Positions 1-64,000 of a DNA stretch of 64,000 nt are shown here, piece by piece. The stretch comes from Micromonospora costi (lineage in GTDB: Bacteria; Actinomycetota; Actinomycetes; Mycobacteriales; Micromonosporaceae). Under the pieces are notes generated by a model. It was not told the DNA's origin. It made no database searches and saw only the letters and a program-made list of their open reading frames with translations. A program made the position numbers and the translations under genes. Location: assembly GCF_003626655.1 (NCBI RefSeq), contig NZ_RBAN01000001.1, forward strand, positions 930,001-994,000, written 5' to 3'. The number at the start of each line of letters is the position of its first letter. Position 1 is the stretch's first letter.

Positions 1-582
1 CGGCAGGGTGCCCTGCACCGCGGCCAGGAGGGGCTGAACTCGGCCTGGCAGTGGCTGGCCGAGAACACCAACAAGGAGAACTACTCCGGCGACCTGGCCG
101 GAGCCGTCCGCGACGCGGACGTGTTCATCGGCGTGAGCGCCCCGAACCTGCTCACCGGCGAGGACATCGCGAACATGGCCAAGGACGCGATCGTGTTCGC
201 GCTGGCCAACCCCGACCCGGAGGTCGACCCGCGGGAGGCCCGCAAGTACGCCGCGGTGGTCGCCACCGGCCGGTCGGACCAGCCCAACCAGATCAACAAC
301 GTGCTGGCCTTCCCCGGCGTGTTCCGCGGCATGCTCGACGCGCACGCCGAGGAGTTCACCGAGGAGATGGCGATCGCGGCGGCCCGGGCCATCGCGGACG
401 TCGTCGGCGAGGACAAGATCAACCCGACGGTGATCGTGCCGAGCGTGTTCGACGCCCGGGTCGCGCCGGCGGTCGCCGCCGCCGTACGCGCCGCCGCGCA
501 GAACCCGTCCCCCGTACCCGCCGCCGACCCCGGCCCGGCCGACCTGCCCGAGATCGCCGCCGAAGCCTCCGCCACCCCCTGA
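1..582 (+). CDS. NAD-dependent malic enzyme, C-terminal part (5' end outside window)
   Basis: The reading frame is open from the first base and ends with TGA at 580-582, giving the last 193 residues. Malic enzyme decarboxylates malate to pyruvate and CO2 while reducing NAD(P)+. The fragment carries the NAD-binding part of the family: FIGVSAPNLL, then a stretch with FALANPDPE and RSDQPNQINNVLAFPG, which are typical of bacterial malic enzymes. The C-terminal tail after about residue 150 is Ala/Pro-rich and not conserved. The gene converges on dapF; the spacer holds three hairpin elements. The cofactor preference and the N-terminal half cannot be judged from here. Confidence 0.9.
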   Translation, partial: RQGALHRGQEGLNSAWQWLAENTNKENYSGDLAGAVRDADVFIGVSAPNLLTGEDIANMAKDAIVFALANPDPEVDPREARKYAAVVATGRSDQPNQINNVLAFPGVFRGMLDAHAEEFTEEMAIAAARAIADVVGEDKINPTVIVPSVFDARVAPAVAAAVRAAAQNPSPVPAADPGPADLPEIAAEASATP

Positions 583-628
583 CCCCGGCCCTGACCCGGG
601 CCGCGCGGGGCCCCGCCCCCGGCCCCCG

Positions 629-698
629 CGATCTTGCACTTTGTGCCCCGGCAAAGGGTGTGATACCGGGCAAATCAAGGGCCGAAAGTGCAAGATCG
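629..698. repeat. Interspersed palindromic element, family A, copy 1 (70 bp)
   Basis: The element is bounded by a perfect 14-bp inverted repeat, CGATCTTGCACTTT at 629-642 and its complement at 685-698. The 42-bp centre is not conserved with the other copies. Copies 2 (20241-20310) and 3 (50905-50974) have exactly the same length and nearly the same arms, so this is a dispersed repeat rather than a chance hairpin. Its role is unknown: terminator, protein site or small mobile element are all possible. Confidence 0.8.
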
Positions 699-733
699 GC
701 GGGGTGGAGGGGTGGCGGGGTCCGCGCTCAGGC

Positions 734-814
734 CTTGATCGACTCCGTTTCGCTGAAGTTGCGGGGTTACCGCGCCTGGGATACCGCTACATCAACGATG
801 TGGTGTCGATCAAG
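734..814. repeat. Palindromic element, family C (81 bp, single copy in window)
   Basis: The ends form a perfect 10-bp inverted repeat, CTTGATCGAC at 734-743 and GTCGATCAAG at 805-814, with a 61-bp centre. It lies between a family A and a family B element, in the same kind of setting and of similar size, which suggests a third type of dispersed element. With only one copy in the window the family assignment is inference. Confidence 0.5.
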
Positions 815-870
815 CTGCCGGGGTGACCCGCCCAGCCCGGTGACACCGCCCTCCCCGCCCTCCACCCCGT

Positions 871-941
871 CGATCATGCAGTTGTGGTGGTGGGCAAAAT
901 GCGCATATGGTCGCTAACCGCCCACCACAAGTGCATGATCG
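871..941. repeat. Interspersed palindromic element, family B, copy 1 (71 bp)
   Basis: Arms CGATCATGCA (871-880) and TGCATGATCG (932-941) are perfect complements, continue inward for nine more pairs after one mismatch, and extend outward so that 861-880 and 932-951 pair over 20 bp without a mismatch. Copy 2 at 33726-33796 has the same core length of 71 bp. The terminal core differs from family A by a single base (CGATCA versus CGATCT), so A and B are probably relatives. Confidence 0.8.
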
Positions 942-970
942 ACGGGGTGGAGGGGGCGCGGAGAGCGAGC

Positions 971-1033
971 CGGGCAGGGTGGTGGGTTACGCGGGCAGGG
1001 CGGTGGGTTACGCGGGCCGGGCGGTGGGGAGGG
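971..1033. repeat. 21-bp tandem repeat, about 2.8 copies, containing the dapF stop codon
   Basis: Units start at 971, 992 and 1013 with the consensus CGGGCAGGGCGGTGGGTTAC followed by G; the third unit diverges at its end. The TAA stop of dapF (read on the minus strand at 1010-1008) lies in the second unit, so changes in copy number would alter the 3' end of the gene. The period of 21 bp preserves the reading frame. Confidence 0.75.
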
Positions 1034-1877
1034 CGGTCGGGGTTATCGTGCCCGTCGCTACCAGCACGGCGGGGCCGGCCAGCCAGCACCCGTCCTCGGT
1101 GACCGTCACGGTGACGCGTCCGCCCGGTACGTCGACCGCCACCACCCCGGTGTCCCGGCCCGCGTCCCGCAGGGCCACGGCGGCCACCGCGCAGGTGCCC
1201 GTGCCGCAGGACAGCGTCTCGGCAGAGCCGCGCTCGTAGACGCGCATCAGCACGTGTTCGTCGGCCCCGTCGACGGGCGACCCGGGGACCGTGAACTCGA
1301 CGTTGACCCCGGCCGGGAACACCGCCGGGTCGACGTCCGGCGCCCGGGTGAGGTCCAGCCCGCCGAGGTCGAGCCCCACCGGCAGCGGGCAGACCAGGTG
1401 CGGGTTGCCCACGTCCACGGCGGTGCCGGCCAGGGTGAGACCGCCCAGGGCCGCCGTGGAGCCGTCGTACAGCCGGGGGCGGCGCATCTCGACGGCGATG
1501 ATGTCCCCGTCGACGCGCGCGCGTACGACGCCGGACCGGGTCGCGACCGGCAGCGTCGCGCCGTCGGGCGTGGCGAGCCCCGTGTCGAGCAGGTACCGGA
1601 CGAAGACCCGGGCGCCGTTGCCGCACATCTCGGCGTACGAGCCGTCGGCGTTCCAGTAGTCCATGAACCATTCGGCCTCACCGGCGAGGGCTGCGCTGTC
1701 CGGGTGCTTCGCGGACCGTACGACCCGAAGCACCCCGTCCGCGCCGATTCCCCGCCGCCGGTCGCAGAGCGCGGCGACCAGGCCGGGCGTGAGGTCGAGC
1801 GCCCCGTCCGGGTCGGGCAGGATCACGAAGTCGTTGCCGGTGCCGTGCCCCTTGGTGAACTCCACACCCTCCATCAT
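1008..1877 (-). CDS. dapF: Diaminopimelate epimerase
   Basis: DapF interconverts LL- and meso-diaminopimelate in the cytoplasm, the last steps towards lysine and peptidoglycan cross-links. The 289-residue product has the normal length and both catalytic cysteines: C85 in the CGNGAR motif and C224 in the SCGTGTC motif. The N-terminal FTKGHGTGNDF segment is also typical. The start ATG at 1877 overlaps the miaA stop as ATGA; a second ATG follows at 1874. The gene ends inside a 21-bp tandem repeat. It is the last gene of a LigB-like, miaA, dapF cluster whose members overlap by four bases, so the three are surely translationally coupled. dapA lies about 60 kb away in the same window. Confidence 0.95.
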   Translation of the reverse strand: MMEGVEFTKGHGTGNDFVILPDPDGALDLTPGLVAALCDRRRGIGADGVLRVVRSAKHPDSAALAGEAEWFMDYWNADGSYAEMCGNGARVFVRYLLDTGLATPDGATLPVATRSGVVRARVDGDIIAVEMRRPRLYDGSTAALGGLTLAGTAVDVGNPHLVCPLPVGLDLGGLDLTRAPDVDPAVFPAGVNVEFTVPGSPVDGADEHVLMRVYERGSAETLSCGTGTCAVAAVALRDAGRDTGVVAVDVPGGRVTVTVTEDGCWLAGPAVLVATGTITPTALPTARPA

Positions 1878-2836
1878 CCCGCAGTGGCCGTGGCGAGCCG
1901 CAGGGCATCGGCGACCAGGGCCTGCGGGTCGGTGGAGTCGAGCCAGTGGATCCGCGCGTCCCGCCGGAACCAGGACCGCTGGCGCCGGACGAAACGCCGG
2001 GTCGCCCGGATCGTCTCCTCGTAGGCCTCGGTTTCGGTCAGCTCCCCGGCGAGGAAGCGCAGGACCTGCTGGTAGCCGAGGGCCCGGCTGGCCGTACGCC
2101 CGGCGGGCAGGCCCCGGCCGACCAGTTCGCGCGTCTCGGCGACCAGCCCGTCGTCCCACATGCGGTCGACCCGCCGGGCGATGCGCTCGTCCAGCGTCGC
2201 CGTGTCCAGGTCGACGCCGACCTGCACTGACGGGTAGTACGGCGTGGGTTCCGGGAGCGAGGCGGTGAACGGCGCGCCGGTCAGCTCGATGACCTCCAGC
2301 GCCCGGACGATCCGCCGGCCGTTGCCGGGCAGGATGCCGGCGGCGGCGGACGGGTCGGCGGCGCGCAGCCGCGCGTACAGGGGGGCGGGGCCCGCCTCGG
2401 CCAGTTCCCGCTCCAGCCGCTCGCGCAGGGCCGGGTCGGTGCCGGGGAACTCGAACCGTTCCAGCACCGCCCGGACGTACAGCCCGGACCCACCGACCAG
2501 CAGCGGCACCCGTCCACGGGCCAGGATGCCGTCGACGGCCTCGCGGGCCAGCCGCTGGTACTCGGCGACGCTGGCCGGTTCGGTCACGTCCCAGATGTCC
2601 AGCAGATGGTGCGGCACCCCGTCGCGCTCGGCCGGCGTGAGTTTCGCGGTGCCGATGTCCATGCCCCGGTACAGCTGCATCGAGTCCGCGTTGACCACCT
2701 CGCCGTCGAGGGCGTGCGCGAGCGCGATGCTCAGGGCGGACTTGCCGGCCGCGGTGGGCCCCACCACGGCCACGACCGTTCCGGCCGGCGGGCGGTCGCC
2801 GAAATCGGGCGGCGGGCCGCCGTTCGCGCCGGTCAC
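1874..2836 (-). CDS. miaA: tRNA dimethylallyltransferase
   Basis: MiaA transfers the dimethylallyl group to N6 of adenosine 37 in tRNAs that read U-starting codons, producing i6A, the substrate of MiaB encoded nearby. The 320-residue product shows a P-loop GPTAAGKS at residues 26-33, the DSMQLYRGMDIGTAK segment that binds A37 and prenyl donor, and GGSGLY. The GTG start at 2836 overlaps the upstream stop as GTGA, which fixes the start. The first 17 residues before the conserved core are Gly/Pro-rich. Confidence 0.95.
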   Translation of the reverse strand: MTGANGGPPPDFGDRPPAGTVVAVVGPTAAGKSALSIALAHALDGEVVNADSMQLYRGMDIGTAKLTPAERDGVPHHLLDIWDVTEPASVAEYQRLAREAVDGILARGRVPLLVGGSGLYVRAVLERFEFPGTDPALRERLERELAEAGPAPLYARLRAADPSAAAGILPGNGRRIVRALEVIELTGAPFTASLPEPTPYYPSVQVGVDLDTATLDERIARRVDRMWDDGLVAETRELVGRGLPAGRTASRALGYQQVLRFLAGELTETEAYEETIRATRRFVRRQRSWFRRDARIHWLDSTDPQALVADALRLATATAG

Positions 2837-3543
2837 GCCGGTTCCCAGGTGGCCACGAAGTAAGCAACGCCGTACGGGGCGGCGTCGTAGTGCAGCTCGC
2901 CGCGCCAGTCCCCGCCGGTGGCCCGGGCCGCCGCGGCGAGCACCTGCCACGGCGCCCGGCCGGCGACCTTCAGCTCCGCGGAGACCGCCGCGTCGAGGCC
3001 GAGCAGGGCGTCGGCGTCCGCGCCGGCCAGGGCCGCGGCGACCATCGAGTCGTACGGCTCGGCGCGCGGATCCTGGTAGCCGGGCGACTTCTCGCCGCGG
3101 CAGGCCGACCCGTCCCCGAGCACGAGCAGCGCGGCCCGCTGCGCGACGACCTGTGCGCCGAGGTCGCGTACGGCTGTCGGGTCGGTGTCCGCCGCGACCT
3201 GGACGGCGGCCGGCGGTGCCGCGGCGCCGTGCCGGGCCAGCAGCCACGCGCCCACGGTGAGGCTCAGCGGCAGGACGGCGCCCCGGTCGGGCTGCGCGGG
3301 GTCGAGCGGCACGTCGAGGTCCACGCCCCACGGTTGCAGCGAACCCGTTGCCGGTGGCCGGATCCAGCCCGTGACCGGCCCGTCACCGACGAGCACCACG
3401 ACCTCCGGCGCGGCGGCGAGGAGGCGGGTCACGGCGGTGTCGCAGGCGGCGCGGAGGTCGTCGAGTTCCGGCGCGGCGGCGCCGGCCACCTCGGGCACGA
3501 GCAGGGGCGGATGCGGGCAGACGGCGGCGGCGACCAGTGGCAC
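2833..3543 (-). CDS. Class III extradiol dioxygenase (LigB-like) domain protein
   Basis: The 236-residue product resembles the LigB-type class III extradiol dioxygenase fold, a family that in actinobacteria has a member encoded just before miaA. The N-terminal CPHPPLLVPEV with its histidine is the recognisable part; later segments VLGDGSACRGEKSPGY and PYDSMVAAAL are consistent with the family. No substrate is known and there is no evidence here for an aromatic ring-cleavage pathway. The GTG at 3543 is the best start because the preceding in-frame residues are unlike the family, but no strong ribosome site precedes it; a longer form is possible. It overlaps miaA by four bases. Confidence 0.7.
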   Translation of the reverse strand: MPLVAAAVCPHPPLLVPEVAGAAAPELDDLRAACDTAVTRLLAAAPEVVVLVGDGPVTGWIRPPATGSLQPWGVDLDVPLDPAQPDRGAVLPLSLTVGAWLLARHGAAAPPAAVQVAADTDPTAVRDLGAQVVAQRAALLVLGDGSACRGEKSPGYQDPRAEPYDSMVAAALAGADADALLGLDAAVSAELKVAGRAPWQVLAAAARATGGDWRGELHYDAAPYGVAYFVATWEPA

Positions 3544-3746
3544 CCGTTCACGGTAGCGGGACGCCGCGGTGCGACTGTGCGCCGATCCGGTCATCCGGGC
3601 GCTAGGACACCGTATGGTCACGGTCGGCGATAGGCGCTCGACGGGGACGGGGTCGGACCTGTGACAATGCCGGGGAGAAACTTGGCTGCGCCGTGGCGGC
3701 GATCGGGATACTGCTCTCCCGACGCCGGGAGAACGAGGATGGGCAC

Positions 3747-4955
3747 ATGAGCGACTGGACTGCCTTCGGACGGGTGGACGCGGACGGCACCGTGTACGTC
3801 AAGACCGCCGAGGGCGAGCGGGTGGTCGGATCCTGGCAGGCAGGAGCACCGGAGGAGGGGCTGGCCCACTTCGCGCGCCGCTTCGCCGACCTGGTCACCG
3901 AGGTGGACCTCACCGAGGCCCGGCTCAACTCGGGAGCGGCCGATGCCGGGCACTCGCTGAGCACGATCCGCCGGATCCGGGCCTCGCTGGCCGAGGCGCA
4001 CGTGGTGGGCGACATCGACGCGCTGGCGGCACGCCTGGACCGGTTGGCCGCGACGGCCGAGGAGAAGGCCGGTGAGGCCCGCGCGGCCCGGGACGCCGCC
4101 CGCAGCGAGGCCCTGGCCCGCAAGACGGCCCTGGTCGAGGAGGCCGAGAAGCTGGCCGCCGAGTCGACCGGCTGGAAGACCGCCGGGGACCGGCTCAAGG
4201 AGATCCTCGACGAGTGGAAGACCATCCGGGGCGTCGACAAGAAGACCGACGGGGAGCTGTGGAAGCGGTTCGCCGCGGCCCGTGACGGCTTCACCCGCCG
4301 CCGGGGCGCCCACTTCGCCTCCCTCGACGCGCAGCGCAAGCAGGCGCAGTCGGTGAAGGAGGAGCTGGTCACCGAGGCCGAGAAGCTCAAGGACTCCACC
4401 GACTGGGCGGTCACCGCCAACCAGCTCAAGGACCTGATGACGCGGTGGAAGGCCGCGCCGCGGGCGTCCAAGGAGGCCGAGCAGCGGCTGTGGGAACGGT
4501 TCCGGGCCGCGCAGGATGAGTTCTTCACCCGCCGCAGCGAGGTCTTCTCCGCTCGGGACAACGAGCAGCGGGCCAACCTGGAGCGCAAGCAGGCGCTGCT
4601 GGCCGAGGCGGAGGCGCTGGACGTCGACGGTGACCCCAAGGGCGCCCAGGCGAGGCTGCGGGACATCCAGGCGCAGTGGCACGAGGCCGGCCGGGTGCCG
4701 CGCGAGGCGGCCGCCGGGCTGGAGCGCCGGCTGCGGGCCGTCGACGAGAAGGTCCGCGAGGTGATGGACTCGGCCTGGCGGCGGACCTCCAAGGAGGACA
4801 GCCCGCTGCTGGCCCAGATGCGCGCGCAGGTGGCCGAGGCCGAGGAGCGGCTGGCCCGGGCGCAGGCGGCCGGCGACGCCCGCCGGATCCGCGAGGCCGA
4901 GCAGGCGCTCGCCTCGAAGCGGCAGTTCCTGCAGCTCGCCGAGCAGTCCAGCTGA
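3747..4955 (+). CDS. DUF349 repeat protein
   Basis: The 402-residue product is highly charged and mostly predicted helix, consistent with a coiled-coil protein. It carries at least two clear DUF349 repeats, each with the W...W...F...F pattern: around residues 145-205 (STGWKTAGDRLKEILDEW) and 220-280 (STDWAVTANQLKDLMTRW), and a weaker third copy follows around 290-350. The function of DUF349 proteins is not established. The ATG at 3747 is chosen because it follows a GAGG-type ribosome site and starts the conserved MSDWTAFGRV segment. The gene stands alone and ends before a strong terminator shared with the convergent miaB. Confidence 0.85.
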   Translation: MSDWTAFGRVDADGTVYVKTAEGERVVGSWQAGAPEEGLAHFARRFADLVTEVDLTEARLNSGAADAGHSLSTIRRIRASLAEAHVVGDIDALAARLDRLAATAEEKAGEARAARDAARSEALARKTALVEEAEKLAAESTGWKTAGDRLKEILDEWKTIRGVDKKTDGELWKRFAAARDGFTRRRGAHFASLDAQRKQAQSVKEELVTEAEKLKDSTDWAVTANQLKDLMTRWKAAPRASKEAEQRLWERFRAAQDEFFTRRSEVFSARDNEQRANLERKQALLAEAEALDVDGDPKGAQARLRDIQAQWHEAGRVPREAAAGLERRLRAVDEKVREVMDSAWRRTSKEDSPLLAQMRAQVAEAEERLARAQAAGDARRIREAEQALASKRQFLQLAEQSS

Positions 4956-4968
4956 CCTGAGAACGGTT

Positions 4969-5011
4969 ACGCCGGAGCCCCGGTCCCCTGGCGGGACCGG
5001 GGCTCCGGCGT
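4969..5011. terminator. Bidirectional terminator between the DUF349 gene and miaB
   Basis: A perfect 19-bp stem (4969-4987 with 4993-5011) closes a five-base loop CTGGC. It starts 13 bases after the DUF349 stop codon and lies 34 bases beyond the miaB stop codon, so it can serve both convergent transcripts. There is no T-run, which is common for actinobacterial terminators. Confidence 0.85.
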
Positions 5012-5045
5012 GTCTCGCCCCGCGATCGACCGCGTCAGGCCTGGG

Positions 5046-6545
5046 TCAGTGCGCCGCGCAGCCCGAGGTGGGCGCCGGCACCGCGGCGGGGGCGCCGACC
5101 GTGGGCAGCCCGAGCAGCACCCCGGGCGTACGCGGCGCGCGACCCGCCTCGGCCGCGTCGCCGGCCCGCGTACGGCGGTGGGCCAGCGGCTCGCCGTCGG
5201 CGTTGAGGTGGTGCGGGGCGGCGTACGTGACGGTGGTGTGCAGGATGTCGCCGGGCCGGATCTGCCCCGCGAGGGAGCCGGCCTCGAAGTGCACGAGACG
5301 CCCGTCGCGCGCCCGGCCGGACATCCGGCCGGTGCGCTCGTCCTTGCGCCCCTCGCCGACGGCCACCAACACCTCGACGGTCTCGCCCACGAGCTTCCGG
5401 TTCTCCGCCCAGGTGATCTCCTCGACCGTGGCGATCAGCCGCTCGTAGCGCTCCTGCACAACCTGCTTGGGCAGCTGGCCCTCCATGGTGGCGGCCGGGG
5501 TGCCGGGCCGCTTCGAGTACTGGAACGTGAAGGCCGACGAGAAGCGGGCCTCGCGGACCACGTCGAGGGTGCGCGCGAAGTCGGCCTCGGTCTCGCCGGG
5601 GAAACCCACGATGATGTCGGTGGTGATGGCCGCGTCGGGCATCGCCGCCCGGACCTTCTCGATGATCCCGAGGTAGCGCTCGGCCCGGTACGACCGGCGC
5701 ATGGACCGCAGCACCGCGTCGGAGCCGGACTGCAGCGGCATGTGCAGCGAGTGGCAGACGTTCGGCGTCTCGGCCATCGCGGCGATCACGTCGTCGGTGA
5801 AGTCCTTCGGGTGCGGGCTCGTGAAGCGCACCCGCTCCAGGCCCTCGATGTCGCCGCAGGCGCGCAGCAGCTTGCCGAAGGCCAGCCGGTCGCCGAACTC
5901 GACGCCGTAGGAGTTGACGTTCTGCCCGAGCAGGGTCACCTCCAGCACGCCCTCGTCGACCAGCGCGCGTACCTCGGAGAGGATGTCGCCGGGGCGGCGG
6001 TCCTTCTCCTTGCCGCGCAGAGAGGGCACGATGCAGAACGTGCACGTGTTGTTGCAGCCCACCGAGATCGACACCCAGCCGGCGTACGTCGACTCGCGGC
6101 GGGTGGGCAGCGTCGAGGGGAAGACCTCCAGGGATTCGAGGATCTCCACCTCGGCGGCGGTGTTGTGCCGCGCCCGTTCCAGCAGCACCGGCAGCGAGCC
6201 GATGTTGTGCGTGCCGAAGACCACGTCGACCCAGGGCGCCTTGCGGACGATGTCGCCGCGGTCCTTCTGGGCCAGGCAGCCGCCGACCGCGATCTGCATC
6301 TCCGGGTGCCGGTCCTTGACCGGGCGCAGATGACCCAGGTTGCCGTAGAGCCGGTTGTCGGCGTTCTCCCGCACCGCGCAGGTGTTGAACACCACCACGT
6401 CCGGGTGCTCGTCGGCCTCGGCGGCGCGGACGTAGCCGGCCTGCTCCAGCAGCCCGGAGATGCGCTCCGAGTCGTGCACGTTCATCTGGCAGCCGTACGT
6501 CCGCACCTGGTAGGTACGCGGGCTGCCCGCCGCTGCGGTAGTCAT
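5046..6545 (-). CDS. miaB: tRNA-2-methylthio-N6-dimethylallyladenosine synthase
   Basis: MiaB adds the methylthio group to i6A37 of tRNA, the modification started by MiaA (1874-2836). The 499-residue product has the full family layout: N-terminal methylthiotransferase domain with three iron-sulfur cysteines (C19, C55, C89), a radical SAM domain with CNNTCTFC (C163, C167, C170), and a TRAM domain around residues 375-440. A variable Pro/Ala-rich tail follows. The paralogue RimO is encoded at 51682-53181. The ATG at 6545 starts just before the conserved [12 protein letters not shown]. Confidence 0.95.
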
Positions 6546-6598
6546 GACCAGGACAGCGTATCCGGGCCGACCGGATCGACCGGAACCGAGGAGGAGCC

Positions 6599-6904
6599 GT
6601 GTGCCGGAGCATCAAGACCCTGCGTGAGCCGTACACCCCGCAGGTGACCGACGACGACGTCCGGGCGGCGGCGTTGCAGTACGTCCGGAAGATCTCGGGT
6701 TTCCGGGCGCCGGCCGCGCACAACGCCGCCGCGTTCGAGGCGGCGGTGGCCGCCGTGGCCGAGGCCACCCGGACCCTGCTCGACCAGCTCGTGGTGCGGG
6801 GCGGGGCCGCCGGTCCGGCTGCGGTGGGCGCCGGCGCGTCGGGCGCCGGTCAGGCCGCCGCGAGCGCGGGCGCGACCGTGTCGGGGGCCCAGCGGGAGCG
6901 GTGA
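6599..6904 (+). CDS. DUF2277 family protein
   Basis: This 101-residue product begins MCRSIKTLR and continues with [17 protein letters not shown], which matches the DUF2277 family of small actinobacterial proteins of unknown function. The start is GTG at 6599, preceded by a strong GAGGAG ribosome site. The family core ends near residue 65; the rest is Gly/Ala-rich. The last 55 bases overlap the 3' end of the convergent gene on the other strand. It is divergent from miaB with 53 bases between the starts. Confidence 0.8.
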
Positions 6905-7329
6905 CACTGCGACCAGCCACGGCAGCCGGGGTCGGCCTCGGTGCACAGGCGCTGGTTGCTGAGCACCTCGCCGTCGTCGGTCTCGCGGACGTCGAAGTGC
7001 ACCGGGCGGATCGTCCCGTCGGGGGCGACCAGCAGGTGCCGGCCGGCGTCGAGCGTGTCGTCACGCAGCAGGCAGTTGCGGTCCAGCAGCCGGGCGAGGG
7101 CGGCGATGGTGGCGTGCTCGGAGAGCCGGTCCGGCACCCCGTAGCAGTCCACGATCGTCGCGAACTCGCCCGGCGCCTGCCAGACGTCGCAGATCACCGC
7201 GTACGCGGGCAGCCGTGCCGGGTCGGCGACCGCGAGCGGCATCACCACCCGGCCGAGCGCCTCGGCCAACGCCGGGTAGACCTCCACGGGTCGTACCTGG
7301 TCGATTCTCCAGTTCCACAGCTCGGTCAT
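6850..7329 (-). CDS. Conserved hypothetical protein
   Basis: I do not recognise this 159-residue protein. It is acidic, without signal peptide or membrane segment, and contains several cysteines (around residues 62, 81, 103, 127, 134 and 141) that are not in a recognisable metal-binding spacing. The ATG at 7329 follows a good GGAGG ribosome site, and the composition is protein-like throughout, which supports a real gene. Its 3' end overlaps the DUF2277 gene by 55 bases in antisense orientation. Upstream (7330-7536) lies a less GC-rich stretch that probably holds its promoter. Confidence 0.65.
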   Translation of the reverse strand: MTELWNWRIDQVRPVEVYPALAEALGRVVMPLAVADPARLPAYAVICDVWQAPGEFATIVDCYGVPDRLSEHATIAALARLLDRNCLLRDDTLDAGRHLLVAPDGTIRPVHFDVRETDDGEVLSNQRLCTEADPGCRGWSQCHRSRWAPDTVAPALAAA

Positions 7330-7536
7330 GCCGCCTCCTCGCTGCGTTCGTCCCACCGGCCCCGGACCGGGCCTTACTGACGATGGTGCGGTGCATTTGA
7401 CCTCAGCCGGGGGCAAGTTACCGGTCTGTGACCATTCCGGGCAAAATTGACTGGAGTGGCCCTGCCGCGACCAGCCGGAAGATGACAGTTTATCGGGTAA
7501 GGTGCCGCAAATCCGAGATCAACGCGCGTCGTGGCG

Positions 7537-8526
7537 TCAGCGGACGACGACCATGTGGTCACCCCGGGGCAGCAGCTCACCGACGACCGGCGCGCCCGGG
7601 ATCTCCCCGGCGACCAGCAGCCCGCCGGAGGTCTGGGCGTCGGCCAGCAGCAGTCGCTCCCCCTCCGTCGCGGCGCCGAAGTCCGTCCACGGGGTGACCC
7701 AGTCCAGGTTGCGGCGGCTCCCGCCGCTCACGTACCCGTCCCGCACCGCCTCCCGGGCCCCGTCGAGGTAGGGCACGCGCGACGACTCGATCGCCACGGT
7801 CAGGCCGCTGGCCCGGGCCAGCTTCGAGGCGTGACCGAGCAGACCGAAACCGGTCACGTCGGTGCCGCAGCGGATCCCCGCGGCGACGGCGGCCCGGGCG
7901 GCGTCCCGGTTCAGCGCGCTCATCGAGGCGACCGCCTGCGGGAAGCTCTCGCCGGTCGCCTTGTGCCGGGTGTTCAGCACGCCGACGCCCAGCGGCTTGG
8001 TGAGCGACAGCGGCAGCCCCGGCTGGCCCGCCTCCAGGGTGATGAGGTCCTCGGGGCGTACCACCCCGGTGACGGCCAGCCCGTACTTCGGGCCGTCGTC
8101 GTCGACGCTGTGCCCGCCGGCCAGGTGGCAGGCGGCGTCGCGCGCCACGTCCTGCCCGCCGCGCAGCACCTCGCGGGCCAGTTCCAGGGGCAGCACGTCC
8201 CGTGGCCAGCAGAGCAGGTTGAGCGCGACCAGCGGGGTGCCGCCCATGGCGTACACATCGGAGAGCGCGTTGGCGGCGGCGATGCGCCCCCAGTCGTAGG
8301 CGTCGTCGACGACCGGGGTGAAGAAGTCGGCGGTGCTCACGAGGCCGGTCCGCTCGTCGAGCCGGACCACCGCGGCGTCGTCGCCGTGGTCGAGCCCGAC
8401 CAGCAGGTCGACGGTGCCGGTCGCGGGGCCGAGCCCGGCAACCATCGCCTCCAGTTCCCCCGGCGGGATCTTGCAGGCGCAGCCCCCGCCCCGGGCGTAC
8501 CGGGTCAGCCGTACCGGTTCGGTCAT
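7537..8526 (-). CDS. selD: Selenide, water dikinase (selenophosphate synthetase)
   Basis: SelD makes selenophosphate from selenide and ATP, the selenium donor for selenocysteine tRNA and for selenouridine. The 329-residue product has the family's N-terminal RGGGCACK, where the first cysteine is the catalytic residue (selenocysteine in some organisms; here a plain TGC codon) and the lysine is essential. A DDAAV segment and the C-terminal QTSGGLL motif are present. The start ATG at 8526 follows GGGG; a GTG two codons upstream is an alternative. No selA, selB or tRNA-Sec is in the window, so the use of the selenophosphate is unknown. It diverges from the glutamate transporter operon. Confidence 0.93.
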   Translation of the reverse strand: MTEPVRLTRYARGGGCACKIPPGELEAMVAGLGPATGTVDLLVGLDHGDDAAVVRLDERTGLVSTADFFTPVVDDAYDWGRIAAANALSDVYAMGGTPLVALNLLCWPRDVLPLELAREVLRGGQDVARDAACHLAGGHSVDDDGPKYGLAVTGVVRPEDLITLEAGQPGLPLSLTKPLGVGVLNTRHKATGESFPQAVASMSALNRDAARAAVAAGIRCGTDVTGFGLLGHASKLARASGLTVAIESSRVPYLDGAREAVRDGYVSGGSRRNLDWVTPWTDFGAATEGERLLLADAQTSGGLLVAGEIPGAPVVGELLPRGDHMVVVR

Positions 8527-8610
8527 CCCCACATGATCGCGCCGGTGTCCACCCGGCGCCACCCACGACGCCCGTTTCCGGGTCGAAATCGGACTCCACG
8601 CGCGGATCTT

Positions 8611-8660
8611 GAGCGGTGTTACCGCTCCGTGACCAACTGAGTTGCGTTCCGCCACAACTC
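8611..8660. promoter_or_regulatory. Candidate operators in the selD / glutamate transporter divergent region
   Basis: Two inverted repeats stand out: GAGCGGT-gtt-ACCGCTC at 8611-8627 (perfect 7-bp arms) and GAGTTG-N10-CAACTC at 8639-8660. Overlapping the first is GTTAC-N6-GTGAC (8618-8633), which resembles the actinobacterial GlnR nitrogen-regulator pattern GTnAC-N6-GnnAC. Control of a glutamate uptake operon by GlnR would make sense, but the site differs from the usual GAAAC right half, so this is tentative. Confidence 0.45.
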
Positions 8661-8719
8661 GCCGCCTACAGTTGCCCAACCAGGGGTCGTCGGACCCCGA
8701 TCGGCAGACGACAGGGACG

Positions 8720-9475
8720 GTGAACGACGTGACGACGGGCGAACCGCTCATCGTGCTGGACTCGGTCAACAAGTGGTTCGGGCCGCTGCACGTGCTGGAC
8801 GACGTCTCACTTTCCGTCGGTCGCGGAGAGGTGGTCGTCGTGATCGGCCCCTCCGGCTCCGGCAAGTCGACGCTGTGCCGCACCATCAACCGGCTGGAGC
8901 CCATCAACTCCGGGACCATCACGTTCGACGGCCAGCCGCTGCCCGCCGAGGGCAAGGCCCTCGCGAAGCTGCGCAGCGAGGTCGGCATGGTCTTCCAGTC
9001 GTTCAACCTCTTCGCGCACAAGACGATCCTCGAGAACGTCACCCTCGGCCCCGTGAAGGTCCGCAAGGAGAAGCCGGCGGCGGTCCGCGAGCGGGCCCTG
9101 GCCCTGCTCGACCGGGTCGGCATCGCCAACCAGGCCGACAAGTTCCCGGCGCAGCTCTCCGGCGGCCAGCAGCAGCGGGCCGCGATCGCCCGCGCGCTCG
9201 CGATGCAGCCCAAGGCCATGCTCTTCGACGAGCCCACCAGCGCGCTCGACCCGGAGATGGTCGGCGAGGTGCTGGAGGTCATGACCTCGCTGGCCAGCGA
9301 GGGCATGACGATGGTCGTGGTCACCCACGAGATGGGCTTCGCCCGGCACGCGGCCAACCGCGTCATCTTCATGGCCGACGGGCAGCTCGTGGAGGATGCT
9401 CCGCCGGCCGAGTTCTTCGCCAACCCGCGCAGCGCGCGGGCCAAGGACTTCCTCTCCAAGATCCTCACGCACTGA
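8720..9475 (+). CDS. gluA: Glutamate ABC transporter, ATP-binding subunit
   Basis: This is the ATPase of a polar amino acid importer, best matching the GluABCD glutamate system of actinobacteria. The 251-residue product has Walker [11 protein letters not shown]-loop VFQSFNLF, signature LSGGQQQR, Walker B MLFDEPTS and the switch histidine in VVTHEMGF. The start is GTG at 8720, or GTG at 8729 three codons later; both are preceded by AGGGA. It heads a four-gene operon with gluB, gluC and gluD. Candidate operators lie 60-110 bases upstream. Confidence 0.9.
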
Positions 9476-9530
9476 CGTCCACCTGGAGCGCGCCATCCCC
9501 CGGCGGGCTTCGTCGAAGAAGGAGAAGAGT

Positions 9531-10412
9531 ATGCGTATCACGCGCGTGGCGGCCGTCGCTGCGGCCGCGACCCTGGCCCTCGGGCTGACCGCCTGCGGTG
9601 GCGACGACGGTTCCAGCGAGGGCACCGGCGCGGGGAGCAAGTCGTTCGCCGCCGGCAGCACGATGGAGCGGCTCAACAAGGCCCAGGCCATCAAGATCGG
9701 CACCAAGTTCGACCAGCCCGGCTTCGGCCAGAAGGGCCTGTCCGGCAAGCCGGAGGGCTTCGACGTCGAGGTCGCGAAGATCATCGTCAAGGAGCTCGGC
9801 ATCCCCGAGGACAAGATCGAGTGGGTCGAGGCTCCCTCGAAGGTCCGCGAGGACGTCATCGTGAACGGCACGGTCGACCTCGTCGCCGCGACCTACACGA
9901 TCAACGACAAGCGCAAGGAGCGCATCGCCTTCGCGGGGCCGTACTACGAGGCCGGCCAGAACATCATGGTGAAGAAGGACGACACCGCGATCACCGGCCC
10001 GGACTCCTTCAAGGACGGCACCAAGAAGGTCTGCTCGGTGACCGGCTCGACCCCGGCGGAGACCATCAAGCAGTACGTCAAGGACGTCGCCACCCAGCTG
10101 GTGCTCTTCGACACCTACGACAAGTGCCGGGACGCCCTCAAGGGCGGCCAGGTCGACGCGGTCACCACGGACAACGTGATCCTGCTCGGCTACATCGCCA
10201 AGGACGAGGCCTCGTTCAAGCTGGCCGGTGACAACTTCACCAAGGAGCCGTACGGCATCGGGGTGAAGAAGGAGGACACCGACTTCCGCAACTTCATCAA
10301 CGACACGCTGGAGAAGGCCTTCAACGACGGCAGCTGGAAGAAGGCGTGGGACGACACGGCCGGCAAGTTCGGTGCCGAGCTGGGCGCCGCGCCGACCGTC
10401 AACCGCTACTGA
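9531..10412 (+). CDS. gluB: Glutamate ABC transporter, substrate-binding lipoprotein
   Basis: The 293-residue product is a family 3 solute-binding protein anchored outside the membrane. It has a lipoprotein signal peptide with lipobox LTAC (Cys near residue 22), a short Gly/Ser linker, then a binding domain with FDVEVAKIIVKELG and DLVAATYTIN segments typical of glutamate/glutamine receptors. Two cysteines in KKVCSVTG and DKCRDAL may form a disulfide. The ATG at 9531 follows GGAG. It delivers the ligand to the GluC/GluD channel encoded next. Confidence 0.92.
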   Translation: MRITRVAAVAAAATLALGLTACGGDDGSSEGTGAGSKSFAAGSTMERLNKAQAIKIGTKFDQPGFGQKGLSGKPEGFDVEVAKIIVKELGIPEDKIEWVEAPSKVREDVIVNGTVDLVAATYTINDKRKERIAFAGPYYEAGQNIMVKKDDTAITGPDSFKDGTKKVCSVTGSTPAETIKQYVKDVATQLVLFDTYDKCRDALKGGQVDAVTTDNVILLGYIAKDEASFKLAGDNFTKEPYGIGVKKEDTDFRNFINDTLEKAFNDGSWKKAWDDTAGKFGAELGAAPTVNRY

Positions 10413-10455
10413 TCTACGTACCGCCGATCTGGAGGGTGGGGAGGAAGACCGAGCC

Positions 10456-11163
10456 GTGAATGTGCTCATCGACAAGTTCGACGTCTTCGCGGGTGGTTTC
10501 TGGCTCACCCTCCAGATCTGCCTACTCGCCGCGATCGGCGCCCTGCTCCTGGGCGCCGTCGTGGCGGTGCTGCGGATCTCTCCCGTCCCGCCGTTGCGGG
10601 CGGTGGGCACCGCGTACGTGAACATCTTCCGGAACATGCCGCTCACCGTGGTGATGTTCTTCGCCGCGTTCGGCCTGCCGGCGCTCGGCTCGAACGCCGA
10701 CTTCCTCCGCCTCCCGGGCCTGGACGCGGTGTTCAACCGGCTCGGCACCGACCTGCCGTACTTCCGCTTCGCGTTGATCGCCCTGGTGCTCTACACCGCG
10801 GCGTTCGTCTGCGAGGCGCTGCGGTCCGGCGTGAACGCCGTTCCGCCCGGCCAGGCCGAGGCGGCCCGGTCGCTCGGTCTGACCTTCAGCCAGAACCTGC
10901 GCCACGTCGTGCTTCCGCAGTCGTGGAAGGCGTCGGTGGTGCCGCTCGGCTCGGTGATCATCGCCATGATCAAGAACTCGGCGCTCGCCGGCTTCTTCGG
11001 CGTCGTGGGCGACCTCGCCCAGACCGCCGACCAGCTCACCTCGGCCGAAGGTTTCGCCTTCGTTCCCGTCGCCATCGGTATCTCGATCGGATATCTGATC
11101 ATGACCGTCCCCCTCGGCGCCCTGCTCGACCGCATCGAGAAGCGGCAGGCGGTGGCCCGATGA
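10456..11163 (+). CDS. gluC: Glutamate ABC transporter, permease subunit
   Basis: The 235-residue product has about five membrane segments and the inner-membrane component motif that contacts the ATPase (EALRSGVNAVPPGQAEAARS, around residue 120-140), typical of HisM/GluC permeases. The start is GTG at 10456, with GGAGG about ten bases upstream. It overlaps gluD by four bases (ATGA), so the two permease halves are translationally coupled and presumably form a heterodimer. Confidence 0.92.
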   Translation: MNVLIDKFDVFAGGFWLTLQICLLAAIGALLLGAVVAVLRISPVPPLRAVGTAYVNIFRNMPLTVVMFFAAFGLPALGSNADFLRLPGLDAVFNRLGTDLPYFRFALIALVLYTAAFVCEALRSGVNAVPPGQAEAARSLGLTFSQNLRHVVLPQSWKASVVPLGSVIIAMIKNSALAGFFGVVGDLAQTADQLTSAEGFAFVPVAIGISIGYLIMTVPLGALLDRIEKRQAVAR

Positions 11164-12131
11164 GCCGGCAGACCAGCGTCCTCTACGACGTCCCCGGGCC
11201 CCGCCAGCGCCGGATCACGCTGGTCAGCAGCGTCGCCGCCACGCTGCTGCTGCTCGTCGGCGCGTACTTCCTGATCTACCGGCCGTTGGACGACAAGGGC
11301 CAGTTCTCGATGGAGCTGTGGGGTCCCCTCATCGACCCCTCCAACGAGAACTTCTCCCAGGTGTGGGACCGGCTCGGCCTCGGCCTCAAGAACACCCTGA
11401 TCGCGGCGGTGCTGGCCATCGTCTCCTCGCTGGTCGTCGGCACCCTGCTGGCCGTGCTGCGGATCCAGCTGAAGAGCCTCACCCGCCGCCGTTTCGTCGG
11501 TTTCGCCACGCCGCTGGCGTACCTGCTGCGCGGGCTGAGCGTCCTGCTGTCGGCCGTCACCCGCGTCTGCGTCGAGGTGTTCCGCGGCCTCCCGGTCGTC
11601 ATCACCATCTTCTTCGTGGCCCGCGGCTTCCCCGAGTTCGGCGTCAGCTTCGACACGCTGTGGTACCTGGTCATCGGCCTCACCATCTACAACTCGGTGG
11701 TGATCGGCGAGATCCTCCGCTCCGGCATGGAGGGTCTGCCCGGCGGCCAGGCCGAGGCCGCGGCGGCGATCGGCCTCTCGCCGCTGCAGTCCACCCGGAT
11801 GATCCTGCTGCCGCAGGCGTTCCGGATCATGCTCCCGGCGCTGATCAGCCAGCTGGTGGTGGTGCTCAAGGACACCTCGCTCGGCTTCATCATCAGCTAC
11901 GAGGAGACCCTGAACATCGGCAAGCAGGTCATCGGCGTGCTGGAGAACCCGATCCAGGTGTACGTGGTGATCGCCGTGCTCTTCATCGCGGTGAACTACT
12001 CGCTGTCGAAGCTGGCCCAGTACGTCCAGCATCGGCTGTCCCGCGGCCGCAAGACGGCGGGCACCCCGGCGCAGAACCCGCCGCCGGCGGCGCTCATGTC
12101 GCAGGCCGAGGGCGCCGGCGGCCCCATCTGA
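11160..12131 (+). CDS. gluD: Glutamate ABC transporter, permease subunit
   Basis: The 323-residue product is the second permease. It is longer than GluC because of a cytoplasmic N-terminus, an extra periplasmic segment and a polar Pro/Ala tail. The ATPase-contact motif EILRSGMEGLPGGQAEAAAA is present around residue 183-202. The start ATG overlaps the gluC stop. A very strong terminator follows, so the operon ends here. Confidence 0.92.
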   Translation: MSRQTSVLYDVPGPRQRRITLVSSVAATLLLLVGAYFLIYRPLDDKGQFSMELWGPLIDPSNENFSQVWDRLGLGLKNTLIAAVLAIVSSLVVGTLLAVLRIQLKSLTRRRFVGFATPLAYLLRGLSVLLSAVTRVCVEVFRGLPVVITIFFVARGFPEFGVSFDTLWYLVIGLTIYNSVVIGEILRSGMEGLPGGQAEAAAAIGLSPLQSTRMILLPQAFRIMLPALISQLVVVLKDTSLGFIISYEETLNIGKQVIGVLENPIQVYVVIAVLFIAVNYSLSKLAQYVQHRLSRGRKTAGTPAQNPPPAALMSQAEGAGGPI

Positions 12132-12141
12132 TCCCGACGCG

Positions 12142-12188
12142 CGAAAGGAGGGGCGGCTCTCGATCGACGAGAGCCGCCCCTCCTTTCG
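12142..12188. terminator. Bidirectional terminator between gluD and rny
   Basis: A perfect 21-bp stem (12142-12162 with 12168-12188) closes a five-base loop ATCGA. The outer end of the stem is CGAAAGGAGG paired with CCTCCTTTCG, giving a short T-run in the gluD direction and in the rny direction. It starts 11 bases after the gluD stop codon. Confidence 0.9.
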
Positions 12189-12218
12189 TGATCGGGGGCG
12201 GGAACGCCGCCCGGCGCC

Positions 12219-13985
12219 TCAGCGGGCGATCTCGGTGACCCGCGACTCCCGCACCACGGTCACCCGGATCTGCCCCGGGTAGGTCAGCTCCTCCTCGATC
12301 TGCTTGGCCACGTCCCGGGCCAGCACGGCGGCGCCGATGTCGTCCACGTCGTCCGGCTTGACCATCACGCGGATCTCCCGGCCCGCCTGCATGGCGAAGA
12401 CCTTCTCCACGCCGAGCTTGCTGGCCGCGATCTCCTCGATCCGCTCCAGCCGCTTGACGTACGCCTCGAGGCTCTCCCGCCGCGCTCCCGGCCGCCCGCC
12501 CGAGCAGGCGTCGGAGGCCTGGGTGAGCACCGCCTCGATGGTCTGCGGCGGCACCTCGTTGTGGTGCGCCTCGATGGCGTGCACCACGTCCTCGCTCTCG
12601 CCGTACTTGCGGGCCAGGTCGGCGCCGATGATGGCGTGACTGCCCTCGACCTCGTGGGTGAGCGCCTTGCCGATGTCGTGCAGGAACGCCGACCGCTTGA
12701 TGGTCGGCACGTCCAGGCGCAGCTCGGCAGCCATGATGCCGGCGATGTGGGCGGTCTCGACCAGGTGCTTGAGCACGTTCTGCCCGTACGACGTCCGGTA
12801 GCGCAACCGGCCGAGCAGGGTGACCAGCTCCGGGTGGATCTCGGTGATGCCGACCTCGACGAGGGCGTCCTCGGCGGCCCGGAGGCAGAGCTGCTCGACC
12901 TCCTGCCGGGCCAGCTCGTAGACCTCCTCGATGCGGTGCGGGTGGATGCGGCCGTCCAGGACCAGCTTCTCCAGGGTGAGGCGCCCCACCTCCCGCCGGA
13001 CCGGGTCGAAGCAGGAGAGCAGCACGGCCTCGGGGGTGTCGTCGATGATCAGGTTGACCCCGGTCACCGACTCGAAGGCGCGGATGTTGCGACCCTCCCG
13101 GCCGATGATCCGCCCCTTCATCTCGTCGCCCGGCAGGTGCAGGACGCTCACCACGCTCTCCGCGGTCTGCTCGCTGGCCACCCGCTGGATGGCGTCGACC
13201 ACGATGTGCCGGGCGCGCTGCTCGGCGGTGCTGCGGGCGTCGGCCTCGATGTCGCGGACCAGCAGGGCCGCCTCCCGCTTGGCCTGGGATTCGATCGCCT
13301 CGATCAGCTCGGCCCGGGCCGCCTCGGCGGTGAGCCCCGCGACCCGTTCCAGCTCCCGCCGGCGCAGCTCCTCGGCCTCGGTCAGTTCGGTCTCCCGCCG
13401 GGCCAACGCGGCCTCCCGGGCCGCCAGCGCGGCACTCGCGGCGGTGAGCTGACGCTCGCGCTCGGCGAGCCGTTCGACCTCCTCGGTGTGCAGCCGCTCC
13501 CGCTCGTCCATCCGGGCCGCGCGCCGCTCCACCTCGGCGGCCTGCTCGCGGGTGGTCGCCGCGAGCACCGCCACCTCGCGCTCACCGCCGCGCCGGGCTG
13601 CCGCGCGCAACTGCTCGGCGTCCGCCTCGGCCTGCTTGTGGGCCCGCTCCAGGACGGTGTCGGCCTCGGCCCGCGCGTCGTCGAGCACCCGGCGCGCCTC
13701 GGCGCGGGCCGCCTTCGCCTCGGCCTTCGCGGCGGCCGCCTCGGCGTGCGCCGCCGCGGCCGCGGACTTCGCCACGTCGATGGTGCTGTTCGCCTCGTCG
13801 GCCGCGTTGCGCAGCGCGGCCAGGGACTGCTCCTGGCGGTCCTTCTCGGCCATGAACGCCGGGTCGACGGCCGCCCGGGCCGCTCCGATGCCCCGCAGCG
13901 TCCGCACGCCCACCAGCACCGCCCCGACGACCACGACGATCAGGACGAGCACGGCGACGAGGATCACGATGTCGAAGGCGCTCAT
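12219..13985 (-). CDS. rny: Ribonuclease Y
   Basis: RNase Y is a membrane-anchored endoribonuclease that starts mRNA decay; together with RNase J (59727-61415) this organism encodes both enzymes. The 588-residue product has one N-terminal membrane segment (about residues 5-27), a long Ala/Glu/Arg coiled coil to about 260, a KH domain with [14 protein letters not shown], and an HD domain with [20 protein letters not shown]. The ATG at 13985 begins just before the membrane segment. Compared with Firmicutes enzymes the coiled coil is unusually alanine-rich, which follows from the base composition. The gene stands alone behind a long upstream region. Confidence 0.93.
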
Positions 13986-14643
13986 GCCGGGACCCCGTGG
14001 GGACCGCCGGTGAACCTGTGCCACCCCGCCATGGCCGCCTCCCCTGAACGTCGGCGCCGCAGCGACCGTGCCGGAAGGCACGCTCCTGCGGCTCTGGACG
14101 CCCGACCGGAGCGGCTGGCCGTGGGTAGCCCTCTCCCGCCGGCGGTGCCCGTGGCGTCGTCGGCGGCCGGGTGCAGTTGTCGCGCCGGCTCCGGACCGGC
14201 CTGTCCGGAGCTGGTGCCAGAGGCTGGCTAACCAGCCAAAGTGATGCTGTTCTGTTACGCGATCTATGTTGTGCGCTTAGCCTGCGCTGGTCGGGCAATG
14301 TGAGCCTGTATGGCGAGGCTAGGTCGCGAGGGGCGGTCTGGTCAAGAACTCATGATCAAACCCCCCGAACGGAGAGAAGTTGGAGGGTCACCGAGCGCTC
14401 ATCAGACGCCGGACACCAGTGGACAAACTCCACCGAGGATCCGGCCGTCCGGGCATCGTCACCGCTGCTCACCGCTCCTGACCGCCTCATCCTGAGTTGA
14501 TCCACTTCGCTGGCGGCGGCCGAGCGATGATCGACTCGCCTTCCAGGAAGTCGCGGTGTCCGTAGCCCTCGGATGCCCCGACTTCACGGAGTGTCGAGTC
14601 GATCACACCGCCGAACGGGTGGGACCAGCCGGCGGGCGGTGGC
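13986..14643. other. 658-bp intergenic region upstream of rny with a possible gene remnant
   Basis: No intact gene is visible. The stretch 14225-14400 is clearly less GC-rich than its surroundings and contains a hairpin GGCTGG-ctaa-CCAGCC (14222-14237). It probably includes the rny promoter. At 14487-14630 the minus strand holds a protein-like tail described separately. The plus-strand open frames here lack ribosome sites and protein-like composition. Confidence 0.6.
14487..14630 (-). pseudogene. Possible gene remnant: C-terminal 47 codons without a start
   Basis: One minus-strand frame reads GWSHPFGGVIDSTLREVGAS and continues through HRDFLEGESIIARPPPAKW to a TGA at 14489-14487. The mix of residues is like a real protein, unlike the Arg/Pro-rich translations of non-coding frames nearby, and base composition is lower in GC than the neighbours. 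No start codon or upstream continuation is found before the end of the BKACE gene. I do not recognise the family; it may be the tail of a decayed acquired gene. Confidence 0.3.
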
Positions 14644-15363
14644 TCAGTGAGCGCCGGCTGCGCGGGCCGCGGCGACGAGCGCCGCGTTGTCCGGGGTGAG
14701 CGTGCCGTCGGGCAGGTGGAGCGTGTCCTCCAGGCCGATCCGGGTCGACAGGTCCCGGCGCACCGCCTCGGCGAGCACCACCCAGGTGGCCGGCCCTTCG
14801 GCGTGCAGCAGCACCGGCGGCACGCCCGGCGGGGCACCCGCGACGCCGAGCAGGGCCAGCATCCGGGCCGCGTCGGCCAGCGCCACGGCCGGGTCCTCAG
14901 CCATGCACTCGACCAGGATCCGCCCGGCCGGGACCGGCCACCGCCGGTACGCCTCGATCGCGTCCGGCGTCCAGAGGCCCGCCTCGACCATCACGCCCCG
15001 CTCGTGCAGCGCCGCGGCGACGGCCTCCGCGCCCTCCTCGTGGGCGTTGACCGAGGCGAAGTCCGGTAGCACCGGCCAGGCCCGGACGGCGGCCACACGG
15101 GCGGCCGGGTCCGGTTCGATCCAGGCGCCGGTGCTCACCCCGACCGGCAGCCCGGGCCGGGCGGCCCGGATGGCGGTCAACGCCTCGGCCACCGCCTCGG
15201 GACGCACCGACTCGGCGCCGGTCTCGTCGCGGGGGTGGACGTGCACGGCGGCGACGCCCAGCGCGGCGCAGCGGGCCGCGTCGGCGGCCAGCTCGGCCGG
15301 GGTGACCGGCACGGCGAGGTGCTCGTCACGGCGTCGCCCACCGTTGAGGCACGCCTTCAGCAT
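14644..15363 (-). CDS. BKACE family protein (3-keto-5-aminohexanoate cleavage enzyme-like)
   Basis: Members of this zinc-dependent family condense beta-keto acids with acetyl-CoA and split them into a CoA thioester and acetoacetate. The 239-residue product begins MLKACLNGGR and carries the metal-binding HVHPRDETG and the VNAHEEGAE segment of the family. It is shorter than the roughly 270-300 residues of characterised lysine-fermentation enzymes, and no lysine-fermentation genes are near, so the substrate is unknown. The ATG at 15363 directly precedes the conserved start; further upstream the frame is Arg-rich and non-conserved. Confidence 0.8.
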   Translation of the reverse strand: MLKACLNGGRRRDEHLAVPVTPAELAADAARCAALGVAAVHVHPRDETGAESVRPEAVAEALTAIRAARPGLPVGVSTGAWIEPDPAARVAAVRAWPVLPDFASVNAHEEGAEAVAAALHERGVMVEAGLWTPDAIEAYRRWPVPAGRILVECMAEDPAVALADAARMLALLGVAGAPPGVPPVLLHAEGPATWVVLAEAVRRDLSTRIGLEDTLHLPDGTLTPDNAALVAAARAAGAH

Positions 15364-15669
15364 CGCCCCCACCGCCACGACCCTCCCGACCGCGAAGCGG
15401 CCCGACCACACCCGCACGACCCGCCCGGCTGCCACGTCGCGTGGCCGCGACCGGCCGTCGGAGAGCACCCCGGCCGGCAGGTGCGAGCAGCAGGCCGCCA
15501 CCCAGGTAGCCCGGCGCCGGCAGCCCGGCACGTACACGCGACCGCCCGAGCACACCCGCACGACCGCCAAGCCGCACGCCCGCGCCCGCACGACCGCCGC
15601 GCGGCCCGGTCACACGAACGGGCCGGCCGCCACCGGAACACTCGGGCGGCCGGACGGTCGCCGGAACCA
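15364..15669. other. 306-bp intergenic region with low-complexity direct repeats
   Basis: This gap between recX and the BKACE gene shows no credible gene. It is composed of imperfect repeats of CCCGCACGACC: CACACCCGCACGACC begins near 15407 and 15551, and CCCGCACGACCGCC occurs at 15554 and 15585 with a period of 31 bp. The function of the repeats is not apparent. Confidence 0.6.
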
Positions 15670-16365
15670 TCACTCGACGGCCCGGGTGTCGCGGTCCAGC
15701 TCGCCCTCGGCCTCGGCGAGCGCGTCAGCGTCGATCTGCTCGGCGAACTCGGCGGCCTCGGCGCTCTGGGCCGCGAGCGCGTCCTTCACGGCCCGGATCG
15801 CCACACCGGGCGGGTAGCCCTTGCGGGCCAGCATCCCGACGAGCCGCCGGAAGATCGCGTCGGGCTCGCCGCGGGCGGTGCGCAGCTTCCGCTCGACCAG
15901 GGCCCGGGCGGTCTCCGCCTCGGTCTCCTCGCTCAGCTCGCCGAGGGCCTCGGTCGCGACGTCACCGTCGACGCCGCGCTGCCGCAGCTCGTTGGCGAGC
16001 GCCCGGCGGGCCAGACCACGACCGGTGTGCCGACTGCTCACCCAGGCCCGGGCGAACGCGGCGTCGTCGATGATGCCGACCTCGTCGTAGCGGTCGAGGA
16101 CCTGGGCGGCGACCTCCTCGGAGATGCCGCGCTTCGCGAGGGCGCCGGCCAGCTCGGCCCGGGTGCGTGGCCGCACGGCGAGCTGCCGCAGGCAGATCTC
16201 CCGGGCCACCTCGGCCTCGTCCCGGGGCGGGGCGGGCGTCGTCTCCGGGTCGGGTTGCTCGGCGCGCCCCCGGCGGCTCCGCCGGGGGCGCGGCGTGGTG
16301 GCATCGCCCGGGCGGGGTGGACTGGCATCCCAGCCGCGCCCCGTCCGGGCCCGTCGTCCTGCCAC
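15670..16365 (-). CDS. recX: Regulatory protein RecX
   Basis: RecX binds RecA filaments and limits recombinase activity. The 231-residue product has a disordered, Arg/Pro-rich N-terminal extension of about 50 residues followed by the helical RecX repeats, with typical segments LAGALAKRGISEEVAAQVLD, DDAAFARAWVSSR and GLARRALANELRQRGV. The start is GTG at 16365, only eight bases after the recA stop codon, so both are expressed from the recA promoter. Confidence 0.92.
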   Translation of the reverse strand: MAGRRARTGRGWDASPPRPGDATTPRPRRSRRGRAEQPDPETTPAPPRDEAEVAREICLRQLAVRPRTRAELAGALAKRGISEEVAAQVLDRYDEVGIIDDAAFARAWVSSRHTGRGLARRALANELRQRGVDGDVATEALGELSEETEAETARALVERKLRTARGEPDAIFRRLVGMLARKGYPPGVAIRAVKDALAAQSAEAAEFAEQIDADALAEAEGELDRDTRAVE

Positions 16366-16373
16366 GGGTCAGA

Positions 16374-17420
<1,047 letters not shown>

Positions 17421-17473
17421 CGTTGCCACCCCTGCCTTCGCCGGCGTCTTTGCTGAGCTTCGCGTCACGCGGA

Positions 17474-17497
17474 CACGCTAGGCGCTGGGTCCGACAG
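17474..17497 (-). promoter_or_regulatory. RecA-NDp-type (LexA-independent DNA damage) promoter of recA
   Basis: Read on the minus strand, CTGTCGGAC (17497-17489) is followed after exactly eight bases by TAGCGTG (17480-17474). This matches the mycobacterial RecA-NDp promoter pattern (TTGTCRGTG-N8-TAGnnTA) in the core of both boxes and in spacing. In mycobacteria this class is activated by PafBC. The predicted transcript would start close to 17467, about 46 bases before the recA ATG. Confidence 0.7.
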
Positions 17498-17552
17498 AAA
17501 ACCAGCCGACGGGCCGCGAGCTGTGGACGAGCACCCCGCTGTGGACAATAGC

Positions 17553-17567
17553 CGAACAGGTGTACGA
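17553..17567. promoter_or_regulatory. Putative SOS box (LexA site) upstream of recA
   Basis: CGAACAGGTGTACGA matches the actinobacterial SOS box TCGAAC-N4-GTTCGA except for the first base and one base in the right half. It lies 55-75 bases upstream of the RecA-NDp-type promoter, an arrangement like the two-promoter recA region of mycobacteria. Confidence 0.6.
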
Positions 17568-17604
17568 CTCGACAAGCGACACGCGGATCGGCGGAAATCG
17601 CTGC

Positions 17605-17805
17605 TCAGCGTAGTCGGGCGGGCACCCGGTCGGGATAGGCCGCGCAGACCGCCCGCCACACCACGTGCGTCTCCTCACCCGCGGCGAGGGCCTGCGCGAT
17701 GGTCCGCCCACCGAGCTGGGAGAGCACCTGGTCGCTGGCGATGCTGGCCGCGTAACCGGGGCCGAACGCCTCCTCCAGCCGCGCCCAGAAGTCGGTCAGC
17801 CGCAC
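17605..17805 (-). CDS. DUF3046 family protein
   Basis: This 66-residue product, beginning RLTDFWARLEEAFG and containing VLSQLGGRTIAQALAAG, matches DUF3046, a small actinobacterial family usually encoded just upstream of recA. It has no signal or membrane segment, and its function is unknown. The start is GTG at 17805 behind a strong AGGAGG. It begins four bases after the stop of the MFS gene, so it is probably on the same transcript. The gap to recA holds the recA promoter and SOS box. Confidence 0.85.
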   Translation of the reverse strand: MRLTDFWARLEEAFGPGYAASIASDQVLSQLGGRTIAQALAAGEETHVVWRAVCAAYPDRVPARLR

Positions 17806-17809
17806 GTGA

Positions 17810-19180
17810 TCAGTCCTCCTCGTCCGGTGCCCCCGCCGGCACCGGACGCAACGCTAGCGCCACCAGAGGGACGGTCGCGACCGCGGCGAGCAGGGTGAGG
17901 ACGGGATAACCGGCGGCCCGCATGACAAACCCGCTGACCGCGGCGGCCGCCGCGCCGGCGAGCCCCATCGTGAGATCGGAGAAGCCCTGCACGCTGGGGC
18001 GTACGGCGGCCGGCACCGACTCGGACAGCAGCGTGGAGCCCGCGACCATGGTGCCGGACCAGCCCAGCCCGAGCAGGACCAGACCGATCGAGAGCCGGGG
18101 CGTGTGGTGCCCCGCCGTGCCGGCGACCGCGCACGCGGCGAGCAGCAGGGCGACGCCGGTCAGGATCACGGCCCGACGGCCGAGCCGGTCGGTGAGCCAA
18201 CCCACCACCGGCGAGAGCGCGTACATGCCGGCGATGTGCAGGCTCAGCACGAGGCCGACCACCCGCAGCACGTCGGCGTCGCCGTGCGACTCGCCGAGCC
18301 GCACGGGCGTCATCGACATGACCGCCACCATGACGGTGTGCCCCACGGCGACCGCGGCGATGCCGAGCCGGGCGGCGGGCCGGCCGCGTACCACCTGCCA
18401 CGCCGCCCGCATCCCGGCGCGCCGGGCGGGCGGCGCCGGCGCGGCGACGGCCCCGGGCGGCGGGGTGACCTCGGGCCCGGCGGCGGCCTCCACGCCCACG
18501 CCGGACGCCACGGCGGCGGGAGCCGCGGTGCGGGCCGCCGCGAGCCGGCGCGCGGTGAGCAGCGGGTCGGGCCGCAGCAGCACCAGGAGTACGCCGGCGG
18601 CGAGCACGAACGCGACGGCGCTGAACGCGAACGGGCCGGCCAGCGGCGGCAGACCCCAGCCGCTGGTGGTGTGGTCGGCCAGCGCGGCGAAGTTCGGCGC
18701 CGCCACCGCGCCGATGGTGGTGGCCCAGACGATCAACGAGAGCTGGCGGCCCCGGCGGGCCGGCTCGGCGAGGTCCACGGCGGCGTAGCGGGCCTGGAGG
18801 TTGGCCGCCGTGCCGCCGCCGAAGAACAGCATGCCCAGGAAGAGCAGCGGCACGACGTGGGTGACCGTGGCGAGCACGACCAGCACCGCGCCGACCGCGC
18901 CGGCCAGGTACGCGATGGCCAGCCCCGGCCGGCGACCGTGCCCGTTCATGACCCGGGTGACCGGGACCGCCAGCAGCGCGCCGCCCACCACGGAGGCGCT
19001 CTGCGCGACACCGGCGAGCGCCGTGCCGGCGACCCGCGCGGCGAGCAGCGCGCCCACCGAGATGCCGATGGTGACGCCGATCCCGCCGATGATCTGGGTG
19101 CCGAAGAGCAGGCGCAGGGTCCGCCGCTGGATCGGCGCGACGTCGGGTGCGGCGACCGGCGCGGTCAGGTCCGTGGCCAT
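17810..19180 (-). CDS. MFS transporter
   Basis: The 456-residue product is a major facilitator superfamily permease with about 12 membrane segments and a cytoplasmic loop of roughly 60 Pro/Ala/Val-rich residues in the middle. The GHGRRPGL loop between segments 2 and 3 and DRLGRRAVIL in the second half are the paired signature motifs of the superfamily. The fold is typical of drug or metabolite efflux proteins, but no substrate can be named. The ATG at 19180 follows GGAG. It is upstream of the DUF3046 gene on the same strand. Confidence 0.85.
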   Translation of the reverse strand: MATDLTAPVAAPDVAPIQRRTLRLLFGTQIIGGIGVTIGISVGALLAARVAGTALAGVAQSASVVGGALLAVPVTRVMNGHGRRPGLAIAYLAGAVGAVLVVLATVTHVVPLLFLGMLFFGGGTAANLQARYAAVDLAEPARRGRQLSLIVWATTIGAVAAPNFAALADHTTSGWGLPPLAGPFAFSAVAFVLAAGVLLVLLRPDPLLTARRLAAARTAAPAAVASGVGVEAAAGPEVTPPPGAVAAPAPPARRAGMRAAWQVVRGRPAARLGIAAVAVGHTVMVAVMSMTPVRLGESHGDADVLRVVGLVLSLHIAGMYALSPVVGWLTDRLGRRAVILTGVALLLAACAVAGTAGHHTPRLSIGLVLLGLGWSGTMVAGSTLLSESVPAAVRPSVQGFSDLTMGLAGAAAAAVSGFVMRAAGYPVLTLLAAVATVPLVALALRPVPAGAPDEED

Positions 19181-19301
19181 CGGGCAGCTCCTGCGGTGCG
19201 GGGGGGGTGGTGACGCCGCCCATCCTCGCGCAGTCACCGCTCCCGGTGGCACCCGGTTTCGCCGACGGCCGAAGCGCCGGCCCGTCGGCCGCCGTCGCGG
19301 A

Positions 19302-20003
19302 TCAGGCGAGGGCGCGGGCGGCGACGGTCAGGTCGGTGACCAGCCCCTCGTACGCCTTGTCCTGGTCGTCGGCCCGCAGCACCGCCGACGGGTGGATGGT
19401 CGCGAGCAGCCGGGACGGCGGGGTGTCGGCCCGCTTCCCGGCGCTGTCGACGGGCACCTGCTGGAAGTCCTCGGGGTGCTGCGCCGACGCCGGCCACGGC
19501 AGCAGCTCGCCGCGCTGCTTCGTCACCCGGAAGGTCGGGCCGAGCAGCGCCTTGGCGGCCGTGGCGCCGAGCACCACGACGATCTCCGGGTGCAACCGTG
19601 CGAACTCCGCGACCAGCCACGGACGGCAGGCGGTGATGTGCACGCGGTCGGGGGTCTGGTGGATGCGCCGCTTGCCGCGCAGCTCGAACCGGAAGTGCTT
19701 CACGGCGTTGGTGAGGTAGATGTGCCCGGGGTCGAGGCCGGCGTCGTCGACCGCCTTGCGCAGCAACCGGCCGGCGGGCCCCACGAACGGCAGGCCCTTC
19801 TGGTCCTCCATGTCGCCGGGCTGCTCGCCCACGAAGACCACCCGGGCGCTCTCGTCGCCCCGGCCGAAGACCGTCTGCGAGGCGTCCCGGTAGAGCTCGC
19901 AGCCCCGGCAGCCGGCGGCCGCCGCCCGGAGCTCGTCGAGGGTGTCCGCCTCGGGTGGGATGAACCGCTGGGCGCCCGGGGCGCTCTCGGACTGCTCGGC
20001 CAT
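19302..20003 (-). CDS. udgX: Uracil-DNA glycosylase, UdgX family
   Basis: UdgX binds uracil in DNA so tightly that it becomes covalently joined to the site. The 233-residue product has motif A GEQPG (residues 59-63), the diagnostic KRRIH loop (111-115) whose histidine H115 corresponds to the covalently attached residue of the mycobacterial protein, and the HPSAVLR motif near the C-terminus. Cysteines C32 and C35 (CRGC) and a later ACRPW cysteine fit the iron-sulfur cluster of family 4-type enzymes. The ATG at 20003 is the natural start. The KRRIH loop separates it from ordinary family 4 glycosylases. Confidence 0.9.
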   Translation of the reverse strand: MAEQSESAPGAQRFIPPEADTLDELRAAAAGCRGCELYRDASQTVFGRGDESARVVFVGEQPGDMEDQKGLPFVGPAGRLLRKAVDDAGLDPGHIYLTNAVKHFRFELRGKRRIHQTPDRVHITACRPWLVAEFARLHPEIVVVLGATAAKALLGPTFRVTKQRGELLPWPASAQHPEDFQQVPVDSAGKRADTPPSRLLATIHPSAVLRADDQDKAYEGLVTDLTVAARALA

Positions 20004-20063
20004 GCCGACTGTTATATACCCGTTCGCGGGAGCATGCCGGGTACCCGCCGGCCGGCCGGGCCG

Positions 20064-20174
20064 TCAGGACCGGCCGGCGCTGCCGCCCGACATCAGCGAG
20101 ATGAACACGATGATGACCACGACCGCCGCCACGGCGATCACGACCCCGATGGCCCGCTTCAGACCCGGCGACAC
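20064..20174 (-). CDS. Small single-pass membrane protein
   Basis: A 36-residue product starting at GTG 20174 reads VSPGLKRAIGVVIAVAA and continues with a very hydrophobic VVVIIVFISLMSG, giving one membrane helix with a basic N-terminal flank and a short polar tail. A GGTGGGG stretch precedes the start. Longer in-frame starts would run into the family A element and have non-protein-like composition. I do not know a function; the size and layout resemble small envelope proteins found widely in actinobacteria. Confidence 0.6.
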   Translation of the reverse strand: MSPGLKRAIGVVIAVAAVVVIIVFISLMSGGSAGRS

Positions 20175-20240
20175 AACCCCACCCCCGCTCCCGCTCCCTC
20201 GGGCCGCGCATACCCACGGCGCACACCCCCATCCCTTCCG

Positions 20241-20310
20241 CGATCTTGCACTTTCAGCCCCGGCGAACCGGGGCATCAGCGACATTCCAGGGGCACAAAC
20301 TGCAAGATCG
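20241..20310. repeat. Interspersed palindromic element, family A, copy 2 (70 bp)
   Basis: Arms CGATCTTGCA (20241-20250) and TGCAAGATCG (20301-20310) are perfect complements, with three further pairs after one mismatch. The centre differs from copies 1 and 3, although all contain short G/C runs that can pair. Here the element lies between two genes of the same direction, eight bases beyond the stop codon of the MocR-type regulator gene, so it could end that transcript. Confidence 0.8.
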
Positions 20311-20318
20311 CGGGGGAC

Positions 20319-21659
20319 TCACGCGGTGAAACCCCGCTCGGGTGGCGGCAGGGCGGCCCCGGCCAGGGCGTCGGCGAGGGGCGTGATGTCGGCGTCGGTC
20401 AGCGGGCTCACGGTGATGCGCAGGCCGGGGGCGGCCGCGATGCGGTAGAGCGCGCCGGGGGCGACCGACCAGCCGGCGTCGCGCAACGCGGTCACCGCGC
20501 GGGTCTCGTCCGGTACGGGGAGCCAGACGTTGATGCCGCTGCGCCCGTGGGCGGCGATCCCCCGCTCGGCCAGCGCGGCGAGCAGCGCCTCGCGCCGCCG
20601 GTCGTAGCTCCCCGCGGCGCGGTGCACCAGCGCGGCGACCGCCGGATCCCGCCAGAGCCCGAGCAGCAGCCGTTGCAGCACCGTGGACACCCAGCCGGCG
20701 CCGACGCGGGCACGCCCGGCCACCCGGGCCACCGTGGTCTCGTCACCGACGAGGACGGCGAGCCGCAGATCCGGGCCGAAGGGCTTGCTGGCCGAGCGGA
20801 GGAAGGCCCAGCTCGCCGTCGCCCCGGCCAGCGGGTGCAGCGGTACGCGGGCCAGCTCGGCCGCGTGGTCGTCCTCGACGAGCAGCAGGTCCGGCCAGCC
20901 GGCGAGCAACTCGCGCAGCGCGGCGGCGCGGGCGGCGGACACGGCCGCGCCGGTCGGGTTCTGCGCCCGGCTCGTCACGATCAGCGCACGGGCACCGGCG
21001 GCCAGCGCGGCCGCCACCCCGGCCACCATCGGCCCCTCGTCGTCGACGGGCACGCCGATCGGGCGCAGCCCGAGCGCCGCCACCAGGTCGAGCAGGTTGG
21101 CCCAGCCCGGGTCCTCGACCGCGACCGCGTCGCCGGGGCGCAGGTGGGCGCCGAGCAGCCGCTCGATGCCGTCCAGCGCGCCGCCGGTGAGGGTCAGTTC
21201 CCCGGCCGGCACGCCGTCGGCGGCGAGCCGCGCCCGGGCCGCCTCGGCCAGCTCGGGGAGCACCCCGGCGCCCGAGTAGCTGATCGGCGGGCCGGCCTCG
21301 GCGGCGAGGGCCGCCAGGTGGGGCCCGAGCGGCGGCAGCAGCGTCGCGTCCGGCTCGCCGGCCGAGAGGTCGCGCAGGCCGGGAGCGGACGGCGGGCGCA
21401 ACGCCGAGCGGCGGGCGGCCACGGGCGGGCGGGGGCGGACACGGGTGCCGTGCCGGCCGGCGGTAGCGACCAGGCCCCGCTGGCGCAGCTCCTGGTAGGC
21501 CCGGGCGACGGTGGCCGGGCTGACGGACAGGTCGGCGGCGAGCGCCCGGACGGGCGGCAGCGCGGCGCCCGGCGGCAGCGCGGCCGTACGGATTCCGGAC
21601 TCGATGCTGGCCGAAATCTCGACGGCCGTGGTCCCGGTGACCTGATAGCGTGCTGACAC
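20319..21659 (-). CDS. MocR-type regulator (GntR HTH with aminotransferase-like domain)
   Basis: The 446-residue product has an N-terminal winged-helix GntR domain (about residues 10-75, with LSVSPATVARAYQELRQRGL) fused to a fold-type I aminotransferase domain. The PLP lysine is probably in LRSASKPFG, and the aspartate/asparagine cofactor contacts fit TSRAQNPTG and LLLVEDDHA. MocR proteins sense PLP or amino compounds and usually control a divergent neighbour, here the flavin-oxidase/acetyltransferase gene 34 bases away. The start is GTG at 21659. A palindrome at 21670-21683 may be its operator. Confidence 0.88.
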   Translation of the reverse strand: MSARYQVTGTTAVEISASIESGIRTAALPPGAALPPVRALAADLSVSPATVARAYQELRQRGLVATAGRHGTRVRPRPPVAARRSALRPPSAPGLRDLSAGEPDATLLPPLGPHLAALAAEAGPPISYSGAGVLPELAEAARARLAADGVPAGELTLTGGALDGIERLLGAHLRPGDAVAVEDPGWANLLDLVAALGLRPIGVPVDDEGPMVAGVAAALAAGARALIVTSRAQNPTGAAVSAARAAALRELLAGWPDLLLVEDDHAAELARVPLHPLAGATASWAFLRSASKPFGPDLRLAVLVGDETTVARVAGRARVGAGWVSTVLQRLLLGLWRDPAVAALVHRAAGSYDRRREALLAALAERGIAAHGRSGINVWLPVPDETRAVTALRDAGWSVAPGALYRIAAAPGLRITVSPLTDADITPLADALAGAALPPPERGFTA

Positions 21660-21669
21660 AAATCAAGGA

Positions 21670-21683
21670 TTGTACTAGAACAA
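21670..21683. promoter_or_regulatory. Probable operator in the MocR / oxidase-acetyltransferase divergent promoter
   Basis: TTGTACTAGAACAA is a near-perfect 14-bp palindrome centred on CTAG, in a 34-base gap between two divergent start codons that is much more AT-rich than its surroundings. Its position, covering both promoters, suits autoregulation by the MocR protein. TACTAG could also form part of a -10 box. Confidence 0.5.
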
Positions 21684-21693
21684 AGGCGGACTC

Positions 21694-22962
21694 ATGACCC
21701 CGGAGACCGACCCCGGCACCACGTACCCCCCGACCGCCCGGACGACGGCCACCCGCTCCCGGGACCGGATGAGCTACGACCGCGCTGCCGTCCACGCGGT
21801 GCTCGACGAGGCCTACCACTGCACGCTCGGGTTCACCCGGGACGGCGAGCCGCGGGTCCTGCCGACCCTGCACGTCCGCGTCGGCGACACGCTCTACCTG
21901 CACGGCTCCACGGGGAGCCGGCCGCTGCTCGCCGCCCGGGGCGACGGGCTGCCCGTCTGCGTGGCGGTGACCCTGCTCGACGGGCTGGTCTACGGCCGCT
22001 CGCAGTTCCACCACAGCGCCAACTACCGGTCGGTCGTCGCGCACGGCACCGCCCGGCTCGTCACCGACGAGCGGGAGAAGGCCGACGTGCTCACCGCCCT
22101 CGTGGAGAAGGTCGGCGCGGGGCGCAGCGCCGACAGCCGACCGCCGAACCGCAGGGAGCTGGCCGAAACGGCCATGCTGGCGCTGCCGCTGCGCGAGGTC
22201 TCGCTGCGCGTCCGCGCCGGGGGCGTCCGCGAGGACGAGGCCGACCTCGCCCTGCCGCACTGGGCCGGGGTGGTGCCGCTGCGGCTGACGCCGGGCCGTC
22301 CCGAGCCGGACGCGGGCGTGACCGTCCCCGTCCCGGCGTACCTGCGTGCGGCCCGCTCCCCCTGGCACGAGCCGGCGGTGCTGCGCGGCGACCACGTCGT
22401 GCTGGAGCCGCTCGACCTCGCGCACGCCGACGAACTGCACACCGCCACCGCCGACCCCGAGGTCTGGGCGCACCTGTGGCGGCCCCTCCCGGCCGACGCC
22501 GCCGGCACGGCCGCCGTCGTCACGGAGGCGCTGGCCGCCCACGAGCGGGGCGAGCGGGTGCCCTGGGTGCAGCGCTGCGCGGTGACCGGCGCGGTGGTCG
22601 GCAGCACGTCGTACTACGAGGTGGACCCGCAGCGCGGGTCGGTGGCCATCGGCTACACGTTCCTGGGCCGGCCCTGGTGGCGGACCGGGATCAACACCGA
22701 GGCGAAGCTGCTGCTGCTCGCCCACGCCTTCGACGACCTGGGCGCGGCGCGGGTCGTCTGGCACACCGACATCCGCAACGAACGCTCGCAGCGGGCCATC
22801 GAACGGCTCGGCGCCACCCGCGAGGGGGTGCTGCGCAAGCACCGGCGGCGGCCGGACGGCTCCTGGCGGGACACCGTGCAGTACGCCATGACCGTCGACG
22901 AGTGGCCGAACGCACAGGTCACCCTCCGGGAAAGACTTCGCCGTACGGCACCGGTGGCGTGA
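21694..22962 (+). CDS. Bifunctional FMN-binding split-barrel (pyridoxamine oxidase-like) / GNAT acetyltransferase
   Basis: The 422-residue product joins two domains. Residues about 25-225 resemble the pyridoxamine 5'-phosphate oxidase-like flavin-binding barrel (LGFTRDGEPRVLPTLHVRVG, FHHSANYRSVVAHGTARLV). Residues about 230-410 are a RimJ/RimL-type N-acetyltransferase with LGRPWWRTGINTEAKLLLL and RNERSQRAIERLGATREG. Substrates are unknown. The divergent MocR regulator points to a pyridoxal- or amine-related signal. The ATG at 21694 lies behind AAAGGCGG. leuE follows with a one-base overlap, so both are coupled. Confidence 0.85.
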   Translation: MTPETDPGTTYPPTARTTATRSRDRMSYDRAAVHAVLDEAYHCTLGFTRDGEPRVLPTLHVRVGDTLYLHGSTGSRPLLAARGDGLPVCVAVTLLDGLVYGRSQFHHSANYRSVVAHGTARLVTDEREKADVLTALVEKVGAGRSADSRPPNRRELAETAMLALPLREVSLRVRAGGVREDEADLALPHWAGVVPLRLTPGRPEPDAGVTVPVPAYLRAARSPWHEPAVLRGDHVVLEPLDLAHADELHTATADPEVWAHLWRPLPADAAGTAAVVTEALAAHERGERVPWVQRCAVTGAVVGSTSYYEVDPQRGSVAIGYTFLGRPWWRTGINTEAKLLLLAHAFDDLGAARVVWHTDIRNERSQRAIERLGATREGVLRKHRRRPDGSWRDTVQYAMTVDEWPNAQVTLRERLRRTAPVA

Positions 22963-23630
22963 TGATGTCCGGCGTGCTGGGGATCACCGACATCGGAACG
23001 TACGTGCTGGGCACCGTGGCGATCATCCTGCTGCCCGGGCCCAACTCTCTCTTCGTGCTGTCCACCGCTGCCAAGCGCGGCGTGGGCGCGGGCTACCGGG
23101 CCGCCGGTGGCGTCTTCCTCGGCGACGGGGTGCTGATGGTCCTCTCCGCCGCCGGGGTGGCGTCGCTGCTCAAGGCGTACCCCCCGCTCTTCCTCGTGGT
23201 GAAGTACGCCGGCGCGGCGTACCTCGGCTACGTGGGTCTCACCATGCTGCGCGGGGCCTGGCGCCGCTGGCGCGACCGCAACGACCCGGCCTCGCCGCGC
23301 CTCATCGACGCGGCGGAGCCGGCGGCGATGCGCTCACCGTTCCGCAAGGCGCTGGTGATCAGCCTGCTCAACCCGAAGGCGATCCTCTTCTTCATCTCGT
23401 TCTTCATCCAGTTCGTCGACCCGACGTACCACTGGCCGGCCCTGTCCTTCCTGCTGCTCGGGCTCATCGCGCAGCTGACCAGCGCGCTCTACCTGACCGT
23501 GCTGATCTTCACGGGTACCTTCCTCGCCGCTCAGTTCCGCCGGCGCCGCCGGCTCGCGGCCGGCGCCACCACGGGCGTGGCCGCCCTGTTCCTGGGCTTC
23601 AGCGTCAAGCTCGCCACCGCGAGCATGTAG
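22962..23630 (+). CDS. leuE: LysE/RhtB-family amino acid exporter, LeuE-like
   Basis: The 222-residue product has about six membrane segments and the LysE-family N-terminal motif LLPGPNSLFVLSTAAKRG. The LLNPKAILFFISFFIQFVDP segment is typical of the leucine exporter LeuE. The first ATG (22962) shares one base with the upstream stop codon, and a second ATG follows at once. Being coupled to the oxidase/acetyltransferase suggests that the pair modifies and exports an amino compound, which is inference. The gene ends 16 bases before the convergent Spo0M-like gene. Confidence 0.88.
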   Translation: MMSGVLGITDIGTYVLGTVAIILLPGPNSLFVLSTAAKRGVGAGYRAAGGVFLGDGVLMVLSAAGVASLLKAYPPLFLVVKYAGAAYLGYVGLTMLRGAWRRWRDRNDPASPRLIDAAEPAAMRSPFRKALVISLLNPKAILFFISFFIQFVDPTYHWPALSFLLLGLIAQLTSALYLTVLIFTGTFLAAQFRRRRRLAAGATTGVAALFLGFSVKLATASM

Positions 23631-23646
23631 GCGGGCGGCGCGGCGC

Positions 23647-24570
23647 TCACGTGCCGTCGCCGCCACCCCCGCCGACCCCCGCGCCGCCCGCGGTGCCGCC
23701 GAGACCGAACCCGGGCGGCACCGGGTCGTCGGGCGGGCGGCTCACGTGGGCGGACTCGGTGATGGTCGCCGACCAGTCGCTGTGGGCGGCGACCGCGGCG
23801 TGCCGGTTGATGGCCTGGCGCAGCCAGCCGTCCACCGTGGAGACCCAGTCCCGCCGGTCGGCGCCGACGTGCCAGACCCGGAACCGGCTGATGCTCTGGT
23901 GGGTCACCCCGGCCAGGGCCAGCCGGCGGTCCAGCCAGAGGATCACCTCCAGGCCGGCCTCGTTCGCCACGAAGATCAGCTCGAGTTCGGTGATCGGGCC
24001 GGCGTAGAGCGGCGCGACCCAGTACCCGATCCGCTGGTGCAGCGGCAGCGCCTGCTCCACCCCGGGCAGCCGGGCGTCGACCAGCCCCGCCTGGCGCATG
24101 CTGAAACCGAGCGTGTCCAGCGCCGCGAGCACGTGCGCCTGCGTCGGCAGCGGGTGCACGAAGACCGGCACCATCGCGCCCTGGTCCAGCCGCGCCTCAA
24201 TGGCCACCTCGGTGCGCAGCCCCATCCGGAGGCTCAGCAACGGCACCCCGCCGACCGTCGTCACGGGGGTCTCCCAGGGCATCGGGAACTGGAACGGGAT
24301 GGTCCGGCCCCGCCCCGCCCGCAGCACGAACGCGCCGGTCAGCGACGCCTCGTGGAACTGCACGAGGCGTCGCGGCGCGGACGGGTCGTCCGGCTCGGCC
24401 GTCGTCACCAGACCGAGCCGGACGTGCAGCACCGGCACGTCGACCCGGCCGGCGGTGACCGTCACCCGGCCGGGCAGTCGCAGGCCCGGCAGGGTGCTCG
24501 GGTTGGTGAGGGCGGTGCGTACGGTCAGGCCGGTCCAGCCCGACTCCGGCGACACCCCCGTGACCCGCAC
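23647..24570 (-). CDS. Spo0M-like (sporulation-control, arrestin-fold) protein
   Basis: The 307-residue product resembles the Spo0M family: an N-terminal beta-rich arrestin-like part with IPFQFPMPWETPVTTVGG and VPVFVHPLPTQAHVLAALDT, followed by family-like segments DTLGFSMRQAGL and ELELIFVANEAGLEVILWLD. In Bacillus Spo0M is linked to control of sporulation and cell shape. The last 25 residues are Gly-rich. The start is GTG at 24570 with GAGGGGGG just before it; an in-frame TGA lies three codons upstream, so no longer form exists. Compared with the family the usual N-terminal lead (about 15 residues) is short. Confidence 0.75.
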   Translation of the reverse strand: MRVTGVSPESGWTGLTVRTALTNPSTLPGLRLPGRVTVTAGRVDVPVLHVRLGLVTTAEPDDPSAPRRLVQFHEASLTGAFVLRAGRGRTIPFQFPMPWETPVTTVGGVPLLSLRMGLRTEVAIEARLDQGAMVPVFVHPLPTQAHVLAALDTLGFSMRQAGLVDARLPGVEQALPLHQRIGYWVAPLYAGPITELELIFVANEAGLEVILWLDRRLALAGVTHQSISRFRVWHVGADRRDWVSTVDGWLRQAINRHAAVAAHSDWSATITESAHVSRPPDDPVPPGFGLGGTAGGAGVGGGGGDGT

Positions 24571-24664
24571 CGGACCCCCTCACCCCGCCGCCGAGCGCGC
24601 ACCCCACCCCCACTGTGGCGGAGAGCGCACCCGGCCGGCCGGGGTTCGCCGAAAGCGTCCGGCC

Positions 24665-25729
24665 TCAGCGCAGCCGGCGACCCCGCGGAACCGGGTCGGT
24701 CTCGTCGTCGAACTCGCCGATGACCTCCTCCAGCAGGTCCTCCAGCGCCACGAAGCCGACCGGCCGGGCCGGGCCGCCGCCGTTGCGCACCAGGGCGAGC
24801 TGCGACTGGCGGCCCCGCATCGCGGCCACCGCCTCGGTCACCGACGCCTCCGCCGGCAGGGTGAAGGCGTTGCTCATGAGGTCACCGGCGGTCGCCGGCT
24901 GGCCCGTGGTGACGGCACGCACCGCCTCCCGGACGTGCACCAGGCCGCAGACGTCGCCGGCCGCGTCCAGGACCGCCAGGCGTGACCGGCCGCTGTCCCG
25001 GCTGACCTCCTCGATCCGCTCGGCCGAGTCGCCGCGGCGGACCGTCACCATGGTCGAGAACGGCTCCATGACCTGGGACACCGTGGTGCCCTGCAACTCC
25101 AGCATGCTGGTCAGCAGCTGGTGCTGCTCGGCGCCGAGCAGCCCGTGCTCGCGGGACTGCTCCAGCAGCATCCGCAGTTCGTCCGGCCCGTGCACCTGGG
25201 CCAGCTGGTCCTGCGGGTTCACCCGGGCCAGCCGCAGGATCGAGTTGGCCAGCGCGTTGAGCGCGGACAGCACCGGCCGGGCCACCCGGGCGAACGCCCG
25301 GAACGGCAGGGCCAGCACCATGGCCGAGCGCTCCGCGTCGATGATCGCCCAGGACTTCGGCGCCATCTCCCCCACCACGAGGTGCAGGAAGGTGACCAGC
25401 GCCAGCGCGAACACCAGCGCCACCGCGTGGCTGGCCGCGTCCGGCAGGCCCACCGCGTGCAGCAGCGGGCTGATCAGGTGCTCGATCGCCGGCTCGGCGA
25501 GCGCACCCAGGCCCAGCGTGCAGAGCGTGATGCCCAGCTGGGCGCCCGCGAGCATCAGCGACAACTCGCGGACCCCGTCCAGCGCGGCCCGGGCCGCCCG
25601 CCCGCCGCCCGCCGCGGCCTGCTCCAGGCGGTACCGCTTGCTCGCCACCAGGGCGAACTCGGCGGCCACGAAGAAGCCGTTGAGGGCCAGCAGCACCACC
25701 GAGGTGAACAGCGCGACACCCGGGCTCAT
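24665..25729 (-). CDS. CNNM / CBS-pair membrane protein (HlyC/CorC-like)
   Basis: The 354-residue product has the CNNM membrane domain (about residues 1-190; FFVAAEFALVASKRYRLEQ, AGAQLGITLCTLGLGALAEP) with three to four helices, then a CBS pair (VMEPFSTMVTVRRGDSAERI and a second repeat around 280-345). The family is linked to magnesium and divalent cation efflux; older names call it hemolysin. The CorC_HlyC C-terminal domain of the upstream paralogue is missing. The ATG overlaps the upstream stop as ATGA, so the two paralogues are coupled and may form a heteromer. Confidence 0.88.
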   Translation of the reverse strand: MSPGVALFTSVVLLALNGFFVAAEFALVASKRYRLEQAAAGGGRAARAALDGVRELSLMLAGAQLGITLCTLGLGALAEPAIEHLISPLLHAVGLPDAASHAVALVFALALVTFLHLVVGEMAPKSWAIIDAERSAMVLALPFRAFARVARPVLSALNALANSILRLARVNPQDQLAQVHGPDELRMLLEQSREHGLLGAEQHQLLTSMLELQGTTVSQVMEPFSTMVTVRRGDSAERIEEVSRDSGRSRLAVLDAAGDVCGLVHVREAVRAVTTGQPATAGDLMSNAFTLPAEASVTEAVAAMRGRQSQLALVRNGGGPARPVGFVALEDLLEEVIGEFDDETDPVPRGRRLR

Positions 25730-27084
25730 GCGGACACCTCCGAGCGCTGGCCCGGCTCGGTCACCCGCAGCCGGACGGAGTCGGCCACGTGCCGGTCGAC
25801 GGCCAGGACCTCGACCAGCGCGCGCGGCTCCACCTCGCCGTCCTCGCCGTCGGCGAGCAGGCTGATCTCCAGCCGGTCGCCGACCTCGGGCACCCGGCCC
25901 AGCTCCCGCATCACGAGGCCGGAGAGGGTGTCGTACTCGGGGGCCTCGGGCAGCGCGATGCCGGTGCTGTCGGCGACCTCGTCGATCCGCCAGCGGGCGG
26001 GCACCACCCACGAGCCGTCGGCCTGCCGGGCCGGTGCTCGCTCCGGCGGGTCGTCCTCGTCCCGGATGGGGCCGACGAGTTCCTCGGCGATGTCCTCCAG
26101 GGTGATGACGCCCGCGAAGCCGCCGTACTCGTCGACCACGCAGGCCAGCTGCCGGTGGCCGGAGCGGAGCCGGTCCAGCACCGTGGGCAGCGGCAGCGTC
26201 TCGGGCACCAGCAGCGGCGGTACGGCGATCGCGCTCACGCGGGTGGTGGCGCGCTCGTGCGGCGGCACCCGGAGCACGTCCGCGATGCCGACCACACCCA
26301 CGAGGTCGTCCACGCCCTCGGCCCCCCGGACGGGGAAGCGCGAGTGGCCGGTGTCCAGCAGCTCGACGACCCGGCTGACCGGTTCGTCGGCGCGTACGGT
26401 GTGCACGTCCACCCGCGGCACCATGGCCTCGCCGGCGGACAGCTCGCGGAAGTCCAGCCCCCGGTCGAGCAGGGTGGACATCTCCACGTCCAGGTGCCCC
26501 TCCTGCCGGGACTCGGCGATGATCTGCTCCAGGTCCTCCGGTGTGGCGCCGCTGGGCAGCTCCTCGATCGGATCGATGCCGACCCGGCGCAGCAGCCGCA
26601 CGGCGGCCCGGTCGAAGAGCCGGATCACCGGGCCCGCCACCCGCAGGTAGATCAGGGTGGAGCGGGCGAGCGCCCGCGCGATCGGTTCGGCGCGGGCGAT
26701 GGCGAGGTTCTTCGGGGCGAGCTCACCGAGCACCATCTGCACCACGGTGGCGATGACGAGGGCCAGCACCACGGAGAGCGTGACGCTGACGGTGTCGGAG
26801 ATCCCGGTCAGACCGAACAGCTCGGCCAAACCGGCGCCGAGGTACGGCTCGGCGGCGTAACCGACCAGCAGGGCGGTCACGGTGATGCCGAGCTGCGCGC
26901 CCGAGAGCATGAACGAGAGTCGGTGGGTCACGTCGAGCGCCCGGGCGGCGGCCTGGTCGCCGGCGTCGGCGAGCTGGCGCAGCTTGCCACGATCCACGGC
27001 GACGTAGCCGAACTCCTGGGCCACGAAGTAGCCGGTGAGAGCGGTGAGAACGATGATCAGGGCGAGGCCCAGGACGATCAACAC
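25726..27084 (-). CDS. CNNM / CBS / CorC-domain membrane protein
   Basis: The 452-residue product is the full-length form of the family: CNNM membrane domain (about residues 1-200 with LTGYFVAQEFGYVAVDRGKL and SGAQLGITVTALLVGYAAEP), a CBS pair (VPRVDVHTVRADEPVSRVVE and CVVDEYGGFAGVITLEDIAE) and a C-terminal CorC_HlyC domain (about 350-440, with WRIDEVADSTGI). A role in divalent cation export is known for relatives and inferred here. The start is GTG at 27084. The leader region upstream contains two compact hairpins. Confidence 0.9.
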   Translation of the reverse strand: MLIVLGLALIIVLTALTGYFVAQEFGYVAVDRGKLRQLADAGDQAAARALDVTHRLSFMLSGAQLGITVTALLVGYAAEPYLGAGLAELFGLTGISDTVSVTLSVVLALVIATVVQMVLGELAPKNLAIARAEPIARALARSTLIYLRVAGPVIRLFDRAAVRLLRRVGIDPIEELPSGATPEDLEQIIAESRQEGHLDVEMSTLLDRGLDFRELSAGEAMVPRVDVHTVRADEPVSRVVELLDTGHSRFPVRGAEGVDDLVGVVGIADVLRVPPHERATTRVSAIAVPPLLVPETLPLPTVLDRLRSGHRQLACVVDEYGGFAGVITLEDIAEELVGPIRDEDDPPERAPARQADGSWVVPARWRIDEVADSTGIALPEAPEYDTLSGLVMRELGRVPEVGDRLEISLLADGEDGEVEPRALVEVLAVDRHVADSVRLRVTEPGQRSEVSA

Positions 27085-27296
27085 GGGAGGCTCAGGGCTC
27101 CTCGACGCGTCGTCGGGGCCATCGGATGCCGGGCACGACCCGGCTGGCTACTGCTGCCCTCCGGGGCAGGAGAGTCGATCATGCGGCCATTTTATCGGCG
27201 CTCCCTGTACGCCCGCTGAAGGTGGGCCGAAGCCCCCGGGTTGTCCGGTTCACCCAGCCGTGGCCGCGCTGGCCCGGCTCGACGCGGGACGGTGCG
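27085..27296 (-). other. Leader region of the CNNM pair with two compact hairpins
   Basis: Between mrpG and the CNNM genes lie 212 bases with no gene. GCCGGG-cacga-CCCGGC (27128-27144) and CTGCCC-tccg-GGGCAG (27154-27169) form two adjacent stems in what would be the 5' leader of the CNNM transcript; an AT-richer ATTTTAT at 27189-27195 could belong to the promoter. A metal riboswitch would be attractive, but I recognise no conserved core of the known Mg2+ or Mn2+ classes. Confidence 0.4.
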
Positions 27297-27629
27297 TCAG
27301 CGGTCGGCAAGTTCGTCGGCGTCGAGCAGGCTGCGGTCCACCCGTCCGGACCGGTACGCGGCGCGCGCGATCATCTGGGCCGCCACCGGGGCGGTGGCCA
27401 GCTGGAACACCGCGACCAGCGCCACCATGCCGAGGTCGCGGGGCGTACGCAGCCGCAGTGCCAGCCCGGCCAGCAGGAGCAGCACGCCGAGCACCTGCGG
27501 CTTCGTGGCCGCGTGCATGCGGTCGAGCACGTCCGGGAAGCGCAGCACGCCGATCCCGGCGGCCAGGGCGAGCAGCGCGCCGCCCACCAGGCAGGCGGCG
27601 CCGAGCCAGTCGGCGGCGGTGGCCAGCAT
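27297..27629 (-). CDS. mrpG: Na+/H+ antiporter subunit G
   Basis: The 110-residue product is the MnhG/MrpG subunit of the multi-subunit cation/proton antiporter, with three membrane helices and the conserved GVLRFPDVLDRMHAATKPQ. The ATG at 27629 shares one base with the mrpF stop. It is the last gene of the mrp operon, which runs from 33478 to here on the minus strand. Confidence 0.93.
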   Translation of the reverse strand: MLATAADWLGAACLVGGALLALAAGIGVLRFPDVLDRMHAATKPQVLGVLLLLAGLALRLRTPRDLGMVALVAVFQLATAPVAAQMIARAAYRSGRVDRSLLDADELADR

Positions 27630-27892
27630 CAGGCCCCGTCCCGTACGGCGAACCGCACCAGCGAGACCGAACCGACGAAGCCCAGCAGCGAGAGCACCAC
27701 CAGCACCGGCAGGGTGCTGGCGTGCCGGTTGACGGCCGCCTCGGCGCCCACGGCAGCCACCATCGTGGCGAGCAGCATGTCGGCGGCCACGACCCGGTCC
27801 AGCAGTGACGGGCCGCGGTAGAGCCGGACCAGCACGAGCAGGGTGGTCACCGAGAAGAGCACGGTGAGGACGGCGGCGAGGAACGTGGTCAC
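27629..27892 (-). CDS. mrpF: Na+/H+ antiporter subunit F
   Basis: The 87-residue product has three membrane helices and the family motif RLYRGPSLLDRVVAADMLL. It belongs to the membrane part of the Mrp complex together with subunits E and G. The start is GTG at 27892, overlapping the mrpE stop as GTGA, and its own stop overlaps mrpG. Confidence 0.93.
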   Translation of the reverse strand: MTTFLAAVLTVLFSVTTLLVLVRLYRGPSLLDRVVAADMLLATMVAAVGAEAAVNRHASTLPVLVVLSLLGFVGSVSLVRFAVRDGA

Positions 27893-28578
27893 GGTCGGTT
27901 CTCCTTGTCGGTGGGATCGACGGGATCGGGGCCGGCGGGACCGCCGGGATCGGCGGGATCGGTGGAGCCCCCGGGGTCGGCGGGCCCGCCCGGGGCGCGG
28001 TCGGCGGACGGCTCGTACACCCGGCGCAGCTCCGCGGACGAGCCGATGGCCCGGACGAGCCGCCGCTCGACCGTGAGGACCCGCCTCCGGTTGGCGACCA
28101 GGTCCTGCGGCCCGCGTACGTCCATCACGTGCAGGTAGAGGGTCCCGGTGGCCCGGTCCGCCTCGATGACCAGCGTGCCGGGCACCAGCGACACCAGTTC
28201 GGCGGTGAGCGCCAGGTTCAGGTCGGTGGGGACGCGCAGCGGTACCGCGATGACGGCGCTGCGCGGGACGTAGCCCGGCTGCACGGCGATCCGGGCGATG
28301 TGCGCGCTCGCGACGACCAGTTCGACGACGAAGCGGCCGGCGAGCACCAGGAGCGCCGCGGGGCGCAGCCGGCCGGCGAAGGTGACCGACGGCAGGGGGA
28401 AGAAGACCAGCACCGCGGCTCCCATCAGCAGCCCGGCCAGCAGGTTGCCCCAGGTGAACTCGCCCCAGAGCAGGTTCCAGATCAGCACCAGCCAGCCCAG
28501 TGCGACGGCCTGGTCGCGCCAGCGCCGGACCCCGAGGCGTACGCGCCCGGCCCGCGCCTCGCCCGGACCCGCGGTCAC
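27889..28578 (-). CDS. mrpE: Na+/H+ antiporter subunit E
   Basis: The 229-residue product is MrpE: two N-terminal membrane segments (LIWNLLWGEFTWGNLLAG region) and a soluble part with SLVPGTLVIEAD, LYLHVMDV and an Arg-rich segment. The C-terminal 35 residues are a Gly/Pro/Asp repeat (PGGPADPGG type) encoded by a near-repetitive stretch at 27901-28005, not found in the usual family and probably disordered. The start is GTG at 28578, overlapping the mrpD stop as GTGA. Confidence 0.9.
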   Translation of the reverse strand: MTAGPGEARAGRVRLGVRRWRDQAVALGWLVLIWNLLWGEFTWGNLLAGLLMGAAVLVFFPLPSVTFAGRLRPAALLVLAGRFVVELVVASAHIARIAVQPGYVPRSAVIAVPLRVPTDLNLALTAELVSLVPGTLVIEADRATGTLYLHVMDVRGPQDLVANRRRVLTVERRLVRAIGSSAELRRVYEPSADRAPGGPADPGGSTDPADPGGPAGPDPVDPTDKENRP

Positions 28579-30080
28579 GGCGTGCCGCCCGGGAAGACGG
28601 CCCGGACGTACGGGGTGCGGTCGCGCAGGTCCGCCGCGGCGTCGGCGGTCACGTCGAACAGCGGGCCGGCCGCCACGGTCAACGCGAGGCCGAGCGCCAC
28701 CAGGGCGACCGTGGCGCCCACCATCAACGTGGGCAGCCGGACGGTGGGCTCGGCGGTGGCCAGCCGGGGTGCCCGCCAGAAGGCGATGTTCCACACCCGG
28801 GAGGCGACGTAGAGCGTGAGCAGGCTGGTCGCCGTGCCGGCCGCGACCAGCGCGGCGGGGAGCGCGCCGCCGGCCGCCACGCCGGCCTGGAGCAGGCCGA
28901 GTTTGCCCAGGAAGCCGGAGAGCGGCGGGACGCCGGCCAGGTTCATGGCCGGGACGAAGAAGAGCACACCGAGCAGCGGCGCCACCCGGGCCAGCCCGCC
29001 GAGCCGGCGCAGGTCGGTGCTGCCGGCGCGCACCTCGACCAGGCCCGCGACCAGGAAGAGCGTGGTCTGGATGGTGATGTGGTGCACCACGTAGAAGATC
29101 GCGCCGGAGAGCCCCGCCAGGGTGCTGAGCCCCACCCCGAAGATCATGTAACCGATGTGGCTGACCAGGGTGAAGGAGAAGAGTCGCTTCATGTCCGACT
29201 GGGCCACCGCGCCCAGGATGCCGATCAGCATGGTCAGCCCCGCCACCACCAGGAGCAGCGTTCCGACCTGCCCGCCGGGGAAGAGCAGCGTCTCGGTCCG
29301 GATGATCGCGTAGACGCCGACCTTCGTGAGCAGGCCCGCGAAGACCGCCGTGACCGGGGCCGGCGCCGTCGGGTAGCTGTCCGGCAGCCACGCCGAGAGC
29401 GGGAAGACCGCCGCCTTGACACCGAAGGCGAGCAGCAGCATCAGCTGCAACGCCAGTCGTACGCCGCCGGGCAGGGCGTCCAGGCGCTCGGCGAGCTGGG
29501 CCATGTTGAGCGTCCCGGTGGCCGCGTACACGAGCCCCACCGAGGCCAGGAACACCATCGAGGAGAGGATGCTGACCACCACGTACGTCGAGCCGGTCCG
29601 GATCCGCGTCTCGGTACCGCCGAGCGTGATGAGCACGAAGCTCGCGGCCAGCAGGATCTCGAAGCCGACGAAGAGGTTGAACAGGTCCCCGGCGAGGAAC
29701 GCGTTGGTGACGCCGGCGGTCAGCACCAGGTACGTGGGGTGGTAGATGGTGATCGGGGCGTTCTCGCCGATGTCCGCCTGGCCCTGGCCGATCGAGTAGA
29801 GCAGCACGCAGAGGGTCACCGCCGCGGAGACGACCAGCATCAGCGCGGCGAGCTGGTCGGCGACCAGCACGATGCCCACCGGAGGCGGCCAGCCCCCGAT
29901 CGCCAGCACCACGGGTCCGTGCCGGTATGCCTGCACGAGCAGCACGGCCGCCACCGCCAGCGTGGTGGCGAGCCCGCCCACGCTGATGGCCCGTTGCAGC
30001 CTCGGCCACCGGCCCAGCACCAGGGTGAGCGCGGCGCCGAGCAGCGGCACCACCACCGGCAGCGGCAGCAGCCGGTTCAC
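28575..30080 (-). CDS. mrpD: Na+/H+ antiporter subunit D
   Basis: The 501-residue product is a proton-translocating subunit related to NuoM/NuoN of complex I, with about 14 membrane helices. It shows the conserved glutamate in LFVGFEILLAASFVL, the lysine in GVKAAVFPLSAWLPDSYP and HHITIQTTLFLVAG. The GTG at 30080 (NRLLPLPVVVPLLG) fits the family start; a GTG at 30119 would add 13 unrelated residues and overlap mrpC by 11 bases. Confidence 0.92.
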   Translation of the reverse strand: MNRLLPLPVVVPLLGAALTLVLGRWPRLQRAISVGGLATTLAVAAVLLVQAYRHGPVVLAIGGWPPPVGIVLVADQLAALMLVVSAAVTLCVLLYSIGQGQADIGENAPITIYHPTYLVLTAGVTNAFLAGDLFNLFVGFEILLAASFVLITLGGTETRIRTGSTYVVVSILSSMVFLASVGLVYAATGTLNMAQLAERLDALPGGVRLALQLMLLLAFGVKAAVFPLSAWLPDSYPTAPAPVTAVFAGLLTKVGVYAIIRTETLLFPGGQVGTLLLVVAGLTMLIGILGAVAQSDMKRLFSFTLVSHIGYMIFGVGLSTLAGLSGAIFYVVHHITIQTTLFLVAGLVEVRAGSTDLRRLGGLARVAPLLGVLFFVPAMNLAGVPPLSGFLGKLGLLQAGVAAGGALPAALVAAGTATSLLTLYVASRVWNIAFWRAPRLATAEPTVRLPTLMVGATVALVALGLALTVAAGPLFDVTADAAADLRDRTPYVRAVFPGGTP

Positions 30081-30108
30081 GGTGTCACCCGACCGTACGC
30101 GTACGCCG

Positions 30109-30591
30109 TCACCCGGCACCGTCCCCGCGCCGCAACCGCCGCCGCGCCGGCTCCGGGTCGACCTGCTCGGGGTCGCCGTTCGCCCCCTCGCCGCCGCGGT
30201 CGCTGGTCGCCACCTCGTCGCGCTCGGCCCGGCGGACGATCTGCCGGTCCTCCAGGTCGTCCGGCACCTCGTCGTCGCCGGTGAGGTACCAGCTGCGGTA
30301 GCCCACCGCGAGAAGGAACGCGGTCAGCCCGAAGGTGATCACGATCGAGGTGAGGACCATGGCCTGTGGCACGGCGTCGCTCATCCGGTCGGTCGGGCTG
30401 AGGCCGACCACCGGGGGAGCGCCGGGCCGGCCGCCCAGCAGGATGAGCAGGTTGACGCCGTTGCCGAGCAGGATGATGCCGAGCAGGATCCGGGTCAGGC
30501 TCCGCTCCAGCAGCAGCGTCACGCCGCAGCCCACGAGCACGCCGACCGCGAGGACCAGCACCAGACTCGGACCCGTACCGTTCGCGCTCAC
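30109..30591 (-). CDS. mrpC: Na+/H+ antiporter subunit C
   Basis: The 160-residue product is the NuoK-like small subunit with three membrane helices and the motif LGIILLGNGVNLLILLGG. A family feature is the TDRMSDAVPQAMVLTSIVIT loop. The C-terminal 45 residues are charged and not conserved. The start is GTG at 30591, 46 bases after the mrpA stop, with mrpD following after 28 bases. Confidence 0.92.
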   Translation of the reverse strand: MSANGTGPSLVLVLAVGVLVGCGVTLLLERSLTRILLGIILLGNGVNLLILLGGRPGAPPVVGLSPTDRMSDAVPQAMVLTSIVITFGLTAFLLAVGYRSWYLTGDDEVPDDLEDRQIVRRAERDEVATSDRGGEGANGDPEQVDPEPARRRLRRGDGAG

Positions 30592-30637
30592 GGTGCGTCA
30601 CCCCCGCCCGCACGGCCCACCGGCACTCCGCTCGCGG

Positions 30638-33478
30638 TCATCGGACCTCGCCCCGCTCGACGGCCGGTCCCCCGGCGCCCGGCGCGGCCGCCTCGATGTG
30701 CCGGTCGACCTCGGCGCCCAGGCTTCGCAGGATGTCGAGCATGAGCCCGACCACCACGAGGTACACGCCGACGTCGAAGAAGAGGGACGTGACGACGTAG
30801 AAGTCGCCGATCGCCGGCAGGTACAGGCTGATCTTGGCGCTCTGCAGCGCGGATCCGCCGGCCAGCAGCGCGACCGCCCCGGTGCCGACCGAGACGGCCA
30901 GCCCGGCGCCCAGCACCGTGCCGGCCCCGACGGGCGCCGACTCCGCCAGCTCCCACCGGCCGCCGGCCAGGTAACGGACGACCAGCGCGAGGCTCGCCAC
31001 CAGGCCGCCGGAGAAGCCGCCGCCCGGGGCGTTGTGGCCGGAGAACAGCAGGAACAGGGAGAAGAGCACGACGGTGTGGAAGATAAGCCGGGTGATCACC
31101 TCCAGCACGATCGAGCGCCGCCGCTCGTGCAGCCGGGCGCCGCCGCGCAGCCACACCGGCCGGTCGGGCCGCTGGGCACGGGTGCCGCGCTCCTGTCGCC
31201 GAGGCCGGGGCCCGGTGCGGGAGCGCTGGAAGATGAGGCTGGCCACGCCGGTGGCCGCCACCACGAGCACGGCCATCTCGCCCATCGTGTCCCAGGCGCG
31301 GATGTCCACCAGGGTCACGTTGACCACGTTGCGTCCGTGCCCCTCGCTCACCGCAAGGGCCGGGAACGCGTCCGAGATGGTCGGCGCGCGGCGGGCACCG
31401 GCGGCCACCAGCGCGAGACCGGCGGCCACCACCCCGACCGCCACGCCGATCCCCCGGCGCAGCCACCGGCTGCGCCGAAACGGCCGGGCCGAGAACCGTT
31501 CCGGCAGGCGGCGCAGCACCAGGACGAAGATCGCGATGGTCGCGGTCTCGACGAGAAACTGGGTCAGCGCCAGGTCCGGCGCGCCGTGGAGCACGAACAT
31601 CATGGCGGAGCCGTAGCCGGTGACGCCGACCAGCAGCATGGCGGTCAACCGCCGCCTGGTGCCCACCGCGAGCACCGCCGCCACGGCGAGCACCACGGCC
31701 ACGACCAGCTGCAACGGGTTGTCCCACGCGACGGGCCGGTCCTGCCAGGGGCGCGCCGCGAGCATCGCGCCGCCGGGCAGCAGGACGAGCACGACGAGGA
31801 TCGTCCCGAGGTACTGCGGGAGGGAGCCCCGCTGCGTGGCGCCGGTGACCTCGACGGCGAACCGGTCGAAGCGGTGGATGACCCACTCGTACCCCGCGTT
31901 GCCGCCGACCGGTGCACGCAGCCGCGCCAGCGCCGGGGCGAGCGGGCCGCGGAGCGCGAAGAGCACCCCGCCGCCAACCAGGACGAGGGCGGAGAGGCCG
32001 AGCGCCGGGGTCGGTCCGGGCCACAGCGCCAGGTGCGCGTGGACCGTGCCGAACAGTTCGGCGTACGGGCGGAGCACGACGTCCAGCCCTCCGGCGAGCG
32101 GGCCGCCGGCCAGCCCGGCCGCGGCCAGCAGCGCCGGCGGAGCCAGCAGCGGCGCGGCGACGTGGCCGAGGCGGGCGGGCGCCACGTCCGGCCGGTCGGC
32201 GAAGGCCCCCCACAGGAACCGCGCGCTGTAGGCCACCGTGAGGACAGTGCCGGCGACCAGCCCGGCGAGGACGACCGGCCGGTCGAGGTACGCCGCGAAC
32301 ACCGCCTCCTTCGCCACGAAGCCCACCAGCGGCGGCACGCCGGCCATGGAGGCGGCCGCCAGCACCGCCACGACGACCAGCGGGGTGGCGCCGTGCCGTA
32401 GCCCGGACAGTTCGCGCAGGTCGCGGGTGCCGGCGCCGTGGTCGATCACACCGACGACCAGGAACAGCGCCGCCTTGAACAGGGCGTGCGCGAGCAACAT
32501 CGCCACGCCGGCGAGCGCGGCGTCCGGGGTGCCCGTCCCGGTCAGCACCACGAGCAGGCCGAGCTGGCTCACCGTCCCGTACGCCAGCAGCAGCTTCAGG
32601 TCGGTCTGCCGCAGCGCGGCCCACCCTCCGACGATCATCGTGGCCAGGCCCGCGACCAGCACCACGGGCCGCCACGGCCCGACCGTGGCGAGCGCCGGCG
32701 CGAGGAGGCCGATCAGGTAGACGCCGGCCTTCACCATGGCCGCCGCGTGCAGGTACGCGCTGACCGGCGTGGGGGCCGCCATGGCCACCGGCAGCCAGGA
32801 GCTGAATGGCAGCACGGCCGACTTGGACAGCGCCCCGATCAGGATGAGCAGCACCGCGGCCACCAGGTGGCCACCGCCGTCCAGCGGGCGGGCCGCGATC
32901 TCCGACCACCGGTACGTGCCGGCGTGCTCGCCGAGCAGGATGAAGCCGACCAGCATGGCGAGCCCGCCCATGGTGGTGACGGTCAACGCCTGGGCCGCCG
33001 CCCACCGGCTGGACCGCCGCTCGGTGCTGTGGCCGATCAGCAGGTACGAGAAGACCGTGGTCAGCTCCCAGCCGACGTAGAGCAGCAGCAGGTCGTCGGC
33101 GAGGACGACGCAGAGCATCGCCCCGGCGAACGCGACCAGCACGGTGGCGAAGCGGGCCAGCCCGATCGAGCCCGGGCTGAAGTAGCGGGCGCAGTAGACC
33201 AGCACGAGGGCGCCGACGGCGCCGACCAGCAGGGTCATGAGCCAGGACAGCGTGCCGAGCCGGAACACGAGGTCGAGGCCGAGCTGCCCGATCCACGGGT
33301 ACGTCTCGACGACCGCGCCACCGTGACGGACCGTGGCGGTGTGCGCCAACGCCCAGCCGAAGGCGGCGGTCGGGGCGAGAGCGAGGGCGAAACAGGCTCG
33401 CGGACCCCACCACCGGACGAACAGTGGCGCGAGGAGTGCCGCCACGAGGTGGAGGATCAGCAGTACGAGCACCCGCAC
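30638..33478 (-). CDS. mrpA: Na+/H+ antiporter subunit A, fused A/B form
   Basis: The 946-residue product is the large proton-translocating subunit. Residues 1 to about 500 are NuoL-like (LLLYVGWELTTVFSYLLIGH, LSKSAVLPFSSWLPVAM), about 550-770 hold the MbhD/MbhE-like part (HGAPDLALTQFLVETATIAI, WDTMGEMAVLVVAATGVASL), and 780-930 are a complete MnhB domain (FLLFSGHNAPGGGFSGGLVA). No separate mrpB exists, so the operon is A/B-C-D-E-F-G. Mrp exchanges Na+ for H+ and supports pH and salt tolerance. The start is GTG at 33478. Confidence 0.93.
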   Translation of the reverse strand: MRVLVLLILHLVAALLAPLFVRWWGPRACFALALAPTAAFGWALAHTATVRHGGAVVETYPWIGQLGLDLVFRLGTLSWLMTLLVGAVGALVLVYCARYFSPGSIGLARFATVLVAFAGAMLCVVLADDLLLLYVGWELTTVFSYLLIGHSTERRSSRWAAAQALTVTTMGGLAMLVGFILLGEHAGTYRWSEIAARPLDGGGHLVAAVLLILIGALSKSAVLPFSSWLPVAMAAPTPVSAYLHAAAMVKAGVYLIGLLAPALATVGPWRPVVLVAGLATMIVGGWAALRQTDLKLLLAYGTVSQLGLLVVLTGTGTPDAALAGVAMLLAHALFKAALFLVVGVIDHGAGTRDLRELSGLRHGATPLVVVAVLAAASMAGVPPLVGFVAKEAVFAAYLDRPVVLAGLVAGTVLTVAYSARFLWGAFADRPDVAPARLGHVAAPLLAPPALLAAAGLAGGPLAGGLDVVLRPYAELFGTVHAHLALWPGPTPALGLSALVLVGGGVLFALRGPLAPALARLRAPVGGNAGYEWVIHRFDRFAVEVTGATQRGSLPQYLGTILVVLVLLPGGAMLAARPWQDRPVAWDNPLQLVVAVVLAVAAVLAVGTRRRLTAMLLVGVTGYGSAMMFVLHGAPDLALTQFLVETATIAIFVLVLRRLPERFSARPFRRSRWLRRGIGVAVGVVAAGLALVAAGARRAPTISDAFPALAVSEGHGRNVVNVTLVDIRAWDTMGEMAVLVVAATGVASLIFQRSRTGPRPRRQERGTRAQRPDRPVWLRGGARLHERRRSIVLEVITRLIFHTVVLFSLFLLFSGHNAPGGGFSGGLVASLALVVRYLAGGRWELAESAPVGAGTVLGAGLAVSVGTGAVALLAGGSALQSAKISLYLPAIGDFYVVTSLFFDVGVYLVVVGLMLDILRSLGAEVDRHIEAAAPGAGGPAVERGEVR

Positions 33479-33823
33479 TCCCGGTCTCGGTGGCAGCGGT
33501 GGGCGCTTCCGGCGGGTCGGCGCCTAGGTGCGATCAGACGCCAGTTCCGGGCTCCGCGGGCGTATTTCCCCGAAATCCCCCACACTGTCCGCTCCGCCAG
33601 CTCCGCACACACGCCGCACGCCACCCCGCCCGCCAGACCCGGGGCCCCGCCCGGCCCGAGGCCCCGCCCGACGCCGCCCGAGCCCTCCACGGGCGCCGGG
33701 CGCCGCCCGAAGCCCCCACCGGCGCCGATCATGCAGTTGTGGTGGCGGATAAAAGCCATGAACGAGGTCAGGCCGGGCACCACAACTGCATGATCGACCG
33801 GAGAGGTCGGCGCGCCGCCCGCG
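33479..33823. other. 345-bp intergenic region upstream of mrpA with a family B element
   Basis: No gene is seen. The half next to mrpA is C-rich and must contain the mrp promoter, which I cannot place. The other half carries the family B palindromic element at 33726-33796. Both flanking genes are on the minus strand, so the element follows the small gene at 33824-34270. Confidence 0.6.
33726..33796. repeat. Interspersed palindromic element, family B, copy 2 (71 bp)
   Basis: The arms CGATCATGCAGTTGTGGTG (33726-33744) and their exact complement (33778-33796) give a perfect 19-bp stem. Length and arm sequence agree with copy 1 at 871-941, including the GTTGTGGTG inner part, while the 33-bp centre differs. 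The stem is strong enough to act as a terminator for the upstream small gene. Confidence 0.8.
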
Positions 33824-34270
33824 TCAGCGGGGGGCGGGACCGGGGTCGGCGGTGAGCAGGTCCGCTTTGAGCAGGTCGGTGGCGGCGCGGTCCGGGCGCG
33901 TGGACGGCGGCATCGGCCTCGTCGACACCGGCGGCGTCGACGCCGTGTCGGCCAGCAGGTCGGCGCGGCCCAGCTGGCGGGCGACGCGCTGCACCACGCG
34001 TTCGGCGGCGGCCAGCGAGCGCACCGACAGCAGCCGCCCGCGGCTCTCCCGCCGGAGCACGAAATAGTGCACCGCGGCGCGGACCTGCCCACGGTCGGCG
34101 GCGCTCGCGTGCGCGGTGGAGATCACGAGTTCGCGGAGGCAGCGGGCGAGCCGCTCGGCGAGTTCGAGGTCCGGGCCCTGGAGACCGACGCGGACCGCGG
34201 CGAGATGACTGTCGACCTTGCGGATCAGCACGTCGGTGCCGGGCTCGACGCTCCGCTGCTCGACGGCCAT
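33824..34270 (-). CDS. Hypothetical protein
   Basis: I do not recognise this 148-residue protein. Residues 1-100 look like a compact helical domain (VLIRKVDSHLAAVRVGLQG, LELAERLARCLRELVISTAH, RGQVRAAVHYFVLRRESRGR), and the rest is Thr/Pro/Asp-rich and probably disordered. There is no signal peptide or membrane segment. The ATG at 34270 begins a protein-like stretch, and the region upstream is an AT-rich divergent promoter with two palindromes shared with lhr. Confidence 0.6.
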   Translation of the reverse strand: MAVEQRSVEPGTDVLIRKVDSHLAAVRVGLQGPDLELAERLARCLRELVISTAHASAADRGQVRAAVHYFVLRRESRGRLLSVRSLAAAERVVQRVARQLGRADLLADTASTPPVSTRPMPPSTRPDRAATDLLKADLLTADPGPAPR

Positions 34271-34316
34271 CCGATCCCCTCCACCCGATCCTTGTCGCGA
34301 GTGAAGTTACTTTATG

Positions 34317-34352
34317 TTGTGCGTCACAAGCAAGCAGTTAAGTGAGACTTAA
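34317..34352. promoter_or_regulatory. Two palindromes in the AT-rich divergent promoter region upstream of lhr
   Basis: TTGTG-cgt-CACAA (34317-34329) and TTAAGT-gag-ACTTAA (34338-34352) are perfect inverted repeats with three-base spacers, nine bases apart, inside the most AT-rich stretch of the neighbourhood (34300-34365). Each is the size of a homodimeric regulator site. Neither fits a site I can name; the first is shorter than a Rex operator. Confidence 0.5.
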
Positions 34353-34449
34353 TGCCTCAAGCGTCGCATTGCGCATGTGAACGGCGCAGCCGGACATAAT
34401 CGGCCGCCGCGCGGTGGGGGTTGTCGCACCGGCGCGGCAGGATGGACGG

Positions 34450-39135
<4,686 letters not shown>

Positions 39136-39248
39136 CGCACCCCGACCGCGCCGCCGGCCGGCCCACGCCTGTCCGACCGAGGCACCACGCCACGCGGCCC
39201 ACGCCTGTCAGGCCGACGCACCCCGACCGCTGCCGGCCCGGCCCGTCG

Positions 39249-39857
39249 TCACGACAGCCCGGCGAGGACCTGCTCGTAGCGGGCGCGGGCCGCCGCCGGC
39301 GTCCGTGCCTCCAGGTAGTTGAGCACCACGGCACCTCGGCGGTACGACTGCCCGCTCCAGGTCTGTGCGATGTCGCCCGCGCTCGTCTCGTCGGGGAACA
39401 CGTAGACGGTGACCGCGTCGGTGGCGACGACCTCCGAGCAGCCCAGGCCGAGCCCGTCCGGCCCGCAGTCGACGGACCGGTCCCGCGCGTTGGGCACCGC
39501 GAGCCCGGCGGCGCGGAACGCGTCGACCACCTGCCGCGCGCCGGGAGCCCCGGCGGGGCGGAGCGGCAGCACCACCGGCGGCGGGCTGGCCGGACGCCGT
39601 TCGGTGGGTTCCTGGACGGCGGGGGCGTCACCGGCCGGTGACACGGCGGGTGGAGCACCGGAGGACGCCGGGGCGGAACGGCCGGGCGTCGGCGAGTCGG
39701 CGGCGGTCGGCGTGGCCACCGGCGACCCGGTCGCGGGCGGCGAGGTGGCGGGCAGGAGGTGCTCGCCCTCGTCGTTCCCGCACCCGCCGAGGGCGACGGC
39801 GGCGCCGAGCGCGACGGCGGCGAGGACCACGACGGCGGGGAGGCTCCGAGGTGTCAC
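39249..39857 (-). CDS. Putative lipoprotein
   Basis: The 202-residue product has an N-terminal signal peptide with lipobox LGGC (Cys near residue 26), a Pro/Thr/Ser-rich linker to about residue 95, and a small C-terminal domain with ARQVVDAFRAAGLAVPNARD and VYVFPDETSAGDIAQTWSGQ. Three cysteines in the second half could form a disulfide. It is therefore an exported, membrane-anchored protein, but I do not recognise its family. The start is GTG at 39857. Confidence 0.7.
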   Translation of the reverse strand: MTPRSLPAVVVLAAVALGAAVALGGCGNDEGEHLLPATSPPATGSPVATPTAADSPTPGRSAPASSGAPPAVSPAGDAPAVQEPTERRPASPPPVVLPLRPAGAPGARQVVDAFRAAGLAVPNARDRSVDCGPDGLGLGCSEVVATDAVTVYVFPDETSAGDIAQTWSGQSYRRGAVVLNYLEARTPAAARARYEQVLAGLS

Positions 39858-40009
39858 CAGGGCAGTCTGCCCAACGCCACGGGGTGGCGGCAGGGGCTGG
39901 CCGGCCAGGGCCGCTGTCCCATATCCGGCACCTCGAAACTCCCGCGTCGGGCCCGCCGTACGCCGGTACCATGCCCGCCGCGGCCGGTGGGCCGGCGAGG
40001 GAGGACGAC

Positions 40010-40579
40010 ATGGACGCGATCAGCGTACGGGCGGCACGGCCGGGCGACCGGGCGTCGGTCGACGCGCTGCACGAACGGGAGTGGGGCGGGCCGTACGTGG
40101 TCGCCCACGACACCCGCTACGACCTGCGTACGCTGCCGACGCTGGTGGCCGTGGACGGTGCCGGCGCCGTGGCCGGCGCGCTGGCCCACCACGTCGACGG
40201 CGGCGGGCTGGAGGTGGTAAGCCTCGTGGCGGCCGTACCCGGCGGTGGGGTGGGCGGGGCGCTGCTGGACGCCGCCGCGGCGCTCGCCCGGGACGCCGGC
40301 CTGCCCCGGCTCTGGCTGATCACGACGAACGACAATCTGCGGGCGCTCCGCTTCTACCAGCGGCGCGGCCTGCGGCTGGTCGCGGTGGACGCGGGCGCGG
40401 TGGACCGGGCGCGGCGGCTCAAGCCGGGCATCCCCCTCGTGGGCGAGGACGGCATCCCGCTGCACGACGAGTTGGTCCTGGAACTGCGCACCGCGCCCGG
40501 GCCGGCTCCCGTACCGCGATCCGGTGGCGAGGGCGCCGCCCACCCCGAACCGGCGCCGGGCTGCGGCACCGGCGGATAG
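40010..40579 (+). CDS. GNAT family N-acetyltransferase
   Basis: The 189-residue product is a GNAT enzyme; the acetyl-CoA-binding motif is VPGGGVGGALLDAAAALARD (about residues 80-100), followed by LWLITTNDNLRALRFYQRRG. It transfers an acetyl group from acetyl-CoA to an unknown amine. The last 30 residues are a Pro/Gly-rich tail. The ATG at 40010 has GGGAGGA upstream. The next gene starts ten bases after its stop, so both are probably co-transcribed. Confidence 0.85.
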   Translation: MDAISVRAARPGDRASVDALHEREWGGPYVVAHDTRYDLRTLPTLVAVDGAGAVAGALAHHVDGGGLEVVSLVAAVPGGGVGGALLDAAAALARDAGLPRLWLITTNDNLRALRFYQRRGLRLVAVDAGAVDRARRLKPGIPLVGEDGIPLHDELVLELRTAPGPAPVPRSGGEGAAHPEPAPGCGTGG

Positions 40580-40589
40580 CCTGCGAGGC

Positions 40590-41387
40590 ATGCCGGGCAA
40601 ACTCTGGATCTCGCTGACCACCGACTACGGCCTCTCCGACGGCTTCGTGGCCGCCTGCCACGGGGTGATCGCCCGCATCGCGCCGGGGGTCCGGGTGATC
40701 GACGTGACCCACCTGGTGCCGCCCGCCGACGTGCGCCACGGCGCGGCCGTGCTCGCCCAGACAGTGCCGTACCTGCCGTTCGGGGTGCACGTCGCGGTGG
40801 TCGACCCGGGCGTCGGCACCGCGCGCCGGGGCGTGGCCCTGGACACTCCCGGCGGGATCCTCGTCGGCCCGGACAACGGGTTGCTGTGCGACGCCGCGGA
40901 CGCGCTGGGCGGGGTCCTGACCGCGGTCGAGCTGACCAACCCGGACTGGCTGGCGCCGCAGGTGTCCCGCACGTTCCACGGCCGCGACGTGTTCGCGCCG
41001 GTCGCCGCGCGGTTGGCGCTCGACACACCGCTCGCCGAGGCCGGTCCCGCGTTCGACCCGGCGCAGCTGGTACGGCTGCCCGCGCCCCTCGTGTCGGCAG
41101 ACGGCGACGGGGTCACCGCCGAGGTGCTGACCGTCGACCACTTCGGCAACGTGCAGCTCGCCGCCACGGCCGACCTGCTGGAGCGGCTGCCGGCGACCGT
41201 CCGGCTGGCGGCGAACGGGGACGCCGGCCGGGAGGCCCGGCACGGGCTGACGTTCGGTGACGCCCCGACCGGCGGGCTCGTGGTGTACGCCGACTCGGCC
41301 GGCCGGATCGCGGTGGCGGTCAACGGCGGGCGGGCCGTGGACCTGCTCGCCGTGTCGCCGGGCGACCCGGTCCGGATCACCGGCTGA
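40590..41387 (+). CDS. SAM hydroxide adenosyltransferase (DUF62 family)
   Basis: Enzymes of this family hydrolyse S-adenosylmethionine to adenosine and methionine; relatives are the fluorinase and chlorinase. The 265-residue product has the N-terminal ISLTTDYGLSDGFVAACHG with the catalytic aspartate region, VVDPGVGTARRGVAL, GPDNGLL and the C-terminal barrel with VLTVDHFGNVQL. The 23-residue insertion that marks the fluorinase is not present. The ATG at 40590 follows GCGAGG. A strong terminator follows. Confidence 0.9.
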   Translation: MPGKLWISLTTDYGLSDGFVAACHGVIARIAPGVRVIDVTHLVPPADVRHGAAVLAQTVPYLPFGVHVAVVDPGVGTARRGVALDTPGGILVGPDNGLLCDAADALGGVLTAVELTNPDWLAPQVSRTFHGRDVFAPVAARLALDTPLAEAGPAFDPAQLVRLPAPLVSADGDGVTAEVLTVDHFGNVQLAATADLLERLPATVRLAANGDAGREARHGLTFGDAPTGGLVVYADSAGRIAVAVNGGRAVDLLAVSPGDPVRITG

Positions 41388-41439
41388 ACGGAAACCGAGC
41401 GCCGACCGGGTCGGAACCGCTGGTCCCTCACGTCCGGCC

Positions 41440-41475
41440 GGGCGCGGTCCGGGACGCGTGCCCCGGACCGCGCCC
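41440..41475. terminator. Bidirectional terminator
   Basis: GGGCGCGGTCCGGG (41440-41453) pairs perfectly with 41462-41475 over 14 bp around an eight-base loop; outer GTCC and GGAC (41432-41435, 41476-41479) can add pairs after a bulge. It lies between the convergent SAM hydroxide adenosyltransferase gene and the SH3-protein gene, ending just before the latter's stop codon. Confidence 0.75.
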
Positions 41476-41480
41476 GGACC

Positions 41481-42749
41481 TCAGCAGGCCGACACCGTGC
41501 CGCCGTAGACCGCGGAGATGTACGCGTGGCTGACGTACTGGCCGGTGGCCAGGCGGTTCCAGCGGTTGGTGGTGCGGAAGGGGCCGCTGACCGTCTGGCC
41601 GGTCACGTAGCACTGGATCGGCACGTTGGCGAAGCGGGCGGCGAGCCCGCGCGACGGGTACGTGGTGCTCGCGCCGGTGCGGATGTTCAGCGGCCCGTCG
41701 CCGACGACCCCGCGCGGTCCGGAGCCGGTCCACAGGTACGCCACGTCCACCCACGCGTTCGTGGTGAGCAGCAGCGCGTCCCAGAACGTGCCGTCGGCGA
41801 GGTCGATGCCGGCGGGGTTGAGGACGGTACGGCCGAACTGGTCCCGGCCGCCGTTGTAGCCGCTCTGGTAGGCGGCCTGCGCCTCGGGCCGCCCCTGCGG
41901 CAGGTCCTTCCAGTTCTCCCGGACGGGGCTCGGGTTCCAGTAGTCGTCGCGGGTGTTCCACGGCCCGACGTCCCACACCGGGGCGTACGTGCAGCGGCTG
42001 CCACTGGTGGTGCACACCCGGACCGTGTAGTCGCCGCTGTTCAACGGGGAGAGCCCGCGCCGCGACGGCAGCGCCGCGAAGTGGTCCCGTGGCTGGATGG
42101 TCCGCCCGTTGGCGGTCACCTCGCCGACCAGCCCGATCCGGGTGGCGAAGACCTGGTAGGTGAGGCCGGGAGTGGCGGCGGTGGTGACGGCCAGCGAGTC
42201 GGCGGTGAGCCGTACGCCGCGGACCGTGGCGACCGACCGCGCGTCCCGGGCGGTGAGGACCACGCGGGCCTGCACCCGGGTGACGGGCTGGTCGAAGACG
42301 GCGGTGGCCGGCCGCCACTCGCTCCAGCCGCTCGCCCGCCACGCCCGGACCTGGGTCTCCACCGTGGCGCCCGGCACGACCCGGGCGTCGATCTCGGCCC
42401 GGACCCGGGTGGCCGGGCGCGACAGGGTGCGCGGCGCAGTGATGAGCATGCCCTCGGCGAGGGCGGAGCGGGGGCCGCGCGACCGGGCGGCGCCCCAGCG
42501 GGCGTCACGCAGCCGGAGCCCGGTCCCGGTGGGCCGGACGTTGACGTCGTCGGCGTCGACGACGGACAGGTCGAGGCTCCACCGGTCCCCGGTGGCCGGA
42601 GCACCGGCGCGGGAACCGGTCGGTACGGCGGTGGTTGGGGTGGCCGCGGCGGCCGCGACGGGGCCGGTGGCGGGCAGGAGGGCGGCGGTGAGGGTAGCGG
42701 TCAACGCGAGGCGCAGGATGGGACGGACACGACGATGAACATGTTTCAT
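41481..42749 (-). CDS. Secreted protein with bacterial SH3-like domain
   Basis: The 422-residue product has a signal peptide (MKHVHRRVRPILRLALTATL start, Ala-rich cleavage region near residue 37). A beta-rich middle (about 45-190, with two matching RAEIDARVV / QARVVLTAR strands) is followed by a domain with CTYAPVWDVGPWNTRDDYWN, then a C-terminal SH3b-like domain (LNIRTGASTTYPSRGLAARF to the final Cys). SH3b domains often bind cell wall. The ATG at 42749 follows GAGGAG. No catalytic domain is recognised; a wall-associated role is inference. Confidence 0.75.
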   Translation of the reverse strand: MKHVHRRVRPILRLALTATLTAALLPATGPVAAAAATPTTAVPTGSRAGAPATGDRWSLDLSVVDADDVNVRPTGTGLRLRDARWGAARSRGPRSALAEGMLITAPRTLSRPATRVRAEIDARVVPGATVETQVRAWRASGWSEWRPATAVFDQPVTRVQARVVLTARDARSVATVRGVRLTADSLAVTTAATPGLTYQVFATRIGLVGEVTANGRTIQPRDHFAALPSRRGLSPLNSGDYTVRVCTTSGSRCTYAPVWDVGPWNTRDDYWNPSPVRENWKDLPQGRPEAQAAYQSGYNGGRDQFGRTVLNPAGIDLADGTFWDALLLTTNAWVDVAYLWTGSGPRGVVGDGPLNIRTGASTTYPSRGLAARFANVPIQCYVTGQTVSGPFRTTNRWNRLATGQYVSHAYISAVYGGTVSAC

Positions 42750-42859
42750 GGGCAATCTCCTCAGAACTCCCTGATGGTGCCCATATCGGGAGATCAAGCG
42801 GAACCGGGCTACAAATAGCGACACACGCGAATCCGGCTCGACCGAGGGAGGATGGGAGG

Positions 42860-43720
42860 ATGCCCGAAGGCGACACCGTCTGGAACACGGCCCGCGTCCT
42901 GCACCGTGCGCTGGCCGGCGCGACACTGACCGCGAGCGAGTTCCGAGTGCCGCAACTCGCCACGGCCGACCTCGCCGGCTGGACCGTGCGCGAGTCGGCC
43001 GCGCGCGGCAAGCACCTGCTGCTCCGGCTGGAGGCGCCCGCCGGCACCGCACCGGCCGGCGCCGGCGGCACCGCATCGGCCGTCGCTGGGGGCGGCGACG
43101 CGCCCGCCGGGCGGTGGACGCTCCACTCGCACCTGCGGATGGACGGCGCGTGGCGCGCGTACGCCCCGGGCGAACGCTGGGCCGCCCGGCCCGCGCACCT
43201 GATCCGGGCGGTGCTGCGCAGCTCGGGCGCGGTGGCCGTCGGCTACCACCTGCACGAGCTGGCCCTGGTGCCCACCGAGCAGGAGGAGACGCTGGTCGGC
43301 GGCCTCGGCCCCGACCTGCTGGGCGCGGACTGGGACCCGGCCGAGGCGGTGCGCCGCCTCGCCGCGCACCCGGACGAGACGATCGCCGAGGCGCTGCTGG
43401 ACCAGCGCAACCTGGCCGGGATCGGCAACCTCTACAAGTGCGAGGTGCTCTTCCTGCGCGGCGTGTCGCCGTGGACGCCGGTCGGCGCGGTGCCCGACCT
43501 GCCCGGCCTGGTGGCGCTCGCGCAACGGCTGCTCGCCGCCAACCGCGGGCGCTGGACGCAGAGCAGCACGGGCTCGCTGCACCGCGGCCAGACCACCTAC
43601 GTGTACGGCCGGCGCGCCCAGCCGTGCCGCCGCTGCGGTACGGCCGTCCGCAAGGAGGAGCTGGGCGAGCGGGTCACCTACTGGTGCCCGGTCTGCCAGC
43701 CGGAGCGACCCGCCGGCTGA
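42860..43720 (+). CDS. nei2: Endonuclease VIII-type DNA glycosylase Nei2
   Basis: The 286-residue product belongs to the Fpg/Nei family, which removes oxidised bases and cuts the DNA strand. It starts MPEGDT, giving the catalytic N-terminal proline (P2) and E3 and the Nei2-type context. A helix-two-turns-helix segment with DQRNLAGIGNLYKCEVLF follows, and the C-terminal zinc finger has CRRC and CPVC. An Ala/Gly-rich insert of about 25 residues lies near residue 60-85. The ATG at 42860 follows GGGAGG. It probably works with Lhr and UdgX in DNA repair, though it is not in an operon with them. Confidence 0.92.
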   Translation: MPEGDTVWNTARVLHRALAGATLTASEFRVPQLATADLAGWTVRESAARGKHLLLRLEAPAGTAPAGAGGTASAVAGGGDAPAGRWTLHSHLRMDGAWRAYAPGERWAARPAHLIRAVLRSSGAVAVGYHLHELALVPTEQEETLVGGLGPDLLGADWDPAEAVRRLAAHPDETIAEALLDQRNLAGIGNLYKCEVLFLRGVSPWTPVGAVPDLPGLVALAQRLLAANRGRWTQSSTGSLHRGQTTYVYGRRAQPCRRCGTAVRKEELGERVTYWCPVCQPERPAG

Positions 43721-43967
43721 CCCTCGCGTCGTGGCCGCCCGGCGATAGTCGTGGCCGCCCGGCGACAGCGGAACCGGGCGGCGTCCGAGGCCGCCCGGCC
43801 GCGACGGTCGACCCACCGCCGCCCAGATACGGACGATTGGGTAATTCCTAACGCACCCCCCGGCGTCGCATGCTGCGGTTGGACGCTCACCGATCGTCAG
43901 CAGAGCCGGCCCGACCGGGTCGCCACGCCGGGGTGGCGGCGGTCGTGCCCCGACCCCGGGGAGAGCC
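43721..43967. other. Intergenic region with a 20-bp tandem repeat
   Basis: These 247 bases separate nei2 from the oxidase-like gene. Two tandem copies of GTCGTGGCCGCCCGGCGAYA start near 43728 and 43748. A less GC-rich TGGGTAATTCCTAA at 43839-43852 may be part of the promoter of the next gene. No coding sequence is evident. Confidence 0.5.
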
Positions 43968-46900
43968 ATGGCGATGTTCCGCAGACTCCGGACCACCTGG
44001 ACCGACCGCGTGGCGCGCGGCGGCAACGGCCGGGTCGCCGAGGCGGACCGGACGGCGGTCCCGACCGCCCGCACCGCCGAGGACGTGACCGCACCGGCGC
44101 CGGCCAGCCTCGATCCGGCCGCGGTCCCGCGATGTTTCGGCCCGGTGCCGAACTTCGCCCGCAGCCCGCTGCCGGTGTGCGACGCCGACGGGCGCGTGCA
44201 GCCCGGCACCGGCCTGCGCAAGTTCGTCGACCCGCTGCCCCGCCCCGGCCCACTGGGCCGCACCGAGCTGGGCGGGTACCTGCCGGTCGCCGTGCCGGAC
44301 ACCATCACCTACCCGGGCTGCGACTACTACGAGATCGGCCTGCAGCAGTACGCGCAACGGCTGCACCGGGACCTGCCGGCCACCCGGCTGCGGGGATACC
44401 GGCAGCTGAACCTCGGCACCGACCCGTCCGGGCACAACACCGTGGCGCCGCCCGGGCGGCCCTGGTACCTCGGCCCGCTGATCCGGGCCCGGCGCGGCCG
44501 TCCGGTGCGGGTCAAGTTCATCAACCAGCTCCCCACCGGCCGCGCCGGCGAACTCTTCCTGCCCGTCGACGAGACCGTCGAGGGCGCCGGCATCGGGCCC
44601 CTGGACGGGCCGGCGCCGTACCCGCAGAACCGGGCGGTGCTGCACCTCGCGGGCGCGCAGACCGGCTGGACCAGCGCCGGCAACCCCTGGCAGTGGATCA
44701 CGCCGGCCGGCGAGATCACCCCGTACCCGACCGGGGTGGGCCTCACCCACGTCCCGGACATGCCGCCGCCCGGAGTGGGCGCCACCACGCTCTACTACCC
44801 GAACGAGCAGAGCGGCCGGCTCCTCTGGATCCACGACAACACCCTCGGCCTGTCCCGGCTGACCGTCTACTCCGGGCAGCTCGCGCTGTACCTGCTCACC
44901 GACCCGGTCGAGGAGCAGCTCGTGGCCGACGGGGTGCTGCCCGAGGAGGAGCTCCCGCTGGTCGTCGAGGACAAGACGTTCGTGCCCGACGACACCCAGC
45001 TCGCCGGGGAGGATCCGACGTGGGACCGGGACCGGTGGGGCGCCCGCGGCAGCCTCTGGCACCCGCACGTCTACCAGCCCCGGCAGAACCCGTACCGCGG
45101 CGGCGGGACCAACCCGACCGGGCGCTGGGACTACGGGCCCTGGTCGCGTACGGCCGACGGGGGGCCCGACCTCGACGGCCGTCCGGCCGGCAGCGGCCCG
45201 AACGCGGCGCTCCCCCATCCCGGCCCCGGCCCGGTGCCGAACCCGCACCACGACCCGCTGGCCGCCGCCGAGGAACCGCCGCTGACCCCGGGCGTGCCGC
45301 ATCCGAGCGCGGTCCCCGAGGCGTTCGGCGACACCCCGCTGGTCAACGGGATCGCGTACCCGTACCTGGAGGTGCGGCCGCGCGCGTACCGGTTCCGGAT
45401 CCTCAACGCCTGCCCGGACCGCAGCCTCAACCTCCAGCTCTACCGTGCCTGCTCGGACGAGCCGATGTGGGACGACGAGGGCAACCTGCTCGAAGCCGAA
45501 GCCGGGGAGGTGCCGATGGTGCCCGCGGCGCGGGCCCCCGGCCGGCCGGCGGACTGGCCGGCCGACGGGCGCGACGGCGGCGTGCCCGACCCGCGCGCCG
45601 CCGGGCCGGAGCTGATCCAGATCGGCAACGACGGCGGGCTGCTGCCCGCGCCCGTGCTGATCCGCAGCCGCCCGGTCGGCTACCGGTACGACCGCCGGGA
45701 CCCGACCGTGCTCAACGTGGACGCGCACGCCCTGCTGCTCGCGCCCGGCGAGCGGGCCGACGTGGTGGTGGACTTCTCCTCGGTGCCGCCGGGAAGCACC
45801 CTGATCCTCTACAACGACTGCCCCGCACCGCTGCCCGGCTTCGACCCGCGCTACGACCACCACACCGACGCGCCGGACCGCACGGCCGAGGGCGGCGCAC
45901 CCCGCACCCGACCCGGGTACGGCCCGAACACCCGTACGCTCCTGCAGTTCCGGGTCCGGGGCACGCCGGCCGCGCCGTACGACGTGGCCCGCCTCCGCGA
46001 ACGGCTGCCCCTGGCGTACGCGGCCGGCCAGCGCCCGCCGATCGTCCCGCAGCCGGCGTACGACGCGGCGATCGGCACCCGCACGCCGGCCGAGACCGTG
46101 GTGCCGGTGCACGCCACGACCGTCACGTTCACACCGGCGGGTGGCGCCGTGCCGGTCACCGTGCCGATCGCCGTGAAGGCCGTCCAGCAGGTGTTCGAAC
46201 CCGCGTACGGCCGGCTGGCCGGCCGGCTCGGCGTCGCGCACCCGCACGCCGGGCCGCTCGCCCCCGCCACCCTACCGCTCGGGCCCACCGACCCGGCGAC
46301 CGAGATCCTGTTCGCGGCCGACCCCGCGGTGCCGATCGGTGCACCGGCCGACGGCACCCAGGTGTGGCGGATCGTGGGGAACAGCCGGCAGACGGAGGCC
46401 GTCCGCCTGGACGGGTGCGACCTCCAGGTGGTCAACCGGGTGGGCTGGGACGGCACCATCCGCCCGCCGGACGGCGGCGAACTGGGTTGGAAGGAGGTCG
46501 TCCGGGTCAATCCCCGCGAGGACGTGATCGTGGCGTTGCGCCCCGTCGCCCCGATCCTCCCGTTCAAGATCGGCGACAGTGTCCGCCTGCTCGACCCGAC
46601 CCGCCCGGCCGGCACCCGCACCGGCTCGACCCCGATCAGCCCGGTGGACGGGCGGCCCGCGCTCGTGGTGAACCAGCTCGTGAACCTCGGCTGGGAGTAC
46701 CGCTGGCACAGCCAGCTCGCCGGTCACCGCGACGTCGGGATGAGCCGGCCGCTGGTGCTGCGGGTCTCCCCCAAGGCGCCCACCGGGTTGACCGCCACCC
46801 CCGCGCCGGGATCGGCCACCGCCCTGCCGGCCATCACGCTCACCTGGACGGGCAACGGCGGCCGCCCGCCGGCCACCAGCCACCTGCTGCAACGCGCCAC

Positions 46901-47642
46901 CGACGCCGCCTTCACGGCCGGCCTCACGGCCATCACGGTGGCGGCCACCGCGACCCGGTACACCGACGCCACGGTCACACCCGGCGTCACGTACCACTAC
47001 CGCATCCGCGCCGAGAACGCGGTCAGCTGTTCGGCCTGGTCCAACAGCGTCCCGGCGTCGGTGCAGCTCAGCGCCCCGACCGGGCTGGCTGCCGCGATCC
47101 CGCCGGCGGCGCCGCTGCGCGTCGGGCTCCGCTGGTCGAACCGCTCGTTCGCGACCGGCATCGACGTGCAGCGGGCCACCAACCCCACGTTCACCAGCGG
47201 CCCGGGCACCACGGCGATCGGCGTCGGCGGCACCCACCTCGACCCGGCGGTCGCACCGGACACCACGTACTACTACCGGGTGCGCACCACCTACCTGGGC
47301 GCCGCCTCACCCTGGTCGACGGTCGCCACCGTGACCACCCCGCCCGCCCCGCTCACGCCGACGGGCGTGACCGTCACCGCCAGCGCCCCGGGCCCGGACA
47401 CCGCGACGGTGATCCTGGGCTGGTCGGCCGGACCGGCGGCCGGGCCGGGCGCCGGGTTCATCGTCCAGCGCGCCGTCGACGCGGCGTTCAGCCGGGAGGT
47501 CGCCACGTTCACCGTCACGGGCCGGGGCTTCACCAACAGCGGGCTGGCGCGCGGCGTCACGTACCACTACCGGATCCGCGCGTTCAACGTCGTGGGCAGC
47601 TCCGGTTTCACGGCGCCGGTGGCGGTCACCACCCCGCCGTGA
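43968..47642 (+). CDS. Multicopper oxidase-like protein with three FN3 domains and degenerate copper sites
   Basis: The 1,224-residue product aligns by eye with CotA/bilirubin-oxidase-type multicopper oxidases ([40 protein letters not shown]) over residues 90-930, followed by three fibronectin type III domains (about 936-1034, 1035-1129, 1130-1224). The four copper motifs are altered: the first HxH reads HLA (226-228), the second HDN (289-291), HPxHxH reads LPFKIG (864-869), and HCH reads HSQ (914-916), so the type 1 cysteine is a serine. M925 is kept. Electron-transfer chemistry is therefore unlikely. There is no signal peptide. ATG 43968 follows GGGGAG. Confidence 0.85.
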   Translation: MAMFRRLRTTWTDRVARGGNGRVAEADRTAVPTARTAEDVTAPAPASLDPAAVPRCFGPVPNFARSPLPVCDADGRVQPGTGLRKFVDPLPRPGPLGRTELGGYLPVAVPDTITYPGCDYYEIGLQQYAQRLHRDLPATRLRGYRQLNLGTDPSGHNTVAPPGRPWYLGPLIRARRGRPVRVKFINQLPTGRAGELFLPVDETVEGAGIGPLDGPAPYPQNRAVLHLAGAQTGWTSAGNPWQWITPAGEITPYPTGVGLTHVPDMPPPGVGATTLYYPNEQSGRLLWIHDNTLGLSRLTVYSGQLALYLLTDPVEEQLVADGVLPEEELPLVVEDKTFVPDDTQLAGEDPTWDRDRWGARGSLWHPHVYQPRQNPYRGGGTNPTGRWDYGPWSRTADGGPDLDGRPAGSGPNAALPHPGPGPVPNPHHDPLAAAEEPPLTPGVPHPSAVPEAFGDTPLVNGIAYPYLEVRPRAYRFRILNACPDRSLNLQLYRACSDEPMWDDEGNLLEAEAGEVPMVPAARAPGRPADWPADGRDGGVPDPRAAGPELIQIGNDGGLLPAPVLIRSRPVGYRYDRRDPTVLNVDAHALLLAPGERADVVVDFSSVPPGSTLILYNDCPAPLPGFDPRYDHHTDAPDRTAEGGAPRTRPGYGPNTRTLLQFRVRGTPAAPYDVARLRERLPLAYAAGQRPPIVPQPAYDAAIGTRTPAETVVPVHATTVTFTPAGGAVPVTVPIAVKAVQQVFEPAYGRLAGRLGVAHPHAGPLAPATLPLGPTDPATEILFAADPAVPIGAPADGTQVWRIVGNSRQTEAVRLDGCDLQVVNRVGWDGTIRPPDGGELGWKEVVRVNPREDVIVALRPVAPILPFKIGDSVRLLDPTRPAGTRTGSTPISPVDGRPALVVNQLVNLGWEYRWHSQLAGHRDVGMSRPLVLRVSPKAPTGLTATPAPGSATALPAITLTWTGNGGRPPATSHLLQRATDAAFTAGLTAITVAATATRYTDATVTPGVTYHYRIRAENAVSCSAWSNSVPASVQLSAPTGLAAAIPPAAPLRVGLRWSNRSFATGIDVQRATNPTFTSGPGTTAIGVGGTHLDPAVAPDTTYYYRVRTTYLGAASPWSTVATVTTPPAPLTPTGVTVTASAPGPDTATVILGWSAGPAAGPGAGFIVQRAVDAAFSREVATFTVTGRGFTNSGLARGVTYHYRIRAFNVVGSSGFTAPVAVTTPP

Positions 47643-47684
47643 GACGCGCGCGGATGGCCGGGCCGCGCCTGGCCCGCCGCGGGG

Positions 47685-48473
47685 TCAGCGGGTCGGGGCG
47701 CGCAGCGGGTCGCCGACGCCGCGCAACTCGGCCAGCGCCGCGGCGACGCCGTGCAGCAGGTCGGTCGCCTCGGTCAGCCGGGACGCGGCCGGGTCGGCGC
47801 CGCCGCCGGGCCGCGCGTCCTCGGCGACGTACCCCGCCGCGGCCACCACCAGCCGCTCGTACGCGGCGACACCGCTCTCCAACTGCTCGGTGAGCACCCG
47901 GTGGGTGTCCGCCAGCGGCGCGCGGGCCTCCGCCGGGGCGAGCCGCATCGCGCGTTCCACGCTCGCCACCCGATGGGCGAGGTCCCGCAGCGACCGGTCC
48001 GCGTCCGTGGCCTCCTGCACGGCCGGTCCGGCCAGCCCGGTGAGCCGCTGCGTCATCCCGGCGAGGGTCAGCGAGGCCCGGTCCAGCCGGGCCCACGGCT
48101 CGGCCGCGCTGGTGCCGCGCAACGCCACCCGGGAGCGGACCCGGCGCACCTCGGCCAGCACACCCGGGCCGGCGGGCAGCCGTTCGACGGCGGCCACGAG
48201 CCGCGCCCGGGACCGCGCGGCGGCCTCGGCCGGGTCCGGCGCCGGTGGGGCGGGCCGCGCGGCCAGCGCCCGCAGGTCGACCCAGCGCCAGGCGGCGAGC
48301 GCCAGGGCGCTGCCCGCAGCGCCGGCCCAGGCCGCGTCGGGCAGACCGAGCCCGGCGTACGGGGTCAGGACGGCAGCCGCACCGCCGAGCCCACCGGCCA
48401 GCACACTCCACCGTCGGGCGGACCGGCGCAGCCGGGCCAGGCTCCGGAAGTACCGCGTACGCTCGTCTGCCAC
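47685..48473 (-). CDS. pspM: Phage shock envelope stress response protein PspM
   Basis: The 262-residue product has two hydrophobic segments (about residues 25-43 and 48-62) followed by a long helical cytoplasmic part rich in Ala/Arg/Glu. Its position after pspA, in the order clgR-pspA-pspM, and this layout match the actinobacterial PspM partner of the envelope-stress system; the sequence itself is poorly conserved. The GTG at 48473 has an excellent GAGGAGG upstream; a TTG at 48500 overlapping the pspA stop is less likely. Confidence 0.75.
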   Translation of the reverse strand: MADERTRYFRSLARLRRSARRWSVLAGGLGGAAAVLTPYAGLGLPDAAWAGAAGSALALAAWRWVDLRALAARPAPPAPDPAEAAARSRARLVAAVERLPAGPGVLAEVRRVRSRVALRGTSAAEPWARLDRASLTLAGMTQRLTGLAGPAVQEATDADRSLRDLAHRVASVERAMRLAPAEARAPLADTHRVLTEQLESGVAAYERLVVAAAGYVAEDARPGGGADPAASRLTEATDLLHGVAAALAELRGVGDPLRAPTR

Positions 48474-48496
48474 CCTGACCTCCTCGTGCCGGCCGC

Positions 48497-49378
48497 TCAA
48501 CCGGCGGCGGTGGTGTCCCCGGTGCCCCGCTCACGGGCCATGGTCGCCCGGATCTGGTCGAGCCGGGCCGCGGCGGCCGGGTCGGCGGCCGCCGGTTTCG
48601 GCTGCTCGGCAGCCTGCCGCTGCTCCACGCCCTGCCGCTGCTGGGCGCCGAGCTGCTCGCCGGCCATGCTGGACCGGATCTGCTCCAGCCGGGCCGCGCC
48701 GGCCGAGTCGAGCGTCGCCTTCTGGATCTCCAGCATGCGTCCCTCGGTGGAGTTACCGGCCAGTTCGGCACGACCCATCGCGTTGGCGTAGCGGCGCTCG
48801 ATCCGGTCGCGCACCTCGTCCAGCGAGGGGGTGGTGCCGGGGGCGGTCAGCTGCGACATCGACTCCAGCGAGCGGGCCACGCTCTCCTGCATCTTGGCCT
48901 GCTCCAGCTGGCTCAGCAGCCGGGTGCGCTCGGCGAGCCGCTGCTGGAGGATCATCGAGTTGTTCTCCACGGCCTTGCGGGCCTGCGCGGCGGCACCGAG
49001 CGCCTGGTCGTGCAGGGTCTTCAGGTCCTCGGCGCCCTGCTCGGCGGAGACCAGCTGGGTGGCCAGGGTCTGGGCGGTCTGCTCGTACCGGCCGGCCTCG
49101 GCCTCGTCACCCCGGGCCCGGGCCTGGTCGGCCAGGACCAGCGCCTGCCGGGCGTTGCCCTGGAGGCGCTCCACCTCCGACATCTGCCGGGACAGCTTCA
49201 TCTCCAGCTGCCGCTGGTTGCCGATCACCGCGGCGGCCTGCTGCACGAGCTGCTGGTGCTGGCGCTGCGCCTCCTCGATGGCCTGCTGGATCTGGACCTT
49301 GGGATCGGCGCGCTCGTCGATCCGGGCGCCGAAGAGCGCCATCAGGTACTTCCACCCCTTGACGAACGGGTTCGCCAT
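48497..49378 (-). CDS. pspA: Phage shock protein A (PspA/IM30 family)
   Basis: PspA binds stressed membranes and, in actinobacteria, also binds and inhibits ClgR. The 293-residue product is a long helical coiled coil (about residues 25-220) beginning [20 protein letters not shown], with an N-terminal amphipathic helix. It is longer than the usual 220-250 residues because of a C-terminal extension in which a 15-residue unit occurs twice: [14 protein letters not shown] and [14 protein letters not shown], separated by a Gln-rich linker. ATG at 49378. Confidence 0.93.
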
Positions 49379-49574
49379 CTCCGCGGTATCCCCTCAGTCG
49401 CGTCGCTCCGCCTGCGCGTGCCGGACGGGTCGACGGGCCACCGGCGCGGCAGCCTCTCCATCGTCCCAGCCGGGCGCCAGACCGGCACCCTTACCGGATG
49501 AGTGGAGGGCCGACACCGTACGCGATCAAGCGTACGCGCGCCGGGCGAGGGAGGCCACGGAGCGGAAGCGGAGG

Positions 49575-50030
49575 TCAGGCCGCGCAGACCACGTCGCGGT
49601 CACGCTCGGCCGAGCGGACACGCGTGCTGCGCAGGGTGGCCTTGAGCGGCGAATCCTGGCGGACCGACACGGCGACCGTGCCGTCGGAGCTGACCTGGCG
49701 TACGGCCCGGTTGGTGGCCTTGGCGGCGGGCGCCGCGGGCACGGTGGCCGGCTCCGCCGGCTCGTCCTGCACCGGGACCAGCACGTTCGGCATCTGCTCG
49801 GCGAGCGCCACGGTGTCGCTCACCTCGCGCAGCAGCTCGGAGAGACGCGCGCCGAGCGCGTCGCAGATCGCGGCCAACAGCTCGCTGGAGGGCTCCTTCT
49901 GGCCGCGCTCGATCTCGGACAGGTAGCCGAGGCTCACGTTGGCCGCGGAGGAGACCTCGCGCAGGGTGCGGTGCTGCCCCTGCCGGCGCGCCCGTAGTGC
50001 GTCACCGATCACTCGGCGTAGCAGGACCAT
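49575..50030 (-). CDS. clgR: Transcriptional regulator ClgR
   Basis: ClgR is an Xre-type activator of clp protease and psp genes. The 151-residue product has a helix-turn-helix at residues 10-65 ([40 protein letters not shown]). The C-terminus is VVCAA, a hydrophobic-Ala-Ala type ending that fits the known degradation of ClgR by ClpP in related bacteria. It precedes pspA by 196 bases on the same strand. The ATG at 50030 starts the conserved [13 protein letters not shown]. Confidence 0.92.
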
Positions 50031-50196
50031 CGCACCTCCCCCTCAGGGCCGTACCTTCTCCGGCGGCCGTCCGGCCGGACGCGGTGGAACGCGCCCGCCC
50101 CGACCATCGGAGCCTTCCCGCAACCGTACCCGCTGCCGGCCCCGGCGACATCCCGCCCCGCCCGTCGGATCCGTTACGGCCGCGCTCCGGCGCCCC

Positions 50197-50832
50197 TCAG
50201 CGGTGGCCGGCACCGGCGCCGGCGGTGTCGCCCGCGTCACGGCGGGCCTCCCCGTCCAACTCGCCGTCGGCGCCGGCGTCGTGGGCGCGGACGCCGTCGG
50301 CGGCGTCGGCGTCCTCGTCGGCGGCGTCGGCCTCGTGGATCCGCTCGGCGAGCAGCCGCAGCGCCTCGACCACGGCGGCGGAGCGGATGTGGTCACGGCC
50401 GCCGTCCAGGTCGAGCTGCCGCACGGTGGTGCCGTTCGGCCCGGCGGTCGCCACGTAGACCAGCCCGACCGGCTTCCCGTCCTGCGGCTCCGGCCCGGCC
50501 ACACCGGTGGTGGCCAGGCCCCAGTCGGCCCCGCACCGACGCCGGCCGCCCTCGGCGAGCGCCACGGCGACGTCCGGGTCGACGGGGCCGCGCTCGTCCA
50601 GCAGCCCGGAGGGTACGCCCGCCAGTTCCGCCTTCAACTCGGTGGCGTAGACCACGAGTCCACCCCGGTAGACGCCGCTCACGCCGGCGATCTCCACGAT
50701 GCTGGCGGCGAGCAGGCCGCCGGTGAGCGACTCGACGGTGGCCACCGTCTCGTGCCGCTGGGACAGGCTGTGCACCACTCCCGCCGCCGGGCTACCGACC
50801 GGCCGCTCCCCGTTTGCGTCGCTCTCCACCAT
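50197..50832 (-). CDS. cinA: CinA C-terminal domain protein (nicotinamide-nucleotide amidase)
   Basis: The 211-residue product is the stand-alone CinA/PncC amidohydrolase domain, which converts nicotinamide mononucleotide to nicotinic acid mononucleotide in pyridine-nucleotide recycling. Key segments are TVESLTGGLLAASIVEIAGVS, YRGGLVVYATELKAELAGV and ATTGVAGPEPQDGKPVGLVY. The last 45 residues are Asp/Ala-rich and unique. The ATG at 50832 follows AAGGATGGGG. The order pgsA-cinA-clgR is standard in actinobacteria; a family A element separates it from pgsA. Confidence 0.92.
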   Translation of the reverse strand: MVESDANGERPVGSPAAGVVHSLSQRHETVATVESLTGGLLAASIVEIAGVSGVYRGGLVVYATELKAELAGVPSGLLDERGPVDPDVAVALAEGGRRRCGADWGLATTGVAGPEPQDGKPVGLVYVATAGPNGTTVRQLDLDGGRDHIRSAAVVEALRLLAERIHEADAADEDADAADGVRAHDAGADGELDGEARRDAGDTAGAGAGHR

Positions 50833-50904
50833 GCCCCCATCCTTCCCCGCCACCACTCCCACAACCATCCCCACCCCCGCCCTGCCCCCGACCCCTCTCC
50901 CCGC

Positions 50905-50974
50905 CGATCTTGCACTTTCGGCCCGGGCAAAGGCCCCTGTCGGGGACAAAACAGGGGCAGAAACTGCAAGATCG
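50905..50974. repeat. Interspersed palindromic element, family A, copy 3 (70 bp)
   Basis: Arms CGATCTTGCA (50905-50914) and TGCAAGATCG (50965-50974) are perfect complements; the next bases CTTT and AAAC pair except at one position. The centre contains its own hairpin, CCCCTGT with ACAGGGG. The element lies between the pgsA stop and the cinA start, inside an otherwise compact run of minus-strand genes. Confidence 0.8.
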
Positions 50975-51019
50975 CGGGGAGGGTCGGGGGGGACGGAGCC
51001 CCGAGGGCCGCGGGGCGGG

Positions 51020-51685
51020 TCAGGGTTTGGGGCGGCGGAGGCGGAGGGCCTGGGCCACGTAGTCGAAGCCCGTGACGACCGTCACCACGACGGCGGCGCC
51101 CATGATCCAGGGGCCGATCGGGGCGAGCGTGGGCGGCATCGGCCAGAGGTACCAGGCGATGGCGAGGATCTGCAGCGCCGTCTTGATCTTGCCGCCGCGG
51201 CTGGCCGCGATGACGCCGTGCCGGATCACCCAGAACCGCAGCCCCGTGATGCCCAGCTCGCGGACGAGGATGGCCGCGGTCACCCACCAGGGCAGCCGGT
51301 CGTACCAGGACAGCAGCACCAGGGCGGCGCCCGTGAGCGCCTTGTCGGCGATCGGGTCGGCCACCTTGCCGACCGACGTGACCAGCCCGAATCGGCGGGC
51401 GATCCAGCCGTCGACCAGGTCGGTTGCCGAGGCCACCGCGAAGATCAGGCAGGCGGCCATCCGCCAGCCCGCGTGCGTCATCGCGGAGACGACCACCGTG
51501 GCCCCGAAGACCGGTACGAGCACCAGCCGCAGCGCGGTCAGGGCGTTCGCGGCGTTGAGCAGCGGCACACGACCGACCACCCGGGCCGGCGTGGACTCGG
51601 TCGCCCCGGTCACCGGCTCGGCCCGCCGTGGCGTTCCCGCTGTCCCACCGCGTGGCCTCCCCGCTCCGTCCGGGCCCGCCGTCAC
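51020..51685 (-). CDS. pgsA: CDP-diacylglycerol-glycerol-3-phosphate 3-phosphatidyltransferase
   Basis: PgsA makes phosphatidylglycerophosphate, the precursor of phosphatidylglycerol and cardiolipin, in the membrane. The 221-residue product has the CDP-alcohol phosphotransferase signature [20 protein letters not shown] followed by ADPIADK, and about five membrane helices. The first 35 residues are an unconserved polar extension. The start is GTG at 51685, overlapping the rimO stop as GTGA, so the two are coupled. Confidence 0.9.
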
Positions 51686-53181
51686 CGTGCCGCGCCGGGC
51701 GCCGCCGAGATCATCTCATCCGGCACCGCGATCAGATCCACCCCTTCGGTGGCTGTCACCGTGGCGCGTACCAGGTCACCGGGTCGCAGCGCGGCCAGGT
51801 CCACGCCGCCGCCCTCCGGGGCGACCAGCGTGGTGGAGCCGTCCACCTCGGGCGCCTGGTGCGCCGCCCGACCCTCGACGATCCCGTCGGCCACGGAGTC
51901 CACGAGCACCTCGACCGTCGAACCGAGCCGCTCCTCGGCCCGCTGCGTGCAGAGTTCGTCGGCGAGGGCGCTGAGCTTGTCGTACCGGCGCTTGATCGTC
52001 GCGGCGGACACCTTGCCGGGCAGCCCGGCGGCCTCGGTGCCGTCCTCGTCGCTGTAGTCGAACACGCCGATCGCGTCGAGGCGCGCCTCGGTCAGGAACC
52101 GGACCAGCTCGCTGACGTCGGCCCGGGTCTCGCCGGGGAAGCCGACGATGAAGTTGCTCCGCGCGCCCGCCTCCGGGGCGAGCGCGCGGGCGCCGGCCAG
52201 CAGTTCGAGGAACCGGTCGGTGGAGCCGAAGCGCCGCATCCGGCGCAGCACCGGCTCGCTGGAGTGCTGGAACGACAGGTCGAAGTAGGGGGCGACGCCG
52301 GGTGTCGTGGCGATCGCCTCGACCAGGCCGGGCCGGGTCTCGGCGGGCTGGAGGTAGCTCGCCCGTACCCGCACGATCCCGTCGATCGCCGCGAGCTGCG
52401 GCAGCAGCTTCTCCAGCGCCCGCGGGTCGCCCAGGTCCTTGCCGTACGAGGTGGAGTTCTCGCTGACCAGCACCAGCTCCCGGACACCGGTCTTGGCCAG
52501 CCACTCCGCCTCGGCGAGCAGCTCGTCGGGCGTACGCGACACGAACGCCCCGCGGAACGCGGGGATCGCGCAGAACGCGCACCGGCGGTCGCAGCCACTG
52601 GCGAGCTTGAGCGACGCGACCGGGCCGCTGTCGAGCCGGCGGCGGAGCACCTGGCGCAGGTGGGCCGGGGTGTGCGCGTCGGTCTCGACGGTGACGCGGG
52701 TCGGGGTGCCGTGGCCGGGGAGCGACACGGCCGCCTCGCGGCGCTTGACCGGGGTCAGCGGGAGCAGCTCGCGCCGGTCGCGCGGGGTGTGCGCGGCGAC
52801 CTGCTCGCCGGCGAGCACCGCGTCCAGCCGGGCCGCGATGTCCGGGTAGTCGTCGAAGCTCAGCACCGCCTGCGCCTCGGGCAGGCTGTCGGCCAGCTCC
52901 CGGCCGTACCGCTCGGCCATGCAGCCGGCCGCGACCACCTTGGCGCCCGTGTCGGCGGCGGCGAGCAGCGTCTGGATCGAGTCCTGCTTGGCCTTCTCCA
53001 CGAAGCCGCAGGTGTTGACGACCACCACGTCGGCGCCCTCGCCGTCGGTGGTGACCTGCCAGCCGTCGGCGTGCAGCCGGGCGGCCAGTTCCTCCGAGTC
53101 GACCTCGTTGCGGGCGCAGCCCAGGGTCAGCAGGGCGACGCGGCGGCCCTCAGCGGTGGGACGGGAGGTGGCAGACACCAT
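51682..53181 (-). CDS. rimO: Ribosomal protein S12 methylthiotransferase
   Basis: RimO methylthiolates an aspartate of ribosomal protein S12. The 499-residue product has the N-terminal methylthiotransferase domain ([46 protein letters not shown]), the radical SAM motif CDRRCAFC in [17 protein letters not shown], and a TRAM domain at the C-terminus. It is the paralogue of MiaB (5046-6545). The ATG at 53181 is the natural start although the ribosome site is weak. Confidence 0.93.
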
Positions 53182-53293
53182 CCGAGGGTACCGGGCCGGC
53201 CGGGAGCGCCCGCGCACGGCGGGCCGCCGGCATCGGCCGGCTCACATCCGGGCGCGACGCGCGGTCGCGGCCACGTCCCGGGGCGGGCCGCGC

Positions 53294-54226
53294 TCACACG
53301 GCCGCGGCGCCGACCCGGACGAGGCGGTCGAGCAGGAAGACCTCGGTGCCCGCGAGGCCGACCGAGCAGAAGACCGAGATCTGCTCCGGGTCGGTGCGGC
53401 CGACCTCGGCGCCGGCGAGGACCGCGCCGAGGTCGCGCAGCCGATCGGCGTACGGGGGCTCGGCGGCGAGCATCGGCGGGGCGTACGCGCACGCCTGGGC
53501 CGGCGAGTCGGTGGCCAGGACGTCGGCGGCGGCGAGCAGGTCCGGCCCGAACTCGGCGCGGTCCCGCTGCTTGAAGCCGACCGCGTTCACGTGCGTGCCC
53601 GGGCTGAGGTGGGCGGCGTCGAGCACCGGGGTGGGGCTCGTGGTGGCGAGCACCACCACGTCCCGGCCGGTCACCGCGGCGGCCGGGTCGTCCACGGCCC
53701 GCGCCACGACGCCCAGTTCCGCGTCGACCCGCGCCGCGAACGCCTCCCGCCGGGCGGCCGAGCGGCTGTACACGGTCACCTCGCGCAGCGGTCGCACCGC
53801 GGCGGCCGCCCACACCTGCGTCCAGGCCTGCCGGCCGGAACCGATCACGCCGAGCGTCGTGGCGTCCGGCCGGGCCAGGGCGTCGACCGCCACCCCGCCC
53901 AGGCCGCCGGTGCGCCGGGAGCCCAGCTCCTCGCCGACGGCGACGGCCCGCACCGCGCCGCTGCGCCCGTCGTGCAGGACGACGAGCTGCTGCGACTCGG
54001 GATGACCGAACGTGTCGTACGAGCGGTAGCCGTACCACTCGCCGGTGAGGTGGCCGGCGGTCAGCACCATCCGCCCTCCGCCCAGCGACGCCGAGGCCCG
54101 CGGCGGGGCGACCAGGCGGCCGTCGTACGCGGCCAGCAGGGCGGCCCGCATGGCGTCGACCGTTGTCGCGGCGTCCAGCGCGGCGGTCACCTCGGTGTCG
54201 GAGAAGAGGACGGTCATGGCCGCCAT
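53294..54226 (-). CDS. Ornithine cyclodeaminase / mu-crystallin family protein
   Basis: The 310-residue product is an NAD(P)-binding enzyme of the ornithine cyclodeaminase family, with the Rossmann motif GVIGSGRQAWTQ (about 123-134), the N-terminal VDAMRAALLAAYDGR and the SPGTHVNAVGFKQRDRAEF segment. Relatives deaminate or reduce amino acids such as ornithine, alanine or proline derivatives, so the name does not fix the reaction. The start is ATG 54226, with a second ATG at 54217. It lies divergent from the guanidinium exporter. Confidence 0.85.
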   Translation of the reverse strand: MAAMTVLFSDTEVTAALDAATTVDAMRAALLAAYDGRLVAPPRASASLGGGRMVLTAGHLTGEWYGYRSYDTFGHPESQQLVVLHDGRSGAVRAVAVGEELGSRRTGGLGGVAVDALARPDATTLGVIGSGRQAWTQVWAAAAVRPLREVTVYSRSAARREAFAARVDAELGVVARAVDDPAAAVTGRDVVVLATTSPTPVLDAAHLSPGTHVNAVGFKQRDRAEFGPDLLAAADVLATDSPAQACAYAPPMLAAEPPYADRLRDLGAVLAGAEVGRTDPEQISVFCSVGLAGTEVFLLDRLVRVGAAAV

Positions 54227-54329
54227 ACTGCAAGTTGAAGTGAGGTTCAGGTCAACGCGAGGTGGCCCGACTCACGGACCCCGGGCCGCCCCGGTGCTAC
54301 CGTCGGGCCCGATGGCCAGTGCCGGCCAT

Positions 54330-54373
54330 CCCGGACGAGCGGCGGGCGTACCCGGTCAGGCCAAGACGCCCCG
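54330..54373 (+). promoter_or_regulatory. Guanidine-III riboswitch (ykkC-III)
   Basis: The conserved core is seen in order: CCGGACGAG (54331-54339), then GCGTACCCGGTCAGG (54346-54360), then CCAAGACGCC (54361-54370). It closely matches the ykkC-III consensus, in which free guanidinium is the ligand. The next gene on the same strand is a guanidinium exporter of the SMR family. Downstream, CACC-acaga-GGTG (54419-54431) hides the ribosome site, and GTGGT (54405-54409) can pair with ACCAC (54420-54424) to free it, giving a plausible translational switch. Confidence 0.88.
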
Positions 54374-54439
54374 ACACGTACCGACCCGACTCGTCCCGGC
54401 CCCGGTGGTCCGGGCGCTCACCACAGAGGTGGAATCACC

Positions 54440-54754
54440 ATGGCCTGGATCGTGCTCGTGTTCTCCGGACTCCTGGAGACGGCGTGGGCCGTCGCCCTCG
54501 ACCGCAGCGCCGGGTTCAGCCGGCCCCTCCCGTCCGTGATCTTCGTGGTGACGCTGGTGCTCAGCATGGCCGGCCTCGCGTACGCGCTGCGGGAGATCCC
54601 GGTCGGCACCGGGTACGCGGTCTGGGTCGGCATCGGCGCGGTGGGCACCGCCCTGGTCGGCATGCTCGCGCTGAACGAGTCGTCCAGCCTGCCCCGGATC
54701 GCCTGCCTGCTCCTGGTGATCGCCGGCGTGGTCGGCCTGAGGATCTTCCACTGA
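54440..54754 (+). CDS. gdx: Guanidinium exporter, SMR family (Gdx/SugE)
   Basis: The 104-residue product has four membrane helices and the essential glutamate E13 in FSGLLETAWAVAL. The Gdx subgroup features are clear: IPVGTGYAVWVGIGAVGTAL and the LNESSSLPRI loop. Gdx works as a dimer of opposite orientation that exchanges guanidinium for protons. The ATG at 54440 follows GAGGTGG, which lies inside the hairpin described for the guanidine-III riboswitch upstream. The riboswitch and exporter together strongly support the guanidinium role over general drug resistance. Confidence 0.92.
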   Translation: MAWIVLVFSGLLETAWAVALDRSAGFSRPLPSVIFVVTLVLSMAGLAYALREIPVGTGYAVWVGIGAVGTALVGMLALNESSSLPRIACLLLVIAGVVGLRIFH

Positions 54755-54757
54755 GCC

Positions 54758-54773
54758 GCGCCCGTCCGGGCGC
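54758..54773. terminator. Possible terminator after gdx
   Basis: GCGCCCG-tc-CGGGCGC forms a tight hairpin four bases after the gdx stop codon. A second GC-rich inverted repeat, GCGCCC-ggcc-GGGCGC, follows around 54791-54806. Both lie before the convergent VOC fragment. Confidence 0.5.
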
Positions 54774-54824
54774 TCACGCGCGGCGCGCGGGCGCCCGGCC
54801 GGGCGCGCGCCTCGACCGTGCCGG

Positions 54825-54962
54825 TCAGCCTCGTTCGGCCACCAGCACCCGGTTGCCGTCGGGGTCGCGTACGACCGCCATCCGCTCGCCCCACGGCTGA
54901 GCGGCCGGCTCCGCCACCACGGGAACGCCGGCCGCCCGCAGCCGCTCCACGGCGTCACCCAT
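54825..54962 (-). pseudogene. VOC (glyoxalase-like) gene fragment, C-terminal part only
   Basis: From ATG 54962 to TGA at 54825 the frame encodes 45 residues, GDAVERLRAAGVPVVAEPAA then RMAVVRDPDGNRVLVAE, which match the last half-module of a vicinal-oxygen-chelate domain (the DPDGN turn is diagnostic). A normal VOC protein has about 120 residues, so the N-terminal 60% is missing. The remaining frame overlaps the ftsK stop by eight bases and could still be translated by coupling. A deletion that fused the remnant to the end of ftsK is the simplest reading. Confidence 0.6.
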
Positions 54963-57411
54963 CGCCGCCGCGCAGGCCCACCAGGACCTCCTCCAGCTCG
55001 TCGGGCTTGACCAGCACGTCGCGGGCCTTGGAACCCTCGGACGGCCCGACGACCCCCCGGGTCTCCATGAGGTCCATGAGCCGGCCGGCCTTCGCGAAGC
55101 CGACCCGCAGCTTGCGCTGGAGCATCGACGTGGAGCCGAACTGCGAGGTGACCACCAGCTCGACCGCCTGCACGAGCAGGTCGAGGTCGTCGCCGATGTC
55201 CTCGTCGATCTTCTTCTTGCCCTCCTGCGCCACGGTCAGCACGTCCGGGCGGAACTCCGGCTCGCGCTGGTCCTTGCAGAACTTCACCACGTCGGCGATC
55301 TCGCGCTCGGTGACCCAGGCGCCCTGGATGCGGATCGGCTTCGAGGCGCCCATCGGCAGGAAGAGCCCGTCGCCGCGGCCCAGCAGCTTCTCCGCGCCCG
55401 GCTGGTCGAGGATGACCCGCGAGTCGGCCAGCGACGACGTGGCGAACGCCAGCCGGGACGGCACGTTCGCCTTGATGAGACCCGTGACCACGTCGACGGA
55501 GGGGCGCTGGGTGGCGAGCACGAGGTGGATGCCGGCGGCCCGGGCGAGCTGCGTGATCCGGACGATCGAGTCCTCCACGTCGCGGGGGGCCACCATCATG
55601 AGGTCGGCCAGCTCGTCCACGATCACCAGCAGGTACGGGTACGGCCGCATCTCGCGCTCGCTGCCCGGCGGGGCCTTGATCTCGCCGTTGCGGACCTTGC
55701 GGTTGAAGTCGTCGATGTGCCGGACCCCGTTGGCGGCGAGGTCGTCGTAGCGCATGTCCATCTCGCGGACGACCCACTCCAGCGAGTCGGCCGCCTTCTT
55801 CGCGTTGGTCACGATCGGCGTGACGAGGTGCGGGATGCCCTCGTAGCCGGTCATCTCGACGCGCTTCGGGTCGATCAGCAGCAGCCGCACCTCGTCCGGG
55901 GTCGCCCGGGTGAGGACCGACACGAGCAGCGAGTTGAGGCAGGACGACTTGCCCGCGCCGGTCGCGCCGGCGATCAGGATGTGCGGCATCTTGGCCAGGT
56001 TGGCCACCACGAAGCCGCCCTCGATGTCCTTGCCCAGGGCCACCACCATCGGGTGGTGGTCGCTGGTGGCGGCCCGCGAGCGCAGCACGTCGCCGAGCGC
56101 CACATTGTCCGGATCCGTGTTGGGGATCTCCACCCCGACCGCGCTCTTGCCCGGGATGGGGCTGAGGATCCGGACGTCCGGCGACTTCACGGCGTACGCG
56201 ATGTTGCGGGAGAGCTGGGTGATCCGCTCGACCTTGACGCCCGGCCCCAGCTCGACCTCGTAGCGGGTGACTGTCGGGCCGCGGGTGAAGCCGGTGACCG
56301 CCGCGTCCACGTCGAACTGATCGAAGACGCCGGTGAGCGCCGCGATCACCTCGTCGTTGGCCTTGCTCCGGGACTTCGGCGCGGCACCGGTGCTCAGCAG
56401 GTTCGCCGGCGGCAGCGTGTAGTCGCCCGCGAGGCCGGTCAGCGCGAGCTGCTCGGCCCGGGTGGGCAGCGGCGAGTGCTCGGGCGGCTCGACCGGCTTG
56501 CGGCTGGCCGGCACCTTGCTCGGCGGCGTGCGGGTGAGGACCAGGGTGTCCTGCAGGTCGACGCCGTCGAGGTCGTCGGAGAAGGCGTCCGGGTCGACGG
56601 GCGGTGGCGTCCGCTTGGCCGGCCGCTTCCGCGCCGGCTTGGCCGGGGCCTCCTCCTCGTCCTGGCCGGACGGTGGGGCCACCAGCGTGCCGGCCAGCAG
56701 GCCGAGCCGCTCCGGGATCTTGTTGATCGGCGTGGCGGTGACCACCAGCAGGCCGAAGAGGAGCAGCAGGATGAGCAGCGGCATGGCGACCCACGCGGTG
56801 ACCGCCCGCTCCAGCAGGCTGCCGACGCCCGCCCCGATGAGACCGCCCGCGTAGTCGCGCTGCACCGGGTCGACCGGGTTCTGCCCGATGTGGAGCATGG
56901 CCGCCGTGGCGACGAGCATCGAGCCCCAGCCCACGAGCCCGCGCCCGCGGTGCTCCGCCTCGGCGGACTGGCGCATCAGCCGCCACGCGCCGATGCCGAG
57001 CAGCACCGGCACCACCACGGAGATCGCGCCGAGGAAGAGCCGCACGGTGTCGGCCAGCCGGGCCCCGACCGGGCCGGCGCCGGAGAACCAGATCCCCACG
57101 GCACTGAGCAGGGCGAGGCCGAAGAGCAGGAGCCCGGCGCCGTCGCGGCGGTGCTCCGGGTCCAGGTCCCGGGCCGTGGCGGCCTGCCGGCCGGCCGCCC
57201 GCACCGCCCAGCCCACGCCGTGTGCCAGCCCCATCCACAGCGCGCCGACCGCGCGTCCGACGTAGACGGCGGGACCGGGACGGGCCGCGCGGGTGCGCCG
57301 CCGCACGGGCGCGCGCGTGGTCTTCTTCGCCGGCTGGCGGGCACGGCTGTTCGCCGCGCCGCGCGGCGACGCGCCGCGCCGCCGGCTCGCCTGAGAGGTA
57401 CGGCCCGCCAT
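54955..57411 (-). CDS. ftsK: DNA translocase FtsK
   Basis: FtsK/SpoIIIE pumps DNA through the division or sporulation septum. The 818-residue product has an Arg-rich N-terminus, four membrane helices (about residues 90-250), a Pro/Lys linker, and the motor with Walker A in IAGATGAGKSSCLNSLL (around 480), Walker B LLVIVDELADLMM, and a C-terminal winged-helix gamma domain with STSMLQRKLRVGFAKAGRLM. The ATG at 57411 is chosen because the preceding in-frame residues are Cys/Arg-rich and unconserved. Transcribed on its own, away from the YbjN genes. Confidence 0.93.
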   Translation of the reverse strand: MAGRTSQASRRRGASPRGAANSRARQPAKKTTRAPVRRRTRAARPGPAVYVGRAVGALWMGLAHGVGWAVRAAGRQAATARDLDPEHRRDGAGLLLFGLALLSAVGIWFSGAGPVGARLADTVRLFLGAISVVVPVLLGIGAWRLMRQSAEAEHRGRGLVGWGSMLVATAAMLHIGQNPVDPVQRDYAGGLIGAGVGSLLERAVTAWVAMPLLILLLLFGLLVVTATPINKIPERLGLLAGTLVAPPSGQDEEEAPAKPARKRPAKRTPPPVDPDAFSDDLDGVDLQDTLVLTRTPPSKVPASRKPVEPPEHSPLPTRAEQLALTGLAGDYTLPPANLLSTGAAPKSRSKANDEVIAALTGVFDQFDVDAAVTGFTRGPTVTRYEVELGPGVKVERITQLSRNIAYAVKSPDVRILSPIPGKSAVGVEIPNTDPDNVALGDVLRSRAATSDHHPMVVALGKDIEGGFVVANLAKMPHILIAGATGAGKSSCLNSLLVSVLTRATPDEVRLLLIDPKRVEMTGYEGIPHLVTPIVTNAKKAADSLEWVVREMDMRYDDLAANGVRHIDDFNRKVRNGEIKAPPGSEREMRPYPYLLVIVDELADLMMVAPRDVEDSIVRITQLARAAGIHLVLATQRPSVDVVTGLIKANVPSRLAFATSSLADSRVILDQPGAEKLLGRGDGLFLPMGASKPIRIQGAWVTEREIADVVKFCKDQREPEFRPDVLTVAQEGKKKIDEDIGDDLDLLVQAVELVVTSQFGSTSMLQRKLRVGFAKAGRLMDLMETRGVVGPSEGSKARDVLVKPDELEEVLVGLRGGDG

Positions 57412-57523
57412 AGCATCACCGTAACGGCGCGACCCGGTGGATCGCCGCTTTCCGGGTCGTGTCCGCGCGTCGCAGCACGGACTTCGCCGCATGCCGTGAT
57501 ATCTGCCTCAGAAGGGATGCCCG

Positions 57524-58003
57524 ATGGCGTCGCCGGGATTCGAGGACGGTCCGGACGACCCCCTGACCGGGCACCCGCGACACCTGCGACCGCTGACCGG
57601 CGAGCTGATCGCCGCGGTGCTGGGCAACCGGGGCTACACGGTCGCCGCCGACGCCGAGGGCGACCTGGTCGGCCGCTGGGACGACAACCTCGTCTGGTTC
57701 CTGCGGCTGGGCGAGGCCGGCGAGCTGCTCCAGATCCGCACCATGGTCGCCCCGACGTTCCCGATCGAGCGGGTGCCCGCGCTGCACGAGTTCTGCAACA
57801 CGTGGAACCACGACCGGCTCTGGCCGAAGGCGTTCGTCCACGTCGACGACGACGGCCGTGCGCGTGTCTGCGGCGAGGTGATCGCCGACCTGGAACGTGG
57901 CGTCACCCCGCACCAGCTCGACCAGCTGCTCGACTGCGGCATCTCCACCGGCTGCCAGCTCGCGGCCGCCGTCGGACGGCTGCCCGGCGGGGTGACCTCG
58001 TGA
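57524..58003 (+). CDS. YbjN domain protein
   Basis: The 159-residue product matches the YbjN family (a fold like type III secretion chaperones): residues 25-150 with AAVLGNRGYTVAADAEGDLV, LHEFCNTWNHDRLWPKAFVH and LERGVTPHQLDQLLDCGIST. YbjN proteins are of unknown biochemical role, linked to stress in E. coli. The ATG at 57524 has GAAGGGA upstream. Its stop overlaps the GTG of the next gene, which ends in a related YbjN domain, so the two are coupled paralogues. Confidence 0.85.
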   Translation: MASPGFEDGPDDPLTGHPRHLRPLTGELIAAVLGNRGYTVAADAEGDLVGRWDDNLVWFLRLGEAGELLQIRTMVAPTFPIERVPALHEFCNTWNHDRLWPKAFVHVDDDGRARVCGEVIADLERGVTPHQLDQLLDCGISTGCQLAAAVGRLPGGVTS

Positions 58004-59697
58004 CCGGCCGGGACGAGCGGCGCGGCGGCGGCCCGGGCAGTGACGGGAAGCGGCGGGGCCCGGGCGGTGACGGCGGGCGGCGCGGCGGCCGGCTGGCCGA
58101 CCTGGACCTGATCGGCCGCAACCGCCCGCCGGCGGCCCGGAACCGCGAGCTGGTCGCCGCGCTCGCCGACGCCCGGGATCTGCCCGACGGCCCGGCCCGC
58201 CTCGTCGAGCTCGAACGGATCGCCGCCCAGGCCGACGCGGCCCGCGACGACCGTTCGGCCGTCGACGCCCGGCTCGCGCTCGTCGAGGCCGCCCTGCTGC
58301 ACGGCGACCGGTGGCGGCTGGTCGAGCCGGTGCGGCGTTGCCTCGCCGTCCTCGACCGCCGCCCCGACCTGTTCACCGACGCCGAGGTCGACCTGCTGAC
58401 GCGCTACCAGCGGTTCGCCGTGGAGGCGCTGCTGGGCACCCCGCGGGTCGGGCTCGACCAGGCGCGGGCCGTCGACGACCTGGCCCGGCGTGTGGGCCCC
58501 GACGCCGAGGCGGTGGCCGAGCTGCGCTGCCGGGTCGCCGACCACCTGGGCGACGAGCCGGCCGCCCGCGAGTGGTACGACCGGTGGGCGTCCGCCGAGC
58601 CCGGCCCGGCCGGCGGTTGCCCCGGCTGCGCGCCGGCCCGCCGGGCGGAGCTGCTCGCCGGGTGGGGTGAGCACGCCGCCGCCCTGGCCGAGCTGCGGGC
58701 GGCGCTGGACGGCGCCGTCGACTGCACCGACCAGCCCGAGCGGTCCCTCACGGCGGCGCTGCTGCCCTGGCTGCGGACCGGCGAGCCGGAACGGGCCGGC
58801 GCGGCGCACGTGCGCGCGTACCGCCGCCACCGCGGTGAGCGCAGCGCCTTCCCACACCTCGCCACCCACCTGCGGTTCTGCGCGCTCGCCGGGCATCCGG
58901 GGCGCGGTCTGGACCTGCTCGCCGAGCAGCTGCCCCGGCTCGACCACCCGTACGACGACCTCTCCGTCATGGAGTTCGCCGCCGCCGGGGCGCTGGTGTG
59001 CGGGCTCGCGGTGGAGGCCGGGCTGGGCGGGCGCACCGTGCACCGGCCGGCGTACGGTGACCGTCCCGCCGCCGACCTCGACGTCGCGACGCTCGGCGCC
59101 GTGCTGCTGGCCCTCGCCACCGAGCTGGCCGGCAGCTTCGACGCCCGCAACGGCACCGGCCACCAGTCCGGCCGGATGGCCGCCTGGCTGGCCGAACGAC
59201 CGGTGGGTGGGCCCGTGCCGCTGCCCGCCGACGACGGCTCGGCGGACGACGACGGCGACCCGGGACCGGATGATCCGGAGCCCGCCGAGCGGGAACCCGC
59301 GCCGCTCACCCTCGCGCTCATCACCGCGGCCCTGGACCGCCGCGGCGACCGGTACGCGGTGGACGCCGGCGCGACGGTGGTCGGCCGGTGGGGCGACGCG
59401 GTGATCCAGTTCCGCCAGCTCGGCGAACGCGGCGAGATCCTGCACGCACGGGCGCTGGCGACCCGGCGGCTGCCGGTCGGCCGGCGGGCCGAGGCGTACG
59501 CCTTCTGCAACGCGTGGAACCACGACCGGCTGCTGCCCAAGGCGTACGTGCACGACCTCGGCGACGAGCTGGTGCTCGCCGGCGACGTGAGCACGGACCT
59601 CGCGTACGGCGTGGCCCCGGCGCAGCTCGACGTGCTGCTGAACGCCGCCGTCACCACCGGCGTCGCGTACGCCGAGGCGGTCGCGGCCCTGCCCTGA
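58000..59697 (+). CDS. Helical-repeat protein with C-terminal YbjN domain
   Basis: The 565-residue product has a basic Gly/Arg N-terminus (about 35 residues), a long Ala/Leu/Arg helical region (40-400) like TPR-type repeats, with a CPGC pair near residue 207-210, an acidic linker around 410-425, and a C-terminal YbjN domain (430-560) sharing EAYAFCNAWNHDRLLPKAYV with the preceding gene. The GTG start at 58000 overlaps the upstream stop as GTGA. Function is unknown; the paired YbjN domains suggest the two proteins may associate. Confidence 0.8.
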   Translation: MTGRDERRGGGPGSDGKRRGPGGDGGRRGGRLADLDLIGRNRPPAARNRELVAALADARDLPDGPARLVELERIAAQADAARDDRSAVDARLALVEAALLHGDRWRLVEPVRRCLAVLDRRPDLFTDAEVDLLTRYQRFAVEALLGTPRVGLDQARAVDDLARRVGPDAEAVAELRCRVADHLGDEPAAREWYDRWASAEPGPAGGCPGCAPARRAELLAGWGEHAAALAELRAALDGAVDCTDQPERSLTAALLPWLRTGEPERAGAAHVRAYRRHRGERSAFPHLATHLRFCALAGHPGRGLDLLAEQLPRLDHPYDDLSVMEFAAAGALVCGLAVEAGLGGRTVHRPAYGDRPAADLDVATLGAVLLALATELAGSFDARNGTGHQSGRMAAWLAERPVGGPVPLPADDGSADDDGDPGPDDPEPAEREPAPLTLALITAALDRRGDRYAVDAGATVVGRWGDAVIQFRQLGERGEILHARALATRRLPVGRRAEAYAFCNAWNHDRLLPKAYVHDLGDELVLAGDVSTDLAYGVAPAQLDVLLNAAVTTGVAYAEAVAALP

Positions 59698-59698
59698 G

Positions 59699-59726
59699 CA
59701 CCGGCGGGGCCGCGACGGCGCCGGTG
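59699..59726. terminator. Possible bidirectional terminator
   Basis: CACCGGCG (59699-59706) pairs with CGCCGGTG (59719-59726) around a 12-base loop. The stem fills the 29-base gap between the stop codons of the convergent YbjN and rnj genes. Confidence 0.5.
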
Positions 59727-61415
59727 TCAGACCTCGACGACCGTGGGCACGATCATGGGCCGGCGGCGGTACGCGTCGTTGACCCAGCGCCCCACCGTCC
59801 TGCGGACGATCTGCTGGAGCTGGTGCGGGTCGGTGATGCCGTCCGAGGCGGCCCGGTTGAGCGCCTCGGTGACCAGCGGGATCACGCCGTTGAACGCCTC
59901 CGGGTCCTCCGAGAAGCCCTTCGCGGAGACGGTCGGGCCGGCGACCACCTTGCCGGTGACCGAGTCGACGACCACGGTGGCCGCGATGAAACCGCCGTCG
60001 CCGAGGATCCGCCGCTCGGTGAGCAGCGACTCGCTCACGTCACCGACCGCGAGACCGTCGACGTAGACGTACCGGCTCTTCACGTGGCCGACCAGGCTGG
60101 CGCGCCCCTCGACGAGGTCCACCACGTCGCCGTCCTCGCAGAGCACCACCCGGTCGGGGGCGACGCCGGACTCCACGCCGAGGCGGGCGTGCGCCCGCAG
60201 GTGGCGCCACTCGCCGTGCACCGGCATCAGGTTGCTCGGCCGCACCACGTTGAGCAGGTAGAGCAGCTCGCCGGCCGGAGCGTGACCGGAGACGTGGACC
60301 TTCGCGACGTCCTTGTGCACGACCACCGCGCCGGCCCGGGCGAGCCGGTTGATCACTCGGTAGACGGAGGTCTCGTTACCCGGGACCAGCGACGAGGCGA
60401 GCACCACGGTGTCGCCGGGGGCGATGGTGATGTGGCGGTGGTCACCGCTGGCCATCCGGCCCAGGGCGCTCATCGGCTCGCCCTGCGAACCGGTGGACAT
60501 GAGCACGATCCGCTCCGGCGGCATGGTGGTGGCCTCCTCCAGGCCGACGACCAGGCCGGGCGGGATGTTGAGCAGCCCCAGGTCCCGGGCGATGCCCATG
60601 TTGCGCACCATCGAGCGGCCGATGAGCGCCACCTTGCGGCCGTGCTCGGCGGCCGAGTCCATGACCTGCTGGACCCGGTGCACATGCGAGGCGAACGACG
60701 CCACGATGATCCGGCCGCGCGCCTTCTGGAAGATCGAGTCGAGGACCGGCCCGATCTCCCGCTCGGGGTTCACGAAGCCGGGGATCTCCGCGTTGGTGGA
60801 GTCCGACAGCAGCAGGTCCACGCCCTCGGCGCCGAGCCGGGCGAAACCGGCCAGGTCGGTGATCCGGCCGTCGAGCGGAAGCTGGTCCATCTTGAAGTCG
60901 CCGGTGTGCAGCACCAGGCCGGCCGGCGTACGCACGGCCACCGCGAGCGCGTCCGGGATCGAGTGGTTCACCGCGAAGAACTCGCACTCGAAGGGCCCGA
61001 GCTGTTCCCGGCCGCCCTCTCGCACCGTCAGCGTGTAGGGCTGGATCCGCCGCTCGGCGAGCTTCGCCTCGACCAGAGCGAGCGTGAACTGGGAGCCGAC
61101 CAGGGGGATGTCCGGCTTGTGCGCGAGCAGGTACGGCACCGCGCCGATGTGATCCTCGTGACCGTGGGTGAGGACGATGGCCTGCACGTCGTCGAGCCGG
61201 TCCAGGATCGGCCCGAAGTCGGGCAGGATCAGGTCCACGCCGGGCTGTTCGACGTCGGGGAAGAGCACCCCGCAGTCGATCACCAGCAGCTTGCCGTCGT
61301 ACTCGAAGACGGTCATGTTCCGACCGATGGCGCCGAGCCCGCCGAGCGGGATGATCCGCAGCCCACCCTCGGGCAGCGGTGGGGGGAATTCCGCCTCGAT
61401 GTGCGCCTCGGTCAC
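59727..61415 (-). CDS. rnj: Ribonuclease J
   Basis: RNase J is a zinc metallo-beta-lactamase-fold enzyme with 5'-3' exonuclease and endonuclease activity in mRNA decay and rRNA processing. The 562-residue product has the metal-binding LTHGHEDHIG (H84, H86, D88, H89), the HTGDFKMD segment, the beta-CASP domain with SFASHVHRVQ, and GHAPAGELLYLLN and VHGEWRHLRAHA near the second metal-binding part. The start is GTG at 61415 with GAGGTGA before it. It follows dapA by 52 bases on the same strand, as is usual in actinobacteria. Confidence 0.95.
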   Translation of the reverse strand: MTEAHIEAEFPPPLPEGGLRIIPLGGLGAIGRNMTVFEYDGKLLVIDCGVLFPDVEQPGVDLILPDFGPILDRLDDVQAIVLTHGHEDHIGAVPYLLAHKPDIPLVGSQFTLALVEAKLAERRIQPYTLTVREGGREQLGPFECEFFAVNHSIPDALAVAVRTPAGLVLHTGDFKMDQLPLDGRITDLAGFARLGAEGVDLLLSDSTNAEIPGFVNPEREIGPVLDSIFQKARGRIIVASFASHVHRVQQVMDSAAEHGRKVALIGRSMVRNMGIARDLGLLNIPPGLVVGLEEATTMPPERIVLMSTGSQGEPMSALGRMASGDHRHITIAPGDTVVLASSLVPGNETSVYRVINRLARAGAVVVHKDVAKVHVSGHAPAGELLYLLNVVRPSNLMPVHGEWRHLRAHARLGVESGVAPDRVVLCEDGDVVDLVEGRASLVGHVKSRYVYVDGLAVGDVSESLLTERRILGDGGFIAATVVVDSVTGKVVAGPTVSAKGFSEDPEAFNGVIPLVTEALNRAASDGITDPHQLQQIVRRTVGRWVNDAYRRRPMIVPTVVEV

Positions 61416-61467
61416 GCGTTCACCTCATTCTGGGACGCCGTCATCGGGCGTCCGTCGTGTCGTTCGA

Positions 61468-62394
61468 TCATTCGGGCAGCTCCAGATCCGCCGCCGCGCA
61501 GTCGGCGCGCAGCTGGGCGATCTCGTCGTCGGTGGCGTCGACCAGCGGGGGCCGCACCGGCCCGGCGGGCAGGCCGGCGGCCGCCAGGCCGGCCTTGACC
61601 AGGATGACGCCCTGGGTGCGGAAGATGCCGGTGTAGAGCGGCAGGAGCCGACGGTGCAGGGCGAGCGCGGTGGCGTTGTCCCCCGCGTCGTACGCCTCGA
61701 TCATCCGCTTGGTCAGCGCGCCGGTGAAGTGGGTGGACGTGCCGACGACGCCGACCGCGCCCACGGCGAGCGCCGGCAGGGTGAGCGAGTCTTCGCCGCT
61801 GTAGAAGGCGAGGTTCGTGCGGCTGGTCACCCAGCTGGTCGCGGTCAGGTCGCCCTTCGCGTCCTTCACCGCAACGATCCGGCCGTGCTCGGCGAGGCGC
61901 ACCAGCGTCTCGGTGGCGATCGGCACCCCGGAGCGGTGCGGGATGTCGTACAGCATCAGCGGCAGGCCGGTGGCGTCGGCGACGGCCGTGAAGTGGCGCA
62001 GCAGGCCGCTCTGCGGCGGCTTGTTGTAGTACGGCGTCACCACCAGCAGCCCGTGCGCGCCCGCCTTCTCGGCGGCGGCGGCCAGCTCGATGGTGTGCCG
62101 GGTGTCGTTGGTGCCCACCCCGGCCACCACCTTGGCCCGGTCGCCCACCGCCTCCACGACGGCCCGGATGAGGCGTTCCTTCTCCGCGTCCGTGGTGGTC
62201 GGCGACTCGCCGGTGGTGCCGTTGACCACCAGCGCGTCGTTGCCCTGCTCGTCGACCAGGTGGGCCGCGAGTCGCGCGGCGCCGTCGAGGTCGAGCGACC
62301 CGTCGGAGGTGAACGGGCTCACCATGGCCGTGAGCACTCGCCCGAACGGGCGGGACACCGCCCGAGCGGGGGTGTCAGGGTGGTCGTGCGTCAT
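61468..62394 (-). CDS. dapA: 4-hydroxy-tetrahydrodipicolinate synthase
   Basis: DapA condenses pyruvate with aspartate semialdehyde, the first committed step to diaminopimelate and lysine. The 308-residue product has normal length, with the GTTGESPTT motif, the tyrosine in LLVVTPYYNKPPQ, LMLYDIPHRSGV, and the Schiff-base lysine in IVAVKDAKGDL. The ATG at 62394 is the natural start. It lies between thyX and rnj on one strand; dapF is in the same window at 1008-1877. Confidence 0.95.
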   Translation of the reverse strand: MTHDHPDTPARAVSRPFGRVLTAMVSPFTSDGSLDLDGAARLAAHLVDEQGNDALVVNGTTGESPTTTDAEKERLIRAVVEAVGDRAKVVAGVGTNDTRHTIELAAAAEKAGAHGLLVVTPYYNKPPQSGLLRHFTAVADATGLPLMLYDIPHRSGVPIATETLVRLAEHGRIVAVKDAKGDLTATSWVTSRTNLAFYSGEDSLTLPALAVGAVGVVGTSTHFTGALTKRMIEAYDAGDNATALALHRRLLPLYTGIFRTQGVILVKAGLAAAGLPAGPVRPPLVDATDDEIAQLRADCAAADLELPE

Positions 62395-62440
62395 GTATCC
62401 AACCTAGCGGACGACCCCGGAGAGCCCGCCGGGGAAGGGC

Positions 62441-63184
62441 TCAGGAGAGCTGGGCGTACGGGCTCGTCGCCACCTCCGTGCCGTCCGGCAGGGTGGTGAT
62501 CGAGAAGTCCGAGAACACGTTCGGGGCCACGTTCTGCAGCTGGCGCAGGCACTCCACGGCCAGCTCGCGGATCTCCACGTCGGCCTGCTCGGTGGCGCGC
62601 ATCGCGATGAAGTGCCGCCAGGCCCGGTAGTTGCCGGTCACCACGATCCGGGTCTCGGTGGCGTTGGGCAGCACGGCGCGCGCCGCCTGGCGGGCCTGCT
62701 TGCGCCGCAGCGTGGCGTTCTCCACGTCGGCGAAGCGCTGCTCCAGCCCCTCCAGCAACTCGGTGTACGCCCGGACGCTCGCCTCGGCGGCCTCGACGAA
62801 CCTCTTGTGCAGCTCCGGGTCCTCGGCGATCACCCGGGGCTCGACCATGGCCGCGTCGCGCTCGGGGACGTAGCGCTGGGAGAGCTGGGAGTACGAGAAG
62901 TGCCGGTGGCGGATCAGCTCGTGCGTGAAGGAGCGGGAGATCCCGGTGAAGTAGAAGGTCACCGAGCCGTGCTCCAGCACCGACAGGTGACCGACCTCGA
63001 GGATGTGCGCCAGGTAGCCGGCGTTGGTGGCGGTCGCCGGGTTGGGCTTGCGCCACGACTGGTAGCAGGCCCGGCCGGCGAACTCGGCGAGCGCCTGGCC
63101 CCCCTCGGCGTCGGTGGACCACGGCACGTCGTCCGGCGCCTCGAAGTGGGTCCACGCGATCAACTTCACCTGGGGCTGCACCAT
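62441..63184 (-). CDS. thyX: Flavin-dependent thymidylate synthase
   Basis: ThyX makes dTMP from dUMP with methylene-tetrahydrofolate and FAD. The 247-residue product has the signature [14 protein letters not shown] (RHRx7S) and [23 protein letters not shown] 63184 (MVQPQVKL) is chosen since GAGGA lies nine bases before it; the in-frame ATG at 63193 directly abuts that ribosome site. The thyX-dapA-rnj order is a standard actinobacterial cluster. Confidence 0.93.
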
Positions 63185-63715
63185 GTCCGGCATTCCTCGG
63201 ACTGTAGTGGGAGCCGCCGCCGGCCCCAAGTCGCCTCGCCCCCGTGCAACGTCGGTCACGCCGGAACCGGCCCTGCCGGACCGTGCCGGCCCGCGCCCTC
63301 TGGTGCCGGATCGCCCGCGGCGTCACCCTCTGCCGGCAGCCGTCGGGTAGGCGAACAGCAGCCTGGTTGATCGTCACGAACGAGTTCAGCTCCCTCAGGG
63401 AGCACGTCCCCAGCCCACTGTCGAGCTGCCCCAGAAGTGGGGCACCCGACGGAGGCCGGGCAGCCCGGGAAGGGTCGCCCCAGGCAGCCAGCGACACCGA
63501 CAGCTACAGCGACAGCAAGAGCGACGGCTGCCCCAGATCTGGGGCAGCTCGACAGGCCCCGAGCGTGGCACCGGGAGCAGCACGAGCCCGCGGCGGGCGT
63601 CGGCGGATCGCGGGCCGGCGGACCGCGGAGGACCGACGACCAAGGGCGCAGGCCGAGGACCGAGGGCACAGGGCTGACCAACCAGGGCCCGGCCCCGGGG
63701 CGGGGGCGGCAGGCG
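63185..63715. other. 531-bp intergenic region with repeated hairpins
   Basis: No gene with a ribosome site and protein-like composition is found here. The stretch includes two related GCTGCCCCAGA hairpins (described separately), a run of GACAGC-like repeats at 63496-63522, and the presumed thyX promoter near 63200-63260. The translations in all frames are Arg/Ala/Pro-rich, as expected for non-coding GC-rich DNA. Confidence 0.55.
63427..63548. repeat. Pair of related CTGCCCCAGA hairpins
   Basis: TGCCCCA-gaag-TGGGGCA (63427-63444) and the perfect 22-bp palindrome GCTGCCCCAGA/TCTGGGGCAGC (63527-63548) share the same stem and both lie next to a GAGCTG/CAGCTC sequence. Two copies 100 bp apart suggest another small repeat family; they could end the DUF2752-side transcript or bind a protein. 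Confidence 0.55.
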
Positions 63716-64000
63716 TCAGACGTACAGCGAGGTGAAGGGCGCCCAGGGCAGGTTGCGGAGCACCGAGAAGGCCATCCAGGCGGCCAGGAAGCCGCCGATC
63801 ACCTTGCTGCTGATGCGCAGCTCCGGAAGGCGCCAGCCGAACGCCTGCTGCCCCGCCCAGGCGACGAAGAGGTACGCGAGGAAGGGCAGCGCGAAGACGA
63901 ACAGGAAGTGGTGCCGGGCGGCGGCCGGCAGGTCGCCGTGCACCACGTACCAGAGCGCGCGCGTGCCGCCGCACCCCGGGCAGTCCAGGCCGGTGGTGAG
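63716..64000 (-). CDS. DUF2752 membrane protein, C-terminal part (5' end outside window)
   Basis: The minus-strand frame is open to the window edge and encodes the last 94 residues. It starts with LDCPGCGGTRALWYVVHGDL, the CPGCGGTRA motif that defines DUF2752, followed by two membrane segments (FLFVFALPFLAYLFVAWAG and IGGFLAAWMAFSVLRNL). The family is of unknown function. The upstream part of the gene is beyond position 64000. Confidence 0.88.
   Translation of the reverse strand, partial: LTTGLDCPGCGGTRALWYVVHGDLPAAARHHFLFVFALPFLAYLFVAWAGQQAFGWRLPELRISSKVIGGFLAAWMAFSVLRNLPWAPFTSLYV

Follow-up and report, generated by a model that had tools for sequence, protein, structure and literature searches.

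In the window, a stretch of 64,000 nucleotides of the Micromonospora costi contig NZ_RBAN01000001.1 (positions 930,001 to 994,000), we studied a forward-strand gene at 43968..47642, which the reading frame and its translation, MCO matches, and genus-wide presence identify as encoding a copper-less CotA-type multicopper oxidase (MCO)-like protein of 1224 amino acids with three FN3 domains. The first-pass annotation had called the gene long and frame-intact, and this held when the open reading frame was checked; its GC content by codon position was 0.73/0.58/0.96. Upstream on the same strand, an alignment of 81 upstream regions contained a conserved block at 43825..43900 (AGA..GGACGA.TGGGTA.TTCC ... 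GTCGCATGCTGCGGT.GA..GCTCAC), a candidate promoter or regulatory region in which no known sigma consensus was assigned. The first half of this block had no match in the three Plantactinospora-type regions shown. The gene had fpg, Rv2743c-family and PspA genes as conserved neighbors, and a function derived from these was considered and dropped, since the psp genes lie in convergent orientation and nothing evident connects fpg. The same genome contains three further MCO-type genes whose motifs are intact, so copper use is not lost overall, and we rejected an organism-wide loss.

A genome-wide search of the genus matched the gene in 159 of 160 Micromonospora genomes, a count of the presence of a match (ligands were read in named rows), and the sole genome without a match, G005, had a gene fragment at a contig edge. 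The six listed from other genera of the family (G334, G340, G366, G378, G410, and G422) had no match at E 1e-30, indicating that the gene is not family-wide. Within the open-licence literature we recognized no paper about this Micromonospora protein.

Homology to CotA-type MCOs spanned the three cupredoxin domains. The match to CotA (4a66) had an E-value of 1.6e-33 and the profile match 2.5e-48, with significant stretches at residues 118-342 and 435-493, while weak stretches extended to about residue 930; E. coli SufI matched by sequence at only 3.9e-07. The best NCBIfam model was the O-aminophenol oxidase PhsA (2.3e-21), although the score for this equivalog (NF045554) was 76 bits vs a curated cut-off of 950, and FtsP/SufI (NF008135) likewise reached 35.3 bits vs 581. 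Both predicted structures were of low confidence in the MCO part (mean pLDDT 56.2 over the full length and 49.5 over the MCO part), and even so the low-confidence model matched CotA-type laccases (Z 16.2, 401 residues between 48 and 896 of the model) and SufI (Z 15.3, 368 residues). The CotA-like scaffold proposed earlier is right as to MCO homology, but the body is longer than CotA itself, at about 840 vs 513 amino acids.

The C-terminus carries three FN3 domains at residues of about 934-1033, 1034-1126, and 1127-1224 (46767..47639, forward strand; borders approximate and placed by eye). Pfam fn3 recognized two stretches (35 bits vs a threshold of 25), while the third, which the first-pass annotation had also counted, was supported by length, pattern, and the model, where residues of about 930-1224 folded into FN3-like beta domains (pLDDT about 80-90 for the most part). 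FN3 matches included neogenin by sequence and LAR (6tpv) by structure. A copper-intact paralogue, L113, bears a homologous tail, so the FN3 domains do not explain a new role. At the other end, the first 80 residues contained no hydrophobic stretch: the 15-residue Kyte-Doolittle maximum was 0.65, and maxima ranged from -0.25 to 1.04 in 69 orthologues vs 2.29-3.37 in 13 leader-bearing relatives. By this hydropathy measure there was no Tat signal peptide of the kind found in FtsP/SufI. The missing signal peptide had been flagged as odd; none was seen, but the same is true of nine copper-intact paralogues of the genus, and its absence is therefore not tied to copper loss. An N-terminal MxxFRRLR as an amphipathic anchor was unconvincing, since 7% of the protein's 11-mers match or exceed its hydrophobic moment.

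A functional four-copper MCO has 10 His and 1 Cys in four motifs; this protein retained 4 of the 11 (H226, H289, H914, and H920) and had no complete copper site. Alignment to CotA and homologues bore out the reported loss of copper ligands, and the translation contained HLA, HDN, and HSQ where they had been described, with Ser915 in place of the type 1 Cys. In HLA (residues 226-228; 44643..44651, forward strand) the type 2 His (CotA H105) is kept and the type 3 His (H107) lost; among 70 orthologues H226 was retained in 67 and a His at residue 228 in none. In HDN (residues 289-291; 44832..44840, forward strand) one type 3 His (H153) is kept, as in 66/70 orthologues, and the other (H155) is replaced by Asn, which occupies residue 291 in 69/70, the remaining one having His. 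The true equivalent of HPxHxH, from alignment to CotA and copper-type relatives, is TEAVRLD (T809-D815; 46392..46412, forward strand), which aligns with TH..HFH of CotA and the copper-intact relatives and in which CotA H419, H422, and H424 correspond to E810, R813, and D815. LPFKIG (residues 864-869; 46557..46574, forward strand) had been taken for a lost HPxHLH motif, but the same or a similar segment occurs in copper-intact relatives, and we rejected this assignment and regard it as a conserved scaffold segment without a ligand motif. The last motif, HSQLAGHRDVGM (residues 914-925; 46707..46742, forward strand), has HSQ for HCH by alignment, with the type 1 Cys lost and H920 and M925 kept. 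On its own, the alignment to CotA is weak at the two C-terminal motifs (i-Evalues >1) and depends on copper-type relatives as the bridge. Intact ligand motifs elsewhere in the protein, which would have contradicted copper loss, were searched for over its full length and rejected: HCH did not occur, and the only HxH were HPH at 365 and 758, neither at a ligand column.

The loss extends across the genus. The 70 aligned orthologues kept 1-6 of the 11 His/Cys ligands, and the T1, T3a, and T3b sites were complete in none of them. Seven truncated or odd-ended copies (L063, L065, L081, L083, L088, L096, and L100) were left out of this count and included in a set of 96 rows, which joins two collections and holds some genomes twice; the highest ligand count there was also 6/11. 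Cys at 915 was absent from all 70 orthologues and from all 93 readable rows of the 96, and the former HCH motif varied by lineage (HSQ, QTR, SSA, GSA). The type 2 (T2) pair was complete in 33/70 orthologues, which, with the retention of H226 and H289, makes a single bound metal ion conceivable in some species. An unlikely alternative is accordingly a residual metalloprotein, in which one metal ion is bound by H226 and H289, joined in some species by H813, H914, and H920, and serves a reaction other than that of a laccase, a structural site, or the storage of metal. Retention of M925 in 61/70 orthologues is in its favor, as are MCORP and SKU5, which likewise keep the T2 pair (PMC4203857). However, R813 breaks the pair in the M. 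costi protein, and the tree described below shows 5, 8, and 7 changes in columns 813, 914, and 920. Recombinant MCORP held about 1 Cu per 17 molecules, without detectable oxidase activity (PMC4203857), and FtsP also keeps two His, from different coppers of the trinuclear site, yet its structure showed no metal (PMC2661564).

All 28 full copper-type relatives kept 11/11 ligands, and nine of these represent a rarer paralogue within Micromonospora. This copper-intact sister was found in at least 10 of the 160 genomes among the matches listed, and the M. costi genome has none. Four Plantactinospora-type copies, which occupy the same chromosomal position, kept 8, 8, 8, and 10 of 11 ligands; all four have HCQ in place of HCH and a broken trinuclear site, but two of the four have a complete type 1 blue-copper site. 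The sampling comprised 80 GTDB loci, the best 80 of 127, with the four Plantactinospora-type copies counted apart, and 15 of 17 phylum matches outside the genus were read (G731 and G819 left out); G143 was likewise omitted. L154 (half a gene; 4 of 11 readable ligands kept) was excluded from the tree and from the 28. In the tree of 56 rows, whose alignment included the ligand columns, copper-type, Plantactinospora-type, and copper-less copies each lay on one side of a branch with 2 changes in total, and on this sequence-based tree one loss is sufficient. The copper-less and Plantactinospora-type rows (28) formed one clade (SH-aLRT 99) beside the nine copper-type paralogues of the genus, and the joint clade of 37, an FN3-bearing clade of giant actinobacterial MCOs, had an SH-aLRT of 100. 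Change was concentrated at the ligands: 9/11 ligand positions had changed vs 46/268 other conserved positions (Fisher p = 1.0e-5), and the tree gave 5.5 vs 1.7 changes per column, a count in which 5/56 tips had no row.

Purifying selection acts on the copper-less gene. Its dN/dS had a median of 0.198 (range 0.12-0.27) over 21 pairs that are not independent, compared with 0.32 over 36 pairs of the copper-type paralogues, which are more diverged; in the N-terminal 45 residues, two of four pairs showed little constraint (0.79 and 0.97). A decaying gene, drifting towards a pseudogene because the oxidase is no longer needed, would fit the drift of the ligands by lineage and the broken copies in a few draft assemblies (G014 and G029). 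These lie in fragmented drafts, however, and may be sequencing errors, the upstream block is conserved, and on dN/dS together with near-universal retention we rejected a pseudogene and consider decay very improbable. Least probable of all is a regulatory or competing pseudoenzyme partner that forms a complex with an active MCO or shields it, for although a copper-intact sister exists within the genus and three other MCO-type genes in this genome, that sister is confined to far fewer genomes among the matches listed than the copper-less copy, which is in nearly all, and is missing from M. costi.

Our preferred interpretation, which we hold at a probability of roughly 0.7, is a copper-free pseudo-oxidase, with a giant CotA-type MCO scaffold and an FN3 tail, probably retained for scaffolding or binding, by analogy with FtsP/SufI and MCORP. 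Judged from the sequence, laccase or metal-oxidase action by the known mechanism is not possible without the catalytic copper sites. The earlier suggestion that copper was lost and the gene kept for another role is well supported by the genus-conserved loss, the purifying selection, and the conserved neighbors and upstream block. The protein would act by binding, either as a scaffold or by holding a ligand, in the cytoplasm or in the hyphal or spore envelope. The three-cupredoxin body would be the platform and the FN3 tail the contact module, with a mode of action like that of FtsP/SufI; a binding or structural role through the FN3 domains, as suggested earlier, is an inference.

On this interpretation, a copper-using copy would have taken its place between fpg and the psp genes already in an ancestor of Micromonospora, Salinispora, and Plantactinospora. 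The first loss would have been a type 3 ligand (HCH to HCQ, as in the Plantactinospora-type copies), followed by the type 1 Cys and the remaining ligands, while the folded protein was presumably kept for its new non-redox role. More tentatively, and with doubt, this may be a genus-wide core gene in which a laccase was turned, at one fixed place, into a protein without redox function, and of which intermediates survive. Plantactinospora-type copies with a complete type 1 site may be one-copper electron-transfer proteins, and the Micromonospora form would then be an intracellular or spore/envelope scaffold with a link to development or to the neighboring PspA envelope-stress genes.

Copper-free MCO relatives are already known (FtsP, MCORP, SKU5). 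Here much of the path is visible, from intact relatives through half-broken orthologues at the same locus to a copper-less form across the genus. The genus comprises antibiotic producers, and the change from enzyme to non-enzyme can be tested in it protein by protein. Annotation of this gene as a 'multicopper oxidase' or 'laccase' would mislead in Micromonospora genomes.

The nearest solved relatives by sequence and fold are the CotA (Bacillus spore-coat laccase) and bilirubin-oxidase-like MCOs. The CotA motif order was matched, as shown for a copper-type relative; CotA is not known to have a signal peptide, and none was seen in the Micromonospora protein. CotA has all its ligands in 513 residues, whereas the Micromonospora protein has 4/11 His/Cys, large insertions, and three FN3 domains. 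PhsA (phenoxazinone synthase), an actinobacterial MCO and the best NCBIfam model despite a score far below cut-off, has intact ligands and is not known to have an FN3 tail. FtsP is not known to have FN3 domains either; it is Tat-exported and about 450 residues long, in contrast to 1224 residues without a visible leader here. The insect MCORP and plant SKU5 are MCO relatives without most ligands that have essential or developmental roles, with FN3 not mentioned in the part of PMC4203857 available to us; these eukaryotic proteins keep the T2 pair that is complete in under half of the Micromonospora orthologues and broken in the M. costi copy. FtsP/SufI, for which a scaffold role was proposed (PMC2661564), resembles the Micromonospora protein in combining an MCO fold without copper with two retained trinuclear-site His. 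Because the sequence is nearer to CotA than to E. coli SufI, copper was probably lost here independently of the loss in FtsP.

The multicopper oxidase (MCO)-like gene at 43968–47642 (+) is an open reading frame of 1224 aa (codon-position GC 0.73/0.58/0.96), with an ATG start preceded by GGGGAGAG, and its product's nearest named relatives were in Micromonospora species. The first-pass annotation placed FN3 domains on an MCO-like scaffold, and this was borne out by Pfam detection of fn3 and by CotA laccases as the top solved-structure matches (E 1.6e-33), with CotA-type laccases reaching 2.5e-48 for a profile built on 70 alignment rows, Plantactinospora-type copies among them. Pfam MCO models scarcely detected the protein (Cu-oxidase_3 E 0.085, below cut-off), and the NCBIfam PhsA, CueO, and FtsP models all matched far under their cut-offs. 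AlphaFold2 modeled the FN3 domains well and the MCO body poorly (mean pLDDT 56.2 for residues 40–1224 and 49.5 for 70–935). Structures matching the model were CotA and further laccases, together with CueO and SufI, at Z scores of 14.7–16.2 over 367–436 residues (best Foldseek match 4.7e-22). Three further MCO-type genes in the M. costi genome (L171, L172, L173) had intact HxH and HCH motifs.

We placed the copper ligands assuming CotA numbering. CotA HLHGG, WYHDH, THPIHLH, and WHCHILEHEDYDMM aligned with HLAGA (residues 226–230), IHDNT (288–292), TEAVRLD (809–815), and WHSQLAGHRDVGM (913–925), respectively; the CotA alignment at both C-terminal motifs was weak by itself and was bridged via L113, a copper-intact paralogue from the genus. 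LPFKIG (864–869), previously taken for the altered third motif, also occurs in copper-intact relatives and is thus a scaffold segment. Since the correct third motif is likewise lost, the original conclusion of ligand loss holds.

This loss was conserved across 70 orthologues (our protein and 69 loci from the best 80 of 127 matches), which retained 1–6 of the 11 ligands. None of the 70 had a complete T1, T3a, or T3b site or Cys at 915, and the T2 pair was complete in 33. Asn occupied 291 in 69/70, with H226 retained in 67/70 and H289 in 66/70. All 11 ligands were kept in 28/28 full-length copper-type sequences, of which the genus supplied nine, the remainder of the class four, and the rest of the phylum 15. 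Four Plantactinospora-type copies at the same locus (L084, L085, L087, and L095; three Plantactinospora and Micromonospora sp. HM5-17) retained 8, 8, 8, and 10 ligands, and two had a complete T1 site; these half-broken orthologues are possible one-copper proteins. WHCH was WHCQ in all four, and Q was also the commonest letter there in the copper-less set (33/70), which suggests that the second His of HCH was the first ligand lost.

Matches occurred in 44/61 genomes, including 37/37 of the genus, where those of G014 and G029 were in broken pieces, that of G016 was divided between two contigs, and G005 had a fragment alone at a contig edge. With L113 as query, 159/160 genus genomes matched (exception G005). 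Among the matches listed, at least 10/160 had a copy ≥74% identical to L113: G035 (L113 itself), G533, G320, G518, G404, G487, G457, G328, G459, and G517, the last being half a gene. Matches were found in 19/296 genomes of the phylum sample and, with a different query and threshold, 6/246 of the class sample. The order sample gave 25/200, 23 of these in the genus, and none in its six genomes from other genera of the family.

A 56-row tree, built by a quick method with ligand columns kept in the alignment, placed copper-type, Plantactinospora-type, and copper-less rows each on one side of a branch, with two changes between the three types, the minimum possible. The copper-less and Plantactinospora-type clade was sister to the genus copper-type paralogues. 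Among 279 positions conserved across 24 copper-type proteins, 9/11 ligands were altered in the copper-less set vs 46/268 other positions (Fisher p = 1.0e-5), and mean changes per column on the tree were 5.5 for ligand columns and 1.7 for others. Median dN/dS of the copper-less gene was 0.198 (range 0.121–0.274, 21 pairs), and that of the copper-type paralogues was 0.32 (36 pairs, more diverged and not independent); the N-terminal 45 residues were under weak constraint in 2/4 pairs. The more frequent change at ligand columns together with low dN/dS indicates that the ligands were released while the protein body was held, which is an altered role rather than decay.

A hydrophobic leader was absent from our protein, the 69 orthologues, and nine genus copper-type paralogues, and was present at the start of 13 distant copper-type relatives (L160 lacked one), with copper-type start sites picked by eye. 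Since the genus paralogues also lack it, the leader was probably missing before copper was lost. An N-terminal MxxFRR motif (43968–44000 here) occurred in 67/80 loci (L021–L100, best 80 of 127) and was not present in those copper-type paralogues whose N termini were compared. Copper-type proteins from other Actinomycetota (L156–L170, e.g., L159, L163, L165) mostly had a leader start and long N-terminal additions, several with repeats of the kind FYFAEGTCRPNFDPYISIQNPG.

Genomic position was also conserved. Among the best 80 of 127 loci, fpg was upstream in 77 (≤1500 bases away in 74) and a Rv2743c-family and/or PspA gene was downstream in 71, the remaining nine having <700 bases of sequence beyond the copper-less gene. 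Three of the four Plantactinospora-type copies had both neighbors, and L095 showed the downstream ones; fpg, Rv2743c-family, and PspA neighbors occurred in 0/29 copper-type loci. The convergent genes at 47685–50030 (-) encode Rv2743c-family (PspM-like), PspA/IM30, and HTH proteins, envelope-stress genes kept beside the copper-less gene; the HTH gene is presumably ClgR-like by position, as in mycobacteria. An alignment of 81 upstream regions revealed a strongly conserved block at about 43825–43900, containing GGGTA.TTCC and GTCGCATGCTGCGGT.

By the established MCO mechanism, a protein that lacks the T1 and T3 coppers can neither transfer electrons nor reduce O2. The best-supported reading is a putative binding or scaffold protein. 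The bacterial precedent FtsP is reported to retain two histidines belonging to different coppers, and its structure is described as metal-free, with a scaffold role proposed (PMC2661564). For MCORP, the published account reports that oxidase activity was not seen, and its title calls the protein "essential for insect viability" (PMC4203857).
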